The position numbers were made by a program, and so were the translations under genes. This document shows, piece by piece, positions 1 to 60,220 of a stretch of DNA of 60,220 bases. Numbering within the stretch: position 1 is the stretch's first letter; every line of letters begins with the position of its first letter. Below the pieces are notes generated by a model. That model ran no database searches. It was not told the origin of the DNA and saw nothing but the letters and a program-made list of their open reading frames with translations. The DNA comes from Clostridiaceae bacterium (GTDB taxonomy: Bacteria; Bacillota; Clostridia; DSM-8532), in contig JAAYXD010000070.1 of the NCBI GenBank assembly GCA_012516065.1, forward strand, positions 1 to 60,220, read 5' to 3'.

Positions 1-15
1 CTTTTATTCCTGTTA

Positions 16-1320
16 TTAATACCCGGGTTTTCCGAGAAGGGCAAACATGTTTTTCTTATACGCTTCAACACCGGGCTGGTCAAAAGGGTTCACGCCGAGA
101 AGGTATCCGCTTATCCCGCATGCCTTTTCAAAGAAATACACAAGCTGGCCGAAATAGTAAGCAGTCATTTTGGGAATGTTTATCAGCATAACGGGGACAT
201 TTCCGTCCACATGGGCCATAATCGTGCCTTCCATCGCTTTTCTGTTTATTTCACTCAGGTTTTTACCGGCAAGATAGTTCAGCCCGTCGGCATTTTCATT
301 GTCTTCGCTGACCGCTATATTCCTGCGTGAAGCGTTTATGTTCAGCACTGTCTCAAATATATTCCGGATACCGTCCTGGATATATTGTCCCATCGAATGC
401 AGATCGGTAGTAAAGTCAACACCGGCAGGGAAAATACCTTTGCCGTCTTTGCCTTCACTTTCGCCGAATAGCTGCTTCCACCACTCGGTAAAATAATGCA
501 GGCACGGTTCGAAGTTCACCATTATTTCAATTGTTTTCATTTTCCGGTACAATGCGTTTCTTACCACGGCATACTGGTACGACGGGTTCTCGTGCAGCGG
601 TTTGCTGTACAGCTCATAACCCTGCGCCGCTCCTTCCATTATCTGATCAATACTGATTCCGGCAGCGGCAATTGGAAGCAGGCCAACCGCAGTCAGCACG
701 GAGAATCGGCCTCCCACTCCGTCAGGAATAGTAAAAGTCTCATAACCTTCGGATACGGCAACAGCTCTTAACGCTCCCTTATTCCTGTCGGTTGTCGCAA
801 AAATGCGCTTTCTCGCTTCAGCCGCGCCGTACTTTTTTTCCATATACTCCCTGAAAATCCTGAAAGCAATCGCCGGTTCGGTCGTAGTGCCGGATTTCGA
901 TATAACATTGACGGAGATATCCTTCCCGTCTATAACATCAAGAAGATCCGAAATATAGTCGGAGCTTATATTATTTCCCGCAAAATAAACCTGCGGTCCG
1001 TTCCTTTTTGAGCCCGGAAGCTCGTTGTAAAAAGAGTGGTTTAAAGCCTCAATCGCTGCTCTTGCGCCGAGATACGAACCGCCTATCCCGATAACAATTA
1101 AAACTTCGGAGTTGTTTCTTATCCGTTCAGCAGTGTCTTTTATACGCGAAAATTCTTCCCTGTCATATTCGACAGGAAGCCTGACCCAATCGGTAAAGCT
1201 GTTTCCCGGACCGGATTTTTCATGCAAGAACTGATGTGCCTTTTCAACATAAGGAAGAAAATATTCAACCTCATGCGGATTGACAAAATCCTCAGCGTTT
1301 GAGTAATCAAAACCTAACAT
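16..1320 (-). CDS. pgi: Glucose-6-phosphate isomerase
   Basis: Interconverts glucose 6-phosphate and fructose 6-phosphate in the cytoplasm (glycolysis and gluconeogenesis). The protein shows the SIS-type phosphosugar-binding segments of the family: [18 protein letters not shown] near the N-terminus, [16 protein letters not shown] in the middle and the [16 protein letters not shown] catalytic-Glu region. The ATG at 1320 is preferred because AAGGGG lies 7 nt upstream of it. An in-frame GTG at 1356 would add 12 residues but has no comparable ribosome site. About 434 aa, normal for the Firmicutes form. It lies on the same strand as the carboxyltransferase genes but is separated from them by a terminator-like hairpin. 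Confidence 0.96.
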
Positions 1321-1356
1321 ATCATTTCCCCTTCCGTTCCGGACCGTATTTTCCAC

Positions 1357-1386
1357 AGAATAAAAAGAGGGGGAATTCCGCCTCTT
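1357..1386 (-). terminator. Intrinsic terminator between oadA-like gene and pgi
   Basis: On the minus strand a hairpin with 11-bp arms and a single C:C mismatch (AAGAGG.GGAA / TTCC.CCTCTT, 1365-1386) runs directly into TTTTTATT. It starts 12 nt after the oadA-like stop codon and ends less than 40 nt before the pgi start. It should end most of the carboxyltransferase transcript, unless pgi is fed by read-through. Confidence 0.7.
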
Positions 1387-1397
1387 AACCCCCCTCG

Positions 1398-2792
1398 TTA
1401 TATCGGATGCACCATTTCTTCATAGTTGACCATATCAGGGTCAATCCTGTATTTCTGCGCTTTCCTGAATTCAAAGAACTTAGTTGCCACCTGCGGGAAA
1501 AGCGCGTATGAAAGCACGTCCTCATCCTGCTCGAGATATTCTTTCATTTCATTTCTTATATTATCAAGTTCAGGCTTAATCAAATCGGCAGGACGGCATG
1601 TTATGCGTTCTTCATCGCCTATTATCTTCTTTGCAATTTCATCCTTTATCGGCGCGGGCGTTTTGCCGTATTCGCCCCTGACAAGCGCCTTTGTTTCTTT
1701 CGGCACCATTTTATATCTTTCGCCCGCAATTACATTCATAACGGCCTGTGTCCCGACAATCTGGCTCGTCGGTGTAACGAGCGGCGGATAACCAAGCTCT
1801 TCCCTTACCTTAGGCACTTCCTGGAGCACTTCCATGTACTTATCTTCCTTGCCCGCCTGCTTAAGCTGCGAAACAAGATTTGACAGCATTCCTCCGGGAA
1901 CCTGGTACAGCAGCGTGTTTATATCCACTCCGAGAACTTTCGGGTTCAAAAGCCCGGATGCAAGGAATTCCTCGCGCAGCGGACGGAAATAATCCGCGAT
2001 ATCCGATAACAGGCTTAAGTCGTACCCGGTATCGTACGGAGTCCCCTGAAGAGTAGCCACGAGCGGTTCGACGGGAGGCTGCGAAGTTCCCATCGCAAGC
2101 GGTGAAATCGCGCAGTCTACAATATCACACCCGGCCTCAATCGCCTTCAGGTAAGTCATTGACGCAACTCCGCTCGTATAGTGAGTATGCAGTTGTATCG
2201 GCACTTTTATGTTTTCCTTCAATGCTTTTACAAGATCATATGCCACATACGGCGTTAACAGGCCCGCCATGTCCTTTATGCATATCGAATCGGCGCCGGC
2301 ATCCACCATTTCTTTCGCGAGCTTGACAAACTGCTCTAAACTGTGGAACGGGCTTATCGTATAGCAAATCGCTGCCTGGGCATGGCCGCCTTCCTTCTTC
2401 GTGGCTTTCATCGCGACTTCAAGGTTCCTCGTATCATTAAGGGCGTCAAAAATCCTTATTATATCAATACCGTTCGCGATGGCTTTCTGAACAAAGTATT
2501 CGACCACATCATCGGCATAATGCTTATATCCGAGAAGGTTCTGACCCCTGAGCAGCATCTGGAGCTTTGTCTTTTTTGCCGCTGCCCTGATTTTGCGAAG
2601 CCTTTCCCACGGATCTTCATTAAGGAACCTGAGGCATGAATCAAATGTAGCGCCGCCCCAGCATTCCAGGGAATTATACCCGACCTGATCGATCTTCTCT
2701 ATAATAGGCAGCATATGCTCAATTTTCATCCTTGTGGCAAGCAATGACTGATGAGCATCCCTAAGGGTAGTATCTGTTATTTTTACTCCCAT
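1398..2792 (-). CDS. oadA: Oxaloacetate decarboxylase alpha / pyruvate carboxylase subunit B-like carboxyltransferase (5S-type)
   Basis: Carboxyltransferase subunit that moves CO2 between oxaloacetate/pyruvate and biotin. It starts with the family signature [18 protein letters not shown], has the metal-binding HTHYTSG segment in the TIM barrel and the conserved carboxylase region after residue ~290. It stops at 464 aa and lacks the C-terminal biotinyl domain of full-length OadA; that domain is the separate gene just upstream in the transcript (2823-3230). An AGGAGG site precedes the ATG. With the neighbours it makes a 12S/1.3S/5S set like bacterial transcarboxylase. In related cellulolytic clostridia such a set is annotated as a soluble oxaloacetate decarboxylase. 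Which acceptor it uses cannot be read from the sequence. Confidence 0.9.
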
Positions 2793-2822
2793 TATTACAC
2801 CCTCCTTTTACAGCAGATTTCA

Positions 2823-3230
2823 TTAGCTGATAGAAACAAGCAGATCTCCGCTGTTCACGGATGCTCCCTTCGACGTATTCACCGAAGCGATAACTCCATC
2901 CTGCGGGGATACAATTTCGTTTTCCATCTTCATGGCTTCAAGTATAAGCAGTACATCTCCCTTTTTCACCTGATCGCCGGTTTTTACCTTAATATCAAGT
3001 ATTGTGCCCGGCATCGGAGCCGTTATTTTCACGGCACCTTCCGGCGCTGATGAACTTACCGCCGGTTTTGGAGCCTCGGGAGCCGCAGCCTTCTGCACGG
3101 GTTGCGCAGGTTCAGCCGGAGCCGCTTGTACCGGAGCCGCGGCAGTCGCGATCGCATTGCCCGAACCGGTAACCTCTTCAACTTCTACTTCATACCTGTT
3201 TCCATTCACGTTTATTACAAACTTTCTCAT
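2823..3230 (-). CDS. Biotin carboxyl carrier protein (1.3S / OadA C-terminal-like)
   Basis: A 135-aa protein with a short N-terminal strand region, an Ala/Pro-rich flexible linker (residues ~30-60) and a biotinyl domain from ~65 on. The biotin-accepting lysine is the one in EAMKMEN. It shuttles the carboxyl group between the mmdA-like and oadA-like subunits that flank it in the same operon. GGAGG lies 10 nt before the ATG. The linker composition and length match the 1.3S subunit of transcarboxylase and the gamma-type carriers of sodium-pumping decarboxylases, so the gene alone does not separate those possibilities. Confidence 0.93.
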   Translation of the reverse strand: MRKFVINVNGNRYEVEVEEVTGSGNAIATAAAPVQAAPAEPAQPVQKAAAPEAPKPAVSSSAPEGAVKITAPMPGTILDIKVKTGDQVKKGDVLLILEAMKMENEIVSPQDGVIASVNTSKGASVNSGDLLVSIS

Positions 3231-3293
3231 GTCGATTATACCTCCAGTACTATTTCATTATGTCGGTTGTTCCGATTGTATTTGAATCGATAA

Positions 3294-4844
3294 TCACAGC
3301 GGAATATTTCCGTGCTTTTTCGAAGGTCTTGTTTCCCTCTTGCTTGTGAGCATCTCAAGTGCTCCGGCAACACGGATTCTCGTCGTAGCCGGTTCAATTA
3401 CGTCGTCAACATATCCTCTTGAGGCTGCCACATACGGGTTAGAAAATTTTTCCCTGTACTCGCGGATTTTTTCTTCGCGGAACGCAATCGGATTGTCGGA
3501 GTTTGCTATGTCTTTCCTGAATATGATATTTGCAGCGCCATCCGGTCCCATTACCGCAATCTCCGCGGAAGGCCACGCAAAAACGATATCCGCTCCGAGA
3601 TGCTTGCTGTTCATCGCTATATACGCTCCGCCGTATGCCTTTCTTACTATTACATTAATCTTCGGTACGGTCGCTTCAGAAAACGCGTACAGCAGCTTCG
3701 CGCCATGCCGGATTATTCCCGTGTGTTCCTGCCCGACGCCGGGAAGATATCCGGGAACATCGGTAAACGTTACAAGCGGGATATTGAACGCGTCGCAAAA
3801 ACGTACAAACCTCGCCGCTTTGTCCGAAGAATCAACATCGAGGACTCCGGCGTTTACCTGCGGCTGGTTTGCGACTATTCCAACCGTCCGCCCGTTTATG
3901 CGCCCGAACCCGACTATTATGTTTTTCGCGAAACCCTCATGAACTTCAAAGAAATCGTAATTATCAAGAACCGTCGTTATGATTTTTTTCATATCATACG
4001 GTTTGTTCGGTTCATCGGGGATTATACCGTTCAATTCTTCAGAAATGCGGTTCAGATCATCAGTGCAGTCGTACAGTTCGCTGTCGGACAGGTTATTGTC
4101 GGGGAGGAAACTCAAAAGCCTTTTTATATCCCTTATGCAGTCTTCTTCAGAAGCACATTTGAAATGCGCAACACCGCTAACCGTACTATGGGTTGCAGCC
4201 CCGCCGAGCTCTTCAAACGTAACGTCTTCACCCGTTACCGCTTTAATCACTTGAGGCCCGGTTATGAACATCTGGCTTGTTTTTTCGACCATGAACACAA
4301 AATCGGTTATAGCCGGAGAATATACCGCTCCGCCCGCGCACGGACCCATTATAACCGAAATCTGCGGTATTACCCCCGAAGCGATTGTGTTCCTGTAAAA
4401 TATTTCACCAAACCCCTTTAGGGCATCAATACCTTCTTCTATCCTTGCCCCCCCGGAATCGTTGATGCTGATGAACGGAGCTCCCATTTTCATAGCCATA
4501 TCCATAACCTTTGTTATCTTGGCCGCATGCATTTCACCGAGAGAACCGCCTATAACGGTAAAATCCTGAGAAGATACAAACACAAGACGTCCGTTAACGG
4601 TGCCGTATCCGGTAACAACGCCATCTCCCGGGATTTTCTTTTTCTGCATACCGAACTCAATGCTTCTCGTCTCAACAAACGCATCAATTTCAACAAAGCT
4701 GTTCGGATCCATAAGCATCTGAATTCTTTCCCGTGCTGTTTTCTTACCGGAGGCATGCTGCTTCTCAATACGTTCCTCTCCGCCTCCAAGCTCCGCTTTC
4801 TGCTTTCTGGCATAGAGGTCGTTAATTTTATCCATCGTTGCCAT
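3294..4844 (-). CDS. mmdA: Acyl-CoA carboxyltransferase, methylmalonyl-CoA decarboxylase alpha / 12S type
   Basis: A 516-aa carboxyltransferase of the crotonase-fold ACC-CT family, acting on methylmalonyl-CoA, propionyl-CoA or a similar acyl-CoA. Visible family segments are [18 protein letters not shown] near the N-terminus, [13 protein letters not shown] (oxyanion region), and [14 protein letters not shown] plus [13 protein letters not shown] in the C-terminal half. GAGGTG lies 7 nt before the ATG. It is the first gene of a trio (this gene, biotin carrier, oadA-like). No oadG-like or oadB-like membrane subunit sits between or beside them, which argues for a soluble transcarboxylase or decarboxylase rather than a sodium pump. 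Substrate specificity is inferred from the family only. Confidence 0.9.
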
Positions 4845-5078
4845 CGTACCACACCTCGTATTCTATATGTAATTACAGCAATAACAGATCAACGGCAATA
4901 GGTCCGGAGCTTTAGCGAAAGCATCCGCACCCATTTGATTGACATGGGTGTCAAAGAAACATCCGCATAAGAATTATTTCGAAACGGGCCTGTTTCACCG
5001 GAAGTCAATAATACGCTAAAACTTGTTCAAAGACCATATTCCCGCTTATTTTAATTCTATTGATTGCAATTATTTAGA
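4845..5078 (-). other. Probable untranslated leader of the carboxyltransferase operon
   Basis: About 230 nt between the predicted promoter and the mmdA-like start. No reading frame here looks coding. On the minus strand a hairpin with arms CACCCAT / ATGGGTG (4942-4964) is followed by a short one, GCTTT-CGCT-AAAGC, and then a CTCCGGACC stretch. I could not match it to a known riboswitch consensus. A structured leader is possible but unproven. Confidence 0.35.
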
Positions 5079-5107
5079 ATTATAACTTAATTGGGACATC
5101 TTTGCAA
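5079..5107 (-). promoter_or_regulatory. SigA-type promoter for the carboxyltransferase operon
   Basis: On the minus strand, -35 TTGCAA (5107-5102) and -10 TATAAT (5084-5079) are separated by exactly 17 nt. It reads toward the mmdA-like gene and lies just downstream of the mnmM gene's 3' end. No other comparably good promoter was seen in this gap. Confidence 0.65.
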
Positions 5108-5180
5108 TATTTCAGAAAGGTTTTTGTTAAAAAAATAACATGAATGTTAGACGCTGTTTTTGATGGAACGGGTTTCCCTG

Positions 5181-5765
5181 TTAATCAGTTTGTTTCAGTT
5201 TTTCTATGCAAACAAGCATCGGCGGATTGTTCGGAAGATTTAAATAATTCATATGCATTACGGCGCATATTTTTGAATTAAGTTCGGGAAGTTTTGCGAG
5301 CAGATAATCGCGTTCCGAAAAACCCGAATCTCCGCCGTGATATATTACAACAAGTATGAGGCCGTGCACGACCAGCTTCTCAAGAGCAGCACGTATGGCC
5401 TGCATTGTGGTTTCACCTTTTGTGGCTATGCTGTGATCCCCTCCCGGCCTGTATCCAAGGTTGAACATAACAAGCTTTACAGGTTCGGTTATATATTTCG
5501 CCATATTCTCATGCCCGTCGTTGATAAGCACGCATCTTTCCAAAAAGCCGCGTTCCTCAAGCTTTTTACGCGTATTATCAATCGCTTCGTGCTGGATATC
5601 GAAACCGTATACTTTCCCGGTACATCCGACCAATTCAGCCAAAAAGACGGTATCATTGCCATTGCCCGTTGTGGCGTCCACAACGCAGTCCCCTTCCTTC
5701 ACAACAGCTTTCGCATATTCATGTGACATCATTAAAGCCTGTTTCAACACCATTTCCCCGCGCAT
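5181..5765 (-). CDS. mnmM: tRNA 5-aminomethyl-2-thiouridine methyltransferase MnmM (YtqB family)
   Basis: Class I SAM-dependent methyltransferase of the YtqB family, shown in Bacillus subtilis to make mnm5s2U at the tRNA wobble position. SAM-binding motif I is VVDATTGNGNDTVFLAELVG, followed by the acidic residue in KVYGFDIQ. The family-specific stretches NLGYRPGGDHSIAT and YHGGDSGFSERD and the C-terminal LPNNPPMLVCIEK are all present. At 194 aa it is full length. The start is uncertain: ATG 5765, ATG 5753 and a TTG at 5747 that has GGGGA 7 nt upstream are all possible. It is monocistronic here, with a hairpin (GCTCCGC / GCGGAGC) just upstream. Confidence 0.85.
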   Translation of the reverse strand: MRGEMVLKQALMMSHEYAKAVVKEGDCVVDATTGNGNDTVFLAELVGCTGKVYGFDIQHEAIDNTRKKLEERGFLERCVLINDGHENMAKYITEPVKLVMFNLGYRPGGDHSIATKGETTMQAIRAALEKLVVHGLILVVIYHGGDSGFSERDYLLAKLPELNSKICAVMHMNYLNLPNNPPMLVCIEKLKQTD

Positions 5766-6002
5766 AAAAACACACCCGCAGAAACCGCTCCGCTTATAAA
5801 CGCGCGGAGCAACTCCCGCCTCGTTATTATAACACTTTAACCAATAACAATAAATCCCTTACGCCATCCGTGGAACAAAATGCCCGAAGTAAAGCCGCGT
5901 ACCAACCGGAACGCGGAAGCAACGCCTCGACCCGCGAAGCAGAGCCCGCGGGAATAATGCTGAAAACCGGCGGGGGGTTTGCAGACAGGGCTGCGTTCAT
6001 AC
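5766..6002. other. Non-coding stretch upstream of mnmM
   Basis: This gap between mnmM and the spo0A terminator is more G+C rich than its surroundings. It holds several small inverted repeats, for example GCTCCGC / GCGGAGC at 5788-5811, CCGCGT / ACGCGG near 5911-5932 and CCCGCG / CGCGGG near 5940-5962. A 63-codon minus-strand frame at 5837-6028 has an odd amino acid mix and runs into the terminator hairpin, so I do not call it a gene. No convincing promoter for mnmM was found. Confidence 0.4.
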
Positions 6003-6072
6003 AAAAAGGGCTGCTGCGGAAACCGCATGCAGCCCTATCTGAATAAGAGCGTTTTATAGAAAAACACTCTTA
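6003..6072 (-). terminator. Terminator of spo0A
   Basis: On the minus strand a strong hairpin, GGGCTGC-ATGCGG paired with CCGC-AGCAGCCC, is followed by TTTTT (6036-6003). A weaker hairpin, AAGAG.GTTTT / AAAAC.CTCTT (6072-6046), lies between it and the spo0A stop codon. The first has all the features of an intrinsic terminator. Confidence 0.85.
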
Positions 6073-6114
6073 ATTAAGCGTATATTCCTGAATTTATTAC
6101 TTAAGCGGGCGAAC

Positions 6115-6909
6115 CTAGCTGACCTTGGCTTCAAGACGAAGTTTATCCGCAATCATTGCGATAAATTCCGAATTTGTCGGTTTTCCTTTCTTTGTATTGA
6201 TAGTATAACCGAACAATTCATGGATTGTATCTACCTGACCCCTCGTCCATGCAACTTCAATAGCATGCCGTATAGCCCTTTCAACACGGCTCGGCGTGGT
6301 TTTATACCTGCGCGCAAGCTCAGGGTACAGCCTTTTTGTAACCGAACTTATTAATTCGATATCTTCAATTACAAGCATCACAGCGTCTCTCATGTACTGA
6401 TAACCCTTTATGTGCGCGGGAACGCCGACATCCCTCATTATCTGCGTTATCCGGTTTTCCAGGCTGGAAGGCTTAATCCCCCTTGTTTTTTGAGCCGTTT
6501 TCACACTCTCCGGACGATTTATAAGAATATCTCCCTTTTTGAGCTGGCGTATCCTTTCAACCAGTATCTCAAGATCAAACGGCTTTACAATATAATATTC
6601 CGCGCCAAGACTTACAGCCTGCTGTGTAATTTTATCCTGGCCTACGGCAGACAGAATGATAAACATCGGTTTTTCGGAAGGCGGAACCTTATAATAATGC
6701 TCAAGCACGGCCAAACCATCCATATGAGGCATGATAATATCAAGAATAACAATATCCGGATTCAATTCATCAATTAAACGTATGGCTTCAAGGCCGTCTT
6801 CCGCCCTGCCAACTACTTCGATATCATCGCAGTTGGAAAGATAATCGCATACAATTTCTCCGAACTCTACATTATCATCGGCTACTAAAATTCGAATCTG
6901 GTTACCCAC
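6115..6909 (-). CDS. spo0A: Sporulation master regulator Spo0A
   Basis: Response regulator that, when phosphorylated, binds 0A boxes and starts sporulation. The receiver domain (residues ~1-120) has the acidic pair in VADDN, the phospho-acceptor Asp in [12 protein letters not shown], the switch Ser in ILSAVGQD and the KPFD lysine. The C-terminal DNA-binding domain carries the near-invariant Spo0A stretch [25 protein letters not shown] is 9 nt from a GTG at 6909, the preferred start; a TTG at 6915 would be only 3 nt from it. The gene has its own promoter and terminator. A spoIVB gene, often the upstream neighbour of spo0A in Firmicutes, is not here. Confidence 0.98.
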
Positions 6910-6944
6910 CCGCAAGGACCTCCTTCTGTATAATTCTTACAAAC

Positions 6945-6973
6945 ATTATATTTCCATATTCATCATAATGCAA
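6945..6973 (-). promoter_or_regulatory. SigA-type promoter of spo0A
   Basis: On the minus strand, -35 TTGCAT (6973-6968), a 17-nt spacer and -10 TATAAT (6950-6945) lie about 35 nt before the spo0A start. I did not find an obvious SigH promoter or a 0A box in the rest of this gap, but those are degenerate and could be missed by eye. Confidence 0.6.
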
Positions 6974-7158
6974 GTTTTTTTTCCAGTCCGATTTCGATGC
7001 TATAATCCAAAACCCGCTTATTTTTAAGCATCATAAGACAAAATATATTTTTATTTTTCAGGAAATATTATTTTCGGAAAGGTATTGCCAAGAGATATAA
7101 ACAAACCTGGAAACAGCGCCGGTAATATGCCTCGATAAATAAAGGCAATCAGCGAATA

Positions 7159-7368
7159 TTACGAGGTGGTATACGATTTAAGTTTGTCCTGCTTATATTT
7201 GATATTATTTTCAAGTTCACGCCTGGTTTCTTCTTTGCCCTGCTGTTCCTCGTCAAAAGCGGCCAAAGCAGCTATCAGCGCGATAAGATCGCCAATTACC
7301 GTAATGACAGCCGTAATGATTGCCAACTGGGTTGAGCTAAGTTTATTGCTGCAAGGCAAAGAAATCAC
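7159..7368 (-). CDS. Small single-pass membrane protein, unknown function
   Basis: A 66-69 aa protein. A short polar N-terminus ending in SSTQLA leads into one hydrophobic helix (roughly residues 13-37), followed by a charged, probably coiled tail rich in Glu, Lys and Arg. Small proteins of this plan with an STQLAI-type start occur widely in clostridia without known function. The start may be GTG 7368 or TTG 7359; the latter has GGAGTGA 5 nt upstream. It sits between spo0A and the toastrack/PspC pair on the same strand. No homologous domain with a known role was recognised. Confidence 0.6.
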   Translation of the reverse strand: MISLPCSNKLSSTQLAIITAVITVIGDLIALIAALAAFDEEQQGKEETRRELENNIKYKQDKLKSYTTS

Positions 7369-7404
7369 TCCACGGACATATTGATAATCATTTATATGCG
7401 GAAA

Positions 7405-7443
7405 ATAAAAAAGATGTGAATATATGAATAATCAGCATCTTTT
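7405..7443 (-). terminator. Terminator after the toastrack-like gene
   Basis: On the minus strand AAAAGATG (7443-7436) pairs with CATCTTTT (7416-7409) across a 19-nt loop, with the T-run continuing to 7407. It begins 34 nt after the stop of the gene at 7477. The long loop makes it a moderate rather than a strong terminator. Confidence 0.5.
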
Positions 7444-7476
7444 GAATGCGCAAATGCTGTTGCGGAAATTGCGTTA

Positions 7477-8391
7477 TTACCTTCCGAAGATTTGAACGGC
7501 GCTCAGTGCGGATACGACATCAATTTCTATTTTGTACTCGGAGCTGTCATAGTTCTCGGACACATATACGCCGTCCTTCGCCGTTAACGATAAATTGTGG
7601 AAAGAAAGATCCGTCAGGATATTGCCCGACCTAACCATAAGTCCTGCCTGTGATGGGACATAAATATCGACGTCGGATGCTCCCGCTCGGAGCGTAACCT
7701 TCGAATGCTCCTGTTTATCACCTATCGAAAGCGCCATTTCACCCGCGCCGAGTTGAAGCGTTATTTTTTCTACCGGGATATTTTCAAAATCCATTTCGCC
7801 ATCAACTACCCCGAGGTTTGCATCAACCTCCCAAACCAAACCGGGATTCATTTCAAGGTCCATATTTCTTACGGCGTTTCCGGCATTGAACTGTTCATGG
7901 CTGTACTCGAGAACGGTTTGCTTTCCTTCGGCGAGGCGCTGTTGAAGACCCGGAATATTTGAGCTTGTTTTGACAAAAAAACTGTCATTTCCTTCCTTCA
8001 GGTTAAGGTTCACACCGCCGAGCTGAAGTATCAGCCTGCCCTGTTCGGCATCGCGCGGCAAAGGTATTTCCGCCGAAAAAGGCCGTTTTTCGACCGCCAC
8101 AATCGGGCTCCTGTCAATTCCGAACCTTTTCTCAATATCAATGATATTCCCCGGTTCATTCCTTTTATATATGCCAAACCCGATAAACAAAACGAAAGTA
8201 AGGATCCACACCGATGTCACAAGCCAGTTCCTGCGCTTTACCAAAAGGCTTATTCCGAGCGAAACGAGGAATACGGGCCAAAGAACCTTAATCGAAGCTA
8301 TCCAGTTAATGTCTATTAAGCCTGCCTTGCGTATAATCCAGCCAATACCGATTATAATAAGAATTACGCCTACAGCATTACCCTTTTTCAT
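7477..8391 (-). CDS. LiaF/toastrack-like membrane protein
   Basis: The N-terminal third (residues ~1-95) has three to four hydrophobic segments of the LiaI/LiaF-type transmembrane region (GVILIIIGIGWIIRKAG, VLWPVFLVSLGISLL, WLVTSVWILTFVLFIGFG). The rest is a beta-rich domain of the toastrack/DUF4097-like kind with repeated strand patterns such as ITLQLGAGEMAL and VTLRAGASDVDIYV. Family members act in cell-envelope stress sensing beside LiaRS-type systems. The ATG at 8391 overlaps the stop codon of the PspC gene (TGATG), with AGGAGG upstream, so the two are translationally coupled. No LiaRS-like kinase or regulator is adjacent. Confidence 0.75.
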   Translation of the reverse strand: MKKGNAVGVILIIIGIGWIIRKAGLIDINWIASIKVLWPVFLVSLGISLLVKRRNWLVTSVWILTFVLFIGFGIYKRNEPGNIIDIEKRFGIDRSPIVAVEKRPFSAEIPLPRDAEQGRLILQLGGVNLNLKEGNDSFFVKTSSNIPGLQQRLAEGKQTVLEYSHEQFNAGNAVRNMDLEMNPGLVWEVDANLGVVDGEMDFENIPVEKITLQLGAGEMALSIGDKQEHSKVTLRAGASDVDIYVPSQAGLMVRSGNILTDLSFHNLSLTAKDGVYVSENYDSSEYKIEIDVVSALSAVQIFGR

Positions 8392-8807
8392 CAACTGCTC
8401 CTCCTGTTTTGGTAAACAAGCACAGCGCCTATAATAACAAGAGCCGCCGGGAACGCATATCTGAAATCTATCCAGTCAAACAAAAGTTTGGCAAGGGTAA
8501 TAGCTCCTATCAATATCAGCGCAATTCCGATAACCATTCGCGTGTTTTCTGGGTTCGGACGCACAGATCGGCTTCCTTCCCCGTTGGTTTCCCTGTACAT
8601 CTCATCCTTGAAAACCGCCTCTTCCGTGGGGACCATAAGGACACAGACAATATACGCGATCAAGCCGGGAAAAACTCCCGTGACCAAAATGGCAACAACC
8701 GTGAGGAATCGTAAAAGGCCCTTATCTACCTGCGCATATTCCGCCAGACCTGAACACACCCCTCCGAATACCCTGTCGCGCGTCTTGCGGTATAGTCTTT
8801 TTTCCAC
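8391..8807 (-). CDS. PspC-domain membrane protein
   Basis: A 138-aa protein that begins with a textbook PspC domain: LYRKTRDRVFGGVCSGLAEY followed by a hydrophobic hairpin (FLTVVAILVTGVFPGLIAYIVCVLMVP). Two more hydrophobic segments lie near the C-terminus (MVIGIALILIGAITLAKLL and YAFPAALVIIGAVLVY). PspC proteins take part in phage-shock-type envelope stress responses. The start is a GTG with GAGGTGAT 5 nt upstream. It is coupled to the toastrack-like gene by a stop/start overlap; together they look like a compact envelope-stress module downstream of a penicillin-binding protein gene. Confidence 0.85.
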   Translation of the reverse strand: MEKRLYRKTRDRVFGGVCSGLAEYAQVDKGLLRFLTVVAILVTGVFPGLIAYIVCVLMVPTEEAVFKDEMYRETNGEGSRSVRPNPENTRMVIGIALILIGAITLAKLLFDWIDFRYAFPAALVIIGAVLVYQNRRSS

Positions 8808-8878
8808 AGCATATCACCTCATCATCATATCTTTCTACCATCAAATACGACATCGGATATATTTTGTCTGAATTTTAT

Positions 8879-10540
8879 TCAGCGTGTTTCCTCCCATTCC
8901 ATTATCCTTGACGCTATTTCCGCAAATACGGGAGCAGCGGATGTTCCGCCGCCAGTTCCGTCTTCGACGAACACACACATCGCGTACTTCGGTTCAACAT
9001 ATGGGAAAAAACCTGTAAACCAGGCATGTATAATCATTTTTCCGTTTTCGAACATACCTGTTTCGGCGCTTCCCGTTTTCCCTGCCGATCCGCCGTATCC
9101 CCCGATATCGGCGCGGTGGCCTGTTCCAATGCTTACCGTAGCCGACATCATCTCCATTAATTTATTTGCCGTATCCCTTGAAATAACGCGTTTCCATTCC
9201 TTTTTCTTCAAATCCCTTATGATTTCGCCGTTTTTATTAACGATGCAGTCCACGATGTTCACACTGTTCCGGATACCGCCGTTGGCTATCGTCGCAGCTA
9301 TGCTTGCGGCCTGCAGCGGGGTAATCAGTATCTTCCCCTGCCCGATGGCAAGGTTTGCGATATTTCCATCGCTTTGCAGGTCTGAAAATTCAGGAAGCAG
9401 ACCCGCAAATTCCGATATCTTCTGCGAGTTTATTCCCGTTACCGAACCGAGCCCGAACTCCTTCGCCGTTTCAATCATCTTTTCAGCTCCGAGAAAGATT
9501 CCCAGGTTTATAAAATAGCTGTTGCATGACTGCGCAAAACCGTTCTTCAAGTCCAATGTCCCATGGCCTCCGTCATCATAACTCCAGCACTTGAAAATCT
9601 GATTGCCTATCGTCACAAAACCAGGGCATTCGAAAGTCCGGGAAGTATTAAAGTTATTCTCCAGCGCCGCGGCTGCCGTAATCACCTTAAAAATCGAACC
9701 GGGTGTATAACCCGCGATTGCCCTGTTGAACAGCGGCTGCGTTTCATCATCAAGATATGCCGAAACATCTTCGGGGTTAAACCCGGGCCGGCTTGCCAGT
9801 ACGAGTATATCCCCGCTTAATATGTCAATAATTACAACAGCGCCCGAAGCTACCATTTTATCCATTACCTCTTCGGCAAGCTTCTGCATATGGTAATCGA
9901 GCGTAAGCCTTATACTCAGCGGGTTCTCGCCGTAAACACGCTGGAGCCTGTACCCGTATTCGTCAAGATATTTATGGTTCGCGTCGGTTGTCGCCTGGAC
10001 ATAAACAATATTCCCTGACGTGAGGATATCCTGGTACGCCTTTTCCAAACCCGCAAGACCAAATGTACAGGAATCGTCGGTGTAACCGATCAGATGCGCG
10101 GCGGGCATGTCCGGTCCGGTCCTTTTTCTTGTCTCTATTACCGAAACGCCTATTATGTTCCTCTGCGCCAGTTCCTCCGCAAGCCTGTCTTCAATAGTAT
10201 AGACCCTCGGTTCTGCATTGTACTGCGAAAAATTTACAAATTCCTCAACATCCGTTCCGAGAATCTCGGCGACTAATTTCCTTTCATCAGGATCGGAAGT
10301 GAAAATAGCCGGCTGCAGCACAGCAATATATTCCGTATCCCTGCCTGTAAACGATATCATATTCCTGTCGAGTATCTGCCCTCTTTCCCGGTAAATCTCA
10401 GTCATCCGGCTCCGCTGCCTGTATGCGGCCGCCGAATACCGTTCATGCTGCACTATCTGGATGCCGTAAAGCCTGTATGCGAGGCCTGATATTAACAGTG
10501 TCAGGACGAGCAGTACAAAAATAATTCTTCCTTTTTTCAT
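8879..10540 (-). CDS. Class B penicillin-binding protein (transpeptidase)
   Basis: Cross-links peptidoglycan outside the membrane. After a short cytoplasmic start and one membrane anchor (IIFVLLVLTLLISGLAY) comes a PBP dimerisation-type region. The transpeptidase domain follows, with the SxxK motif in PGSIFKVITAAAALE, SCN in AQSCNSYFI and KTG in GSAGKTGSAETG. There is no PASTA domain, so it is PBP2/PbpA-like rather than a SpoVD with PASTA. ATG 10540 is chosen because AAAGGTG sits 7 nt before it; a GTG at 10549 would overlap that site. It lies 78 nt downstream of ribF on the same strand and might be an extension of that operon. Confidence 0.92.
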   Translation of the reverse strand: MKKGRIIFVLLVLTLLISGLAYRLYGIQIVQHERYSAAAYRQRSRMTEIYRERGQILDRNMISFTGRDTEYIAVLQPAIFTSDPDERKLVAEILGTDVEEFVNFSQYNAEPRVYTIEDRLAEELAQRNIIGVSVIETRKRTGPDMPAAHLIGYTDDSCTFGLAGLEKAYQDILTSGNIVYVQATTDANHKYLDEYGYRLQRVYGENPLSIRLTLDYHMQKLAEEVMDKMVASGAVVIIDILSGDILVLASRPGFNPEDVSAYLDDETQPLFNRAIAGYTPGSIFKVITAAAALENNFNTSRTFECPGFVTIGNQIFKCWSYDDGGHGTLDLKNGFAQSCNSYFINLGIFLGAEKMIETAKEFGLGSVTGINSQKISEFAGLLPEFSDLQSDGNIANLAIGQGKILITPLQAASIAATIANGGIRNSVNIVDCIVNKNGEIIRDLKKKEWKRVISRDTANKLMEMMSATVSIGTGHRADIGGYGGSAGKTGSAETGMFENGKMIIHAWFTGFFPYVEPKYAMCVFVEDGTGGGTSAAPVFAEIASRIMEWEETR

Positions 10541-10618
10541 AACAAACACCTTTCATCACAGGATCGAATAAATTCACCTGTTGTGAATTATCCCGGCAAA
10601 AGGCGTTTCCTATACATA

Positions 10619-11542
10619 TCAATACCATTCGTTTTTGGCTTTTTCTATATCCTTTTTTATCTGGTTTATCAGATCGGCATGTGATTCGAATTTTTTCTCG
10701 CTTCTAAGTTTTTTGATGAAGAAAACCTCTATATCCTGCCCGTACAGTTCCTGTTCAAAATCTATCATATGAGTTTCAACGGCCGCTGTTTTGTCGTTTT
10801 TAACCGTAGGGCAAATTCCGACATTCGTAAGGCTGTTGTACCACTGCCCCTGGTAAAGCGTTCTCGTGACATAAACCCCGGGTGCCGGCAGAATAAGGTA
10901 TTCTTCGGGCAGCATGTTCGCGGTCGGAAATCCCATTGTCCTTCCTTCCCGCCTTCCGGCGACTACCTTGCCCGAAAGTGAAAAGTGACGGCCGAGCAGT
11001 TCAAATACCTTTTCCATTCTACCCTTCGCTATATACTGGCGAATAAGGGTACTGCTTACTATTTCCCCGCCGACTTTTACCGGAGGTATCACAATAACGG
11101 TAAGACCAAGTTTTTTGCCCATTTTTTTCAGATATTCGGCGTCACCCCTGCCCATATAACCGAAACGGAAATTAAAACCGACGACAACGAGCTTTGAGCG
11201 CATTTTTTCGACGAGTATGTTTTTAATAAACTCATCGGCGGTCATTCTTGAAAAATTCTCGTCAAACTCCTGGAAATACAATGTGTCAATACCGGTTTTC
11301 GCAAGCATTGCGGTTTTTTGTTCCCTTGTCATTATCAGCGGGGTAAACAGTTTTTTTCTCAATATGTTTTCGGGATGCTTTTTAAAAGTATATACGACGG
11401 AATGAAGGTCATTGAGCCTGCATTTATGTACGAGCGTATTTATAAGGGCCATATGGCCCCTGTGCAGCCCATCGAAATTGCCAAGGCCTACCCCGCTGTA
11501 TTTATCGCAATCCGGGTAAAATCCATTTTCAAGTATATTCAC
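10619..11542 (-). CDS. ribF: Bifunctional riboflavin kinase / FAD synthetase
   Basis: Makes FMN from riboflavin and FAD from FMN. The N-terminal nucleotidyltransferase domain shows GLGNFDGLHRGHMALI (HxGH-type motif) and the STLIRQ stretch near residue 168. The C-terminal kinase domain has GRTMGFPTANM and the end of the beta-barrel. At about 307 aa it has the normal length. It starts with GTG, preceded by GGAAGGA. It is the last conserved gene of the nusA-infB-truB-ribF cluster. rpsO, which follows ribF in many Firmicutes, is replaced here by a penicillin-binding protein gene. Confidence 0.96.
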   Translation of the reverse strand: MNILENGFYPDCDKYSGVGLGNFDGLHRGHMALINTLVHKCRLNDLHSVVYTFKKHPENILRKKLFTPLIMTREQKTAMLAKTGIDTLYFQEFDENFSRMTADEFIKNILVEKMRSKLVVVGFNFRFGYMGRGDAEYLKKMGKKLGLTVIVIPPVKVGGEIVSSTLIRQYIAKGRMEKVFELLGRHFSLSGKVVAGRREGRTMGFPTANMLPEEYLILPAPGVYVTRTLYQGQWYNSLTNVGICPTVKNDKTAAVETHMIDFEQELYGQDIEVFFIKKLRSEKKFESHADLINQIKKDIEKAKNEWY

Positions 11543-11577
11543 GGCAGTTCCTTCCCTTTGTTTTTATTCATTTTATT

Positions 11578-12483
11578 TCAATCCAAAAACAATTTAACGG
11601 GCTTTACCGCTTTTTCCCCGTTAACGCATAAGACTGTCCCGAGCCCGATAAAACGTTCCGGTTCCGCATATACCCTGATATAATTTCCCGCTTCAGCGTT
11701 AATATCCGGCAAACCTGAAACCATCGCGCCGTTTATGAAACGTTTCACGTCCTTACGTTCAAGTATAACCTGCGGGTACCCGCGGAACACTATATCGGGC
11801 GCATGAATGAGAGACTCGATGTCACCCTCGCCGCTGCGTTTTTCAATTTCTTCAAGCGTTACCGCATCAGCGAGTGAAAAAGGCCCTACTCCGGTCCTTA
11901 TTAAAAATGACATATGAGCGCCGCATCCGAGTTTTATGCCTATATCATTGCACAAAGTACGTATGTATGTGCCTTTAGAGCATTTCACATCAAACCGGAC
12001 GACAGGGTAAGATCCTTCGTCCTTTATATCCAGAATATCGATATCATATATTATAATCCTGCGGGGTTTGCGCTCTACTTCGATGCCTTTCCTTGCAAGT
12101 TCATACAACCGCCTGCCACCTACTTTGACAGCCGAATACATCGGCGGAGTCTGCTCAGTTTCACCGGCAAATCCGCAAATGACGGATTCAATAAAGGATT
12201 TTTCAAGTTTAACGGGATTTTTACCAAGAATACTGCCTTCACTGTCATAAGTATCGGTAGCAATGCCGAGAATCATTTCAACACGGTAGGATTTGTCAAA
12301 TTCCGAAAACCACGGCAGCGTTTTTGCCGCTTTCCCGATACAAACGGGAAGCAGGCCGCACGCCGCAGGATCAAGCGTACCGGCGTGACCGATCTTTTTT
12401 ATCCCCGTAATTTTCCGAAGCCAGGCTATAACATCGAATGAAGTCATGTTCGGAGGCTTGATTAACAATAAAATACCGTTCAT
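11578..12483 (-). CDS. truB: tRNA pseudouridine(55) synthase
   Basis: Converts U55 in the tRNA T-loop to pseudouridine. The catalytic Asp is in GHAGTLDPAACGLLPVCIG. Further conserved blocks are TPPMYSAVKVGGRRLYELAR and CSKGTYIRTLCNDIG. The C-terminal segment is the short PUA-like tail typical of bacteria. The ATG directly follows the nrnA stop codon (TAAATG, GGAGCTC upstream), so translation is coupled. Length of 301 aa is normal. Confidence 0.97.
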   Translation of the reverse strand: MNGILLLIKPPNMTSFDVIAWLRKITGIKKIGHAGTLDPAACGLLPVCIGKAAKTLPWFSEFDKSYRVEMILGIATDTYDSEGSILGKNPVKLEKSFIESVICGFAGETEQTPPMYSAVKVGGRRLYELARKGIEVERKPRRIIIYDIDILDIKDEGSYPVVRFDVKCSKGTYIRTLCNDIGIKLGCGAHMSFLIRTGVGPFSLADAVTLEEIEKRSGEGDIESLIHAPDIVFRGYPQVILERKDVKRFINGAMVSGLPDINAEAGNYIRVYAEPERFIGLGTVLCVNGEKAVKPVKLFLD

Positions 12484-13449
12484 TTAGAGCTCCTTTTTGA
12501 TTTCATCAAGGACCCGCATGATAATATCATCCATATTGCCTGAGGCATTAAACCCTGCGGCTCTTATATGCCCTCCTCCGGAAAACTTTCCGGCTATTTT
12601 TGCAACATCAACATAATCGTTTGCCCTAAGGCTTCCCTTAAAGCGCCCCGGTTCTTCTTCGCGTATAAAAAGCGATACCTCAACGCCTTCAAGATTTATC
12701 CCGACATTTACGAGTCCTTCGTAATCATCGGACTGTGCATTTACCGGGTAAATGTCATCATACAGAAGCCACGATACGGCAACCTTTCCATCAAAATAAA
12801 GGGTCAGGTTCTGAATTGTCTTTTTCAGCAAGGACATTTTCGAATGCGAAACTATGTCAAAAACCTTTTTTGCTATACGGGCAAACGGAATCCCGCAATT
12901 AATTAGCTCCGCAGCAATAATATGGCTGTCGGGCGTCGTATTGCTGTAACGAAAACCGCCCGTATCCGTAATTATCGCAGTATAAAGGCATACCGCGATA
13001 TCTTTGCTTATGGGAATATCCATAGCCTTAATCAGTTTATAAACCATTTCACCCGTAGCCGACGCGTTCTGATCAATCCAAAGGCTGTCTGCTTCCATAC
13101 TGTTTGTCGTATGGTGGTCTATGTTTATTTTCTTTTTCGCGCGGGCATATATTTCGGCCCCGTTCCCAAGCCTTTTAAGGTCGCTGTTATCGAGGCTGAT
13201 CGCGAGATCCGCATTTTTGCCCATGTCCGATGAAATAAGGTCCTGGCCCGGCAGGAACTCAAGCGACTTTGGAATGGATTCCTCAATGAATACCGTAACT
13301 TCCTTCCCAATATAATCCAACGCCAGGGCCAATCCCAAAGATGAACCCAATGCATCTCCATCGAGCGAATAATGTGTTAAAATAACAATTGAACTCGCTT
13401 TATTTATAAGATCAATTAATTCTTTCAAAGGCTCATTCCTTTCAAACAA
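12484..13449 (-). CDS. nrnA: DHH-family bifunctional oligoribonuclease / PAP phosphatase
   Basis: Degrades very short RNAs and 3'-phosphoadenosine 5'-phosphate. The N-terminal DHH domain shows HYSLDGDALGSSLGL, SLDNSD and NIDHHTTN (the metal-binding DHH motif). The DHHA1 domain has the GGGHIRAAGF motif close to the C-terminus. It sits between rbfA and truB, the usual place for nrnA in clostridia. The start is a TTG, either at 13449 or at 13428; the second has AAAGGA about 8 nt upstream. No ATG is available in this region. Confidence 0.95.
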   Translation of the reverse strand: MFERNEPLKELIDLINKASSIVILTHYSLDGDALGSSLGLALALDYIGKEVTVFIEESIPKSLEFLPGQDLISSDMGKNADLAISLDNSDLKRLGNGAEIYARAKKKINIDHHTTNSMEADSLWIDQNASATGEMVYKLIKAMDIPISKDIAVCLYTAIITDTGGFRYSNTTPDSHIIAAELINCGIPFARIAKKVFDIVSHSKMSLLKKTIQNLTLYFDGKVAVSWLLYDDIYPVNAQSDDYEGLVNVGINLEGVEVSLFIREEEPGRFKGSLRANDYVDVAKIAGKFSGGGHIRAAGFNASGNMDDIIMRVLDEIKKEL

Positions 13450-13470
13450 CTTTTGTGCTTATTATTTTAA

Positions 13471-13821
13471 CTAACCTTTATCGGGATTCATGGTTTTTTC
13501 AATAAGCTTGCCAATGTGTATTCCCTGTTCTATCGAATCGTCCGGTTCAAATATCAATTCAGGCGTATATCTTATTTTGATCCTCTTGCCCAATTCACGC
13601 CTTACAAAACCGGCGGCGTGCTTCAACGCGTTAATCGCGTCTGTTCTTTTCTGTTCATCTCCCAAAACGCTTATATATATCTTTGCATAACGCAAATCTT
13701 TAGTCACGCGGACACCGGTTACCGAAACAAGATCAGGCAGCCTCGGATCCTTTATGCCGGTGCGGATAATATCCGAAATCTCTTTTTGTATCTCACCCGC
13801 TATTCTGTCCGTTCTATCCAT
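13471..13821 (-). CDS. rbfA: Ribosome-binding factor A
   Basis: Small KH-fold protein that binds the immature 30S subunit and helps 16S rRNA 5'-end maturation. Typical segments are RIAGEIQKEISDIIR at the start, VSVTGVRVTKDLRYAKIYISV in the middle and RYTPELIFEPDDSIEQG near the end. The ATG at 13821 is preferred because GGTGA precedes it; the upstream alternative at 13836 would add five residues. It directly follows infB with a gap of about 20 nt, as in most Firmicutes. Confidence 0.96.
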   Translation of the reverse strand: MDRTDRIAGEIQKEISDIIRTGIKDPRLPDLVSVTGVRVTKDLRYAKIYISVLGDEQKRTDAINALKHAAGFVRRELGKRIKIRYTPELIFEPDDSIEQGIHIGKLIEKTMNPDKG

Positions 13822-13843
13822 AAAATCACCATCCAAATAAAGG

Positions 13844-16800
13844 TCATCTCTCCACTTCTACCATCCGGTACGCTTCTATAACATCCCCTTCCTTAATATC
13901 GTTAAACTTGTCAATTAATATACCACATTCATAACCCTGGACCACTTCGCGTACATCGTCGGTAAACCTTCTAAGCGATGCCAGTTTCCCTTCATAAACG
14001 ACAATGCCGTCGCGAACAACTCTTATGTCGGAACTGCGCGTAATCTTTCCGTCAAGCACGTAACACCCTCCGATTGTCCCAACATTCGAAGCCTTGAAAA
14101 TTTTGCGAACTTCGGCATGACCTTCGACAACCTCTTTAAACGTAGGCTCAAGCATGCCTTTCATCGCGTTCTGTATATCTTCTATGGCATTGTATATAAC
14201 CCTGTACAGCCGTATATCAACACCAGCCGCTTCTGCGGCTTCCATAACATTCGCGGGCGGACGCACATTAAAGCCGATAATAATTGCATTCGAAACTTCA
14301 GCCAGCGTGACATCGGCCTCATTGACAGCGCCTACGCCGCCGTGGATAATCTGAACCTTAACCTCGTCATTGCTCAATTTTTCAAGGGACTGTTTAATCG
14401 CTTCGACTGAACCCTGGACATCGGCTTTTACAATAATATTAAGCTCTTTTACTTCACCCTGTTTTATCTGGTCAAACAAATCATCAAGCGAAACTTTCCG
14501 TTTGGCGACCATAGACTCGCGCTGCTCTTTTTTGCGCCTTTCGACAAGCTGTTTCGCAACCTTCTCATCCGTTACCGCATAAAAGACTTCTCCGGCTTCA
14601 GGCACTTCATCAAGGCCGATTACCTCAACCGGCGTGGAAGGTCCTGCCGATTCTATCCTGCGGCCTTTATCATCAATCATAGCCCTTATTCTTCCGAAAG
14701 TGGTTCCCGAAATAATCGCGTCACCGTTATGCAGCGTCCCGCGCTGGACGAGCAGCGATGCGACCGGGCCGCGTCCCTTATCCAACTGCGCTTCAATGAC
14801 AATGCCTTTTGCCTGCCTGTTCGGATTGGCTTTTAATTCGAGTATATCCGCGGTTAACAGAACCATTTCAAGCAACTGGTCGATATTGGTCCCCATTTTC
14901 GCGGAAATCGGCACGGCAATGACATCTCCGCCCCATTCCTCTATAAGGAGGCCATGTTCGGCAAGTTCCTGCTTAACCCTTTCGGGATTGGCTCCCGGCT
15001 TGTCAATCTTGTTTATCGCGACAATAATGTTTACATTCGCGGCCTTAGCATGATTTATAGCCTCGATTGTCTGCGGCATAACCCCGTCATCCGCGGCAAC
15101 AACAAGTATCGCAATATCCGTCGCTTTCGCGCCGCGGGCGCGCATTGCCGTAAACGCCTCATGCCCGGGCGTATCAAGAAATGTTATATCCCTGCCGTTT
15201 ATGTGGACCTTGTAAGCGCCGATGCGCTGTGTAATGCCCCCGGCTTCATGTTCCGCCACGTTTGTTTTACGGATCGCGTCAAGAAGGGAAGTTTTGCCGT
15301 GGTCAACATGCCCCATCACGACAACGACGGGAGCCCTTGGCACAAGATCCTCTTCCTTGTCTTCGGAGTCGTCGAATAAAATTTCTTCCTCGCTTACAAC
15401 CACTTCCTTGTTTACTTTGACACCAAATTCATCGCCGACAATAGCCGCGGTATCAAAGTCGAGCACTTCATTCACCGTTGCCATTATTCCCATTGACATC
15501 AGTTTTTTAATGACCTCGGCGGATGTCTTCTTTAACGCCTCAGCAAGGTTTTTCACCGTTATGGTTTCGGGTATCGTAATCTCTTTCAAAACAGCCTTTT
15601 GAGCAACTGTTTTTGCATCCTTTTTGTTTTTCTTGTCTTTCTTAAGCCTCTCTTTTTCCTCGTAGAACTCATTAAGCACATAATCGTCGGAGAATATGTC
15701 GTTAACTCTCGCCTTATGCCCTATAATGAAATTCTTCTTGTATTTATTCTTTTCCGTTCCCGTGAAAATAAGCCCTTTCTGAAATTCTTTCCTCGGCTGC
15801 TCTATTTTTGCTTCACGCTTTGCTCCCTTTTCAAGGTCACGGGTAATGGACGATCTTCTTTCCCCTCGCAGGTTGTTCTTTTCTTCAACCAGGCCGGGAA
15901 TTATATTCGCTTTGGGTATAACAAGGTTTCTTTGCTCCTTTTCCTTACCCCGGGTTTGTTCTTTGCCCTGAGCATAATCATATTTCTCAGCATGGCTTTT
16001 TGTATGCTCCGGCTGCTGCTTGCGCGCCTGGGATTTAGCGCTTTTCGCATCCTTATCGGCAGCAGGGCTTACAACCTTATCCTGGCGCTGTTCGCGCTGA
16101 TCACCGGCCTGCGCGCTTTCGGATTTTGGTACGGCCGAATCCTTTTTAACCTGTACTGCCCCGGCTTGAACTTTTTTCGCCTCTTCTTCCTTTTCGGCAG
16201 GTTTGGCCGCCTTATCGGGTTCAATCCGCGCCGGTTCTTTCGATACCGTTCCGGCTGATTCCGTCTCGCGCTCCGCATCAAGTTTTTGTAATTTATCCTG
16301 TTCACTAATAACATCCAGTTTCATATGCTTATCCGTCTTTTCCGTTTTTGCAGCAATTTCAGTTTCGTCTTTTTTCGAATCCGTAACCGGTATTTCGGCT
16401 GTTTTCAACTCTTTTCCGGGTTTTACGCTTTCAGCCGCTTCAACCTGTTCACCTGCGCCCGCGGTTTCCTTTTTATCCGATGTTTCGCCGGCCGCCTGTT
16501 TTTCACGCTCATCACGCGAAGATACCTTTTTTATGCTTAAAATACTGTCAACCGGTCTTCTAATCCTGTCTGTCCTCGGAGTTATTCCGATAATATCATC
16601 CGTTCCGAGGTCTTTTACCTTTGGCTCTTCGGGCTTTTCCCGCGCAGGTTTTTCCTGTTCCTGCGCATTTTTACCCGCGTCGGGGATATGTTTCCTGATT
16701 GAGGGGATATAACCGTCGCTGTCTCTTCTCAATCCCGCCATCAAACCGTCCGTACTGCTTGATGTGCGTATAAAACTGCGTCTGCTTTTCTTTTTTTCTT

Positions 16801-17110
16801 TTTCCCTGCTGTCGTGCACATAATCGTCATCATGAATGATGATTTCGGTTTTTCTTATTATTCGAGGTATATTTTTGCGCACAATCAGGTTGTCAGGCTC
16901 TTCCTGCCGTTCGGCAGAGCTCTTTTCATCGGAGCCATCAACCCGGCTTCTGTTTACAACGCCTATGTGCTTGTACAGTCTTTCAAGTTCATCCTCTTCA
17001 AGCAGGCTCATATGGCTCTTCACGCTGATATTTATTTCCGCGAGTTTTTCAATAAGCCTTTTGCTTGTTGTATTAAGTTCTTTGGCCAGCTCAAATATCC
17101 TTTTGCTCAA
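13844..17110 (-). CDS. infB: Translation initiation factor IF-2
   Basis: GTPase that places fMet-tRNA on the 30S subunit. A short N-terminal domain ([20 protein letters not shown]) is followed by a very long, charged Lys/Glu/Ala-rich linker (residues ~60-500) and a second IF2-N domain (~520-570). The G domain (~595-760) contains [17 protein letters not shown] and NKIDKPGA, and domains II-IV end the protein. At 1088 aa it is long for a Firmicute, mostly because of the linker. The start is a TTG at 17110 with GGGGGTG about 6 nt upstream, overlapping the end of ylxQ by 20 nt. Confidence 0.98.
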
Positions 17111-17447
17111 TCAGTTCACCCCCGTGTTTATTCCTGCGGCCTTTTTGCTCATCAATCAGTTTTTCCAGATTCCGGGCCAGCCGAATATCCGTTACCGCAA
17201 AAACCGAACGGACTTTTTTCCCTAACAGCTTCCCTAACACCTCTTTTTCGCCGAACCGGCGGAAAGGTATTCCCCGGTATTTACAGGCATCTTCAAACCT
17301 CTTTATGGTGTTATCCGATGCGTCTTCGGATACAACTAATAAAAATACACTGCCTCGCCTTATTGCCCTTTCGCAGGCTTCTCCTCCCGAAACGAGCCTG
17401 CCGGCTTTCATTGCCAAACCGATAAATGAATAAACCCTATCCTTCAC
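17091..17447 (-). CDS. ylxQ: L7Ae-family RNA-binding protein YlxQ
   Basis: About 118 aa with the L7Ae/L30e/S12e fold that binds kink-turn RNA. Recognisable segments are [35 protein letters not shown] and RSVFAVTD. The true start is the GTG at 17447: GGAGG sits about 6 nt before it inside the end of ylxR, and the two genes overlap by 11 nt. The 3' end overlaps the infB start. Its place in the nusA-infB operon is conserved across Firmicutes, though its cellular role there is not settled. Confidence 0.92.
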
Positions 17448-17712
17448 CGTATTCCTCCAGCTGCTTCTCGAGCGACTGATATATTTCATCGGGAATCTCG
17501 GTTTTGAATTCCTTGTTCAATGCCTTTGATTTCTGCGCTTTCCTGAAACATGAAATATTTCTGCACAGATACGCGCCGCGTCCGTTTTTCCTGCCCGTCT
17601 CGTCAAGAAATATCTCGCCTTCCGGACTTTTAACAACGCGGATTAATTCCTTTTTTGCTTTCATTTCCAGGCATGCTACACATCGACGCATAGGCACCTT
17701 TTTCGGCTTCAT
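17437..17712 (-). CDS. ylxR: YlxR/RnpM RNA-binding protein
   Basis: 91-aa protein of the YlxR family, with the family signature around RRCVACLEMKAKKELIRVVK (two Cys) and the second block GRKNGRGAYLCRNISCF (two more Cys). Members bind RNA; the B. subtilis protein has been reported to modulate RNase P. GGAGG sits 7 nt before the ATG. It lies between nusA and ylxQ as in most Firmicutes. Confidence 0.93.
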   Translation of the reverse strand: MKPKKVPMRRCVACLEMKAKKELIRVVKSPEGEIFLDETGRKNGRGAYLCRNISCFRKAQKSKALNKEFKTEIPDEIYQSLEKQLEEYGEG

Positions 17713-17756
17713 CGTTATACCTCCGCTATATTGCTGATAAATGCCGTAAAATCACG

Positions 17757-19049
17757 CTATTTTTCCTCCGTTTCAACGGAATCATCCTGTTGTTCCGGTT
17801 CCTGATACGACGTTTCACCGGGTTCTGTCCCGTCCGCCGCATCAATTGAGTTTTCGTCGGCACCGCCCGCGGTTTCACTTTCCTGATCTATAAATAAGCT
17901 TTCCGTATTATCATTGTTATCAATAAACAGCGATTCGGCCGTTGTTTCTTCTTCACCGTCGGACGTTCCCTGTCCGCCCTGCGCGTTGTAATTAAGCAGT
18001 TCCTGTTCTATCTGCGCTCTTAACTGCGATTCGCTCTTAATATCAATTTTCCATCCCGTCAGTTTCGCCGCAAGGCGCGCGTTCTGACCTTCCTTTCCTA
18101 TGGCAAGGGACAACTGGAAATCGGGCACTATCACTCTTGCCACCTTGTTCTCTTCATCAATATCAACGCGCAAAACCTTAGCCGGGCTTAAACTGCTTGC
18201 TATATACTCCTGAGGGTTACTGCTCCATTTTATCACATCAAGCATTTCGCCGCGCAGTTCTTCAACTATTGCGCGGATACGGCTTCCTTTCTGTCCCACG
18301 CAGGCTCCGACGGGATCTACGTTTTCATTTTTCGAATAAATCGCAATTTTTGTTCTTGAACCCGCTTCACGCGCGATTGTTTTTATCTCAACCGTTCCGT
18401 CGTGAATTTCCGGAACCTCAAGTTCCAAAAGCCTTTTTACAAGGCCAGGGTGAGTCCTTGACACAAATATCTGCGGATTTTTGCTCGTCTTTTTCACGTT
18501 AATAACATACGCTTTTATCCTGTCGTGGATATTGTACTTTTCCCCGGGCGTTTGTTCGCTCGGCGGCAGGATAGCTTCGGCGCGCCCAAGGTCAATGATT
18601 ACGTTCTTCCGCTCAAATCTGCTTATAACACCGGATACGATGTCTTCCTCCTTGTTTGAGTATTCCTCATAAATTATCCCGCGTTCCGCCTCCCTGATAC
18701 GCTGCATGACAACCTGCTTAGCTGTCTGTGCTGCAATCCTGCCGAATTTGCGCGGAGTGACCTCAACTTCAACCACATCCCCAATCTCGAAATCAGGGCT
18801 GAACCTGCTGGCCTGCTCCAGCGACAGTTCCGTTGAGGGATCGGTAACCTTTTCAACTATGTTTTTCAATGCGAAAACGCGAACATCGCCTGTCAAACGG
18901 TCAATATATACTTCAACATTCTGCGCGGAGCCGTAATTTCTTTTGTATGCCGTTATCAAAGCCACTTCGATTGCCTCGATAAGCACTTCTTTCTGAATAC
19001 CCTTTTCTTTTTCAATTTGTTCCAAAGCATGAATCAATTCGGCACTCAT
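17757..19049 (-). CDS. nusA: Transcription termination/antitermination factor NusA
   Basis: Binds RNA polymerase and nascent RNA to control pausing, termination and antitermination. The N-terminal domain occupies residues 1-~125, followed by an S1 domain (~130-200, EEDIVSGVISRFERKNVIIDLG). Two KH domains follow, with GACVGQKGSRIRAIVEELRGE and LAIGKEGQNARLAAKLTGWKIDI. The C-terminal ~85 residues are an acidic, probably disordered tail rich in Glu, Asp and Thr, longer than in B. subtilis NusA. GGGAGG is 8 nt before the ATG. It follows rimP by 13 nt. Confidence 0.97.
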   Translation of the reverse strand: MSAELIHALEQIEKEKGIQKEVLIEAIEVALITAYKRNYGSAQNVEVYIDRLTGDVRVFALKNIVEKVTDPSTELSLEQASRFSPDFEIGDVVEVEVTPRKFGRIAAQTAKQVVMQRIREAERGIIYEEYSNKEEDIVSGVISRFERKNVIIDLGRAEAILPPSEQTPGEKYNIHDRIKAYVINVKKTSKNPQIFVSRTHPGLVKRLLELEVPEIHDGTVEIKTIAREAGSRTKIAIYSKNENVDPVGACVGQKGSRIRAIVEELRGEMLDVIKWSSNPQEYIASSLSPAKVLRVDIDEENKVARVIVPDFQLSLAIGKEGQNARLAAKLTGWKIDIKSESQLRAQIEQELLNYNAQGGQGTSDGEEETTAESLFIDNNDNTESLFIDQESETAGGADENSIDAADGTEPGETSYQEPEQQDDSVETEEK

Positions 19050-19062
19050 CGCTTAAGCCTCC

Positions 19063-19524
19063 CTAAATTATGATCACTTTATTGATTTTTGAAATTGCGT
19101 CGACGGGATACGTTTTTTCCCCGTCATTGTCCGTGGAAATAGTAATTGATTTCCCGTCATAACTGTCAAGAACACCTTCGATTGTTTTCACCCCGTCTAT
19201 TGCTTTGAAAAACTTAACGCGCACTCTTTTGCCAACCGCTCTTTCATAATCCCTCGGCGTTTTGAAAGGTCTTTCATATCCCGGTGAAGACACTTCGAAA
19301 ATATATGAGCGGGAAATTGGGTCAACTTCGTCAAGTTTTTCACTCAACGGCAAAGTTACCGTTTCACAGTCATCAACCGTAATTCCTCCGTCTTTATCGA
19401 TAAATACCCTAAGATACCAGTTGGAACCCTCACGCACGTATTCAACATCAACGAGTTCGAAGCCAAGCCCTTCAACAATGGGTTCCGCAATCGATCTTAC
19501 AATATCCGTAACTTTGTTTGACAT
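19063..19524 (-). CDS. rimP: Ribosome maturation factor RimP
   Basis: Cytoplasmic factor needed for 30S subunit assembly. Family blocks are VEGLGFELVDVEYVREGSNW, VFIDKDGGITVDDCE, YIFEVSSPGYERPFKTPRDY and the C-terminal Sm-like barrel. The ATG at 19524 has GGAGG 7 nt upstream; an upstream GTG/ATG frame would overlap this site. It is the first gene of the rimP-nusA-ylxR-ylxQ-infB-rbfA-nrnA-truB-ribF operon. Confidence 0.95.
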   Translation of the reverse strand: MSNKVTDIVRSIAEPIVEGLGFELVDVEYVREGSNWYLRVFIDKDGGITVDDCETVTLPLSEKLDEVDPISRSYIFEVSSPGYERPFKTPRDYERAVGKRVRVKFFKAIDGVKTIEGVLDSYDGKSITISTDNDGEKTYPVDAISKINKVIII

Positions 19525-19569
19525 TAATAAACCTCCATGCAAACACCCCAGCAGTCCGGATGTTTATTC

Positions 19570-19667
19570 GCAAACCATGTATGGTTTGCATAACAAAAGA
19601 TTTGACCATGGTCAAATCCGGTTCTGCGTTTTTTGCCTGCTGCCGTGCCTGCCAGTTAATGCAGCAG
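19570..19667. repeat. Three inverted repeats in the rimP operon leader
   Basis: Three dyads sit within 100 nt. GCAAACCAT-GT-ATGGTTTGC is at 19570-19589. A perfect 20-bp palindrome with half GATTTGACCA is at 19599-19618. CTGCTGC / GCAGCAG is at 19637-19643 and 19661-19667. On the minus strand the second palindrome carries TTGACC, which with TATGCA 17 nt later would make a weak promoter reading into rimP, and it is followed by TTTTGTT, which could also act as a short terminator. Function is not established. Confidence 0.6.
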
Positions 19668-19683
19668 TTTATTGCAAACTATA

Positions 19684-19717
19684 AAACGCAAAGAGTGGGA
19701 AATAACCCACTCTTTAA
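19684..19717 (-). terminator. Terminator of pckG
   Basis: AAAGAGTGGG (19690-19699) pairs perfectly with CCCACTCTTT (19706-19715) around a 6-nt loop. It lies 62 nt after the pckG stop codon. On the minus strand it is followed by GCGTTTTA, a weak U-tract, so termination may be incomplete. Confidence 0.65.
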
Positions 19718-19777
19718 GTAAACACCAACAGACCAAAGATATTATAACATGCCCCGTTATGTTTTGTAAATGCTTAA

Positions 19778-21613
19778 TTACTTGAATTTAAGCGGAGAAA
19801 TCACTTCCCCGTGTTCCTTCATCGCTTTCTCCAGGCGCTCAACCTGCGCGTTCATTTCCTTTATAAATTCTTCGGGCATTTCAATCTTCGAGAATATTTC
19901 TTTCATTCTCTCCATTTTTTCGAGGTATTTTTTGGCCCTAATCGCGAACTGCTTTTCATATTCTTCAAGGGTATAGTCGTAGTTAAGGTGCTTCCTGAAC
20001 AATTCCTTCAGGTCTTCATAATGCGGTATCCTGCCGATAGGCGTTTCTATAGCGTCATAATCGCCGTTTACCCTGCCGTCGGCCCAAAGGATCCAGATCT
20101 TTTTATCGAGCTTGCTGTTCATGTATTTTCCGTTCTCGTCCTTCAGGAAATAATTCGTCGCATAAACTGTCGGGGGCTTTTTAAGTTTCGAACCGAATTT
20201 CAAATGATTTTCGACATATTTACCCAAAGGTACGGTAACGAAATCGAGGTTAGCCATAGGATCGTGATGACGCACACCTTCGGCGCCTAATGTAGCCGCG
20301 GTTGTTTCGGATTCTACGGTCGCGCCGACAAAAACACCGTGTGCCCAGTTAAGCGACTCCGCTATCGGCACCGTCGTATCGGAATCTCTTCCCCCATAAA
20401 CGATAGCCTGCACGTTGACACCGTTCGGATCGTCTATTTTCTCGTCCGCGTTTTTCAGTTCGTGAAGAGCAATCGTATATCTCGCGTTCTTGTGCGCATA
20501 GTTTATTTCTTTGCCGTCCTTGTCTTTCTTACCTTTATACCAATGCCCGGAGAAGTTTTCCCCTTCGTCGGGCACTTCTTTTCCCATTCCGAGCCAATAC
20601 GGAACGCCGTTGTTTACCAGAACATTTGAGAATATAACTTCGCGAGGGGTCGTGAGGGCTTCGTAAATAAGAGGATCGTCTTCAGGGTTAACATCCTGGA
20701 TAATGCCGAATATGCCTCTTTCGACATTGACGCCCCGCATTTCGCCGTTAATGTTTCTCAGGTATGCTATATCATCGCCGACGATTGTCTGCCCGGGAAT
20801 CATTGCAGTACTCGTTTTACCGCACGCGCTTGGAAAAGCTCCGGCAAAGTATGTCACACGACCCGGCTTGCCGTGAACGCCCATTAGGAACATATGCTCG
20901 GCGAGCCAATCAGAGTTGTTGGCTTTCTGGATTGCAAGCCTGAACGCAAGTTTTTTCAAACCTACGCTGTTTCCGGCATACTGGTTGTTCGCGGAATATA
21001 CCCTGTTCTCAACGAGATCGATATAAATCCTGCGTTTGTCTACGTTTACGGTTTTACCGTTTTCAAGCTTTCCGGCGGAATGAAGGAAGAAAAAGAAATC
21101 GGGTGAGCCGTTCATTCTCTTGAATTCTTCATAACCCGGCCTGTAAAGTATCTGTTCGCTGTGAACCACATATGCCGAGTCCGTTATCTGCATCGCGCAT
21201 ATTGAAAAAGGAGAATTTGTGGGACCAAGGGAGAAAAACGCGACAAGCATTTCCTTCCCTTCCATAATGCCGTCCATAATCTGCCTTATTTCAGCAACGC
21301 CCTCGTCATGAGGTATAGCATTGACTTCCATGCCCCAATTGACTTTTTCGGCTACAAGATACTTGGTGTTTTTCTTGTCCCTTCCCTGGTCATAGATGCC
21401 GTCAAAATGGATCGTATGACCTTCCATTGCGAGTTTCGCCTCTTCGCCGTTTTTAAGGGATAACTCCCTTATATATGCAGCATCTTCTTCGGAATCGGTT
21501 ATGACAGTAACCTTTGCGGGTTTGCACAGCTCAATGCACTCTTTAAGGTATTCCATAACCTTCGGATTTTTAAGTTCTTCAATTTTTCTCAGATTATCTT
21601 CACTTAAGCGCAT
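19778..21613 (-). CDS. pckG: Phosphoenolpyruvate carboxykinase (GTP)
   Basis: Interconverts oxaloacetate + GTP with PEP + CO2 + GDP. At 611 aa it has the size of the GTP-dependent family. The P-loop is in AFPSACGKTSTAMIPG and the metal-binding and PEP-binding blocks follow (VGDDIAYLRN, ENFSGHWYKGKKD). The last 60 residues are charged and helical. GGGAGG precedes the ATG. The gene appears monocistronic with its own terminator. In cellulolytic clostridia this enzyme often works toward oxaloacetate. With the decarboxylase-like trio at 1.4-4.8 kb it could form a PEP-to-pyruvate bypass, which is inference. Confidence 0.97.
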   Translation of the reverse strand: MRLSEDNLRKIEELKNPKVMEYLKECIELCKPAKVTVITDSEEDAAYIRELSLKNGEEAKLAMEGHTIHFDGIYDQGRDKKNTKYLVAEKVNWGMEVNAIPHDEGVAEIRQIMDGIMEGKEMLVAFFSLGPTNSPFSICAMQITDSAYVVHSEQILYRPGYEEFKRMNGSPDFFFFLHSAGKLENGKTVNVDKRRIYIDLVENRVYSANNQYAGNSVGLKKLAFRLAIQKANNSDWLAEHMFLMGVHGKPGRVTYFAGAFPSACGKTSTAMIPGQTIVGDDIAYLRNINGEMRGVNVERGIFGIIQDVNPEDDPLIYEALTTPREVIFSNVLVNNGVPYWLGMGKEVPDEGENFSGHWYKGKKDKDGKEINYAHKNARYTIALHELKNADEKIDDPNGVNVQAIVYGGRDSDTTVPIAESLNWAHGVFVGATVESETTAATLGAEGVRHHDPMANLDFVTVPLGKYVENHLKFGSKLKKPPTVYATNYFLKDENGKYMNSKLDKKIWILWADGRVNGDYDAIETPIGRIPHYEDLKELFRKHLNYDYTLEEYEKQFAIRAKKYLEKMERMKEIFSKIEMPEEFIKEMNAQVERLEKAMKEHGEVISPLKFK

Positions 21614-21899
21614 CAGAAAACCTCCCTGTGTATAGATAGAATATAGAATATATGTTTACCTATATATACATACCGCTTTTTATAAAAATAAAACTTAAAA
21701 TATCGGATTAGTATAAAATAACATGCCCAAAAAATTTTTCCTAACTATTATACAATGAAAATTTTTATTATAAAAGTATTTTAGAAAAAATACACGATAT
21801 AAAACACAAAAATAGTCACTGTTCACACAGGGAAACAAAAAATGCACTTTGATATTTGTTAATTTCACGAATTTTCGATTGTCTTTGTTCTTTATTACT

Positions 21900-22847
21900 T
21901 CAGAAATAGCGGATTTTTTTTACTTCTTCCAGGAAAATCCGGTTAAAGCACTCAGTTGCAAACCGTGAACCGCTTTTTGCAATGTAACCTCCGCCCGATG
22001 CCAATATCGATAACCTGCTTCTGATAAATTCGCGCAGTTGATCAGCGGACATCCCTGCTTCGTTTATATGCCTTATATCAATTCCTCCGTGAAGTGTAAT
22101 TTTGTTTCCATAAGTCTTTTTTATCCATTGAAGGTCATTGCATGCCTGGATTGAATCCCACGCATCGGCGCCCATTTCGATCATATCACCGACAAGCTCC
22201 TGGACATGGCCGCAGGAATGCTGCATTACAAACATCCCGTGCTCTTTTACGGCATCATACATGCGCTTCGTATTCGGTTTAATAATTCTGCGCCATGTAT
22301 TAATGTCCATAAAGAGATTAGATTCCATGCCCCAATCATCATGAAGTATAAAAATGTCCGGTTTAATGTATTCGGCTATCCGGTTTATCAAATCTATCTT
22401 ATAGTCTGCTATTGACTTTACCAGATCAAACATTTCATCCGGGTACAGCAGGTAATTAACGAGGCAGTCTTCAAAAGGCATTAAAACAGTGGTGCGCTCA
22501 AACAGCCCCATCCATATCGTAACCGCTTTAAGCGCGTCTTTTTGCGGACGCATTGCTTCCCTGAAGGCAATTTTTTCCCAGTCAACAGCATCTAAATCGG
22601 GAAAACGGACCTGCTCCTCCCATTTTTCAATATCGGATATAACCGGTTCCTGCCCGGGTGTATAATGGCATCCGCCGCCCGTTTCCCCCCGATCGGTCCA
22701 ATGCACTCCGAATGCGTCAAAACCTGTTCCTTCCGCAGGTCGTTCACAAACCGGGCACATAACATGCTCAATGCATACACTGGAATCAGGCAGCCATTCA
22801 GGCAGCTCATGCCGCAATACCCTCATTACGTTTTCTCTTTCCGTCAT
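21900..22847 (-). CDS. Uroporphyrinogen decarboxylase-like (corrinoid methyltransferase-type) protein
   Basis: A 315-aa member of the UROD superfamily. The HSCGHVQELVGDMIEMGADAWDSIQ block contains the His-x-Cys pattern that binds zinc in MtaA/CmuA-type cobalamin methyltransferases. True HemE enzymes use a different active site, and no other heme genes are here. HGGIDIRHI and GGGYIAKSGSRF resemble the C-terminal half of the family. A CPVC pair near residue 32 is an extra oddity. GGAGTGA lies 6 nt before the ATG. The gene stands alone between pckG and leuA, without a corrinoid protein or reductive activase nearby, so its substrate is unknown. Confidence 0.75.
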   Translation of the reverse strand: MTERENVMRVLRHELPEWLPDSSVCIEHVMCPVCERPAEGTGFDAFGVHWTDRGETGGGCHYTPGQEPVISDIEKWEEQVRFPDLDAVDWEKIAFREAMRPQKDALKAVTIWMGLFERTTVLMPFEDCLVNYLLYPDEMFDLVKSIADYKIDLINRIAEYIKPDIFILHDDWGMESNLFMDINTWRRIIKPNTKRMYDAVKEHGMFVMQHSCGHVQELVGDMIEMGADAWDSIQACNDLQWIKKTYGNKITLHGGIDIRHINEAGMSADQLREFIRSRLSILASGGGYIAKSGSRFATECFNRIFLEEVKKIRYF

Positions 22848-23032
22848 ATCAGCTCACTCCGGTAAAAATATAATAATATCCAGGAAGAACATTCCTTTAC
22901 ACATAATGTGCAGCCTTTGGATTTATACTTACTTATTATTATAGCCTCAATAAACGGTCCTTTCTATAGTTTATGTCAACAAATCAGGTTAGTCCATACA
23001 TCCGAGGCAGCAGGATACAGTGTTATGCGGAA

Positions 23033-23080
23033 GTAAAAAAGAGCTATTGCAACCTTAACGAAACAATAGCTCTTTAAAAA
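23033..23080 (-). terminator. Terminator of leuA
   Basis: On the minus strand AAAGAGCTATTG pairs with CAATAGCTCTTT around a 14-nt loop and ends in a T-run (CTCTTTTTTAC). It lies about 50 nt after the leuA stop codon and matches the intrinsic terminator pattern. Confidence 0.85.
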
Positions 23081-23126
23081 CGCAATATTTGGGTATAGAT
23101 AAAACTGTCACGGTTTAAAATAAAGC

Positions 23127-24782
23127 TCACCTGGAAATTGCCGCCCTGTTCAGAGCGCAGATTATCGCGAGGAACGATGCGGTTGTTGTATTGCGGTCTT
23201 TTCCGACACCGAAAATACTTCTGCCTCCGCCGTTTTCAAGCTGGATATACGCAACTGCTTCCGCGTCCGCTCCGCTTGAAAGCGCATGTTCTTCATACGC
23301 CTCAAACTTATGGTTCGAAATCCCCCTGTTCTTCAATGCGTCAAAGAAAGCGGATATAGGACCGTTCCCCGTTCCGGTTATTGTTTCGATTTTGTCATTC
23401 ACCGATATCTCCGCATTAACGACAACATTATCGCCCCTGCTTGATATGGTGTAATCCACCAGCCGGTAGGGCCCCTTAACTTCGAGATAGTTTTTGTTGA
23501 ATTCGCGGAATATTTCTTCCGGAGTAAGCTCTTTGCCGAGAGAATCGGATTTCTTTTTAATTATCTTTCCAAACTCCGGATGCATCGCTTTCGGAAGATT
23601 GTACCCGAATTCATGCTCCATTACAAACGCAACTCCGCCTTTTCCGGACTGGCTGTTAATTCTGATTATAGCTTCATACTGTCTTCCGATATCCGAAGGA
23701 TCAATCGGCAGGTATGGTATATCCCAATATTCGGTCTTATGCTCCCTTGCGTATTGATAGCCCTTGTTTATGGCATCCTGGTGCGAGCCAGAAAAAGCCG
23801 TGAATACCAGTTTTCCTGCATACGGGTGTCTTTCGTGCACCTGCATCCCCGTACACTGTTCGTATACATTAATAATCCTGTCCATATCGGTAATATTCAG
23901 TCCAGGGTCTATTCCCTGCGAATACAGGTTCATAGCAAGGGTTATGATGTCCACGTTTCCCGTACGCTCGCCGTTTCCGAACAATGTTCCCTCGACCCTG
24001 TCCGCTCCGGCCAAAAGCCCGAGCTCCGTCGCGGCGACACTCGTCCCGCGGTCGTTGTGCGTATGAAGGCTTAAAATTATACTGTCCCTGCAGCTAATGT
24101 GGTTATGGAACCATTCTATCTGATCGGCATACACGTTCGGAGTCGACATTTCAACGGTCGCCGGCAGATTAATGATGGCCTTTTTCTCCGGGCTCGGCTG
24201 CCATACATTCATAACTTTCTCGCATATTTCCAGCGCAAAATCCATTTCCGTGCCGGTAAAGCTTTCGGGAGAATACTCAAACCGTATATCGGCGTCGCAG
24301 TCACGGCATAACTGTTTTATAAGGCGTGTGCCTTCAAGCGCGATTTCTATGATTTCGCGCTTATCTTTCTTAAAAACTATTCTCCTCTGCTGTTCGGATG
24401 TCGAGTTGTATAAATGTATAATTGCCTTCTTGGCTCCCTGTACGGATTCCATTGTCCTTTTTATAAGGTGTTCCCTCGACTGTGTTAAAACCTGGATAAT
24501 GACATCGTCGCTGAGATACCCTTTTTCAATCAGTGTGCGGACAAACCTGAAATCCGTATCCGACGCGGATGGAAACGCAACCTCGATCTCCTTGAACCCA
24601 AGCCTTGTCAGTAAATTGAACATTTTCAGCTTTTTTTCAACACTCATCGGTATCGGAAGAGCCTGGTTTCCGTCCCTTAAATCCACGCTGCACCATATCG
24701 GGGCCTTATCTATCGTGTTATCCGGCCAATTTCTTTTTTCCATTTTCATTACAGGGTATTTCCTGTATTTTTTCCAATTCAT
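23127..24782 (-). CDS. leuA: 2-isopropylmalate synthase, long (LeuA2) form
   Basis: First committed step of leucine synthesis: acetyl-CoA + 2-ketoisovalerate. The N-terminal TIM barrel has the signature IWCSVDLRDGNQALPIPMS, and the metal-binding SLHTHNDRGTSVA and GTLFGNGERTGNVD blocks follow. The C-terminal regulatory domain (~430-551) ends with the glycine-rich feedback-site region ENGGGRSIFGVGKD. At 551 aa with a long N-terminus it is the type II enzyme of actinobacteria and yeast rather than the ~510-aa type I. GGGAGGGG precedes the ATG. It is controlled by the T-box leader upstream and is not part of a larger leu operon here. Confidence 0.97.
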   Translation of the reverse strand: MNWKKYRKYPVMKMEKRNWPDNTIDKAPIWCSVDLRDGNQALPIPMSVEKKLKMFNLLTRLGFKEIEVAFPSASDTDFRFVRTLIEKGYLSDDVIIQVLTQSREHLIKRTMESVQGAKKAIIHLYNSTSEQQRRIVFKKDKREIIEIALEGTRLIKQLCRDCDADIRFEYSPESFTGTEMDFALEICEKVMNVWQPSPEKKAIINLPATVEMSTPNVYADQIEWFHNHISCRDSIILSLHTHNDRGTSVAATELGLLAGADRVEGTLFGNGERTGNVDIITLAMNLYSQGIDPGLNITDMDRIINVYEQCTGMQVHERHPYAGKLVFTAFSGSHQDAINKGYQYAREHKTEYWDIPYLPIDPSDIGRQYEAIIRINSQSGKGGVAFVMEHEFGYNLPKAMHPEFGKIIKKKSDSLGKELTPEEIFREFNKNYLEVKGPYRLVDYTISSRGDNVVVNAEISVNDKIETITGTGNGPISAFFDALKNRGISNHKFEAYEEHALSSGADAEAVAYIQLENGGGRSIFGVGKDRNTTTASFLAIICALNRAAISR

Positions 24783-25189
24783 TTCTAACCCCTCCCAAAT
24801 TCAGCTTAATTTGTCCGATAAAATAAAAACCCCTTTCATCCCAAGCAAGAGACGAAAGGGGAACTTCCGCGGTACCACTCTTTTTTATTCCTCAAAAGGA
24901 ATACCCTCATTACAGATACCGGCACAATATTCCTGTTATCCTATAATAAAAAACCCTTCGCCAAAAGAGACGAAAGGACATAATTAACCACTCTTTTGCT
25001 TCCGGATACAGGTTTATCCTACCGATATCCTGCCCTCATAACGGTGGGCTTCCGTCCTGTCCTACTGTTATTTCAGATGGCAACTCCGGGGCCAGTTCAA
25101 TGCATATCCCCTGCTGTTTCGCACCACCCAACAGCTCTCTGAAAGGTTCCTTGCACCTACTACTCCCCTTCATGGTTTTTAAAATATTT
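24783..25189 (-). promoter_or_regulatory. T-box leader of leuA with two antiterminator/terminator modules
   Basis: Stem I is recognisable on the minus strand: GGGGAGTAGTAGG (from ~25168), the GCTGTT / AACAGC arm with GGTGCGA in its loop, and the specifier region GAACTGGCCCC (25098-25088). CTG (25095-25093), a Leu codon followed by a purine, is the likely specifier; reading TGG (Trp) one base later is possible but unlikely before leuA. The canonical T-box GTGGTACCGCGG (24878-24867) precedes a terminator, CCCCTTTC / GAAAGGGG plus TTTTT (24861-24825). A second, diverged module lies upstream: an 8-bp helix CAAAAGAG / CTCTTTTG enclosing TGGT (24998-24962), and its own terminator CCTTTCG / CGAAGGG plus TTTTTT (24977-24948). 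TGGT would pair with an ACCA tRNA end, consistent with A73 of tRNA-Leu. Confidence 0.9.
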
Positions 25190-25195
25190 TAAGAC

Positions 25196-25224
25196 ATCGT
25201 AGCACAGCTTACAGCATTTGTCAA
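25196..25224 (-). promoter_or_regulatory. SigA promoter of the leuA T-box transcript
   Basis: On the minus strand, -35 TTGACA (25224-25219), 17 nt, then -10 TACGAT (25201-25196). Transcription should begin near 25189, giving a leader of about 400 nt. A long hairpin with arms GCATAAAA.TT / AA.TTTTATGC (25225-25250) ends directly at the -35 box and may serve as a poor terminator for gap. Confidence 0.75.
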
Positions 25225-25291
25225 GCATAAAATTTCGCCAATTTTTATGCGGGTTTTCGGCATAATTTTCGCGGGTCCTGCTTCGACCTTA

Positions 25292-26305
25292 TTACAAGCC
25301 TTTACTGGCTACAAATGCCGCCAGGTCGGCGTATCTGTTCGAATAACCCCACTCATTGTCATACCACGAAACGACTTTAACCATATTATCAATAACCATT
25401 GTGGACAACGCATCAAATGTGGAAGATGCCGGTTCGCCCCTGTAGTCAATCGAAACCAAAGGTTCTTCCGAATAATTCAGGATTCCTTTCATTCTGCCTT
25501 CAGCCGCGGCTTTAAATATAGCATTGACTTCATCTCTTGAAACAGGCCTTTCGGTCTCCGCTGCGAGGTCAATTACCGAAACGGCAAATGTCGGGACCCT
25601 GAAAGAAAACCCGTTTAGTCTGCCTTCCAGTTCAGGAATTATACGCCCTATCGTTTTCGCGGCTCCCGTTTTTGTCGGTATGATCGACACAGCGGCTGCT
25701 CTTGCCCTTCTTAAGTCATTATGAGGCAGATCCAGAATCCTCTGGTCGTTTGTATACGCATGGACCGTAGTCATGAATCCTTTCTTAATTCCAATGCTGT
25801 CATGCAATACTTTTACCACCGGAGCCAAACCGTTCGTTGTGCAGGATGCGTTTGAAATAATATTGTGCGCGTCTTTGTCATACTTATCGTCATTTACGCC
25901 TAATACTATGGTGATATCATCACCGGTCGCCGGAGCGGATATAAGTACTTTTTTCGCTCCGCCCTTAGTAATATAGATTTCAGCTTTTTCCCTTTTTGTA
26001 AACAATCCTGTGGATTCGAGGACAATCTCAACCCCAAGAGCTTTCCAGTCGATATTTTCAGGGTTTCGTTCGGCCAGTATTTTTACCGGTTTGCCATCAA
26101 CAATCAACTCATCCTCTTCTGCCTCAACCGTCCCGTTATACTTTCCGAATACCGAGTCATATTTAAGAAGATGAGCCAGCGTTTTTGAGTCCGTCAGATC
26201 ATTTACGGCGACAACGTCAAGTTCGTCCTGATATTTCTCCATGATGACCTTGAAAGTGTTCCTTCCTATTCTTCCAAATCCGTTAATTCCTATTTTTGCT
26301 TTCAT
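25292..26305 (-). CDS. gap: Glyceraldehyde-3-phosphate dehydrogenase
   Basis: NAD-dependent glycolytic enzyme. The Rossmann motif INGFGRIGRN is at the start, the catalytic Cys is in SNASCTTNGLAPV, and the C-terminal WYDNEWGYSNRY block is intact. ATG 26305 has AAGGAGG 8 nt upstream; a TTG three bases earlier is ignored. About 337 aa, full length. It is transcribed away from the LysR gene, with only ~100 nt between them. No pgk/tpi genes follow, so it is a single-gene unit here. Confidence 0.97.
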   Translation of the reverse strand: MKAKIGINGFGRIGRNTFKVIMEKYQDELDVVAVNDLTDSKTLAHLLKYDSVFGKYNGTVEAEEDELIVDGKPVKILAERNPENIDWKALGVEIVLESTGLFTKREKAEIYITKGGAKKVLISAPATGDDITIVLGVNDDKYDKDAHNIISNASCTTNGLAPVVKVLHDSIGIKKGFMTTVHAYTNDQRILDLPHNDLRRARAAAVSIIPTKTGAAKTIGRIIPELEGRLNGFSFRVPTFAVSVIDLAAETERPVSRDEVNAIFKAAAEGRMKGILNYSEEPLVSIDYRGEPASSTFDALSTMVIDNMVKVVSWYDNEWGYSNRYADLAAFVASKGL

Positions 26306-26338
26306 CAATCATTCCTCCTTGAAATTCTATTCAATTTG

Positions 26339-26362
26339 ATTATAATGAAATATGAATTATAA
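26339..26362. promoter_or_regulatory. Dyad at the gap / LysR divergent promoter region
   Basis: TTATAAT and ATTATAA form 7-bp arms around 9 nt (26340-26362). On the minus strand the left arm overlaps a TATAAT -10 box for gap (26344-26339) that has no good -35. The spacing suits a LysR-type T-N11-A site, but the sequence is very A+T rich, so it may be chance. Confidence 0.35.
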
Positions 26363-26406
26363 ATAAAATGCATGTTTTTTATAAGAGTCATAAAATGAGG
26401 TTATAT

Positions 26407-27300
26407 ATGAATCTGGAACTGTACAGAATATTCTATTCCATCGCAAACCACGGGAGCATATCAAAGGCTGCGGAGCACCTGTATATTACGCAGCCCGCAG
26501 TAAGCAGATCCATAAGGCAGCTTGAAGAAGAGATGGGCTGCACGCTGTTCGTCAGAACGCGTAAGGGCGTCAGGCTGACCCAGGAGGGTGAAATTCTTTA
26601 TCAATACATAGAACAGGCCTTCAATTTCATAACAACTGCCGAAAAGAAAATCGACGATGTAAAAAACCTTGCAAGCGGCGAAGTAAGAATCGGAGTAAGC
26701 GATACTTTATGCAAGCATTACCTTGTTCCATACCTGAAACTTTTCAACACGCTGCATCCTGATATAAAAATTAAAGTCACATGCCCGACAACGCCGGGCA
26801 TCATTAACCTGCTCAAATCAGGAAAAATAGATTTCGGCATCATCAACATGCCCTACCATGACGATCAGCTTAATTTCAAAAATGTCATGAGCGTTCAGGA
26901 TTGTTTTGTAGCGGGAGAAAAATACAAGCATCTTCATTACAAAATGCAGCCGCTAAGCGAAATAGTGAAATATCCTGTTCTTCTTTTGGAAAAAAGCAGC
27001 AACTCAAGGCTGTATATCGATCAATACTTCTTAAACCACTCTATTTCGGTAACTCCTGATTTTGAGCTTGGAAACATTGATCTGCTGGTGCATTTCGCAA
27101 GGTATGATTTCGGTATAGCGTGCGTTATAAAAAATTTTGTTGAAGAAGACTTAGAAAAAGGCAGGCTGTATGAAATCAAACCAATCGAGAGGATACCCCC
27201 CAGAAGCATAGGCGTCGCGTGGCTCAAAGACGTTCCTCTGTCGAAAGCGTCGAATGAAATCATTAATCTTCTCGACTACAGCGAAATATCGGATATTTGA
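26407..27300 (+). CDS. LysR-family transcriptional regulator
   Basis: The N-terminal winged helix-turn-helix (residues 1-~60) reads ELYRIFYSIANHGSISKAAEHLYITQPAVSRSIRQLEEEMGC across two adjoining segments, a clear LysR motif. The effector domain (~88-297) has the periplasmic-binding fold start GEVRIGVSDTL. The start is ATG 26407 with GAGG 6 nt upstream, dropping 13 residues of a longer possible frame. It is divergent from gap, so gap and the regulator itself are the natural candidate targets. The effector is not evident. No terminator is obvious before the xylanase gene. Confidence 0.9.
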   Translation: MNLELYRIFYSIANHGSISKAAEHLYITQPAVSRSIRQLEEEMGCTLFVRTRKGVRLTQEGEILYQYIEQAFNFITTAEKKIDDVKNLASGEVRIGVSDTLCKHYLVPYLKLFNTLHPDIKIKVTCPTTPGIINLLKSGKIDFGIINMPYHDDQLNFKNVMSVQDCFVAGEKYKHLHYKMQPLSEIVKYPVLLLEKSSNSRLYIDQYFLNHSISVTPDFELGNIDLLVHFARYDFGIACVIKNFVEEDLEKGRLYEIKPIERIPPRSIGVAWLKDVPLSKASNEIINLLDYSEISDI

Positions 27301-27328
27301 GTTTAAAGGGAAATGACAAAGCGGACTC

Positions 27329-27359
27329 TTTACAATTTCAAGTGCTTGTATGGTATAAT
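27329..27359 (+). promoter_or_regulatory. Promoter of the xylanase gene (extended -10)
   Basis: TATAAT (27354-27359) is preceded by TGG, giving an extended -10 element. A TTTACA lies 19 nt upstream (27329-27334), a longer than ideal spacing. The ~140-nt leader that follows holds short pairings (CTCCC / GGGAG and CCGC / GCGG between 27384 and 27435) but matches no riboswitch I know. Confidence 0.6.
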
Positions 27360-27502
27360 GTACAATAAGATATCCAAAAACTCCCAAGGAAACACTTCAG
27401 TTCAGGGTACCGCTGGCAAATCATGCGGGAGCTCTTGATAAACGGTTCGGGTAAAAAATAATTCCGGTATTTTAACCAGAAAAAATCCATGGAGGTGGTT
27501 CA

Positions 27503-30500
27503 ATGAGCATTACTAAAAACATTAAAAGAACAACGGCGCTTGTACTGATGCTGGCATTCGCACTTTTGTGCATGCCTGCTGTAAAGGCGGAAACAACGGT
27601 GTACAGTGAAAGCTTTCTGAATGGAATCGGTGCGGCGGTACAATCAGGAGGAGCAAAATTAACGCATGTTACCGGTAAAATATTTGACGAGAATGACGAC
27701 GGGTCGGCTTTATATGTATCAAACAGAATAAACAACTGGGATGCCGCAGATTTCAGGTTCAGTGACATAGGATTGCTGAACGGGAGGACATATAAAATTA
27801 CGGTAAAAGGATATGTCGATCCTGACGCAGATGTCCCGGCCGGCTCGCAAATCTGGCTTCAGACCGTCAACAGCTACGGCTGGTGGGGAGGCGTCGATAT
27901 TAAAGCCGGGGAGGCTTTCACGCTGACGGGTATATATACCGTCGATACGGGCAGCGACATAAGCCTGCGTGTCCAATCGAACGACCTCGGCGCTTCCGTT
28001 CCTTTCTATATCGGCGAGATAATAATTACAGAGCAGGCCGGCCAGGCTGTTCCTGCCGATGATGCCGAAGAACAGCCGAAAACTCCTGCCGAAACCTTTA
28101 CGCCGATAACCTTTGAAAATAATACCGCCGAAGGCTTTACCGGCAGGGCAGGAACCGAAATCCTTACCGTAACCGATGAAGCAAACCATACTGACGGCGG
28201 AAAATACTCGTTAAAGACGGAAGGAAGAGCAAGCACATGGCATGGTCCTTCTTTACGCGTGGAAAAATACGTGGACCAGGGCAGCGAATATAAAGTTTCG
28301 GTATGGGTTAAGCTGATTTCGCCCGAGAATGCGACACTCCAGCTGTCTACTCAAATCGGGGAAGGTTCGGGCGCGAGCTATGTAAATCTCGTATCGAAAG
28401 CCGTAAGCACGAGGGACGGCTGGGTCCAACTGGAAGGAATGTACCGTTACAACAATATGGGCAACGGATATCTGACTATATACGTTGAAAGCCCCAACAG
28501 TCCGGAAGCCTCGTTCTATATAGACGACATCAGCTTTGAAGCTACGGGGTCAAAACTCGACGGAATACAAAAAGACCTGAAACCTGTTAAAGATGTATAC
28601 AAGGACAAGTTTTTAATCGGTACCGCGATATCGCCGCAGGACTTCGAAGGATTAAGGTTCGAACTTCTGAATATGCATTTCAATTCCGTAACAGCCGAAA
28701 ACGCGATGAAACCAAGTGAGCTCCAGCCGACGAAAGGCAATTTTACGTTCGACGCCGCCGACAAGCTTGTTGACGCTGCGATTGATGCCGGAATGAAAGT
28801 ACATGGGCACACACTTGTCTGGCACCAGCAGTCTCCGGACTGGATGAACACATCAAAGGATGCCGAAGGCAATACGGTTTATCTAAGCAGGGAAGAAGCT
28901 CTTGAAAATTTGAGGAACCATATTAAGACAGTTGTCGAACATTTCGGCGGCAGGGTTATATCGTGGGATGTTGTCAATGAAGCAATGAGCGACAATCCGC
29001 CGAATCCGTCCGACTGGAAAGGCTCGCTTCGCAAATCCCCGTGGTATTACGCTATCGGGGAAGACTATGTAGAGCAGGCTTTCCTCGCAGCAAGGGAAGT
29101 GCTCGACGAACATCCCGAATGGGATATTAAGCTTTATTACAACGACTATAACCTTGACAACCAGAACAAGGCCCGGGCAGTCTACAATATGGTGAAGGAG
29201 ATTAACGAAAACTACCAGAAAACCCATCCGGGAAAACTTCTGATCGACGGCATAGGCATGCAGGGGCATTACTCCGTAAGCACAAACCCGACGAATGTTA
29301 AACTGTCGCTGGAAAGATTTATTGAATTAGGCGTGGAGGTCAGCATATCCGAGCTTGATGTCCGTGCGGGGAGCAATTTCCTGTTGTCCGAAAAAGAGGC
29401 CGACGCCCAGGGATACTTCTATGCCCAACTGTTTAAGCTTCTCAGTGATAATGCCGACAGTGTCGCCCGCGTTACGTTCTGGGGAATGGATGACGGAACA
29501 AGCTGGAGATCTGCCGAAAATCCTCTGCCGTTTGACAAGACTTATAAAGCAAAACCAGCATATTATGCCGTGGTTGATCCCGAGGCATTCATTGAAGAGC
29601 ATAAGCCCGAAACACCGGAAGCAAACAGGACATATGCCCCTTACGGCACTCCGGTAATCGACGGGATAGCCGATGAAATCTGGAACGACGCCCCGGAGAT
29701 TCCTGTTAACCGGTACCAGACAGCATGGCACGGCGCAAGCGGAACGGCGAGGGTTCTCTATGACGAGAGCAATTTATACGTCTTAATTAAAGTAAATGAT
29801 ACACAGCTTGATAAGGGAAGCGCTAATCCGTGGGAGCAGGATTCAATTGAAGTCTTCATTGATGAAAACAACGCGAAAACAACATTTTATGAAGACGATG
29901 ACGGGCAGTACAGGGTAAATTACGATAACGAGACATCTTTCAATCCCGAAAGCATTGCAGAGGGATTCGAATCTGCGGTAGAGGTTTCGGGAACAAACTA
30001 TACCGTTGAAGTAAAAATACCGTTCAGAACGATAAAACCGGTAAGCAACATGCAGATCGGCATTGATGTGCAGATTAACGACGGCAGCGACGGCGCGCGC
30101 CAGAGTATCGCCACATGGAATGATATCACAGGAAACGCTTACCAGGATACTTCCGTTATCGGTATCCTGGCATTCAGGGCCAAAAAGCCGGTAACCCGCG
30201 GCGAAGCTATTGTAATGATTATGAAAGCTTACGGCGTAGAGCCTCTGGATAACTGGACCGATAACTTCACAGACGCTTCAGGCGAATATGCGGGATATTA
30301 TGCAAAGGCTAAAGAAATCGGGTTTATTAACGGTATCGGCGGCAACAGGATAGGGGCGGATATCCCGATGACCCGGGAAATGCTGTACACAATGCTGTAT
30401 AATATCGAGAGTTTAACGGGGAAAATACAGGAAGCGGATATTTCGAACATTGATTTATCAGGCTTTTACGATTATAAAGAGCTTTCTGACTGGTCCTTAA

Positions 30501-30607
30501 AAGCTGTCAGGGCGCTCGTCAAATCGGGCAGGTTACGGGTAGATGGCAATGATCTGCTTCCGAAATCTTTCGTCGATGCTGAAGAAATAAACGCCATTCT
30601 GGAATAA
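27503..30607 (+). CDS. Cell-surface endo-1,4-beta-xylanase, CBM22-CBM22-GH10-CBM9-SLH
   Basis: Secreted, wall-anchored xylanase of 1034 aa. A signal peptide (1-~29, ending MPAVKA) leads to two CBM22-like modules (~31-175 and ~198-348). A GH10 catalytic domain follows (~355-705), with acid/base Glu493 in DVVNEAM and nucleophile Glu617 in SISELDV. A CBM9-type module (~715-890, [15 protein letters not shown]) and an S-layer homology region (~893-1034) complete it. Only about two SLH motifs fit in the last 140 residues rather than the usual three. GGAGGTGG sits 4 nt before the ATG. The layout matches xylanases of C. stercorarium and C. thermocellum. A decayed copy of its 3' end lies at 39.8-40.0 kb. 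It converges on a LacI-controlled uptake operon that probably handles its products. Confidence 0.96.
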
Positions 30608-30625
30608 AAAAATGAACTAAACGGA

Positions 30626-30655
30626 ACGGGCGGGGTTTCCCCGCCCGTATTTATT
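30626..30655 (+). terminator. Terminator of the xylanase gene
   Basis: ACGGGCGGGG (30626-30635) pairs perfectly with CCCCGCCCGT (30639-30648), followed by ATTTATT. It lies 16 nt after the stop codon. On the opposite strand it is followed by TTCCGTTTAG and could weakly stop the lacI transcript. A second small dyad, CATACAC / GTGTATG, is at 30656-30680. Confidence 0.85.
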
Positions 30656-30687
30656 CATACACCTTAATCGGTTGTGTATGTACTTTT

Positions 30688-31698
30688 CTAAGTTGTTCCC
30701 CTTAGTATAACCTCGGCCGATACTACATATTCGTGCCTGTCAAGTTTCTCACCGTTGATCATCGCCATCAAACATTCCACAGCATACTTTGACTGCAGTT
30801 CCGGTCTTACTTCCACCGACGATATCGCCGGCATAAACAGTTTGGAAACCGCCGTATTGTCAAAACCGATAACCTTTACATCCCGCGGTACGTTAATGTT
30901 ATGTGCATTAAGCGCAAATATAACGCCGGTTGCAGCCTGATCCGAGTTACATGCGACACCGTCGAATTCGATTCCTGATTTTATCAGCCTTGTTACCGCT
31001 TCATATGCACTGCTTGCCCCTGTTGTATCAACATCGATAAGAAGCCTTTTATCAATTTCGAGGCCATTTTCCTCCATTGCCTTCTTAAATCCCAGAAATC
31101 TCCCCGAAACACCCTCTTCTTTCTTCAACCAGTTTGACATGTACAAAATTTTCCTGCATCCTTTTGCTATAAGGGCATTTGTAACCACCCAGCTTGCATG
31201 AGCCACATCCACATACACCCTCGCAAAGTTCTTCCGTTTCACCTTTGTTTTCGGATCATATCCAATACATACAATCGGAATATCTTCCGGGAATTTATTA
31301 ATATCGGTCTGCCTGTCATAAATACAAATAATGCCGCTTACATTCTGAGCTTTTATCATCTCGCTGTATCTTACAGCATATTCATTATTATAGGATGTGT
31401 TGAATATCATCGTAATATAGCCCAAATCGAACAATTGCTCCTGGATTTTCAACGTAATAGCGGCAAAGTATTCGTTCGTTACTTCAGGAAGTATGACTCC
31501 TATTGCCTGTTGACGCCTTATACGCAAAGCTTTCGCCGTCATATTCGGGGTGTAATCGAATTCCCGGATGACCTTCAGAACCCGATCACGTGTTTCCTTC
31601 GAATACTTGCCCCTGTTATTTATAACCCTCGAAACCGTTGCTACCGAAACACCCGATTTTTCTGCTATATCCCTGATGGATACATTGTTTTTTACCAT
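30688..31698 (-). CDS. LacI-family transcriptional regulator
   Basis: The N-terminal helix-turn-helix and hinge read VSIRDIAEKSGVSVATVSRV followed by INNRGKYS, classic for LacI/GalR. The rest is a periplasmic-binding-like effector domain, with AIGVILPEVTNEYFA at its start and VIGFDNTAVS near the end. ATG 31698 is preferred over 31710 because AGGATGG lies between them. It is the last gene of the esterase-opp-MFS cluster, about 50 nt after the MFS gene. The 30-bp palindrome in front of that cluster is its likely operator. The inducer is probably a sugar from xylan breakdown, which is inference. Confidence 0.92.
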   Translation of the reverse strand: MVKNNVSIRDIAEKSGVSVATVSRVINNRGKYSKETRDRVLKVIREFDYTPNMTAKALRIRRQQAIGVILPEVTNEYFAAITLKIQEQLFDLGYITMIFNTSYNNEYAVRYSEMIKAQNVSGIICIYDRQTDINKFPEDIPIVCIGYDPKTKVKRKNFARVYVDVAHASWVVTNALIAKGCRKILYMSNWLKKEEGVSGRFLGFKKAMEENGLEIDKRLLIDVDTTGASSAYEAVTRLIKSGIEFDGVACNSDQAATGVIFALNAHNINVPRDVKVIGFDNTAVSKLFMPAISSVEVRPELQSKYAVECLMAMINGEKLDRHEYVVSAEVILRGTT

Positions 31699-31749
31699 AT
31701 ACAACACCATCCTGAGTAAAATAAATATATTACTGTGCCTGATATAATT

Positions 31750-32940
31750 TTAAGCGATTTTTTCGGTTTTGGATACATAAAATGTAAACATAACCAATAT
31801 CATTATTATCGGAACAATCATGCACAGATACATATATCCGTAACCAAGATGCACTGCAAGCACGCCTGCGAGTGTTGAGCCGATACCCTGGCCAATATCG
31901 ACCGCGGTATAGTATGTGCTGTTGGCTTTCCCCGTGTTGCCTTCTCCTGCCGCTTTGACGCACCAAACCTGGATAGTCGGCTGAAGTCCTCCATAGCCGA
32001 TACCGAACAACGCCGCAGCAATAAGCAGCCAGCTAAGCGATTTCGCAAAGTAAATAACTGCAAAAACAAGGGCAAATAAAACCGCGCATGGGTAGAAAAT
32101 TGTCTCTTTTTTTAAGTTATCGCTTATCCTGCCGAACAACGGACGTGAAATCAGCAAAAAAACCGCCGATACGGTAAAATAGTAGCCAATCCCGTATATG
32201 CCCTTGTTTTCAGCATATACGGCAATAAATGTGCTGATTGAACTGTAACTTATATTAATTAACGCCATCAGCGCGGCCGGGAAAATTGCACTTTTTGAAA
32301 AAAAAGAAAAACCTATATCCGACAGCTTTCTATTACTATACAAAGGCAGAGCCGGCTTTTTATCCTCAAGAGGCACATCCTTCTCAACAATCAGAATGCT
32401 GATAAGGCTGCCCGTAACCGCCAGTCCGAAGGATATCAGGAACATGGCAAAAAAACCGAATGCTTCAACAATCTGAAGCCCTAAATTCGGCGCAACGGCG
32501 CTTGCCAGCGATGATGCAATCCCGAATATTCCTATTCCGCGTCCCAGTTTATCTTCAGGCAGCGCTTCCGCTGCAATAGTACTGTTTGCGGTCGTGGTAA
32601 GGCCCCATCCGATGCCGTGCAGCAGCCGAAAAACTATCAGCGCGGCAACCGTAGTAGATTTCGAATAACCTAAAATAGCCGCTGAAATAAGAATAAGAGA
32701 AATAATAAGAATACCTCTCTTTTTCCGGTTATCCAGGATTCTTCCCGCGAACACCCTTATTATTATTGCCGTGATGGTAAACATCGTTACGACAAAGCCT
32801 GCTATATCCGATGAAAAGCCAAGCGACAGGGTATATTTGGGAAGTGTCGGTGTGAGTATATGAAAGCTTAATGCAGTAAAGATATTAACTATAAATATTG
32901 TTGTGAAGTTTCTGTTCCAGATGGTATTTCTCTTATTCAA
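31750..32940 (-). CDS. Major facilitator superfamily transporter
   Basis: A 396-aa membrane protein with about 12 hydrophobic helices. The MFS loop motif between helices 2 and 3 appears as AGRILDNRKKRG. The second-half equivalent is RPLFGRISDNLKK. It sits between the family 5 binding-protein gene and the lacI gene in one strand-consistent cluster, so it probably moves a related sugar or an end product. Direction of transport cannot be told; many relatives are annotated as drug or arabinose exporters. Confidence 0.85.
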   Translation of the reverse strand: MNKRNTIWNRNFTTIFIVNIFTALSFHILTPTLPKYTLSLGFSSDIAGFVVTMFTITAIIIRVFAGRILDNRKKRGILIISLILISAAILGYSKSTTVAALIVFRLLHGIGWGLTTTANSTIAAEALPEDKLGRGIGIFGIASSLASAVAPNLGLQIVEAFGFFAMFLISFGLAVTGSLISILIVEKDVPLEDKKPALPLYSNRKLSDIGFSFFSKSAIFPAALMALINISYSSISTFIAVYAENKGIYGIGYYFTVSAVFLLISRPLFGRISDNLKKETIFYPCAVLFALVFAVIYFAKSLSWLLIAAALFGIGYGGLQPTIQVWCVKAAGEGNTGKANSTYYTAVDIGQGIGSTLAGVLAVHLGYGYMYLCMIVPIIMILVMFTFYVSKTEKIA

Positions 32941-32982
32941 AGCATTATCCCCTTCGTCAGCAAAAAAATAGCACTACACTCA

Positions 32983-33013
32983 CTCCGCCAGCGGCAAAAT
33001 GCCGCTGGCGGAG
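32983..33013. terminator. Strong hairpin after the family 5 binding-protein gene
   Basis: Perfect 13-bp arms CTCCGCCAGCGGC / GCCGCTGGCGGAG around a 5-nt loop, placed about 20 nt after the binding-protein stop codon. No T-run follows directly on the minus strand (the nearest is ~15 nt on). It may therefore protect the upstream mRNA or attenuate the transcript into the MFS gene rather than stop it outright. Confidence 0.55.
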
Positions 33014-33034
33014 CGAGGCTGCTGCATTGACAGT

Positions 33035-34636
33035 TTATTCAAAGTAGGCATCCTTAAAGTTGAAATCTCTTCCGTTAATGTACCCCAGGGATTTAAGGTT
33101 GGACGCATAGAGATAGAAGGTTTCGGTTTCTACTATCGGAACCATCAGGGTTTCTTCAACTTCTATCCTTACGCCTTCTTTAACATAATTGTAGCATTCA
33201 TCCCTGTCCGTACTGGCAAGCGCTTTCTTGTAGTATTCGTATACCTTGTCAAACAAACCGGAATCCGCAGCGTGATCCCAGTTGGGAGAATAAGCCGGAT
33301 CACTGAATTTCAGGTATACAATAGGATAGCCGTTTCCGGAAAGCGTGATGTTCATATGGACATCATCTTCGTCCCCGCCTATAAATATGCCGACCGCCGT
33401 AGCACTGTCATAAGACCTTATTTCCAAATTAATACCCACATCGGAAAGATTCTTTTTGATAAGCTGGGCCATATCAATTATAGTGTCATCCAAATCGGTA
33501 ACCATAACGAGGTTAAGTTCTCCCGGTTTATAACCGGCTTCACTTAAGAGCTGCTTTGCTTTTTCCGGATCATAGGTCGAATAGACACTAGGATCATATT
33601 CTTCGATATAGGCACCTTTAAACAGACTGCTCATCGGCTGGTTGGCAACGGTTGCATAACCGTTATAAGCGCCCTTCACAATATCTTCTTTATTAATGGC
33701 ATAACTGATGGCCTGTCTTAATTTCTTATTGAAGGTCCATTCTTTTTCGTAGTTAAACAGCAGGTTCCATACGTTGCCATCCTTATAATTGCCGAGTGAT
33801 ACCCCATCGACACTGCCATTTTTTACTCTTTCCACATCCGTAAGGCTCGGTCCGAGCACTACGTCTACGTTGCCAAGCTCAAGCTCTATCATAGCCTGTG
33901 AATCTTCGGGTATTATGCGCATAACAAGGTTTTCAATTTTAGGCTTGCCATCCCAATATTTATCGAATGCTTTCAGCTTGCACTCATCACCCTGAACCCA
34001 TGAAACAAACTGGTAAGGGCCTGTTCCGACAGGCTTCCAGACGTAAAGATCACCGGCTTCTTCAATGGCTTTCTGGTTCGTTATCGCGTATGTGATATCG
34101 CACAACCTTGCAAGGGCATCACCGGCAGGCTGCAGAAGAGGTATTTTAATTTCGTAATCACTGATTTTCTCGATGTTGGCAAAATCGAAAATTGTCTCTT
34201 TTATATTCAGTTGTGTCCTGAATGTATTGAGAGACCAGATTACATCAGCCGCGGAAAACTTCTCGCCATTGTGGAATAATACCCCTTCGCGGAGCTTAAA
34301 AGTGATTGACATACCATCTTCGGCCCACTTCCACTCGGTTGCAAGTCCGGGTTTGATATTCCCTTCATTATCCTTGTTTACAAGTGTTTCGAAAATACTC
34401 TTCACGACTATAATGGAGTTTCCGTAACCGGAAGTGTAAGGATCATAGTTAGTCGGATCCGAGTTTACCCTGATAACCAGGGTATCCTTGCTTGATGCTT
34501 TGGTACCGGAGCCACCAGGCTCATTTCCCGCTGCCGGACCGGTTGGTTTTGCAGAACCCGTATTATTTCCGCTGCAACCGGCCAGGGTTGCTAAGACCAT
34601 TGTCAGTGCCAATAAAACTACTAAAATTTTTTTCAT
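33035..34636 (-). CDS. ABC transporter substrate-binding lipoprotein, family 5 (Opp/Dpp type)
   Basis: A 533-aa extracytoplasmic binding protein. The signal peptide ends in the lipobox LAGC (Cys at ~21), followed by a Gly/Ser/Pro-rich linker. The SBP_bac_5 fold shows DPTNYDPYTSGYGN, LREGVLFHNGEKFSAADVIWS, and QPMSSLFKGAYIE before the C-terminal lobe. It belongs with the oppBCDF genes that precede it in the transcript. Family 5 proteins bind peptides, nickel or oligosaccharides. The xylanase, esterase and LacI neighbours make an oligosaccharide (perhaps substituted xylo-oligosaccharide) the favoured guess. Confidence 0.93.
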   Translation of the reverse strand: MKKILVVLLALTMVLATLAGCSGNNTGSAKPTGPAAGNEPGGSGTKASSKDTLVIRVNSDPTNYDPYTSGYGNSIIVVKSIFETLVNKDNEGNIKPGLATEWKWAEDGMSITFKLREGVLFHNGEKFSAADVIWSLNTFRTQLNIKETIFDFANIEKISDYEIKIPLLQPAGDALARLCDITYAITNQKAIEEAGDLYVWKPVGTGPYQFVSWVQGDECKLKAFDKYWDGKPKIENLVMRIIPEDSQAMIELELGNVDVVLGPSLTDVERVKNGSVDGVSLGNYKDGNVWNLLFNYEKEWTFNKKLRQAISYAINKEDIVKGAYNGYATVANQPMSSLFKGAYIEEYDPSVYSTYDPEKAKQLLSEAGYKPGELNLVMVTDLDDTIIDMAQLIKKNLSDVGINLEIRSYDSATAVGIFIGGDEDDVHMNITLSGNGYPIVYLKFSDPAYSPNWDHAADSGLFDKVYEYYKKALASTDRDECYNYVKEGVRIEVEETLMVPIVETETFYLYASNLKSLGYINGRDFNFKDAYFE

Positions 34637-34687
34637 GATTGCTATTTCCCCCTTGTATATTTTTGGCTGCCTTTTACAACAACCTGA

Positions 34688-35626
34688 TTAGACGTTATAA
34701 CAGGAAACAAAATGTCCCGGCTTTATTTCCACCAACTGCGGGTCATCCGTTTTGCACCTGCTTGTTGAATACTTGCACCTCGCTGCAAAACGGCATCCCG
34801 GCTGAGGATTTATCGGCGATGCAATTTCACCGTGCAGGATTTCGCGTTTCTGCTGTTCATCAATGTCAATGCTTGGAACCGCCGAAAGAAGCGCTTTTGT
34901 ATACGGATGAACCGGATTGCTGAAAAGCTCCTGTGTTTCTGCCAATTCAACTGTTTGACCAAGATACATTACCATAACGCGATCGGATATATGCTTAACG
35001 ACAGACAAGTCATGCGTTATGAAAATATAGGTAAGTTTTAATTTTTCCTGAAGTTCCAGCATAAGGTTCAGGATCTGGGCCTGAATCGATACATCCAGAG
35101 CACTCACTGGCTCATCGCATATTATGAATTTCGGCTCAAGCGCAAGAGCGCGCGCTATTCCGATTCTTTGACGCCGGCCGCCGTCAAGTTCATGGGGATA
35201 CGATGTCTCAAACATTTTGCTTAATCCCACCATCTCCATCAGCTCACTGGCGCGCTGTCTTGCATCTTTCCGCTTCATTCCGTCAATCAGGAGCGGCTCC
35301 ATAATAATATCAATCACGGTCATTCTCGGATTAAGTGATGAGTACGGATCCTGAAAAATGAACTGCATTTTTCGCAGGAGTTCACGGCACTCCTTTTTTG
35401 AAATAAAAGTGATATCCTTATTCTCGAAGATTATCTTTCCCGATGTCGGCTGGTAAAGATGGATAATTGTCCGCCCGAGCGTCGACTTTCCGCATCCCGA
35501 TTCACCAACAATACCGAATGTCTCGCCTTCATTTATACTGAACGATATTCCGTCCACGGCATGCAGTTTTCCGCCCTGAACATCAAAGTATTTTTTAAGG
35601 TTTTCTACTTTCAGAATTACACTCAA
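34688..35626 (-). CDS. oppF: Opp-type ABC transporter ATPase (OppF)
   Basis: Second ATPase of the importer. Walker A is GESGCGKSTLGR, Walker B is FIICDEPVSALDVS, and the C-terminal oligopeptide/dipeptide extension contains PGCRFAARCKYSTSRC. The signature loop is unusual: it reads ELDGGRRQRIGIARAL where LSGGQ-type sequence is expected, with Asp in place of the Ser. The start is the TTG at 35626, which overlaps the oppD stop codon (TTGA) and has GAGGGGG upstream; the longer frame to 35665 lies inside oppD. Confidence 0.93.
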   Translation of the reverse strand: MSVILKVENLKKYFDVQGGKLHAVDGISFSINEGETFGIVGESGCGKSTLGRTIIHLYQPTSGKIIFENKDITFISKKECRELLRKMQFIFQDPYSSLNPRMTVIDIIMEPLLIDGMKRKDARQRASELMEMVGLSKMFETSYPHELDGGRRQRIGIARALALEPKFIICDEPVSALDVSIQAQILNLMLELQEKLKLTYIFITHDLSVVKHISDRVMVMYLGQTVELAETQELFSNPVHPYTKALLSAVPSIDIDEQQKREILHGEIASPINPQPGCRFAARCKYSTSRCKTDDPQLVEIKPGHFVSCYNV

Positions 35627-36606
35627 TGTGATTTCACCCCCTCGCTGCACAAAGGTGAGACACAACGGACGAGATGGCCGTCCCCGATATCAACTAACTT
35701 AATGCGCTGATCGCATTTATCCGATTTATTAAAACACCTGTTCGCAAATTTACAGTTCTCCGGTAAGGAAGTAGGATCGGGCATGGACCCTTTAATCGGT
35801 TTCAGCCTCTTGCCCGATAAACTGTTGCCCGGAAGCGCATCAAAAAGCCCTTTCGTATATGGGTGCGCGGTATTTTTAAAGACTTGCCTGAGCGTACCCA
35901 TTTCAACAATTTCCCCGGCATATATCACAGCCACCCTGTCACACATCTTTGCAATTACGCCGAGGTCATGAGTTATCAAAATATTCGAAGTTCCTTTTTT
36001 CTCCTTAAGCTGCTCCATCAGCTCAAGAATCTGTGCCTGTATTGTCACGTCAAGCGCTGTCGTCGGCTCATCCGCAATTAACAGGTTCGGATTGCATGCA
36101 AGAGCAATTGCAATAATCACACGCTGCTTCATACCTCCGGAGAATTTATGCGGGTATTCGGCATACCTGTTTTTCGGGATACCTACCATTTCAAGGCATT
36201 CTTCGGCCATCTCCCTCGCTTTGTCTTTTGACACTTTATTGTGAAGCATTATAACCTCACTTATCTGATCCCCGACATAGGTACTCGGATTAAGTGCAGA
36301 CATGGGGTCCTGAAAGATCATTGATATCTTGTTCCCGCGCAGCGTACGCAAATACTTTTCATTCGCCGCGAGAATATTCTCGCCTTCAAACAGTATTTCG
36401 CCCTGTGTTACAACGGCCGGCGGGACAGGAAGCAAACCCATAATACTGAGAGCTATCGTTGTTTTTCCGGCACCCGTTTCCCCGACCAAACCAAGCGTTT
36501 CTCCGGACTTTACATCAAAGCTCACATCGTTTACGGCTTTGACGATTCCCTCTTCTACGCGGTACTCTACGGACAAGTTTTTAACCGAAAGAATTACTTC
36601 ACTCAC
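35623..36606 (-). CDS. oppD: Opp-type ABC transporter ATPase (OppD)
   Basis: First ATPase of the importer. Walker A is GETGAGKTTIALSIMG, the signature is FSGGMKQRVIIAIAL and Walker B is LLIADEPTTALDVT. The C-terminal Cys-containing oligopeptide extension has ENCKFANRCFNKSDKC, which in this family can hold an iron-sulfur cluster. It is 4 nt from oppC and overlaps oppF by 4 nt, so it is part of one tightly coupled unit. Confidence 0.95.
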   Translation of the reverse strand: MSEVILSVKNLSVEYRVEEGIVKAVNDVSFDVKSGETLGLVGETGAGKTTIALSIMGLLPVPPAVVTQGEILFEGENILAANEKYLRTLRGNKISMIFQDPMSALNPSTYVGDQISEVIMLHNKVSKDKAREMAEECLEMVGIPKNRYAEYPHKFSGGMKQRVIIAIALACNPNLLIADEPTTALDVTIQAQILELMEQLKEKKGTSNILITHDLGVIAKMCDRVAVIYAGEIVEMGTLRQVFKNTAHPYTKGLFDALPGNSLSGKRLKPIKGSMPDPTSLPENCKFANRCFNKSDKCDQRIKLVDIGDGHLVRCVSPLCSEGVKSH

Positions 36607-36610
36607 TGAT

Positions 36611-37477
36611 TTACCTTCCCTTCAATTTCGGATCGAATGCGTCACGAAGCCCATCGCCGAACATATTTATTGCAAAAACGGTTATCGATATCATTATTCC
36701 GGGATATGTGACGAGATAAGGATAATCTCTGATGTATGCCCTGCCCTCGGAAAGCATCGCGCCCCATTCCGGTATCGGCGGCTGGGCGCCAAGCCCGATA
36801 AAGCTGAGCATTGAAGCGTTTAAAATACCGCCTGCAACACCCATTGTAAAAGTAACGATGAAAACCGATAGTATATTTGGGAAAATATATTTGAACATAA
36901 TCCTGAAGTCGCTCGCTCTTGTAACCTTCGCAGCTTCAACATATTCCTTATGACACTCCGCCATGACCTGCGCCCTTATAAGCCTCGAAACTCCGGGTAT
37001 GGCGCCCATTGACAGAGCAATCAGCATACTTACTATTCCGCCTCCGAGAGTCGCGGCAATGGCAATTGAAAGCAGGATGCTTGGAATAGCAAGGAACACA
37101 TCGACAATACGCATGATTATATTATCCGTCCTGCCTCCGTAGTAACCTGAAATCATTCCTATGATCAGAGCCGTAAACATCGATATGGCCGTAGTGCTTA
37201 TACCGACACTGAGCGATACGCGGGCGCCGTATATCATGCGGCTGAACACATCTCTGCCCAAATCGTCGGTTCCGAACCAGTGTTCACTGTTCGGCTTCGT
37301 CAATCGTATCGAAACATTCTGATCATCATATCCGTAAGGCGCTATAAATGGCGCAAACAATGCAACAAGAATGATAAATACAATAAATATCAATCCGAAA
37401 ACCGCAAGCTTGTTACGGCAAAATCTGCGAAAAAACAGCTTGAATTGACTTTTTCTGCCGGATTTTGATGCGTTCAT
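36611..37477 (-). CDS. oppC: Opp-type ABC transporter permease (OppC)
   Basis: A 288-aa inner-membrane permease. After a basic start and a first helix (LAVFGLIFIVFIILVALFAPF) comes the HWFGTDDLGRDVFSRMIYG block typical of DppC/OppC. The binding-protein-dependent transport domain follows, with the EAA-like loop around EYVEAAKVTRASDFRIMFKYIFPN. It overlaps the oppB stop by one base. Confidence 0.94.
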   Translation of the reverse strand: MNASKSGRKSQFKLFFRRFCRNKLAVFGLIFIVFIILVALFAPFIAPYGYDDQNVSIRLTKPNSEHWFGTDDLGRDVFSRMIYGARVSLSVGISTTAISMFTALIIGMISGYYGGRTDNIIMRIVDVFLAIPSILLSIAIAATLGGGIVSMLIALSMGAIPGVSRLIRAQVMAECHKEYVEAAKVTRASDFRIMFKYIFPNILSVFIVTFTMGVAGGILNASMLSFIGLGAQPPIPEWGAMLSEGRAYIRDYPYLVTYPGIMISITVFAINMFGDGLRDAFDPKLKGR

Positions 37478-38442
37478 CAGGCCTTAACCCCCCTTTTTTT
37501 GCTTTTAACATTGCTTTGATATTGTGACTGTAACTGAGGGTCAAGGAATGAATAGACAATATCAGTCAGCAAATTAAAGATGCAAATCATAAAAGCCAGA
37601 ACAAACACGCTGCCCTGGATAACGGGATAGTCGCGTCTGTTTATCGCTTGCAGCATATAGTTCCCTAACCCGGGGATTGAAAAAATACTCTCAACTACTA
37701 CCGAACCTGCTATAATCGCACCGAGGCTGTTTCCTATCATGGTTACCACCGGCATAAGCGCATTCCGAAGTTCATGTTTCAGTATTATCTTGATTTCTGA
37801 TTGACCTTTTGCTCTTGCTGTCCGGATGTAATCTTCCCTTATAACATCGAGCATTGATGATCTGACCTGGCGGAAAATTGCCGTGGAACCGTTCAAGCCA
37901 AGCGCCGCTACCGGTAATATCAGGTACTTTAATCCTTTGTAACCCGTAGGAGGCAGCCATTTTAAGTACAGCGCAAATATCAGGCTCAGTTCAAGCGCAA
38001 GCCAAAAATTCGGCATCGCATGGAAAATCACTGCAAAAACATTACAAATCTTGTCAAGCCATGAGTACTGTTTAACGGCTGAAATTATACCTGCCACCAA
38101 TCCGATGGCAACGCTTACTACAAGACCCAGCACGCCAATCGCTATTGTTATCGGGAATCTCGTTGCTATTTCCTGCATGACAGGAAGTTTAGTACGATAT
38201 GATATTCCAAGATCAAAACGGAAAACGAGGTTATACACATATCTGCCGAAGCGCACAAGAAACGGGTCATCCAGTCTTAACTCCAGCCTTTTTGCCGCAA
38301 CTTCCTCTTCATCGGCGTACACACCAAGAATTTGTCTTGCCGGATCGCCCGGTGTAAATTCCAGAAGGACAAATACTATGAACAACACGCCCAGCAAGAC
38401 AACTATCATCCATAAAAGACGCTTTATAATATACTTTTTCAA
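37477..38442 (-). CDS. oppB: Opp-type ABC transporter permease (OppB)
   Basis: A 321-aa permease with six or so membrane spans. The N-terminal KRLLWMIVVLLGVLFIVFVLLEFTPGDPARQILG helix and loop (the family's TPGDP) are split across one long segment, and the EAA loop is in EDYIRTARAKGQSEIKIILKHELRNALMP. It forms the heteromeric channel with OppC. It lies only 4 nt downstream of the esterase gene, which places the esterase in the same operon. Confidence 0.94.
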   Translation of the reverse strand: MKKYIIKRLLWMIVVLLGVLFIVFVLLEFTPGDPARQILGVYADEEEVAAKRLELRLDDPFLVRFGRYVYNLVFRFDLGISYRTKLPVMQEIATRFPITIAIGVLGLVVSVAIGLVAGIISAVKQYSWLDKICNVFAVIFHAMPNFWLALELSLIFALYLKWLPPTGYKGLKYLILPVAALGLNGSTAIFRQVRSSMLDVIREDYIRTARAKGQSEIKIILKHELRNALMPVVTMIGNSLGAIIAGSVVVESIFSIPGLGNYMLQAINRRDYPVIQGSVFVLAFMICIFNLLTDIVYSFLDPQLQSQYQSNVKSKKRGVKA

Positions 38443-38446
38443 AATA

Positions 38447-39613
38447 TTAGCCCCCCACAGTTAAATTGTCATTATATATAAGTTTTTTGCTGACCGGATC
38501 CCTTGAGAATTTGCTGAGAAACTCCCAACCCAACTCCATCATGTTGGGCGGCACACAGTGAGGCAAATTATCGATATATATGTATTTCACGAGGCACAAT
38601 CCGCTGTCGTCACAGTATTCGGCCCAATAATGCTTTTGCCCCATTTCGTAAGTAATCCTGGAATGCTGTACCTTTATCCCGATAAGCTTTTCAACCTCAT
38701 CATCGGTCTTTGAAACATGAGCCAGATTTTCCTCAAGTGAATAGTACTCAATATGGTTCAATTTAAAAAACGCGTTTGCCCATCTGACTTTATTTTCAGC
38801 GCCCAACAGCCTTGCTACAATCTCCGGAAGAGGGTTGTCAACAGGATTGGTCGTACTGAACGGTATCGTATTACCCTTTTCATGTGTACCCCCTATTCCG
38901 ATCATGGGAATTCTGTATTTTGCCGCATTCTCGACAAGGGATTCATCATATTCAAAATAGAACGGCAGCCCGGCGCCAACCAGTATCCCTGCAAAAAGTT
39001 CCGGGTGCTTAAGGCTTGTCCATGTTGCCCTGTTGCCGCCGGCGGAAAATCCTGTAAGATATACTCTTGAAGTATCAACCGGGTAATTCTTTACGAGATA
39101 ATCGTAAAAAGCCATAATGCCTTCGTCCCAATGATTATCCAGCACACCAAGGATTAGCTCGTGATCGGCCGCCAGTTCGGCATAGCCTTCAGATTCCGTT
39201 GAGAATATTGTACATCCGTCGTCCGGTCCGGCACCTCCCCCATGAAGTGCAAAAATCAATGGGTATTTCCTGTCCTTATTTTCTTCCTTCAGAGCGGATA
39301 GCGGGGTGAAAATCGCCCATTTATTCCAATCTTCGGGGCCATCCAGCAGTTCCTTGCGCAAGCCTCTTTGAGCCCAGTAATTCACTACCTCTTCGGACAT
39401 CTCGTCCTCGCTGAGGAAAAACGGACGGCGCATCTTGATAAGCGCATCACCAAATTCGCTGTTTATCAGTTTATCGTTGTCATAATACCTGTTACCCGAA
39501 AGTTTAAGGAGTTCACGCAAGCTCATAGGCTTCTCGTTGGGTTTTTTAGACCAGATGCGTTTGATATCCCACCAGGACCTGAAATCATCATTGAGATTTG
39601 CTTCACTCGCCAT
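38447..39613 (-). CDS. Alpha/beta-hydrolase esterase, probably cytoplasmic
   Basis: A 388-aa serine hydrolase. It has an oxyanion-hole type FALHGGGAGPDDG and the nucleophile elbow LTGFSAGGNRATW (G-x-S-x-G). A likely catalytic His is in NLPHCVPPN near the C-terminus. There is no signal peptide, so it should act inside the cell. The fold class overlaps with PHB-depolymerase/CE1-type esterases; a role in removing acetyl or feruloyl groups from imported oligosaccharides would fit its operon. It is the first gene after the promoter/operator at 39.7 kb. The exact ester is unknown. A C-terminal ~100 residues beyond the hydrolase core match nothing I recognise. Confidence 0.8.
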   Translation of the reverse strand: MASEANLNDDFRSWWDIKRIWSKKPNEKPMSLRELLKLSGNRYYDNDKLINSEFGDALIKMRRPFFLSEDEMSEEVVNYWAQRGLRKELLDGPEDWNKWAIFTPLSALKEENKDRKYPLIFALHGGGAGPDDGCTIFSTESEGYAELAADHELILGVLDNHWDEGIMAFYDYLVKNYPVDTSRVYLTGFSAGGNRATWTSLKHPELFAGILVGAGLPFYFEYDESLVENAAKYRIPMIGIGGTHEKGNTIPFSTTNPVDNPLPEIVARLLGAENKVRWANAFFKLNHIEYYSLEENLAHVSKTDDEVEKLIGIKVQHSRITYEMGQKHYWAEYCDDSGLCLVKYIYIDNLPHCVPPNMMELGWEFLSKFSRDPVSKKLIYNDNLTVGG

Positions 39614-39703
39614 ACTTTACCTCCTGTCTGCGCTGCAGTTGATTACGTAGAATTGTTTTTTATCGTAATTTACAGGTGCTTCCTGTAATTCTGAAACACC
39701 TGG

Positions 39704-39733
39704 TTAATTAGGGTAAACGTTTACCCTAATTAA
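39704..39733. promoter_or_regulatory. 30-bp perfect palindrome, LacI-type operator
   Basis: Each 15-nt half is TTAATTAGGGTAAAC or its complement, with no mismatch. The centre, GTAAACGTTTAC, is the LacI/GalR core with a CG axis. It begins directly after the -10 box of the esterase-opp promoter, so a bound repressor would cover the start site. The LacI gene at the end of the same cluster is the obvious candidate protein. I found no second copy of this sequence in the window. Confidence 0.85.
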
Positions 39734-39762
39734 ATTATAATTCCTCTACAGGGGTTTGTCAA
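39734..39762 (-). promoter_or_regulatory. Consensus SigA promoter of the esterase-opp operon
   Basis: On the minus strand, a perfect -35 TTGACA (39762-39757), 17 nt, and a perfect -10 TATAAT (39739-39734). Such a strong promoter needs tight repression, consistent with the palindrome that overlaps the expected start point. Confidence 0.9.
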
Positions 39763-39777
39763 GAAAATTGTCGAAAT

Positions 39778-40045
39778 ATGTCTGATTATCTCTTTATTGT
39801 GTCCGGAAAATACTGTTAGTTGATATTTTGGACATTGAAATATGGGGCATTTGCGAATATAAAAAGCTTTCGGGCCGGTCCGTAAAAAGCTGTCAGGGCG
39901 CTCGTCAAATCGGGCAGCTTACGGCCGGATGGAAATGATCAGCTTCCGATATCTTAGGATGCTTAAGAATTAAGCGTCATTTTGGAATAAAAAAAGCTGA
40001 ACTAAAGCGAAACGGGCGGGATCTCCCCGCCCGTATTTATTTCTG
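39778..40045 (+). pseudogene. Decayed copy of the xylanase SLH-encoding 3' end and terminator
   Basis: This stretch aligns with the end of the xylanase gene (about 30375-30655), including a run of 33 identical bases (39885-39917 against 30499-30531). The terminator hairpin is also copied (ACGGGCGGG / CCCGCCCGT, 40012-40034). The implied peptide keeps [10 protein letters not shown] but is broken by in-frame stop codons (TAA, TAG, TAA) and a one-base insertion near 39884. Homology is clear from ~39815 on and weaker back to ~39778. It lies in the same orientation as the intact gene, 9.2 kb away. It is a relic of a second SLH-tailed gene or of a tandem duplication, and it ends next to the esterase-opp promoter. 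Confidence 0.85.
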
Positions 40046-40063
40046 CAAATTATGCATTTTGTC

Positions 40064-40849
40064 TCAAACTTTAGTGTACCGGGTAAGGAACTGCTTTGTT
40101 CTCTCTTCCCTTGGATTTCCGAACACTTCCTCGGGCGAACCCTGCTCTACAATCACTCCGTCGTCCATAAATATAACACGATCCGCTACTTCCCTGGCAA
40201 AGTCCATTTCATGGGTCACAATAATCATTGTAGTGTGGCGCTCCGCGAGATTCCTGATAACCTTCAGAACTTCACCCGTGAGTTCGGGGTCCAACGCGGA
40301 AGTGGGTTCGTCAAAACACAAAATGTCCGGTTCCAGGGCCAGGGCGCGGGCAATCGCCACACGCTGCTGCTGTCCGCCCGATATCATATGCGGATAAAAT
40401 TCCAGTTTATCCGATAAGCCAACCTGGGATAGAAGTGTTTTAGCCCGTTCCTGAATTTCGTTCAGGATATCTTTTTTCTCCTGTTTATAGTTAGGGCGTT
40501 CTCTCGCCAGAAGTTCGAGGGCTAATGTAACATTTTTCAGGACCGTGTATTGAGGAAACAGGTTAAAATTCTGAAAAACGAGGCCGAAATGCAGGCGTTT
40601 TTTCCGTACTTCACTTTCCCGCTGGGTATCAGGATTGGCCGCGTCAAAGATAACTTCATTATTGACGATAATTTTTCCCCTGTCAGGCCGCTCAAGGAAG
40701 TTAAGACACCGCAGCAGCGTGGTTTTTCCGCTTCCCGAAGAACCTATAATCGCAAGTGTCTCCCCTTTTTCCAGCGAAAAACTGATATCCTGCAAAACCT
40801 GCAGCGTTCCGAAGCTTTTTCCGATTTCTATCACTTCCAAAATAGGCAA
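40064..40849 (-). CDS. Polar amino acid ABC transporter ATPase
   Basis: A 261-aa ATPase of the GlnQ/ArtP/HisP type. Walker A is [18 protein letters not shown], the Q-loop follows in [13 protein letters not shown], the signature is [15 protein letters not shown] and Walker B is [14 protein letters not shown]. It energises the permease and binding protein encoded just upstream in the transcript (gap of 17 nt). Its transcript may end at the terminator hairpin of the SLH relic (40012-40034), which lies 30 nt beyond the stop codon. Confidence 0.95.
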
Positions 40850-40866
40850 TCGAATCCCCCACTCCT

Positions 40867-41529
40867 TTATACACGGAAATAACCGAGTTTCTTTTCGAGC
40901 CAGTCAAGCAGTATCGTAAGCACTCCAACGAAGACAAGAAAATAGATTCCTGTCGCGAAAAGAGGCCAAATAAGCCCATTATTGCTGTATTCGCCAGCCA
41001 TCATAATAATCTCTTTATTTGCGATGATGCGGGCAAGAGACGTATCCTTCACCAACGTAATTACTTCATTACCAACCGGAGGAACGATACGCTTTATTAC
41101 CTGTAGCAGTATTACCTTGAAAAAGATCTGTTTCTTTGTCATGCCGAGGACCTGACCAGCTTCATATTGGCCTTGCGGTATGCTCTCTATGCCGCCCCTG
41201 AAAATCTCCGAGAAATAACAGGCATAGTTAATAATAAACGCTACATTTGCGGCAACAAAACGCCCCGCCGTACCGCCCGGCCAGGAAAATGCCATGTTCA
41301 TCAGGCCCGGTCCGAAATAAATTACTATAAGCTGCAGCATCAGCGGCGTTCCGCGGATTACCCAGACAAATGTCCGTACGAGCCAGCGAAGAGGGCGAAA
41401 ACGGCTCATCGAACCAAAAGTAATCACTAATCCTAAAGGCAGTGAAAACAAAAGAGTTATTCCAAAGATCTTACAATTGAGTAAAAAGCTCTCCGACAAC
41501 CGGCTAATAATCACAGGAATATTGTTCAT
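40867..41529 (-). CDS. Polar amino acid ABC transporter permease
   Basis: About 220 aa with five hydrophobic segments and the PAAT-family EAA loop, [22 protein letters not shown]. The [15 protein letters not shown] block is diagnostic for HisM/GlnP-type permeases. The start is taken as ATG 41529 (MNNIPVII), though a longer frame reaches 41589; the ribosome site is weak in either case (GAGG 11 nt before ATG 41529). It lies between the binding protein and ATPase genes of one three-gene operon. Confidence 0.92.
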
Positions 41530-41612
41530 AATCTCTCTAACCTCAAAATACAAACAGCGAGACAGAGGTGTTTTTCCTCTGTCCCTCATTCAATTATCTA
41601 TGTACGATAAGC

Positions 41613-42386
41613 TTATTCTGCAAGCTCAAGACCGTACTTTTCCGCCAATGCGGCCATCGTACCGTCCTTAACAAGTTCGTCGAAAATCTTGTTTACTTTC
41701 TCGCAGATATCTGAACCCTTGCGGAAAGCTACGCCGTAATTTTCTTCGGCTAAATGATCCACAATTTCAATATCTTCATAACTCGTGCCTTTTCCGGTCA
41801 TAGTCTTTGCCAAGGTTAAGTCCAATACAGCCGCGTCGGCGGTCCCGGCTTTCAGTTCCAGGAGGCAGTCTGTCTGCAATGTCTTAGGAACATAATTTGC
41901 CTGCTTCAGGTTTTCATCGTCATTAATCACATCTTCGCCGGCGGAACCCTGCTCAGCCACTACGGTTTTTCCTATTAACGATTCCGTACCGTTATAAGCT
42001 GCGCCTTTCTTCATAAGAACCACCTGAGCGTTTTTCACATAAGGCTTCGTAATTTCCATCATTTCCTGACGCTCGGGAGTAATCGTCAATCCGTTCCAGA
42101 TACAGTCAATAGCTTTTGAATTCAGTTCTACTTCCTTAGTATCCCAGATGATCTCGACAAATTCGGGCTCAACACCAAGCTTCTTACAGACCGCAATTGC
42201 AAGTTCTGTGTCAAAACCAGTAAAATTACCGTTTTCATCGGTATAATTCATAGGCGCATAGTCGGTGTAGCCGATTATAAGTTTGCCTTTTTTCTTAACA
42301 TAGTTCCAGTCGCTGTCACCCGCAGCGCAGGCGATACACGCAAGAAGCATTGTTAATGACAAAACCAGCAATAAAAATTTCTTCAT
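41613..42386 (-). CDS. Polar amino acid ABC transporter substrate-binding lipoprotein
   Basis: A 257-aa SBP_bac_3 protein. The signal peptide ends near CIAC, a plausible lipobox. The ligand-binding fold includes LIIGYTDYAPMNYTDENGNF, a GFDTELAIAV block, the CIWNGLTITPERQE hinge region and TVVAEQGSAGED. The Arg in TPERQ is the residue that contacts the amino acid carboxylate in this family. ATG 42386 has GGAGG 8 nt upstream. First gene of the transporter operon; the exact amino acid cannot be told. Confidence 0.93.
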   Translation of the reverse strand: MKKFLLLVLSLTMLLACIACAAGDSDWNYVKKKGKLIIGYTDYAPMNYTDENGNFTGFDTELAIAVCKKLGVEPEFVEIIWDTKEVELNSKAIDCIWNGLTITPERQEMMEITKPYVKNAQVVLMKKGAAYNGTESLIGKTVVAEQGSAGEDVINDDENLKQANYVPKTLQTDCLLELKAGTADAAVLDLTLAKTMTGKGTSYEDIEIVDHLAEENYGVAFRKGSDICEKVNKIFDELVKDGTMAALAEKYGLELAE

Positions 42387-42398
42387 TTTCAATTCCTC

Positions 42399-42446
42399 CA
42401 GTCTTAAACCAAAAATCACTTACAGTCTTAAACCAAAAATCACTTA
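42399..42446. repeat. Perfect tandem duplication, 2 x 24 bp, in the leader of the amino acid transporter operon
   Basis: Two identical 24-bp units (42399-42422 and 42423-42446), each starting CAGTCTTAAACC on the plus strand, adjoin directly. The proximal unit ends at the ribosome-binding site of the binding-protein gene. The exact identity suggests a recent slippage or duplication event. Confidence 0.9.
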
Positions 42447-42449
42447 CCC

Positions 42450-42471
42450 ATTATATCACGTTAGCGTGATA
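42450..42471 (-). promoter_or_regulatory. Promoter with overlapping dyad for the amino acid transporter operon
   Basis: On the minus strand an extended -10, TGATATAAT (TATAAT at 42455-42450), lacks a good -35. A dyad TATCACG-TTAG-CGTGATA (42454-42471) covers the spacer and touches the -10, as expected for a repressor or activator site. Confidence 0.6.
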
Positions 42472-42529
42472 AAGAAAAGGTTAATTGTTCCTTTCGTTTT
42501 TGAATACGGGACAGATCAAAAATGCATAA

Positions 42530-42572
42530 AAATACCGCAGAAAGCAGACTTCGGGTATAGCTGAAACTGCGG
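42530..42572 (-). terminator. Terminator of the EAL regulator gene
   Basis: On the minus strand CCGCAG (42572-42567) pairs with CTGCGG (42540-42535) across a long loop, then TATTTTTATG follows. It begins about 60 nt after the stop codon. It separates the signalling genes from the transporter operon. Confidence 0.55.
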
Positions 42573-42631
42573 TTTGTTTACGAATCATACAAATTCCATT
42601 TATATTTGACTTTCGCCCCGCTTCACAGGCA

Positions 42632-45118
42632 TCAGAGGATGCCACCGCTGTGTCTTTCCAAAAACTTAATCGCGTCATCTTCAAGGAGCGGTCTGCTGAT
42701 AAAATATCCCTGTACCTTATCGCAGTCATGTCTTTTCAGATACTCAAGCTGATTCTCGCATTCGACTCCTTCGGCAATTGTACAATGCCCGAGTTTATGC
42801 GCCATCGAAACTATATCGCTTGTTATGGCTTCATTCAGGTCTGTGTGCAATAAACTGTCGATAAAATACTTGTCAATTTTTATGCAGTTGACGCTTAATT
42901 CATTAACTCTTGACAGGGAAGAATAACCTGTTCCGAAGTCATCAATCGCTATATGAAGTCCCGCGTTTTTCAGTTTCTTTATAATATTGTTGACTTTATC
43001 AAAATCGGAAGTAAAGATCGATTCCGTAATCTCAATGCAAACGTTTCTCGGGTTAATCCGCATATCGTTAATTATCTCAAACAGCCTGTCCGTGAAACCG
43101 GGGTTCAACAGCTGAATAGCGGAAATGTTGATTGAAACGCCTACTTCATCATATCCGCGTTCCTTCATGCTGTTTAAAAACTGAAATGCTTTTATAATTA
43201 CTTTCTCGACGATCGGAAGAATAAGCTTTGTTTTCTCGGCAATCTGTATGAATTCCAATGGCGGCACCAGTCCGAACTTTTCCGTCCTTAACCTTGCCAG
43301 CGCTTCAAAACCGCGGATTTTATTTGTTTTTATATCGAGAATCGGCTGGAACTGCAAAAACAATTCATCGTCAGTTTTTTCATCAGCCGCTATGCGGTTA
43401 AGAGCTTCCTCAATATCCCTTTCGCGGTTAACCAGTGCTTCAAGCACTTCGTCATAAAAACAGATTACATAGTTCTTTCCATCCAAACTGATAGATCTTT
43501 CCGACGCAATCAGGAGCCTTCTAAGCAGCAAATCAATATCAACCTGGTCCGGCCCGATTTCGAGAATTCCAATCCCGCCGCTTATCCTGTCCGTCACAAA
43601 CAAGGTTTCGAGAGTTTTTATGATATCATTGCTAAAATCAACAAGCTCGTTTTTATCTTTATAGTTAACAACATAGAAAACAAAACGGTATTCACGGACA
43701 TGGAACAAAAGCCGGTTATCGGTACAAAGCCGGTTAAGAGCCTCCGCTACCTTTTTTATAAGATTCAGCGTATACGGGAAGCCGTATTTTGTTGTTAAAA
43801 TCTGTGCCGCACTCAGGTTAATGCCAATCAGCGCTTTTTTTACATTTTTCTTTAGTTTGATATCCTTTTCAAGCAGTGACACGAGATATTCGCGGTTATA
43901 CAACCCTGTCGACACATCGTGCTCATTGCTGTATTTCAAAGCATCTTCAAATGCTTTTCTGTCCGATATGTCAAGAACAATTCCTTCGAGCGCTTCAACC
44001 TCACCTTTTTCGTTATAAACCCCCTGACCCATTTCCAGAACCCACTTTTTCTCACCCGTGGCGGTAATAATCTCATACTCATGTTTAAAAGGCTTCTTTT
44101 CCGCAAGAATATGCTTCCACTTCTCCCACAGAGTTTCACGGTATTCGGGCGAAATGATATCATTATAGGACAAATCCCTGTTATACAGCAGGGACTCCGG
44201 CGGATAGCCCGTCAGATTATAGCAGCCGTTCGAAACATACTGCATTGTCCATTCGCGATCGTAATTGCACCTGTATGCTAGCCCCGGTAAATGGGAAAGG
44301 AAAACGGATTTGCTGCGTTCACTCTCGTGCAGCGCCTCTTTAACCACTTTGCGCTCGGTGATATCCTGAACAAGACAGATATGGTTGAAGTGCCGGTCAT
44401 CAAGAAAATTCAGCGGAGCAACAATCATATGTACCCAAACGATTGAACCGTCCGGTTTGATATAACGCTTGTCCATTGAATACATATTGATTTCGCCTGA
44501 TTGGAGCCTTTTAAAATTCTTCAGATCTTCCTCAAGGTCGTCGGGATGCGTTATCTTATCCCAACCTACCTGCATCAGTTCCTCTCTTGTCATGCCAACG
44601 ATTTTCTCAAATAACGGATTCACTATTACAACAGGCTTGTCGGAGTGTGCCGAACCATATACAATTGCAATTCCGATAGGAGCCTGGTTGAATATCAAAT
44701 CAAAGGTGAAAGTCTTTTCTTCAAGCTGCTGCTGCAGTGCATATTCGGCGCGCAGCAGCCTGATATGGACATCAATCCTTGCTTTTAATGAATCCATCTG
44801 GATCGGTTTGCGGATGTAATCTACTGCGCCAAGTTTTAAGCCTCTGATTTCATTATCGAGTTCATCATAAACAGTTAATATAATCGTGCGCAGCTTACTG
44901 AAACGTTCATCTTTTTTTATCGCTTCAAGAACCTCAAACCCGTTCATATTAGGCATATTAAGATCGAGAATCAGTAAGTTAATCCCTTCATGTTCATTAA
45001 GTATGCGCATGGCTTCCAGGCCATCGCAAGCAGTCAATACTTCATATTCGCTTAACAAGTTTTTAATGATTAATCTGTCGGATGCCGAGTCGTCAACTAA
45101 TAAAATCTTAATTGGCAT
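42632..45118 (-). CDS. Response regulator with PAS, degenerate GGDEF and EAL (c-di-GMP phosphodiesterase)
   Basis: An 828-aa cytoplasmic protein. A receiver domain (1-~120) has LLVDDSASDR, the acceptor Asp in LLILDLNMPNMNG and the KPIQ lysine. Two PAS/PAC units follow (~140-260 and ~275-395). The GGDEF-like domain (~405-560) has REYRF in place of the GGDEF motif, so it should not make c-di-GMP. The EAL domain (~565-815) keeps FEALAR, SINISA, EITES, IDDFGTGYSS, IKIDK, AEGVE and VQGYFISRPL, so it is probably an active phosphodiesterase. ATG 45118 is chosen because the longer frame runs into the kinase gene. It follows the hybrid kinase by 50 nt. Confidence 0.92.
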   Translation of the reverse strand: MPIKILLVDDSASDRLIIKNLLSEYEVLTACDGLEAMRILNEHEGINLLILDLNMPNMNGFEVLEAIKKDERFSKLRTIILTVYDELDNEIRGLKLGAVDYIRKPIQMDSLKARIDVHIRLLRAEYALQQQLEEKTFTFDLIFNQAPIGIAIVYGSAHSDKPVVIVNPLFEKIVGMTREELMQVGWDKITHPDDLEEDLKNFKRLQSGEINMYSMDKRYIKPDGSIVWVHMIVAPLNFLDDRHFNHICLVQDITERKVVKEALHESERSKSVFLSHLPGLAYRCNYDREWTMQYVSNGCYNLTGYPPESLLYNRDLSYNDIISPEYRETLWEKWKHILAEKKPFKHEYEIITATGEKKWVLEMGQGVYNEKGEVEALEGIVLDISDRKAFEDALKYSNEHDVSTGLYNREYLVSLLEKDIKLKKNVKKALIGINLSAAQILTTKYGFPYTLNLIKKVAEALNRLCTDNRLLFHVREYRFVFYVVNYKDKNELVDFSNDIIKTLETLFVTDRISGGIGILEIGPDQVDIDLLLRRLLIASERSISLDGKNYVICFYDEVLEALVNRERDIEEALNRIAADEKTDDELFLQFQPILDIKTNKIRGFEALARLRTEKFGLVPPLEFIQIAEKTKLILPIVEKVIIKAFQFLNSMKERGYDEVGVSINISAIQLLNPGFTDRLFEIINDMRINPRNVCIEITESIFTSDFDKVNNIIKKLKNAGLHIAIDDFGTGYSSLSRVNELSVNCIKIDKYFIDSLLHTDLNEAITSDIVSMAHKLGHCTIAEGVECENQLEYLKRHDCDKVQGYFISRPLLEDDAIKFLERHSGGIL

Positions 45119-45167
45119 TGAATCATCCCTTCCTTCAGCCTCAGCTAACTTCCGATTTCCTCCGAAA

Positions 45168-48107
45168 TTACTCCAGTTCCTCAAGCAGTTTTCTCAGTAG
45201 TTTTGAAAAACTGTTCAGCAAAACCTTTATTTCATCTTCCTTCTGCTGATTAAGCGCTTCCTGTAACGACACAGCCATATCCTGCAGCAATTTTGCACCG
45301 ATACTTCCGGAACTGCTCTTTATTTTATGCACTATTTGTGCCGCATCATCATATCTTTTTTCGCGAATAGCCCGTTCAAGCCTGTCCAATGTGTTCCTGT
45401 TCTCGTTACGGTATTCCTCCAATACCTTTTCGTATAACTCCGCATTGCCGCCCATATTTTTTATACCCAATTGCCGGTCGAGAATAACCGTATCCTTATC
45501 GATGCCGGGCTCATTTTTAATGATGATTTCTTTGATGATGTGAATAAACTGATCAGGATTAAAAGGCTTGCTGATATAATGGTATATTCCGCTTTGCCTG
45601 CATTTTTCCCGGACACCGATAATGACATCCGCCGTCATTGCCACGATTGGGACGCCGGAAGACATACCGCGGATTTTCTCCGCGGCTTCATAGCCATTCA
45701 TGACAGGCATATGCAAATCCATCAATATCAAATCAATTCTGTCCTTGTGCTCCTGGTACAGCTCCACTGCTTCCTTCCCGTCGCTGGCGATTATTGATTC
45801 GAAACCCGCCTGCTCCATCAGCGTCTTTGCAATTAACTGGTTCGTCTTATTGTCCTCCGCGAGCAGTATGCAATACGGCCTGTCAAGTTTAACCGGCTCG
45901 GGTTCATCGTCCGAAGGCCGTGAACCGGATACCACTTTCAGATTGAAAATATCGTTAATCCCGTTCAGCAGTATGGAAGGTATTATCGGCTTTTCAATCC
46001 CCATATCGATTCCGTGCTCATTAAGCATGTCAAACAAATCCTCTCTCATCATAGGCAATAACATGATAATTTTTGGAAATTTAACAATTTTTTCATTGCC
46101 GCGTATCCTGTCAACAAAGTTGAAACCGCCCTCTTCCGGGGTATCGTAATCAATAATAAACAGATCGAACGGCTTCGCGAAATTACTGTTCGCAGCTTCA
46201 AGCATGCTCATCGCGCTGGTTTCCGATGTGGTAAGCTCGCATTGAATTCCACAGCTTGCCAGATAGCTGTCAATCATGTTTATATTCGAACCTGATTTTT
46301 CCAGGACAAGGGCTCTGATATCTTTTAAGTGGTTAACCGACAGGGTCTTTTTATATACAGCTTCCTTCTCGTTATCGACATTCAGTGTAAGCATAAGGAT
46401 AAAGGTCGAGCCTTCCCCCGGTGTGCTGTAAACTCTTATTTCCCCGCCCATTATGTCCATAAGGTGCTTAACAATGGACAAGCCAAGTCCGGAGCCGCCG
46501 AAACGGCGGTTTATGCTGCTGTCACCCTGCTCGAAAGGTATGAACAGCTTTTTAACCTGTTCTTCCGACATACCCATTCCGGTATCCTTAACGGTGAACG
46601 AAATATGGTATTGGTCATTTTCCTTTGCCACTAAACGGATATCGAGCGACACTTCGCCGGCGCTTGTGAATTTAGCGGCATTGTTCAGAACATTCAGCAG
46701 TATCTGTTCGATCCGTTTAGGATCGCCGAAAAACCAATTCGGAACAAGAGGGTCTTTCGTCAGCCTGAAACCGATTCCCTGTTCCTCTATTTTGTATGAA
46801 ATAATATTAACCACATTCTGAATTACCTGGTCCATGCTGAAAGAGACGTTGTCGAGTTCGACTTTGCCGGCTTCGATTCTTGAAAAATCAAGGATATCGT
46901 TTATAATACTCAGCATGTTGTTTGCCGCCTGCATTACCCGGTCGACATACATGTTCTGCGTTAACGACAATTCGGTCTTTTTCAGCAGGTATGCCATTCC
47001 TGTTATGGCATTCAGCGGAGTTCTAATCTCATGAGACATTCTTGCCAGGAAATGTGATTTGAATTCATTTGCTTTATCGGCTTCCAGTTTTGCTTTTTCC
47101 AAATCAAGCTGTATTTGTTTTCTATGCCGGATTTCTTTCCTGAGCCGGGCAATCCAGAAAAAAGATACGAATAAAACAACAAAGATTAATGAACCGACAA
47201 TATATAAAATACGGGAAATTGGCCTGTAATCTATGTCGGTTTCAAGGTCGATCCACTTATTGTTGATGGCAAGCTTTTCGCCTTCGGGGATTGAATGGAT
47301 TGCCTTATTAATGATGCTTACGAGTTCAGGCCAGTCTTTCCGGACAGCAAAACATATGGCATGCTGTTTTTCAGCCTCAAAAGCCACAATCCTGAGATTT
47401 GTGATACCGTGTGAACGCACGATGTAGTTTGTTGTCGCGAGGTTTCCGACAAAAACTTTCTCGTTGCCGGTTGCTACGGCGGCCAGCGCCGCTTCGGTGG
47501 AATCATACAGGCTCAGGTTCACATTCGGATAAGACAGCAAATAGCTGTGATGAGAACTGTGTCGCTGCACAGCTACAGCAAACCCTTTCAGATCTTCAAT
47601 TCCCGATATCTCGATATCGTCATCACGCGTAACAATTACTCTTTTATAGTGGTAATAAGGTTCGGAAAACAGGAAGTGCTTTTCCCTTTCGGTTGTTTTT
47701 CCAATTGCGGGCAGCGCGTCAATATCTCCATTAAGCGCCATATCATAGACTTCAGGCCAGGGTAAGCCTTTTTCAACCACTTCAAACTGCAAACCGGTTA
47801 TTTCTCTAATCAAGTCAAGATAGTCTGCTGCGATTCCCTTATATTCACCATGCTCGTCAATGAACTCAAACGGCACAAATGCAGGGTCAACTCCAAGACG
47901 AATCACCGGATGCCTTTTCATAAAGGCAAGTTCATCCTCTGTCCAGTCAATGCTGCTTTCAGCGGCAAAGCAGGACATTGATGCAGTCGTAAACATGATT
48001 ATTGCCAGAACAACTGAATATACGACAATATGTTTTTTCAGTAAGCCCCCCGGAGAAAGTTGTTCCCTGTTGCGCATTACCCTTCCGTCGTATTTCACAA
48101 TAACCAC
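45168..48107 (-). CDS. BvgS/EvgS-like hybrid histidine kinase with SBP_bac_3 sensor
   Basis: A ~979-aa phosphorelay kinase. A signal anchor (~27-48) precedes an extracytoplasmic SBP_bac_3 domain (~60-290, VIRLGVDPAFVPFEFIDEHG) and a membrane helix (~298-318). HisKA follows with H in MSHEIRTPLNAITGM, then HATPase (NAAKFT, DTGMGMS, GGSGLGLSI). A receiver-like domain (~590-710) lacks the usual acidic pair. A full receiver follows with ILLAEDNKTN and LILMDLHMPVMNG, then an HPt domain with HKIKSSSGSIGA. The start is uncertain (GTG 48107 or ATG 48077). It should pass phosphate on to the EAL regulator encoded next. Confidence 0.93.
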   Translation of the reverse strand: MVIVKYDGRVMRNREQLSPGGLLKKHIVVYSVVLAIIMFTTASMSCFAAESSIDWTEDELAFMKRHPVIRLGVDPAFVPFEFIDEHGEYKGIAADYLDLIREITGLQFEVVEKGLPWPEVYDMALNGDIDALPAIGKTTEREKHFLFSEPYYHYKRVIVTRDDDIEISGIEDLKGFAVAVQRHSSHHSYLLSYPNVNLSLYDSTEAALAAVATGNEKVFVGNLATTNYIVRSHGITNLRIVAFEAEKQHAICFAVRKDWPELVSIINKAIHSIPEGEKLAINNKWIDLETDIDYRPISRILYIVGSLIFVVLFVSFFWIARLRKEIRHRKQIQLDLEKAKLEADKANEFKSHFLARMSHEIRTPLNAITGMAYLLKKTELSLTQNMYVDRVMQAANNMLSIINDILDFSRIEAGKVELDNVSFSMDQVIQNVVNIISYKIEEQGIGFRLTKDPLVPNWFFGDPKRIEQILLNVLNNAAKFTSAGEVSLDIRLVAKENDQYHISFTVKDTGMGMSEEQVKKLFIPFEQGDSSINRRFGGSGLGLSIVKHLMDIMGGEIRVYSTPGEGSTFILMLTLNVDNEKEAVYKKTLSVNHLKDIRALVLEKSGSNINMIDSYLASCGIQCELTTSETSAMSMLEAANSNFAKPFDLFIIDYDTPEEGGFNFVDRIRGNEKIVKFPKIIMLLPMMREDLFDMLNEHGIDMGIEKPIIPSILLNGINDIFNLKVVSGSRPSDDEPEPVKLDRPYCILLAEDNKTNQLIAKTLMEQAGFESIIASDGKEAVELYQEHKDRIDLILMDLHMPVMNGYEAAEKIRGMSSGVPIVAMTADVIIGVREKCRQSGIYHYISKPFNPDQFIHIIKEIIIKNEPGIDKDTVILDRQLGIKNMGGNAELYEKVLEEYRNENRNTLDRLERAIREKRYDDAAQIVHKIKSSSGSIGAKLLQDMAVSLQEALNQQKEDEIKVLLNSFSKLLRKLLEELE

Positions 48108-48430
48108 ATCTCTCTCTTATATTGCGCGCTACTATCGTAATTTACCACCATCGATAATCCTTTTATCATTATAAATTTCTTCTTCTATGCCTTATCGAAA
48201 TCCTCTCTTTCCGGTATAATTTAATATTGCAGGGTCATAAATCCGTTATCCGTTCCATATAAATCCTTTTACTATTATTATCGTCACAACTTATTCCATC
48301 TTTGAAATAAATTTTCTTTATTTATCGTATAAAAACATATTTGATTAAACTAATAAATGAAAGGATAATTGAGATAAGAACAGAACATAAACTCGGGATG
48401 ATGAACAAGGCTATTATTGAGGAAGAAATT
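48108..48430. other. Intergenic region upstream of the hybrid kinase gene
   Basis: A 323-nt A+T-rich gap between two minus-strand genes. TATAAT occurs on the minus strand near 48171 without a good -35, so the kinase promoter is not clear. A plus-strand frame (48341-48721) begins here but runs opposite the zinc-ribbon gene and is not credible. Nothing else was recognised. Confidence 0.4.
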
Positions 48431-48796
48431 TTACAATTTTCCGCCGCAGTAGGGACAATAGCTGAATTCTGCAGGGACTTCGGTTTTACAATTTACGCAA
48501 TACCTGAAAGGCAAGTTTACCTGGCGCAGATTTTCCCTGTTGATTTCAGTGCCCGGATTTTTCTCAAATTCCCTGCCGACAAACGGATCCAGCTCATAAA
48601 GGCGGCCACAGCATGGAGTTTTTACAAAATACCTTACATTCCACCTGAAAAGCGGTATGAAAAATATATGGAAATACCTGTACACCTTGTGGATTTCATA
48701 CATGGACAACCTTCCGCATGAGGGACACTCAATATTGCTGCAGTTTCCTATATATTTATCTTTGTCCTGTATGCCAAAGATCCCTATAAAAAACAT
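48431..48796 (-). CDS. Zinc-ribbon protein, unknown function
   Basis: About 121 aa with two cysteine clusters. CPSCG and a later TPCCG flank a hydrophobic/aromatic stretch (YRYFHIFFIPLFRW). A C-terminal rubredoxin-like ribbon is formed by YCVNCKTEVPAEFSYCPYCG. The pairing of an internal aromatic segment with terminal zinc ribbons matches small zinc-ribbon proteins of Firmicutes of unknown role. ATG 48796 is preferred (GAGTGA just upstream). It is divergent from the methyltransferase gene, sharing a ~100-nt promoter region. Confidence 0.75.
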   Translation of the reverse strand: MFFIGIFGIQDKDKYIGNCSNIECPSCGRLSMYEIHKVYRYFHIFFIPLFRWNVRYFVKTPCCGRLYELDPFVGREFEKNPGTEINRENLRQVNLPFRYCVNCKTEVPAEFSYCPYCGGKL

Positions 48797-48899
48797 AAAA
48801 TTCACTCTTTTTCCCTGTTCTTGTTTTATTCTATATAATATAATATAGCCATAAAAACAACAATATCAACCATTAAGCCCCTTAATACCGGAGGAAATT

Positions 48900-49730
48900 A
48901 TGTTCAATAATTTAACCAGGTATTTGAAAAAGCCGCAGCTCTATGCCCAAAGTACAGGTATATTCTGGGATGACGAGCATATATCAAAAGGATTGCTTGA
49001 AGCGCACCTCAACCCGGAATGGGATGCAGCAACGCGGAAACTCGATTTTGTCGATAAATCGGTAAGCTGGATAGCTGCAATCGCTCCGCCCGCGCAATTT
49101 AAAAATTTGCTTGATTTAGGCTGCGGACCGGGCATTTACGCGGAACGTTTCCATAAAGCGGGCTATTCGGTGACAGGAATTGACTTTTCAAAGCGATCAA
49201 TTGATTACGCAAAAAAACAATCATTGCGCAGTAAAATCAATATCGAGTATCATTATATGAACTACCTGAAAATCGACTATAAGGAACGGTTTGATGTTAT
49301 AACACTGATTTACTGCGATTACGGGGCGTTGTCAATCACAGACAGGATTACCCTGCTGAAAAAGGTGTATGAGGCATTAAAGCTGGGCGGTAAGTTCATA
49401 TTTGATGTGTTTACTCCTGTTAAGAGAAATGACGAAAGCCGTTCATGGCATTACTTCGATAACGGCGGATTTTGGAGCGAAAAGCCGCATATTTGCCTCG
49501 AATCCGTCTATCAATATGATGATGAAGATGAAACGGAATTAAGACAGACAATTGTTATAACAGAAGATACGGTAAATTGTTATAACATATGGGATCATTT
49601 TTTCACGACGGAAAAACTGGTATCGGAAATCAAACCGGCAGGGTTCGGTTCATATGAGCTTTACGGCGATGTTGCCGGAAAGGAATATTCCGATACGGGA
49701 GAAACAATTTGCATTGTTCTCACAAAATAA
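48900..49730 (+). CDS. Class I SAM-dependent methyltransferase
   Basis: A 276-aa protein with SAM motif I in LLDLGCGPGIYAERF, the acidic residue in VTGIDFS and motif IV around FDVITLIYCDYGAL. The post-motif GGKFIFDVFTP ends the Rossmann core. A C-terminal beta-rich region resembles small-molecule methyltransferases (methyltransf_25/11 type). GGAGG precedes the ATG. No partner genes hint at its substrate. The flanking genes on both sides are transcribed on the other strand. Confidence 0.85.
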   Translation: MFNNLTRYLKKPQLYAQSTGIFWDDEHISKGLLEAHLNPEWDAATRKLDFVDKSVSWIAAIAPPAQFKNLLDLGCGPGIYAERFHKAGYSVTGIDFSKRSIDYAKKQSLRSKINIEYHYMNYLKIDYKERFDVITLIYCDYGALSITDRITLLKKVYEALKLGGKFIFDVFTPVKRNDESRSWHYFDNGGFWSEKPHICLESVYQYDDEDETELRQTIVITEDTVNCYNIWDHFFTTEKLVSEIKPAGFGSYELYGDVAGKEYSDTGETICIVLTK

Positions 49731-49761
49731 AATACCTTAGAAATAAAATAGAGGATGAAGC

Positions 49762-50682
49762 TTATATTTTATTAAAACCTCTTAAATAAAGGAGATTTTT
49801 AATTACGACATCCGATTTCCACCAGTTTTTGCTTACCGCCCATTCATCCGGATAGTCGGCCCATTTCCATGTTATATTCCATGAGCCGTCTTCAAGCTGG
49901 GTTTTAATTATAAATTCGCATTCATAGTCGGCAATTTCCTTATTATCAGCATAAAATATGCTTTCTTTGCCGCTGATGAATTGTGAAGGCTTGCAAATGT
50001 ATGATGTTTCCCATTCGGCGGTATTCCATGTAATACTGTATTCAACCTGCTTTATCAGTTTGGCTTTCAAAGCATTAATGTCAAAAATACCGGTAATACC
50101 CGCTTCCTCAACATACTGCATAAGGCGGATATAGCACAGCACTGTTGCCATATTTCCGAGAAGTCTCTGATTCATATAAGTATTTACGGCTTCTCTTGCC
50201 AAACGGCATCCCAGTTCATACAGCTTGCTGCCTTTATTCGCGTATTTAATTATAAAACCCGCCAGGCAGGCCGTAGGATTGTAGTCATCATGGGCATTTC
50301 TGCCCATTTCCGTATCCCACCACGGCGCATGCGGATAATCGTCATTTGTCTTTACAATGTCGTACCAAAAATACCCGTTAAAATCTTTGCCGCTTTCGAG
50401 ATAGTTTAAAATTCCCCTGATTATCGGATGTAAATTGTCAGTAAAGTCAATTTCACGAAGAATTTCGGTTGCGCACCAGGTTTGGATAGGTGAAGAATTC
50501 GGATTCCATGCATCAGGTTCAAGGGCATGCCCGAAACCTCCATCGTTATTCTGATAACAGGACAACGCGTTTAAGACCTCTTCCCTGCTCCCGTTCTCAA
50601 AATGATACTGCCACCGCGCAAGATCCAACGGCCTTGCATTCCTGTATATGAATTCTTTCGCCTTCCGAAAAACGCTATTCAT
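49762..50682 (-). CDS. Alpha/alpha-toroid (prenyltransferase/squalene cyclase-like fold) protein
   Basis: A 306-aa protein with repeated helix pairs and QW-like signatures: CYQNNDGGFGHALEPDAWNPN near residue 44 and QLEDGSWNITWKW near residue 270. It lacks the DXDD acid motif of squalene-hopene cyclases and has no signal peptide. The family is found beside carbohydrate genes in Firmicutes but has no established function. The ATG (with GGAGG upstream) overlaps the last 8 nt of the permease gene, so it is translationally coupled to the sugar transporter operon. A cytoplasmic carbohydrate-active role (toroid folds are common in glycoside hydrolases and lyases) is a guess. Confidence 0.7.
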   Translation of the reverse strand: MNSVFRKAKEFIYRNARPLDLARWQYHFENGSREEVLNALSCYQNNDGGFGHALEPDAWNPNSSPIQTWCATEILREIDFTDNLHPIIRGILNYLESGKDFNGYFWYDIVKTNDDYPHAPWWDTEMGRNAHDDYNPTACLAGFIIKYANKGSKLYELGCRLAREAVNTYMNQRLLGNMATVLCYIRLMQYVEEAGITGIFDINALKAKLIKQVEYSITWNTAEWETSYICKPSQFISGKESIFYADNKEIADYECEFIIKTQLEDGSWNITWKWADYPDEWAVSKNWWKSDVVIKNLLYLRGFNKI

Positions 50683-51778
50683 TATTACGCCTCCCGAACC
50701 TCATCCATTCCGGCAGCAGAAGTCTGAAGCTGCCTTTTTCACGAATGGCCAGAATCACGCTTTGAAGCAGAATAAAGAAGCACAGCATAAGACCCGTTGT
50801 AATGCTTTGATAATACGGCTTAGTAAGACCCGAAGCGATAACAATATTCGTAATGGTTTTTAAAGAAAGCATTCCGAAAAGCGTGCCAATTACATTTCCA
50901 ACCCCGCCCGTCAATAATGTTCCGCCTATAATGTTCGACGCGATTGCCTGCATTTCCGCCTGCGCGGCATTGGCGGCATCCCCTGCGCCCGTATGCAGAA
51001 GATAAACGTAGCCGCTGATTCCGGACAATAATCCGGCTAACACGTAAGCAATGAATTTTGTGCGCCTGACGTTAATGCCGAGCGTTAACGCACTGTGACT
51101 GTTTCCGCCTACAGCGTAAAGATTGCGGCCGAACCGTGTCCATTTCAGAATCACCGCTATAATTACCACTATTGATATAGCTGCTATTACTCCGGGCTCA
51201 ATCTGGGCGGGAATGAAATTGCCTGTCTTTCCGTAATAACCTATGCCAGGCAGTGTAATCCGTGCCTGTTTTAGCCTGAGAAACTCCTCATTGGCGGCCG
51301 TGCGCGGAGCAATGCTGACTATCGTTATCATACCTCTTGCAAAAAACATGCCTGCCAAAGTAACAATAAAGGGCTGTATTTCCAAATATGATACCAATAC
51401 CGCATGAACGAGCCCGAATGCTAATCCTATGCCTATCGCTATAAGCAGCGAACCTAATACGGTGCCGCCGTGATCATCAAGATAAACAACGCAGACCATA
51501 GTTACAAGGGCGGTTATACCGCCGCCTGAAATATCTATTCCTCCCGATATCATAACCATTGTAAGCCCGCACGCAATTATAAGCAGGTACGCATTGTTAT
51601 TGAAAAGATCGAGAAACTGCTGCGGGTTTAAAAATCCGCCGCGCCAGACTATCATTGCAATCAAATACATACCGAAGAAAGTGCACACCGTAATCGTCAT
51701 AAGCAGGTTGGTGTTGGATATAGGCTCCCTGCGTTTCTTTTTCGATATTCCTGCCAACAAACCATTATTTTTTTCCAT
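50675..51778 (-). CDS. Sugar ABC transporter permease (YjfF type)
   Basis: About 367 aa with 8-10 hydrophobic segments of the BPD_transp_2 family. Conserved stretches are ACGLTMVMISGGIDISGGGI and YAVGGNSHSALTLGINVRRTK, followed by GGTLLTGGVGNVIGTLFG. The start is ATG 51778, since upstream codons of the longer frame lack a ribosome site. It is the second permease of the ytfQ-R-T-yjfF-like transporter and overlaps the toroid gene. Confidence 0.92.
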   Translation of the reverse strand: MEKNNGLLAGISKKKRREPISNTNLLMTITVCTFFGMYLIAMIVWRGGFLNPQQFLDLFNNNAYLLIIACGLTMVMISGGIDISGGGITALVTMVCVVYLDDHGGTVLGSLLIAIGIGLAFGLVHAVLVSYLEIQPFIVTLAGMFFARGMITIVSIAPRTAANEEFLRLKQARITLPGIGYYGKTGNFIPAQIEPGVIAAISIVVIIAVILKWTRFGRNLYAVGGNSHSALTLGINVRRTKFIAYVLAGLLSGISGYVYLLHTGAGDAANAAQAEMQAIASNIIGGTLLTGGVGNVIGTLFGMLSLKTITNIVIASGLTKPYYQSITTGLMLCFFILLQSVILAIREKGSFRLLLPEWMRFGRRNNE

Positions 51779-51881
51779 AGCATCTTCCCCATTACTCCGT
51801 CGGTTTTTCGCGCAATTGAACGGGATAATCCCGGGCAACCGGCGATTGAGCTACAATGATGATTATATAAACAATTGCTTT

Positions 51882-52952
51882 TTAAGAAGCCTTCATTGGA
51901 ATTTTCGCACCGGCCTGTTTTTTAAACAGTTTATTAATAAGATTAGCTGCAAATTCTTTAACAAGCGGCGAACTGATTACAACGATTAATATAATAACAA
52001 TCGCCTTGTAGGCTTTTACCGCCGCCGAAGGAACCTTCATCGCGTAAAGCGTAACCGTCAAAGCCTGAATTATGTACGCTCCTATTACCGAACCATACAA
52101 ATTGAACTTTCCGCCACTAAGAGCGGTTCCGCCAATAGCGACCGACAAAATGACATCCATCTCCGCGTCCAAAAGCAGGGTTTCATGGTTGATAAGCCCT
52201 ATTCTGCATACCGTAATATTGCCTGCCGTAGCAACGCAGATTCCCGATATCATAAACGCTATCAGTTTTACCCAAACAGGGTTTATCCCGTTTAAGTGTG
52301 CGGTTCCTTCATTTATTCCGACCACCTGTGTGTATAATCCAAGGGTAGTAAATCTTAAAACAAGTGAAATTAATACCAGGAATAGAACCATGATAATGAT
52401 TGGAGTGGGTATCGGTATCCCCGGAATAAAACCTCCGATGCTGGCCAGCAGCGGGCTTGAAATAGTGGGCGTTGCTCCGCCGTTTATCCAATAGGCAATG
52501 GAACGCCCTGCAGAAAACAATATCAAAGTCGCTATCATCGGCTGAATTTTGAATACGGCAACGAGTATCCCGTTAAATGTGCTGAAAAGAACGGAAACGA
52601 GACAACTGGACAAAAACGCGAGAATGATCACCGGTATGGTAATTTCATTCGAACGAAGCACGCTGACGAAAACACTGCCGGCTATTGCGGCCACAGCCGC
52701 AACGCTTATGTCCTGTCCTTTACACGACGATGTTATCAGTGTCATGCCGATTGACATTATAGCGACCGCTGACGCACCGTTCAGGATGCTGATAAGATTT
52801 CCTGAAAGAACACGGTATCCCTGGTTGTTTGTCACTATGTTTATCGAAAAAAATTCTACATCCCTGATCAAGTTGAAAATTACGATCAGCAGAAGTGAAA
52901 ACAACGGTATAACCAACTGGGACCGTGCGAATTTCTTTAAAACATCACGCAT
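51882..52952 (-). CDS. Sugar ABC transporter permease (YtfT type)
   Basis: A 356-aa BPD_transp_2 permease with about nine membrane helices. The family block GMTLITSSCKGQDISVAAVAA is clear, and IGGTALSGGKFNLYGSVIGAYIIQAL lies near the C-terminus. Its start overlaps the end of the ATPase gene by 8 nt. A 100-nt gap separates it from the next permease gene. With the other permease it forms the channel of a galactofuranose/arabinofuranose/xylose-type importer. Confidence 0.93.
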   Translation of the reverse strand: MRDVLKKFARSQLVIPLFSLLLIVIFNLIRDVEFFSINIVTNNQGYRVLSGNLISILNGASAVAIMSIGMTLITSSCKGQDISVAAVAAIAGSVFVSVLRSNEITIPVIILAFLSSCLVSVLFSTFNGILVAVFKIQPMIATLILFSAGRSIAYWINGGATPTISSPLLASIGGFIPGIPIPTPIIIMVLFLVLISLVLRFTTLGLYTQVVGINEGTAHLNGINPVWVKLIAFMISGICVATAGNITVCRIGLINHETLLLDAEMDVILSVAIGGTALSGGKFNLYGSVIGAYIIQALTVTLYAMKVPSAAVKAYKAIVIILIVVISSPLVKEFAANLINKLFKKQAGAKIPMKAS

Positions 52953-54474
52953 TTTGCACCGCCTCCCCCGCTATCATATGCATAATGTTGTCCTGCGTCA
53001 TATCATCGCCTTTCAATTCACCGACTGCCTTACGATCGCGCATAACAATAAGGCGCGAGCAGGTGCGAAGCATTTCCTCTATTTCGGATGAAATGAATGT
53101 AACACTGACGCCTTCTTCGGCAAGCTTCAGTATAAGTTTTTGTATTTCGACTTTTGTTCCTACATCAATGCCTCGCGTCGGTTCATCAAGGATAAGATAC
53201 TGCGGATTTGTAAGCAGCCAGCGCGCTAATATCGCTTTCTGCTGATTCCCGCCCGACAGCGATTTTATCGGTGTATCCATTGAAGCGGTTTTTATTCCAA
53301 GTAATTTTATGTACTCATCCGCGAAAGCTTCGGCTTCAGCCCTTGAAAACGGCCTGAAAAAACCTTTCATTACCTGCAGCGCGAGTATAATATTTTCTCG
53401 CACGGATAAATCCTCTACAATGCCGTCGCGCTTCCTGTCTTCAGGCAGATATCCGATGCCACGTTTCATCGCGTCTTTGGGTTTTTTAATTTTAACGTCT
53501 TTTCCGTTTATCTTTATTTTCCCGCCTGTAATTCTATCGGCAGCAAAAATAGCACGCACACTCTCGCTCCGGCCGGAGCCGAGCAGCCCGGTAAACCCGT
53601 TAACTTCTCCTTTTGAGATTTTAAAATCAAACGCATTCGGACAGCTTGTGCTTGATAATCCAACGGCCTCGTAAACCGGCAGGACATCCGTTTTTTCATC
53701 GGGCAGTTTTCGCTTCTGCAGCGTTGAAACATCATCAAGGTCTTTGCCCATCATTTTTGAAATAAGCTGTACGCGAGGCAAATCCTTTACTTCATACTCC
53801 CCTACCAGTTCACCGTTGCGCAGGACGGTTACCCTGTCGCTTATCTCATACATCTGGTCAAGAAAGTGTGTAATAAAAATTATGCTTACGCCGCGCGACT
53901 TCAGTTCGCGCATCAGCGAGAAAAGTTTCTCAACCTCCTGTTCATCGAGCGAGGAAGTAGGCTCGTCGAAGATAAGCACTTTACATTCCATATCTACGGC
54001 ACGGGCAATGGCCACCATCTGCTGTACGGCTATCGAACAGGTGCCAAGCTGCTGAGCGGCCCTTGCAGGGATATTCAGTTTTTTAAGTATCTCTGCCGTC
54101 TTCTTTTTCATTGAGCGCCAGCTTACGAAGCGGTAATTGCCTCGCCCTATGAACATATTCTCTGCAACCGTAAGGTTGGGACAGAGCGTTATCTCCTGGT
54201 AAACCGTGCTTATGCCCAGACTTTGAGCCTCGTGAGGCGATTTTACATTAATCTCTTTTAATCCGCCGTTTATATCCAAAAATATCTGACCTGAATCCTT
54301 CGGGTATACTCCTGTCAAAACCTTGATCAATGTGGACTTTCCTGCTCCGTTTTCGCCCATCAGAGCATGAATCTCTCCTTTTCTGAGCGTAAAATCCACA
54401 TTCTGCAAAGCGCGAACACCCGGGAAAGATTTGCATATATTTCTTATTGATAAAACGATGTCGTTCTGCATCAT
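52945..54474 (-). CDS. Sugar ABC transporter ATPase (YtfR/XylG/RbsA type)
   Basis: Two fused ATPase domains (residues ~1-245 and ~255-505). The first has Walker A GENGAGKSTLIKVLTG and Walker B VLIFDEPTSSLDEQ. The second has a degenerate P-loop, LLGSGRSESVRAIF, as is normal in this family, with LSGGNQQKAILARWL and LILDEPTRGIDVG. Two adjacent ATG codons begin the gene; ATG 54474 has AAGGATGG about 7 nt before it, and the track-like longer start at 54483 lies inside that site. Third gene in the transport operon after the binding protein. Confidence 0.95.
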   Translation of the reverse strand: MMQNDIVLSIRNICKSFPGVRALQNVDFTLRKGEIHALMGENGAGKSTLIKVLTGVYPKDSGQIFLDINGGLKEINVKSPHEAQSLGISTVYQEITLCPNLTVAENMFIGRGNYRFVSWRSMKKKTAEILKKLNIPARAAQQLGTCSIAVQQMVAIARAVDMECKVLIFDEPTSSLDEQEVEKLFSLMRELKSRGVSIIFITHFLDQMYEISDRVTVLRNGELVGEYEVKDLPRVQLISKMMGKDLDDVSTLQKRKLPDEKTDVLPVYEAVGLSSTSCPNAFDFKISKGEVNGFTGLLGSGRSESVRAIFAADRITGGKIKINGKDVKIKKPKDAMKRGIGYLPEDRKRDGIVEDLSVRENIILALQVMKGFFRPFSRAEAEAFADEYIKLLGIKTASMDTPIKSLSGGNQQKAILARWLLTNPQYLILDEPTRGIDVGTKVEIQKLILKLAEEGVSVTFISSEIEEMLRTCSRLIVMRDRKAVGELKGDDMTQDNIMHMIAGEAVQNA

Positions 54475-54602
54475 CGTGACCATCCTTAAAGGTATTGGAA
54501 GTTTTTAATAAACAGCGATGCAAGTATGCGGATATCACCGCATACTTGGCATCGCACAAACTTATTATATCTTTTTATTTACAGGTGAAGCAATATCTGT
54601 TA

Positions 54603-55619
54603 TTAATCGCCGATACCGTATTTGTCTATGTCTGCTTCCGTAATAGTCGCCGCATCAAAGTATCTTTCTTCGTTGATAACGATCTTTTCAGAAAGCGTCT
54701 TTCCGGCTTCAAGATCCTGTATCATCTGGTGAATCCTTTCAGCCTGGAACGGGCTGCACTGTACGTCCAGGTTCCAGTTGCCAGCGAGCACTTCCCTGAG
54801 AGCCCACTTATTGAAGTCAAAGCCTATAATTACGACGTCTCCGTTTTTACCGTGCGTGATACCGGCTTCATCGAGCGCCGCAACCGCACCCCTGGCCATA
54901 CCGTCGTTTTCAGCGTATATAACGTTAAACTTTTCTCCCGAATTTATAACTGATTCCACAATCTGCTTTGCAGTAGCTTCGTCCCATGTAGCGGTCTGCT
55001 GAACGACGCATTTCATCGTGCCTTTCTCAAATTGCTCGTTCAAAGGTTCCGTACGTCCGATCTGAGCATCGCTGCCCATTGCGCCCTGAATATGTACAAC
55101 ATTATATTCAGGAAGTTTCTGATCCAACAGCCACTGGACAGCCATCTTGCCCTGCGCTTTCATGTCAGATATGACAGCAGCTTCAAACAGGCTTTGATCA
55201 ACGTTCATCATGCGGTCAAAAAGGAATACTTTAACGCCCGCATTCTTTGCGTTTTGAAGAACATTCGTCCACCCGTCCGTTGCAGCCGCCGAGATGAGGA
55301 GGTAGTCCACGCCGTCGGTGATGAACTGCTGTGCCGCATTCAGCTGCTCATCATTCTTCAGGCTGTAGAATGTCGATACTTTGTATCCGTTTGCTTCGTT
55401 GAATACCCTTTCAAAGTCTGCCACGTTTGCGGCGCGGTATCCGGACTCGGAAGGCGGGTTGTTAACTATGCCGACTTTGATGAGACCACCGGAAGTGTCC
55501 GCAGGTGTTTTCGATGTTGTATCGGATGGTGTTTGCGCCGGAGTTGAAGGTGCTGCCGTGCATGCTGCCAGTCCCAGTGCTAACACGGCGACCAGGATTA
55601 AAGCTAGAAATTTTTTCAT
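54603..55619 (-). CDS. Sugar ABC transporter substrate-binding lipoprotein (YtfQ-like)
   Basis: A 338-aa periplasmic-binding protein. The signal peptide ends in the lipobox LAAC, followed by a Thr/Ser/Pro linker. The Peripla_BP_4 fold shows KVGIVNNPPSESGYRAANVADF, the ITDGVDYLLISAAATDGW segment and DRMMNVDQSLF. Closest in pattern to YtfQ, which binds furanose sugars; ribose- or xylose-binding proteins are related. It has its own promoter region separate from the regulatory genes upstream. Likely the transport (not sensing) binding protein. Confidence 0.93.
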   Translation of the reverse strand: MKKFLALILVAVLALGLAACTAAPSTPAQTPSDTTSKTPADTSGGLIKVGIVNNPPSESGYRAANVADFERVFNEANGYKVSTFYSLKNDEQLNAAQQFITDGVDYLLISAAATDGWTNVLQNAKNAGVKVFLFDRMMNVDQSLFEAAVISDMKAQGKMAVQWLLDQKLPEYNVVHIQGAMGSDAQIGRTEPLNEQFEKGTMKCVVQQTATWDEATAKQIVESVINSGEKFNVIYAENDGMARGAVAALDEAGITHGKNGDVVIIGFDFNKWALREVLAGNWNLDVQCSPFQAERIHQMIQDLEAGKTLSEKIVINEERYFDAATITEADIDKYGIGD

Positions 55620-55652
55620 TTTTCTTTCCCCTTTCTTTTTTCTTTTGTGCAG

Positions 55653-55681
55653 ATCGTATAACTATTGGATAAAAAAAACAA
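55653..55681 (-). promoter_or_regulatory. Candidate promoter of the sugar transporter operon
   Basis: On the minus strand TTGTTT (55681-55676), 17 nt and TACGAT (55658-55653). The -35 is poor, as expected for an activator-dependent promoter. Just upstream (55730-55701) are two A/T-rich, loosely similar stretches, TTTTTTAAATGAA and TTTGTTTAAAATTTT, about one and a half helical turns apart. They could be YesN-binding direct repeats. Confidence 0.4.
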
Positions 55682-55840
55682 GTTTTCCGTATGAAGTGCA
55701 TAAAATTTTAAACAAATTCATTTAAAAAACTAACAATTAACTTCTTAATATTCTTTTGTATTCCTTATTTTCTATCTTATTCCAGTTATCTTTATCAGTG
55801 TTTCGTAATATTTCAAACATTTACAGTAAAAAAACCAACC

Positions 55841-56836
55841 TCAGTATTTCCTGCTGTCGATTATTTCCCGGGTGATACTCGTAAAGTCAAAATAAGTCTC
55901 ATCTATGTATCTAATCCGCTCTATCGGTTCTCCGCGCTCGAGCTTCTTTATAGTTTCATCCACATACGGCCCCTGCAGCGGATTGCATTCCACATTCAAT
56001 GCTATTTTCCTCGCTAAAGTATACTCAAGCCCAAGCCTCGTTGCGTCAAACGATATTACAATTACGCCGCTGTAAGGGTCGCACTGCAGTCCCGCTTCCT
56101 CCATCGCATCGATCGCACCGAGCGCCTCACCGTCGTTTTCACAGTAAACAACGTCTATATCTTTTGTCTGCTTTAAAATAGAGCTCATGACTTCATATGA
56201 CTTGGCTCTCGTAAAATCCCCGCACTCCTGCGCCACGATTTCCCAGTTCGGATGCCGCCTGACCGCTTCCTCAAGAGCGGCAGTCCTGCCTATCTGCGCG
56301 GAGGAACCTATCGTACCCTGAATATGGACTATTCTTATCGGTTCTTCACTTCTGCCCCGCTTTTTAAGAAAGTCCGCAAGCCAGTTAGCCGCTATCTCGC
56401 CTTCCTTATAAAAATCAGCACCGATAAAAGCCGTGAACAAATCCCTATCCTGTTGTTCTATATACCTGTCGATCACGATGACCGGTATATCGGCTTCCTT
56501 AGCTTCGAGCAGAATGGAATTCCATCCGGTCTCAACATTCGGAGAAAATACGATATAGTCCACACCCTGCTGTATAAACATCCGGATAGCCCGGATCTGG
56601 TTTTCCTGCTCCTGTCTTGCATTATCAAAAATCAGCATGTATCCGTTTTCTTCGGACAGTGCGGACTTCATGCTCTCGGTGTTGGCCACGCGCCACTCCG
56701 ACTCGGCCCCTACCTGCGAAAACCCAACCACAATCAAATTATCTTCGGGAGTTCCCGACACGGACTGCTCCTCTTTAGTGCAGCCGCCCAGGAACAACAT
56801 GATAATGCATAAAAACGCAGCAAAAAGCTTTCTCAT
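55841..56836 (-). CDS. YtfQ-like sugar-binding lipoprotein, sensor partner of the YesM kinase
   Basis: A 331-aa lipoprotein (lipobox LGGC) of the same Peripla_BP_4 type as the transporter's binding protein. It is closer to the YtfQ pattern: VVGFSQVGAESEWRVANTES, QENQIRAIRMFIQQGVDYIVF and IVIDRYIEQQD. Its ATG overlaps the stop codon of the kinase gene (ATGA), so it is made together with the kinase rather than with the transporter. By analogy with XylFII in the XylFII-LytS-YesN system of Clostridium beijerinckii, it probably binds sugar and signals to the kinase outside the membrane. That role is inference. Confidence 0.85.
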   Translation of the reverse strand: MRKLFAAFLCIIMLFLGGCTKEEQSVSGTPEDNLIVVGFSQVGAESEWRVANTESMKSALSEENGYMLIFDNARQEQENQIRAIRMFIQQGVDYIVFSPNVETGWNSILLEAKEADIPVIVIDRYIEQQDRDLFTAFIGADFYKEGEIAANWLADFLKKRGRSEEPIRIVHIQGTIGSSAQIGRTAALEEAVRRHPNWEIVAQECGDFTRAKSYEVMSSILKQTKDIDVVYCENDGEALGAIDAMEEAGLQCDPYSGVIVISFDATRLGLEYTLARKIALNVECNPLQGPYVDETIKKLERGEPIERIRYIDETYFDFTSITREIIDSRKY

Positions 56837-58275
56837 ATTGACATCTCCTTGTCGCTTGTCTTCATCGGAATGGTAACAATAACCTTTGTTCCGGCATCCG
56901 GTTTGCTTTCCAGTGATAAGCCGTATTCCGCGCCGAACAGTATCTGTATCCTCTGGTGCACCGTTCTCAATCCAAAGCCTTCCCTCTTGTTATCGGTGAG
57001 GGAAGCCCGGACCTCTTCAAGGCGTTCGTCGGACATGCCAAGCCCGTCATCAATTACTTCGAGAATAATACGTTCGTTCTCGATTCTGCCGGTCAGACGG
57101 ATAAAACCTTTCCGCCGCGTATTTTTTATGCCGTGATATAACGCGTTTTCCACGACCGGCTGAAGTGTAAGCTTCGGCAGGATATACTTTTTCAGCTCTT
57201 CCGGGATGTTTATTTCGTAATCCATTAAATCACGGTAGCGCATCTGCTGGATTTCAAGATAGCTGCGGATGTGCTGCTCTTCCTCTTCAATAGTAATTAC
57301 ATTTTTCCCGCGGCTTAACGATAAGCGGAAATAGTTTGACAGGCTTGCGACCATTTTTACCGCTTCGCTGATTTCCCCGGACTCAATAAGCCATACAAGG
57401 GTGTCCAAGGTATTATAAAGGAAATGCGGATTAATCTGCGCCTGCATCAACGCGAATTCGGTGCGTCTGCGCTGCTTTTCCTGCTCGGCATTTTTTTCAA
57501 TAAGTTTTATAAGCCGCTCCACCATATCCTCAATGCCGTTGGAAAGTATCTGTATTTCCTCGACGTCTGCCTGGATAGGCTCACGAACTGCCAAACTCCC
57601 CTTACCGATCGCTTCCAGTCGCTCGCAGATCATGTCTATCGGATCAACAATCTTGCGGCTTAATTTTTTAGAACTTGCCAGGAGCAAACATAGCAGCACG
57701 ATTGAAAAGAATATCGCGATAACCATCAGGACAATCATATTCGCGACCATATCCGACTGCAGACTGTTCAGGTGCGCCGCTTCGTAATACAGGTAAGTGT
57801 ACATGTAGCTCTGGATCAAATCGGTCGTAATATAGATATCTTTCTCCAACTGGTCGACGCGCGAGTCGTATTCTTTTGTTTCGGCGATTCTCTGCATCTT
57901 TTGCTCAAGATTGCTGCACAGGTTCAGCACGCTGCTGATTGCACGGATACTGTTTTTTTGAGTCGTGGAATGGTACAGCTTCTGCGCAATCTCCTTCGCA
58001 GACTGCACTTCTTTGATCGGCAAGCCTTCCGAATCCTGGCTGTCAATCACATAAAAGTACATTTTCAAATCCACATCATCTTTGAAATTCTGATTGAACT
58101 CCGAGGCCGTTGTGACATTACTAAGTATTGCGTTATACCGGAATGCATACACAATACCGACCGACGCAAGCACAATAATGACAATCATCAGCGGCAGCGA
58201 TACCAACAGAAGCATATTCCAGAGCCTGCCTTGCATTTTTATTTTTTCATCTTTATGACGGTATACAATGCTCAC
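56833..58275 (-). CDS. YesM/LytS-like sensor histidine kinase
   Basis: A 480-aa membrane kinase. Two membrane helices (~19-43 and ~180-205) enclose an extracytoplasmic, mostly helical domain of ~135 residues. A HAMP-like region (~207-260) and the His_kinase domain follow, with the acceptor His in INPHFLYNTLDTLVWLIES. The ATPase domain has PVVENALYHGI and DDGLGMSDERL, then GFGLRTVHQRIQILFG. It starts with a GTG overlapping the response regulator stop (GTGA) and ends overlapping the binding-protein start. Three genes are thus fully coupled. Confidence 0.94.
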   Translation of the reverse strand: MSIVYRHKDEKIKMQGRLWNMLLLVSLPLMIVIIVLASVGIVYAFRYNAILSNVTTASEFNQNFKDDVDLKMYFYVIDSQDSEGLPIKEVQSAKEIAQKLYHSTTQKNSIRAISSVLNLCSNLEQKMQRIAETKEYDSRVDQLEKDIYITTDLIQSYMYTYLYYEAAHLNSLQSDMVANMIVLMVIAIFFSIVLLCLLLASSKKLSRKIVDPIDMICERLEAIGKGSLAVREPIQADVEEIQILSNGIEDMVERLIKLIEKNAEQEKQRRRTEFALMQAQINPHFLYNTLDTLVWLIESGEISEAVKMVASLSNYFRLSLSRGKNVITIEEEEQHIRSYLEIQQMRYRDLMDYEINIPEELKKYILPKLTLQPVVENALYHGIKNTRRKGFIRLTGRIENERIILEVIDDGLGMSDERLEEVRASLTDNKREGFGLRTVHQRIQILFGAEYGLSLESKPDAGTKVIVTIPMKTSDKEMSI

Positions 58276-59888
58276 TGTTTTGCTCCTTTTCGATATTCGC
58301 TCGGTGTGCAGCCCGTAATTTTTTTAAACACAAAACTGAAGTAGCGCGAATCCTTATATCCGACTTCCGACGCAATTTCGGACAGCAGCTTGTCCGTATG
58401 ACGAAGCAAGCGTTTTGCTTCATTGATTCGTTTCACGGTGAGATATTCTATCAGGGTTTGCCCGACTTCCTGGCTGAATATCGCCGACAGGTAGTTCGGG
58501 CTTATATTCACTTCTTTCGCGACCCTGTCAAGTGAAATGGACGCATCCGCAAAATTCCTGTCAATGAAACCGATAGCGTGCCTTAAAATATCGCGCTGCT
58601 GTTTTATGCTTTCAAGGTCGCGCATCTCGATTGTCCGCTTAATTACCCGAAGTACGTACCGCCTTGCTTCGTCAATTGTTGATACGCTGTCATCAGGCCG
58701 GTATTCGGGTAACCATAAGCTGTCAAAGCTGCAGCCTATCGAATCCAGATATTTTACAGCCGCAAAGAAAACAGCCATTGTGAAGTACCTGCAGAATATC
58801 GGCAGTGAAGCAAATTCCTCACCGATGTTATGAAGTATCTGATCTATGAAGTTATCGGTTTCTTTTTCGGTTCCGCTGCTTAAGAACTTCCTGATATGTT
58901 CCGGATCAATTTCCTTGCTGCCCGCGTCCAGTCGTGAGCGGCTGTTTTCCGTAAGTTTCATTATGCTTGCTTCCGAAAGAATATGCTCATCCGGGCATAA
59001 ATATCGGTAAGACAATATACGGCTGGCCTCATCAAAACAGTTTGGAATGGCACCGAGCCTTGATACGGGAGTACCGCATGCGATATACCAGCTTACATCG
59101 TGACCTGCCATCGCGCAGCGGTTTTTAATATTTTCAATGCAATTGGCCGTGTTGCGCCCGATATCGCTTTCCGGCCCTTTCACCAAAACAGCATATGTTG
59201 TTATATTCCACCTGAAAAAAATAAGCTCGGGATGATCGACGAAATACTTCGTAACATTATTCTGTACCGCAGCGAGATTTTCGGTATAGCTTTCAGGTAC
59301 ACTGCCATCGTATTCGGCGCTGCTAAGAGAAAAAAGAACAATATTATAGAACGGAGCGATTATATCAATATTCAAATTCTTTGCAGTTTCACAGATTTCC
59401 GGGACACTCAGGCCGCCGGTAACAATCTGCTCAAAAAATCTTCTTCTTGAAAAATTCTCATATTCCTGGGCTTCCCGTTTAAAATTTTCTATGTACTGCT
59501 GCTGATAACGCTCTTCCTGCATTTTCTCCCGCATTTCATTGAGCATTTCCACGAGTTTTTCCTTAATGATCGGCTTAAGCAGATACTGCTCCACGCCCAG
59601 GTGAATAGCCTGCTGCGCATATGAAAAATCGTCATAACCGCTGATTATGACAATTTTCGTCCTGGGAAGCTCTTTACGAACTATTTTAATTAACGACAGT
59701 CCGTCCATAAACGGCATTTTGATATCGGTGATAAGAAGATCGGGTTGTATTTCGCGAATCATCGGCAGCGCGAGTTCACCGTCCGAAGCGTCGCCGGCAT
59801 AATGAAAACCGTACTGTTCCCACAGAACGTTTTTACGTATGCCTTCGCGAACCACTGTTTCATCCTCGACAAGAAAAACCTTAAACAT
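58272..59888 (-). CDS. YesN-like response regulator with AraC-type DNA-binding domain
   Basis: A 538-aa regulator. The receiver (1-~120) has FLVEDETVVREG, the acceptor Asp in LLITDIKMPFMDG and KPIIKEKL. A long middle region (~130-420) resembles the YesN linker. The AraC-type domain (~440-535) has two helix-turn-helix units: LDRVAKEVNISPNYLSAIF and LSEIASEVGYKDSRYFSFVF, ending KITGCTPSEYRKG. ATG 59888 starts the receiver cleanly; a longer frame to 59975 is not supported. First gene of the YesN-YesM-binding-protein operon. Likely activates the sugar transporter operon downstream. Confidence 0.95.
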   Translation of the reverse strand: MFKVFLVEDETVVREGIRKNVLWEQYGFHYAGDASDGELALPMIREIQPDLLITDIKMPFMDGLSLIKIVRKELPRTKIVIISGYDDFSYAQQAIHLGVEQYLLKPIIKEKLVEMLNEMREKMQEERYQQQYIENFKREAQEYENFSRRRFFEQIVTGGLSVPEICETAKNLNIDIIAPFYNIVLFSLSSAEYDGSVPESYTENLAAVQNNVTKYFVDHPELIFFRWNITTYAVLVKGPESDIGRNTANCIENIKNRCAMAGHDVSWYIACGTPVSRLGAIPNCFDEASRILSYRYLCPDEHILSEASIMKLTENSRSRLDAGSKEIDPEHIRKFLSSGTEKETDNFIDQILHNIGEEFASLPIFCRYFTMAVFFAAVKYLDSIGCSFDSLWLPEYRPDDSVSTIDEARRYVLRVIKRTIEMRDLESIKQQRDILRHAIGFIDRNFADASISLDRVAKEVNISPNYLSAIFSQEVGQTLIEYLTVKRINEAKRLLRHTDKLLSEIASEVGYKDSRYFSFVFKKITGCTPSEYRKGAKQ

Positions 59889-60220
59889 ACTGGTTCTTCC
59901 CTTCTCATCAACGCCTGTGCTCATCATGGAATGCATCGGAAGGATTGGTAACAACATAGAAGAAAATATAAGCACACATATTTGCGATTCAGACTTATCA
60001 CTGCATATATCTGGAATTTATATCACGTACATTAATGATAGCACCTTGAAAAACATATTGTCAACAATATCGGCGCCGAGGGACGGTGTCAAATTGTTGT
60101 GGAGTTTTTGCTTGACAACCTCCTGTTGTTATCCAACCAAACTCCTTAACCGGCCATAAGATCTAATTAGTATCTGTGTTGGACTATTAGTGGGTAGATT
60201 GTATTGTTCTTTCTCGAATA
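59889..60220. other. Intergenic region upstream of the yesN-like gene, to the window edge
   Basis: Apart from the promoter and dyad at 60035-60070, this A+T-rich stretch shows no coding frame of interest. A plus-strand TTGACA at 60114 has no matching -10 at normal spacing. The rest is unassigned. Confidence 0.4.
60035..60070 (-). promoter_or_regulatory. Promoter of the yesN-yesM-binding-protein operon with a dyad on the -35
   Basis: On the minus strand, -35 TTGACA (60064-60059), 18 nt and -10 TATCAT (60040-60035). An inverted repeat ATATTG-TCAA-CAATAT (60055-60070) covers the -35 box and could be a regulator site. Confidence 0.6.

Follow-up and report, generated by a model that had tools for sequence, protein, structure and literature searches.

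Two serial antiterminator/terminator modules on the single Stem I of a Clostridiaceae leuA leader, and a possible strand exchange in the linker hairpin

The leader of leuA in the Clostridiaceae bacterium contig analysed here (60,220 nucleotides in full, referred to below as the window) extends from 25182 to 24825 on the reverse strand and is composed of one Stem I, one Stem II with Stem IIA/B, and two antiterminator/terminator modules arranged in series. The reading towards which we lean slightly is that it acts as a partially tandem, tRNA-Leu-sensing transcriptional T-box in which two serial termination decisions are made on one Stem I, with an exchange of strands. The new element is a linker hairpin (hairpin 1) with one 5′ arm and, as predicted by folding, two possible 3′ partners, ACCUGUAUC and CCGGUAUC. 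The two-module layout is kept in relatives and recurs in other bacteria, which gives it the look of a genuine regulatory design and not of debris. The features of the leader and its surroundings are shown in Table 1.

Table 1. Features of the leuA leader and its flanks (coordinates in the window).
Feature	Coordinates	Strand	Basis
Promoter-like site, TTGACA-17-TACGAT, TG ahead of second hexamer	25196..25224	-	Consensus scan
Stem I, single (T-box sensor arm)	25084..25177	-	RF00230 alignment
Specifier codon CUG (Leu), within GAACUGGCCCC	25093..25095	-	Register
Stem II	25056..25084	-	Rfam alignment
Stem IIA/B pseudoknot, ACGG/CCGU and GCCC/GGGC	25032..25056	-	98.1% and 96.2% of cells paired
Hairpin 1 (linker hairpin)	25005..25029	-	8 pairs, 99.0% of cells paired
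Antiterminator 1, CAAAAGAG / CUCUUUUG around UGGU (24990-24987)	24962..24998	-	95.3% of cells paired
Terminator 1, CCUUUCGUC/GGCGAAGGG and U6	24948..24977	-	Terminator scan
Post-terminator-1 segment, ACAGG...CCGGUAUCUG, carries 3′ arm 2	24913..24936	-	Predicted pairing, swap test
Stem III of module 2	24886..24904	-	4 pairs changed on both sides
Antiterminator 2, canonical, AAGAGUGGUACCGCGG ... CGUCUCUU	24845..24885	-	Rfam alignment
Terminator 2	24825..24861	-	Terminator scan, 13 pairs
leuA, 2-isopropylmalate synthase (yeast-type LeuA)	23127..24782	-	NF002991.1, TIGR00970

The Rfam covariance model RF00230 gives a single match in the leader, at 25182-24845 on the reverse strand, with a score of 133.8 bits against a cut-off of 93 and covering model positions 1-219. 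This match is stretched to 338 nt by some 120 nt that the model does not describe, inserted between Stem IIA/B and the canonical antiterminator. The inserted stretch contains the arms CAAAAGAG and CUCUUUUG, flanking UGGU (24998-24962), together with a terminator hairpin (24977-24954) whose T-run, TTTTTT, occupies 24953-24948. The terminator scan recovered this hairpin (9 pairs) and a second one at 24861-24830 (13 pairs), and the leader scan contains four terminator-like sites compared with a mean of 0.7 in shuffled sequences. Exact repeats, AAAAGAGTGGT and CCTTTCGTCTCTT, are common to both modules, and module 2 has the canonical UGGUACCGCGG in competition with its 13-pair terminator. The first-pass annotation of this DNA had proposed one Stem I with two antiterminator/terminator modules, the upstream one a copy that has diverged but still has the UGGU for tRNA pairing, in a helix at 24998-24962, and a T-run terminator at 24977-24948; the stretched covariance match, the insert, the two scanned terminators and the exact repeats bear this out at those positions. 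No second Stem I is present in the leader, RF00230 matching once and the insert being devoid of a Stem I, so that the arrangement is partially rather than fully tandem.

Could the upstream hairpin belong to the Stem II/III region of an ordinary T-box, the circumstance in which the first-pass annotation would have had to be withdrawn? We reject this, as Stem II (25084-25056) and Stem IIA/B (25056-25032) lie wholly upstream of it and module 2 has its own Stem III; both the IIA/B helices, with one pair in each changed on both sides among relatives, and the Stem III of module 2 covary. Another rival would be a T-box with an unrelated riboswitch, such as a ppGpp riboswitch, behind it; combinations of a T-box with a guanidine/ppGpp-type riboswitch are reported before leuA and ilv genes of Bacillota (PMC12452182). 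We regard the probability of this here as negligible and have rejected it, since between 24780 and 25240 every other Rfam family stays below its gathering score and the weak matches fall far under their cut-offs.

The gene downstream is leuA, its product scoring 839.7 bits with NF002991.1 (cut-off 455) and 764.6 bits with TIGR00970 (cut-off 697.4). Upstream of the leader, the promoter-like site agrees with the consensus at 10 of 12 positions, although chance alone would be expected to give about one such site there; its TTGAC is kept in most of the aligned relatives, and transcription of the leader is expected to start at about 25189. The interval between this site and the upstream gap gene (stop at 25292), 25225-25291, contains an AT-rich inverted repeat, GCATAAAAATTGGCGAAATTTTATGC, and no clear terminator, so readthrough into the leader is possible. 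A large secreted protein encoded at 27503-30607 resembles, from a reading of its sequence, a xylanase carrying binding modules and surface-layer repeats.

The register that places the specifier codon at CUG agrees with CUC in another leader (L027) and with UGG in a trpE leader of the source genome (L008). That genome encodes tRNA-Leu(CAG), with the end ACCA, and tRNA-Trp(CCA), with the end GCCA, as found with Rfam and ARAGORN; a leucine specifier, a leucine biosynthesis gene downstream and a matching tRNA are thus all present. The leuA leader has UGGU in each of its modules, matching the ACCA of tRNA-Leu(CAG), and the trpE leader has UGGC in each, matching the GCCA of tRNA-Trp(CCA). The correct discriminator partner in module 1 would be expected if module 1 pairs with the tRNA end, albeit common descent of the two modules within one leader could also account for it.

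Among 32 genomes compared in the family of the source genome, the double leuA leader is found in 12, representing five genera (G000, G001, G002, G017-G021 and G023-G026). A sequence pattern was also run on 391 genomes of the class and in two family surveys, and the loci used from outside the family were read by eye. Matches include leuA leaders of the same kind in a second family (9 of 40 genomes), argC and argG leaders in a third (21 of 71 genomes, a few of these matches being false), and a single leader before aspS2 (L150). Since the pattern is narrow these counts are lower bounds; they leave out L158 and L164, in which the first AGTGG belongs to the sensor part instead of an antiterminator, L180, L183 and L193, which were judged false from the matched sequence, and L162. 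The source genome itself has a trpE (anthranilate synthase) leader of the same kind, so that two of its 14 T-box matches are double. With leaders before leuA, trpE, argC/argG and aspS2 the layout is recurrent, and the suggestion in the first-pass annotation that it is unusual is not supported. Its statement that partial T-box duplications are known as a class is correct: partially tandem T-boxes are mentioned in a review (PMC7583486), which gives their modes of action as unknown.

Module 1 is degenerate in a consistent manner. Both ACC and the A2 helix are absent from it in 13 of 13 leuA leaders, and we therefore do not file module 1 alone as a canonical antiterminator; the first-pass annotation had seen the loss of ACCGCG, and a small correction to it is that conservation does not extend to the A2 helix of module 1. 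Much else in the module is kept, beyond what chance would give. The 11-mer AAAAGAGUGGU ahead of it is invariant in 11 aligned leaders whose overall identity is about 75-89%; the GUCUC core and the core of terminator 1 are likewise conserved in the aligned leuA leaders, whereas drift is seen in the bases from UGGU to the terminator. The antiterminator 1 helix is without variation in this alignment and shows no covariation, so this is conservation without covariation. A decaying duplicate with no present function would explain why half of the T-box sequence is missing, although helix, UGGU, terminator stem and U-run have persisted in five genera and in another family amid drifting surroundings, and we consider such decay very improbable. 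The conserved core, set against that drift and the uniform loss of ACC and A2, indicates instead that module 1 was inherited in a degenerate state and then kept.

Terminator 1 of the leuA leader is predicted at -13.1 kcal/mol and antiterminator 1, without tRNA, at -7.3 kcal/mol, and the terminator is the stabler in every case (-10.1 to -19.2 versus -4.2 to -7.8 kcal/mol). Transcription would thus be expected to stop by default at about 24948 unless antiterminator 1 is held in place, and the ACCA end of a docked tRNA-Leu is the best candidate for holding it. In known T-boxes, ACC and A2 help to form the tRNA-binding discriminator, so that a response of module 1 to tRNA is not assured; it may, speculatively, sense docking instead of charging. 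The loss of ACC and A2 and the greater stability of terminator 1 would also fit a tRNA-independent attenuator, in which terminator 1 is a constitutive partial brake on maximum output and antiterminator 1 a transient folding intermediate. A simple brake would have no need, however, for a near-invariant UGGU and antiterminator 1 helix beside drifting bases, nor for the UGGCACAGC, UGGUAACGCGG or UGGUACCGCGG that module 1 retains in the trpE and arg leaders, and we think this explanation unlikely, albeit the most serious of the alternatives.

The more interesting feature, missed in the first-pass annotation, is a shared hairpin arm within which module 1 is nested. Hairpin 1 consists of the 5′ arm GAUAUCGGU (25029-25021) and 3′ arm 1, ACCUGUAUC (25013-25005), and one of its pairs shows a G-C to A-U double change among relatives. 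Where the family has single T-boxes (L144, L147, L148), one linker hairpin, GGAUAUCGG...CCCGUAUC-UGUAAUGAGUG, precedes Stem III. We note that an extra hairpin, GGAUAUCGG...CCGUAUC, equivalent to 25005-25030 of the window, lies between IIA/B and Stem III in these three leaders and in L095, and is left unpaired by the Rfam model. The double leuA leaders have the 5′ arm once and the 3′ arm twice, as ACCUGUAUC before antiterminator 1 and as CCGGUAUC-UGUAAUGAG after terminator 1.

All of the pairing evidence comes from folding of the completed RNA, the folded region running up to the Stem III of module 2. In these predictions the 5′ arm pairs with the post-terminator-1 segment in 13 of 13 leuA leaders, with a mean probability of 0.58-0.91 versus at most 0.09 locally, and the nested fold is favoured over the sum of the separate local folds by 3.5-17.9 kcal/mol. 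The cross pairing continues into the hairpin loop and 3′ arm 1, with different sequences in different leaders, for example UAACC/GGUUA (L025), GCACC/GGUGC (L022) and GCCUG/CAGGC (L026). Because this variable part is not common to the lineages, we used an alignment-free swap test in which the partners were exchanged between 10 lineages. Cognate partners averaged -24.2 versus -20.5 kcal/mol for non-cognate ones (permutation p=0.00006), and the variable inner part alone gave p=0.002; both values are optimistic, as the 10 lineages are of common ancestry and were treated as independent, and in the inner-part test the cognate pair ranked first in only three of 10 rows. The controls were null, with p=0.29 for the reversed strand and 0.19 ± 0.42 for shuffled sequences versus -1.59 observed. 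The variable part of the post-terminator-1 segment thus co-varies with the loop of hairpin 1.

These results bear on whether strands are exchanged at all, or whether hairpin 1 simply stays in place and module 2 works alone, making two independent serial decisions with the cross-complementarity as a relic of duplication. Duplication of a hairpin automatically yields cross-complementary arms, and the MAFFT alignment reveals no double change in the outer 7 bp of the cross helix. Conservation without double changes would be expected of an arm with two partners, although it is no positive proof of one. Against independent decisions, the 5′ part of the leuA post-terminator-1 segment has lost its resemblance to the original 5′ arm and yet tracks the changing loop of hairpin 1, no local partner is consistently available to 3′ arm 2 alone, and trpE leaders have no visible local 3′ partner ahead of module 1. 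Independent decisions are accordingly quite improbable in our view, though duplication alone could account for the arg leaders.

The trpE leaders, from the source genome (L008 1-360, contig C322) and from a second species (L138), have one Stem I and two modules, each with UGGC. The 5′ arm of Stem III is AACGGAUUUU or AACGAAUU in the two species and its only visible 3′ partner, AAAAUUCGUU or AAUUCGUU, lies after terminator 1, the two versions, of which one is AACGGAUUUU/AAAAUUCGUU, differing by one G-U to A-U change. Module 1 would therefore lie inside the loop of a split Stem III. In the leader of aspS2, encoding aspartate--tRNA(Asn) ligase (L150 1240-1640), the two modules are more than 100 nt apart and are enclosed by an 11-bp helix. 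The argC and argG leaders (L159-L161, L165-L191), present in many genomes of their family, have one Stem I and near-canonical antiterminators, UGGUAACGCGG and then UGGUACCGCGG. Their fold is also nested (p 0.83-1.00), but we do not count this as evidence, since duplication of a whole hairpin could give the same complementarity.

The anatomy of the leader, its conservation, the discriminator match and the conserved potential for pairing are established at the level of sequence and comparison. On this footing, the strand-exchange mechanism that we favour would begin with the docking of uncharged tRNA-Leu(CAG) on Stem I/II. During transcription of module 1, hairpin 1 would form from the 5′ arm and 3′ arm 1 beside the module, and the ACCA end of the tRNA would pair with the UGGU of antiterminator 1, keeping terminator 1 from forming. 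Once polymerase has passed terminator 1, the post-terminator-1 segment would invade hairpin 1, CCGGUAUC capturing the 5′ arm while its ACAGG...UG stretch pairs with the former loop and 3′ arm 1. Module 1 would then be looped out, and the re-formed linker hairpin would stand, as it does in an ordinary T-box, next to Stem III and the canonical antiterminator of module 2. Finally, the same bound tRNA would be checked again, now by the full UGGUACC/A2 discriminator. We infer these as events, namely the action of tRNA on module 1, the exchange of strands in time and the double check. The first-pass annotation proposed that serial decision points on one sensor could make leucine control steeper or two-step.

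A stronger proposition, which we offer tentatively, is that this is a riboswitch that resets itself in the course of transcription, the nascent RNA unzipping hairpin 1, looping out module 1 and rebuilding the binding core beside a fully discriminating second antiterminator, so that one tRNA is proofread twice. If true, one RNA sensor would be re-used sequentially on the same transcript, which would account for a single Stem I serving two terminators, and the same nesting in the trpE and aspS2 leaders would make the reset a design used repeatedly by partially tandem T-boxes. The leader and its relatives offer a testable mechanism, in which a shared arm undergoes strand exchange and the tRNA is handed from a weak first to a canonical second antiterminator, and the relatives are natural variants with which to test it.

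The leuA leader shares with the transcriptional T-box described by RF00230 a specifier-bearing Stem I, a Stem II, the IIA/B pseudoknot and a Stem III, as well as an antiterminator with UGGUACCGCGG, a terminator and an amino-acid gene downstream, and differs from it in having an extra module between IIA/B and Stem III. Fully tandem T-boxes, known for trp, thrS and ilv/leu operons (PMC12452182), likewise make two serial termination decisions for the same amino acid, although there the sensor is repeated, whereas the leuA leader has one Stem I and one specifier. Tandem arrangements of a T-box with a ppGpp-type riboswitch (PMC7583486, PMC12452182) also place a T-box before branched-chain amino acid genes and then a second terminator, but the second module of the leuA leader is a T-box antiterminator, with no other Rfam family above cut-off. 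The closest parallel is with the partially tandem T-boxes of PMC7583486, in which the T-box is repeated in part and one Stem I serves two decision modules. The shared-hairpin arrangement is not described in that review, and an earlier description in the primary T-box surveys is possible. The leuA leader differs from those partially tandem T-boxes in that its first module is degenerate after UGGU and a hairpin is common to both modules through alternative 3′ partners.
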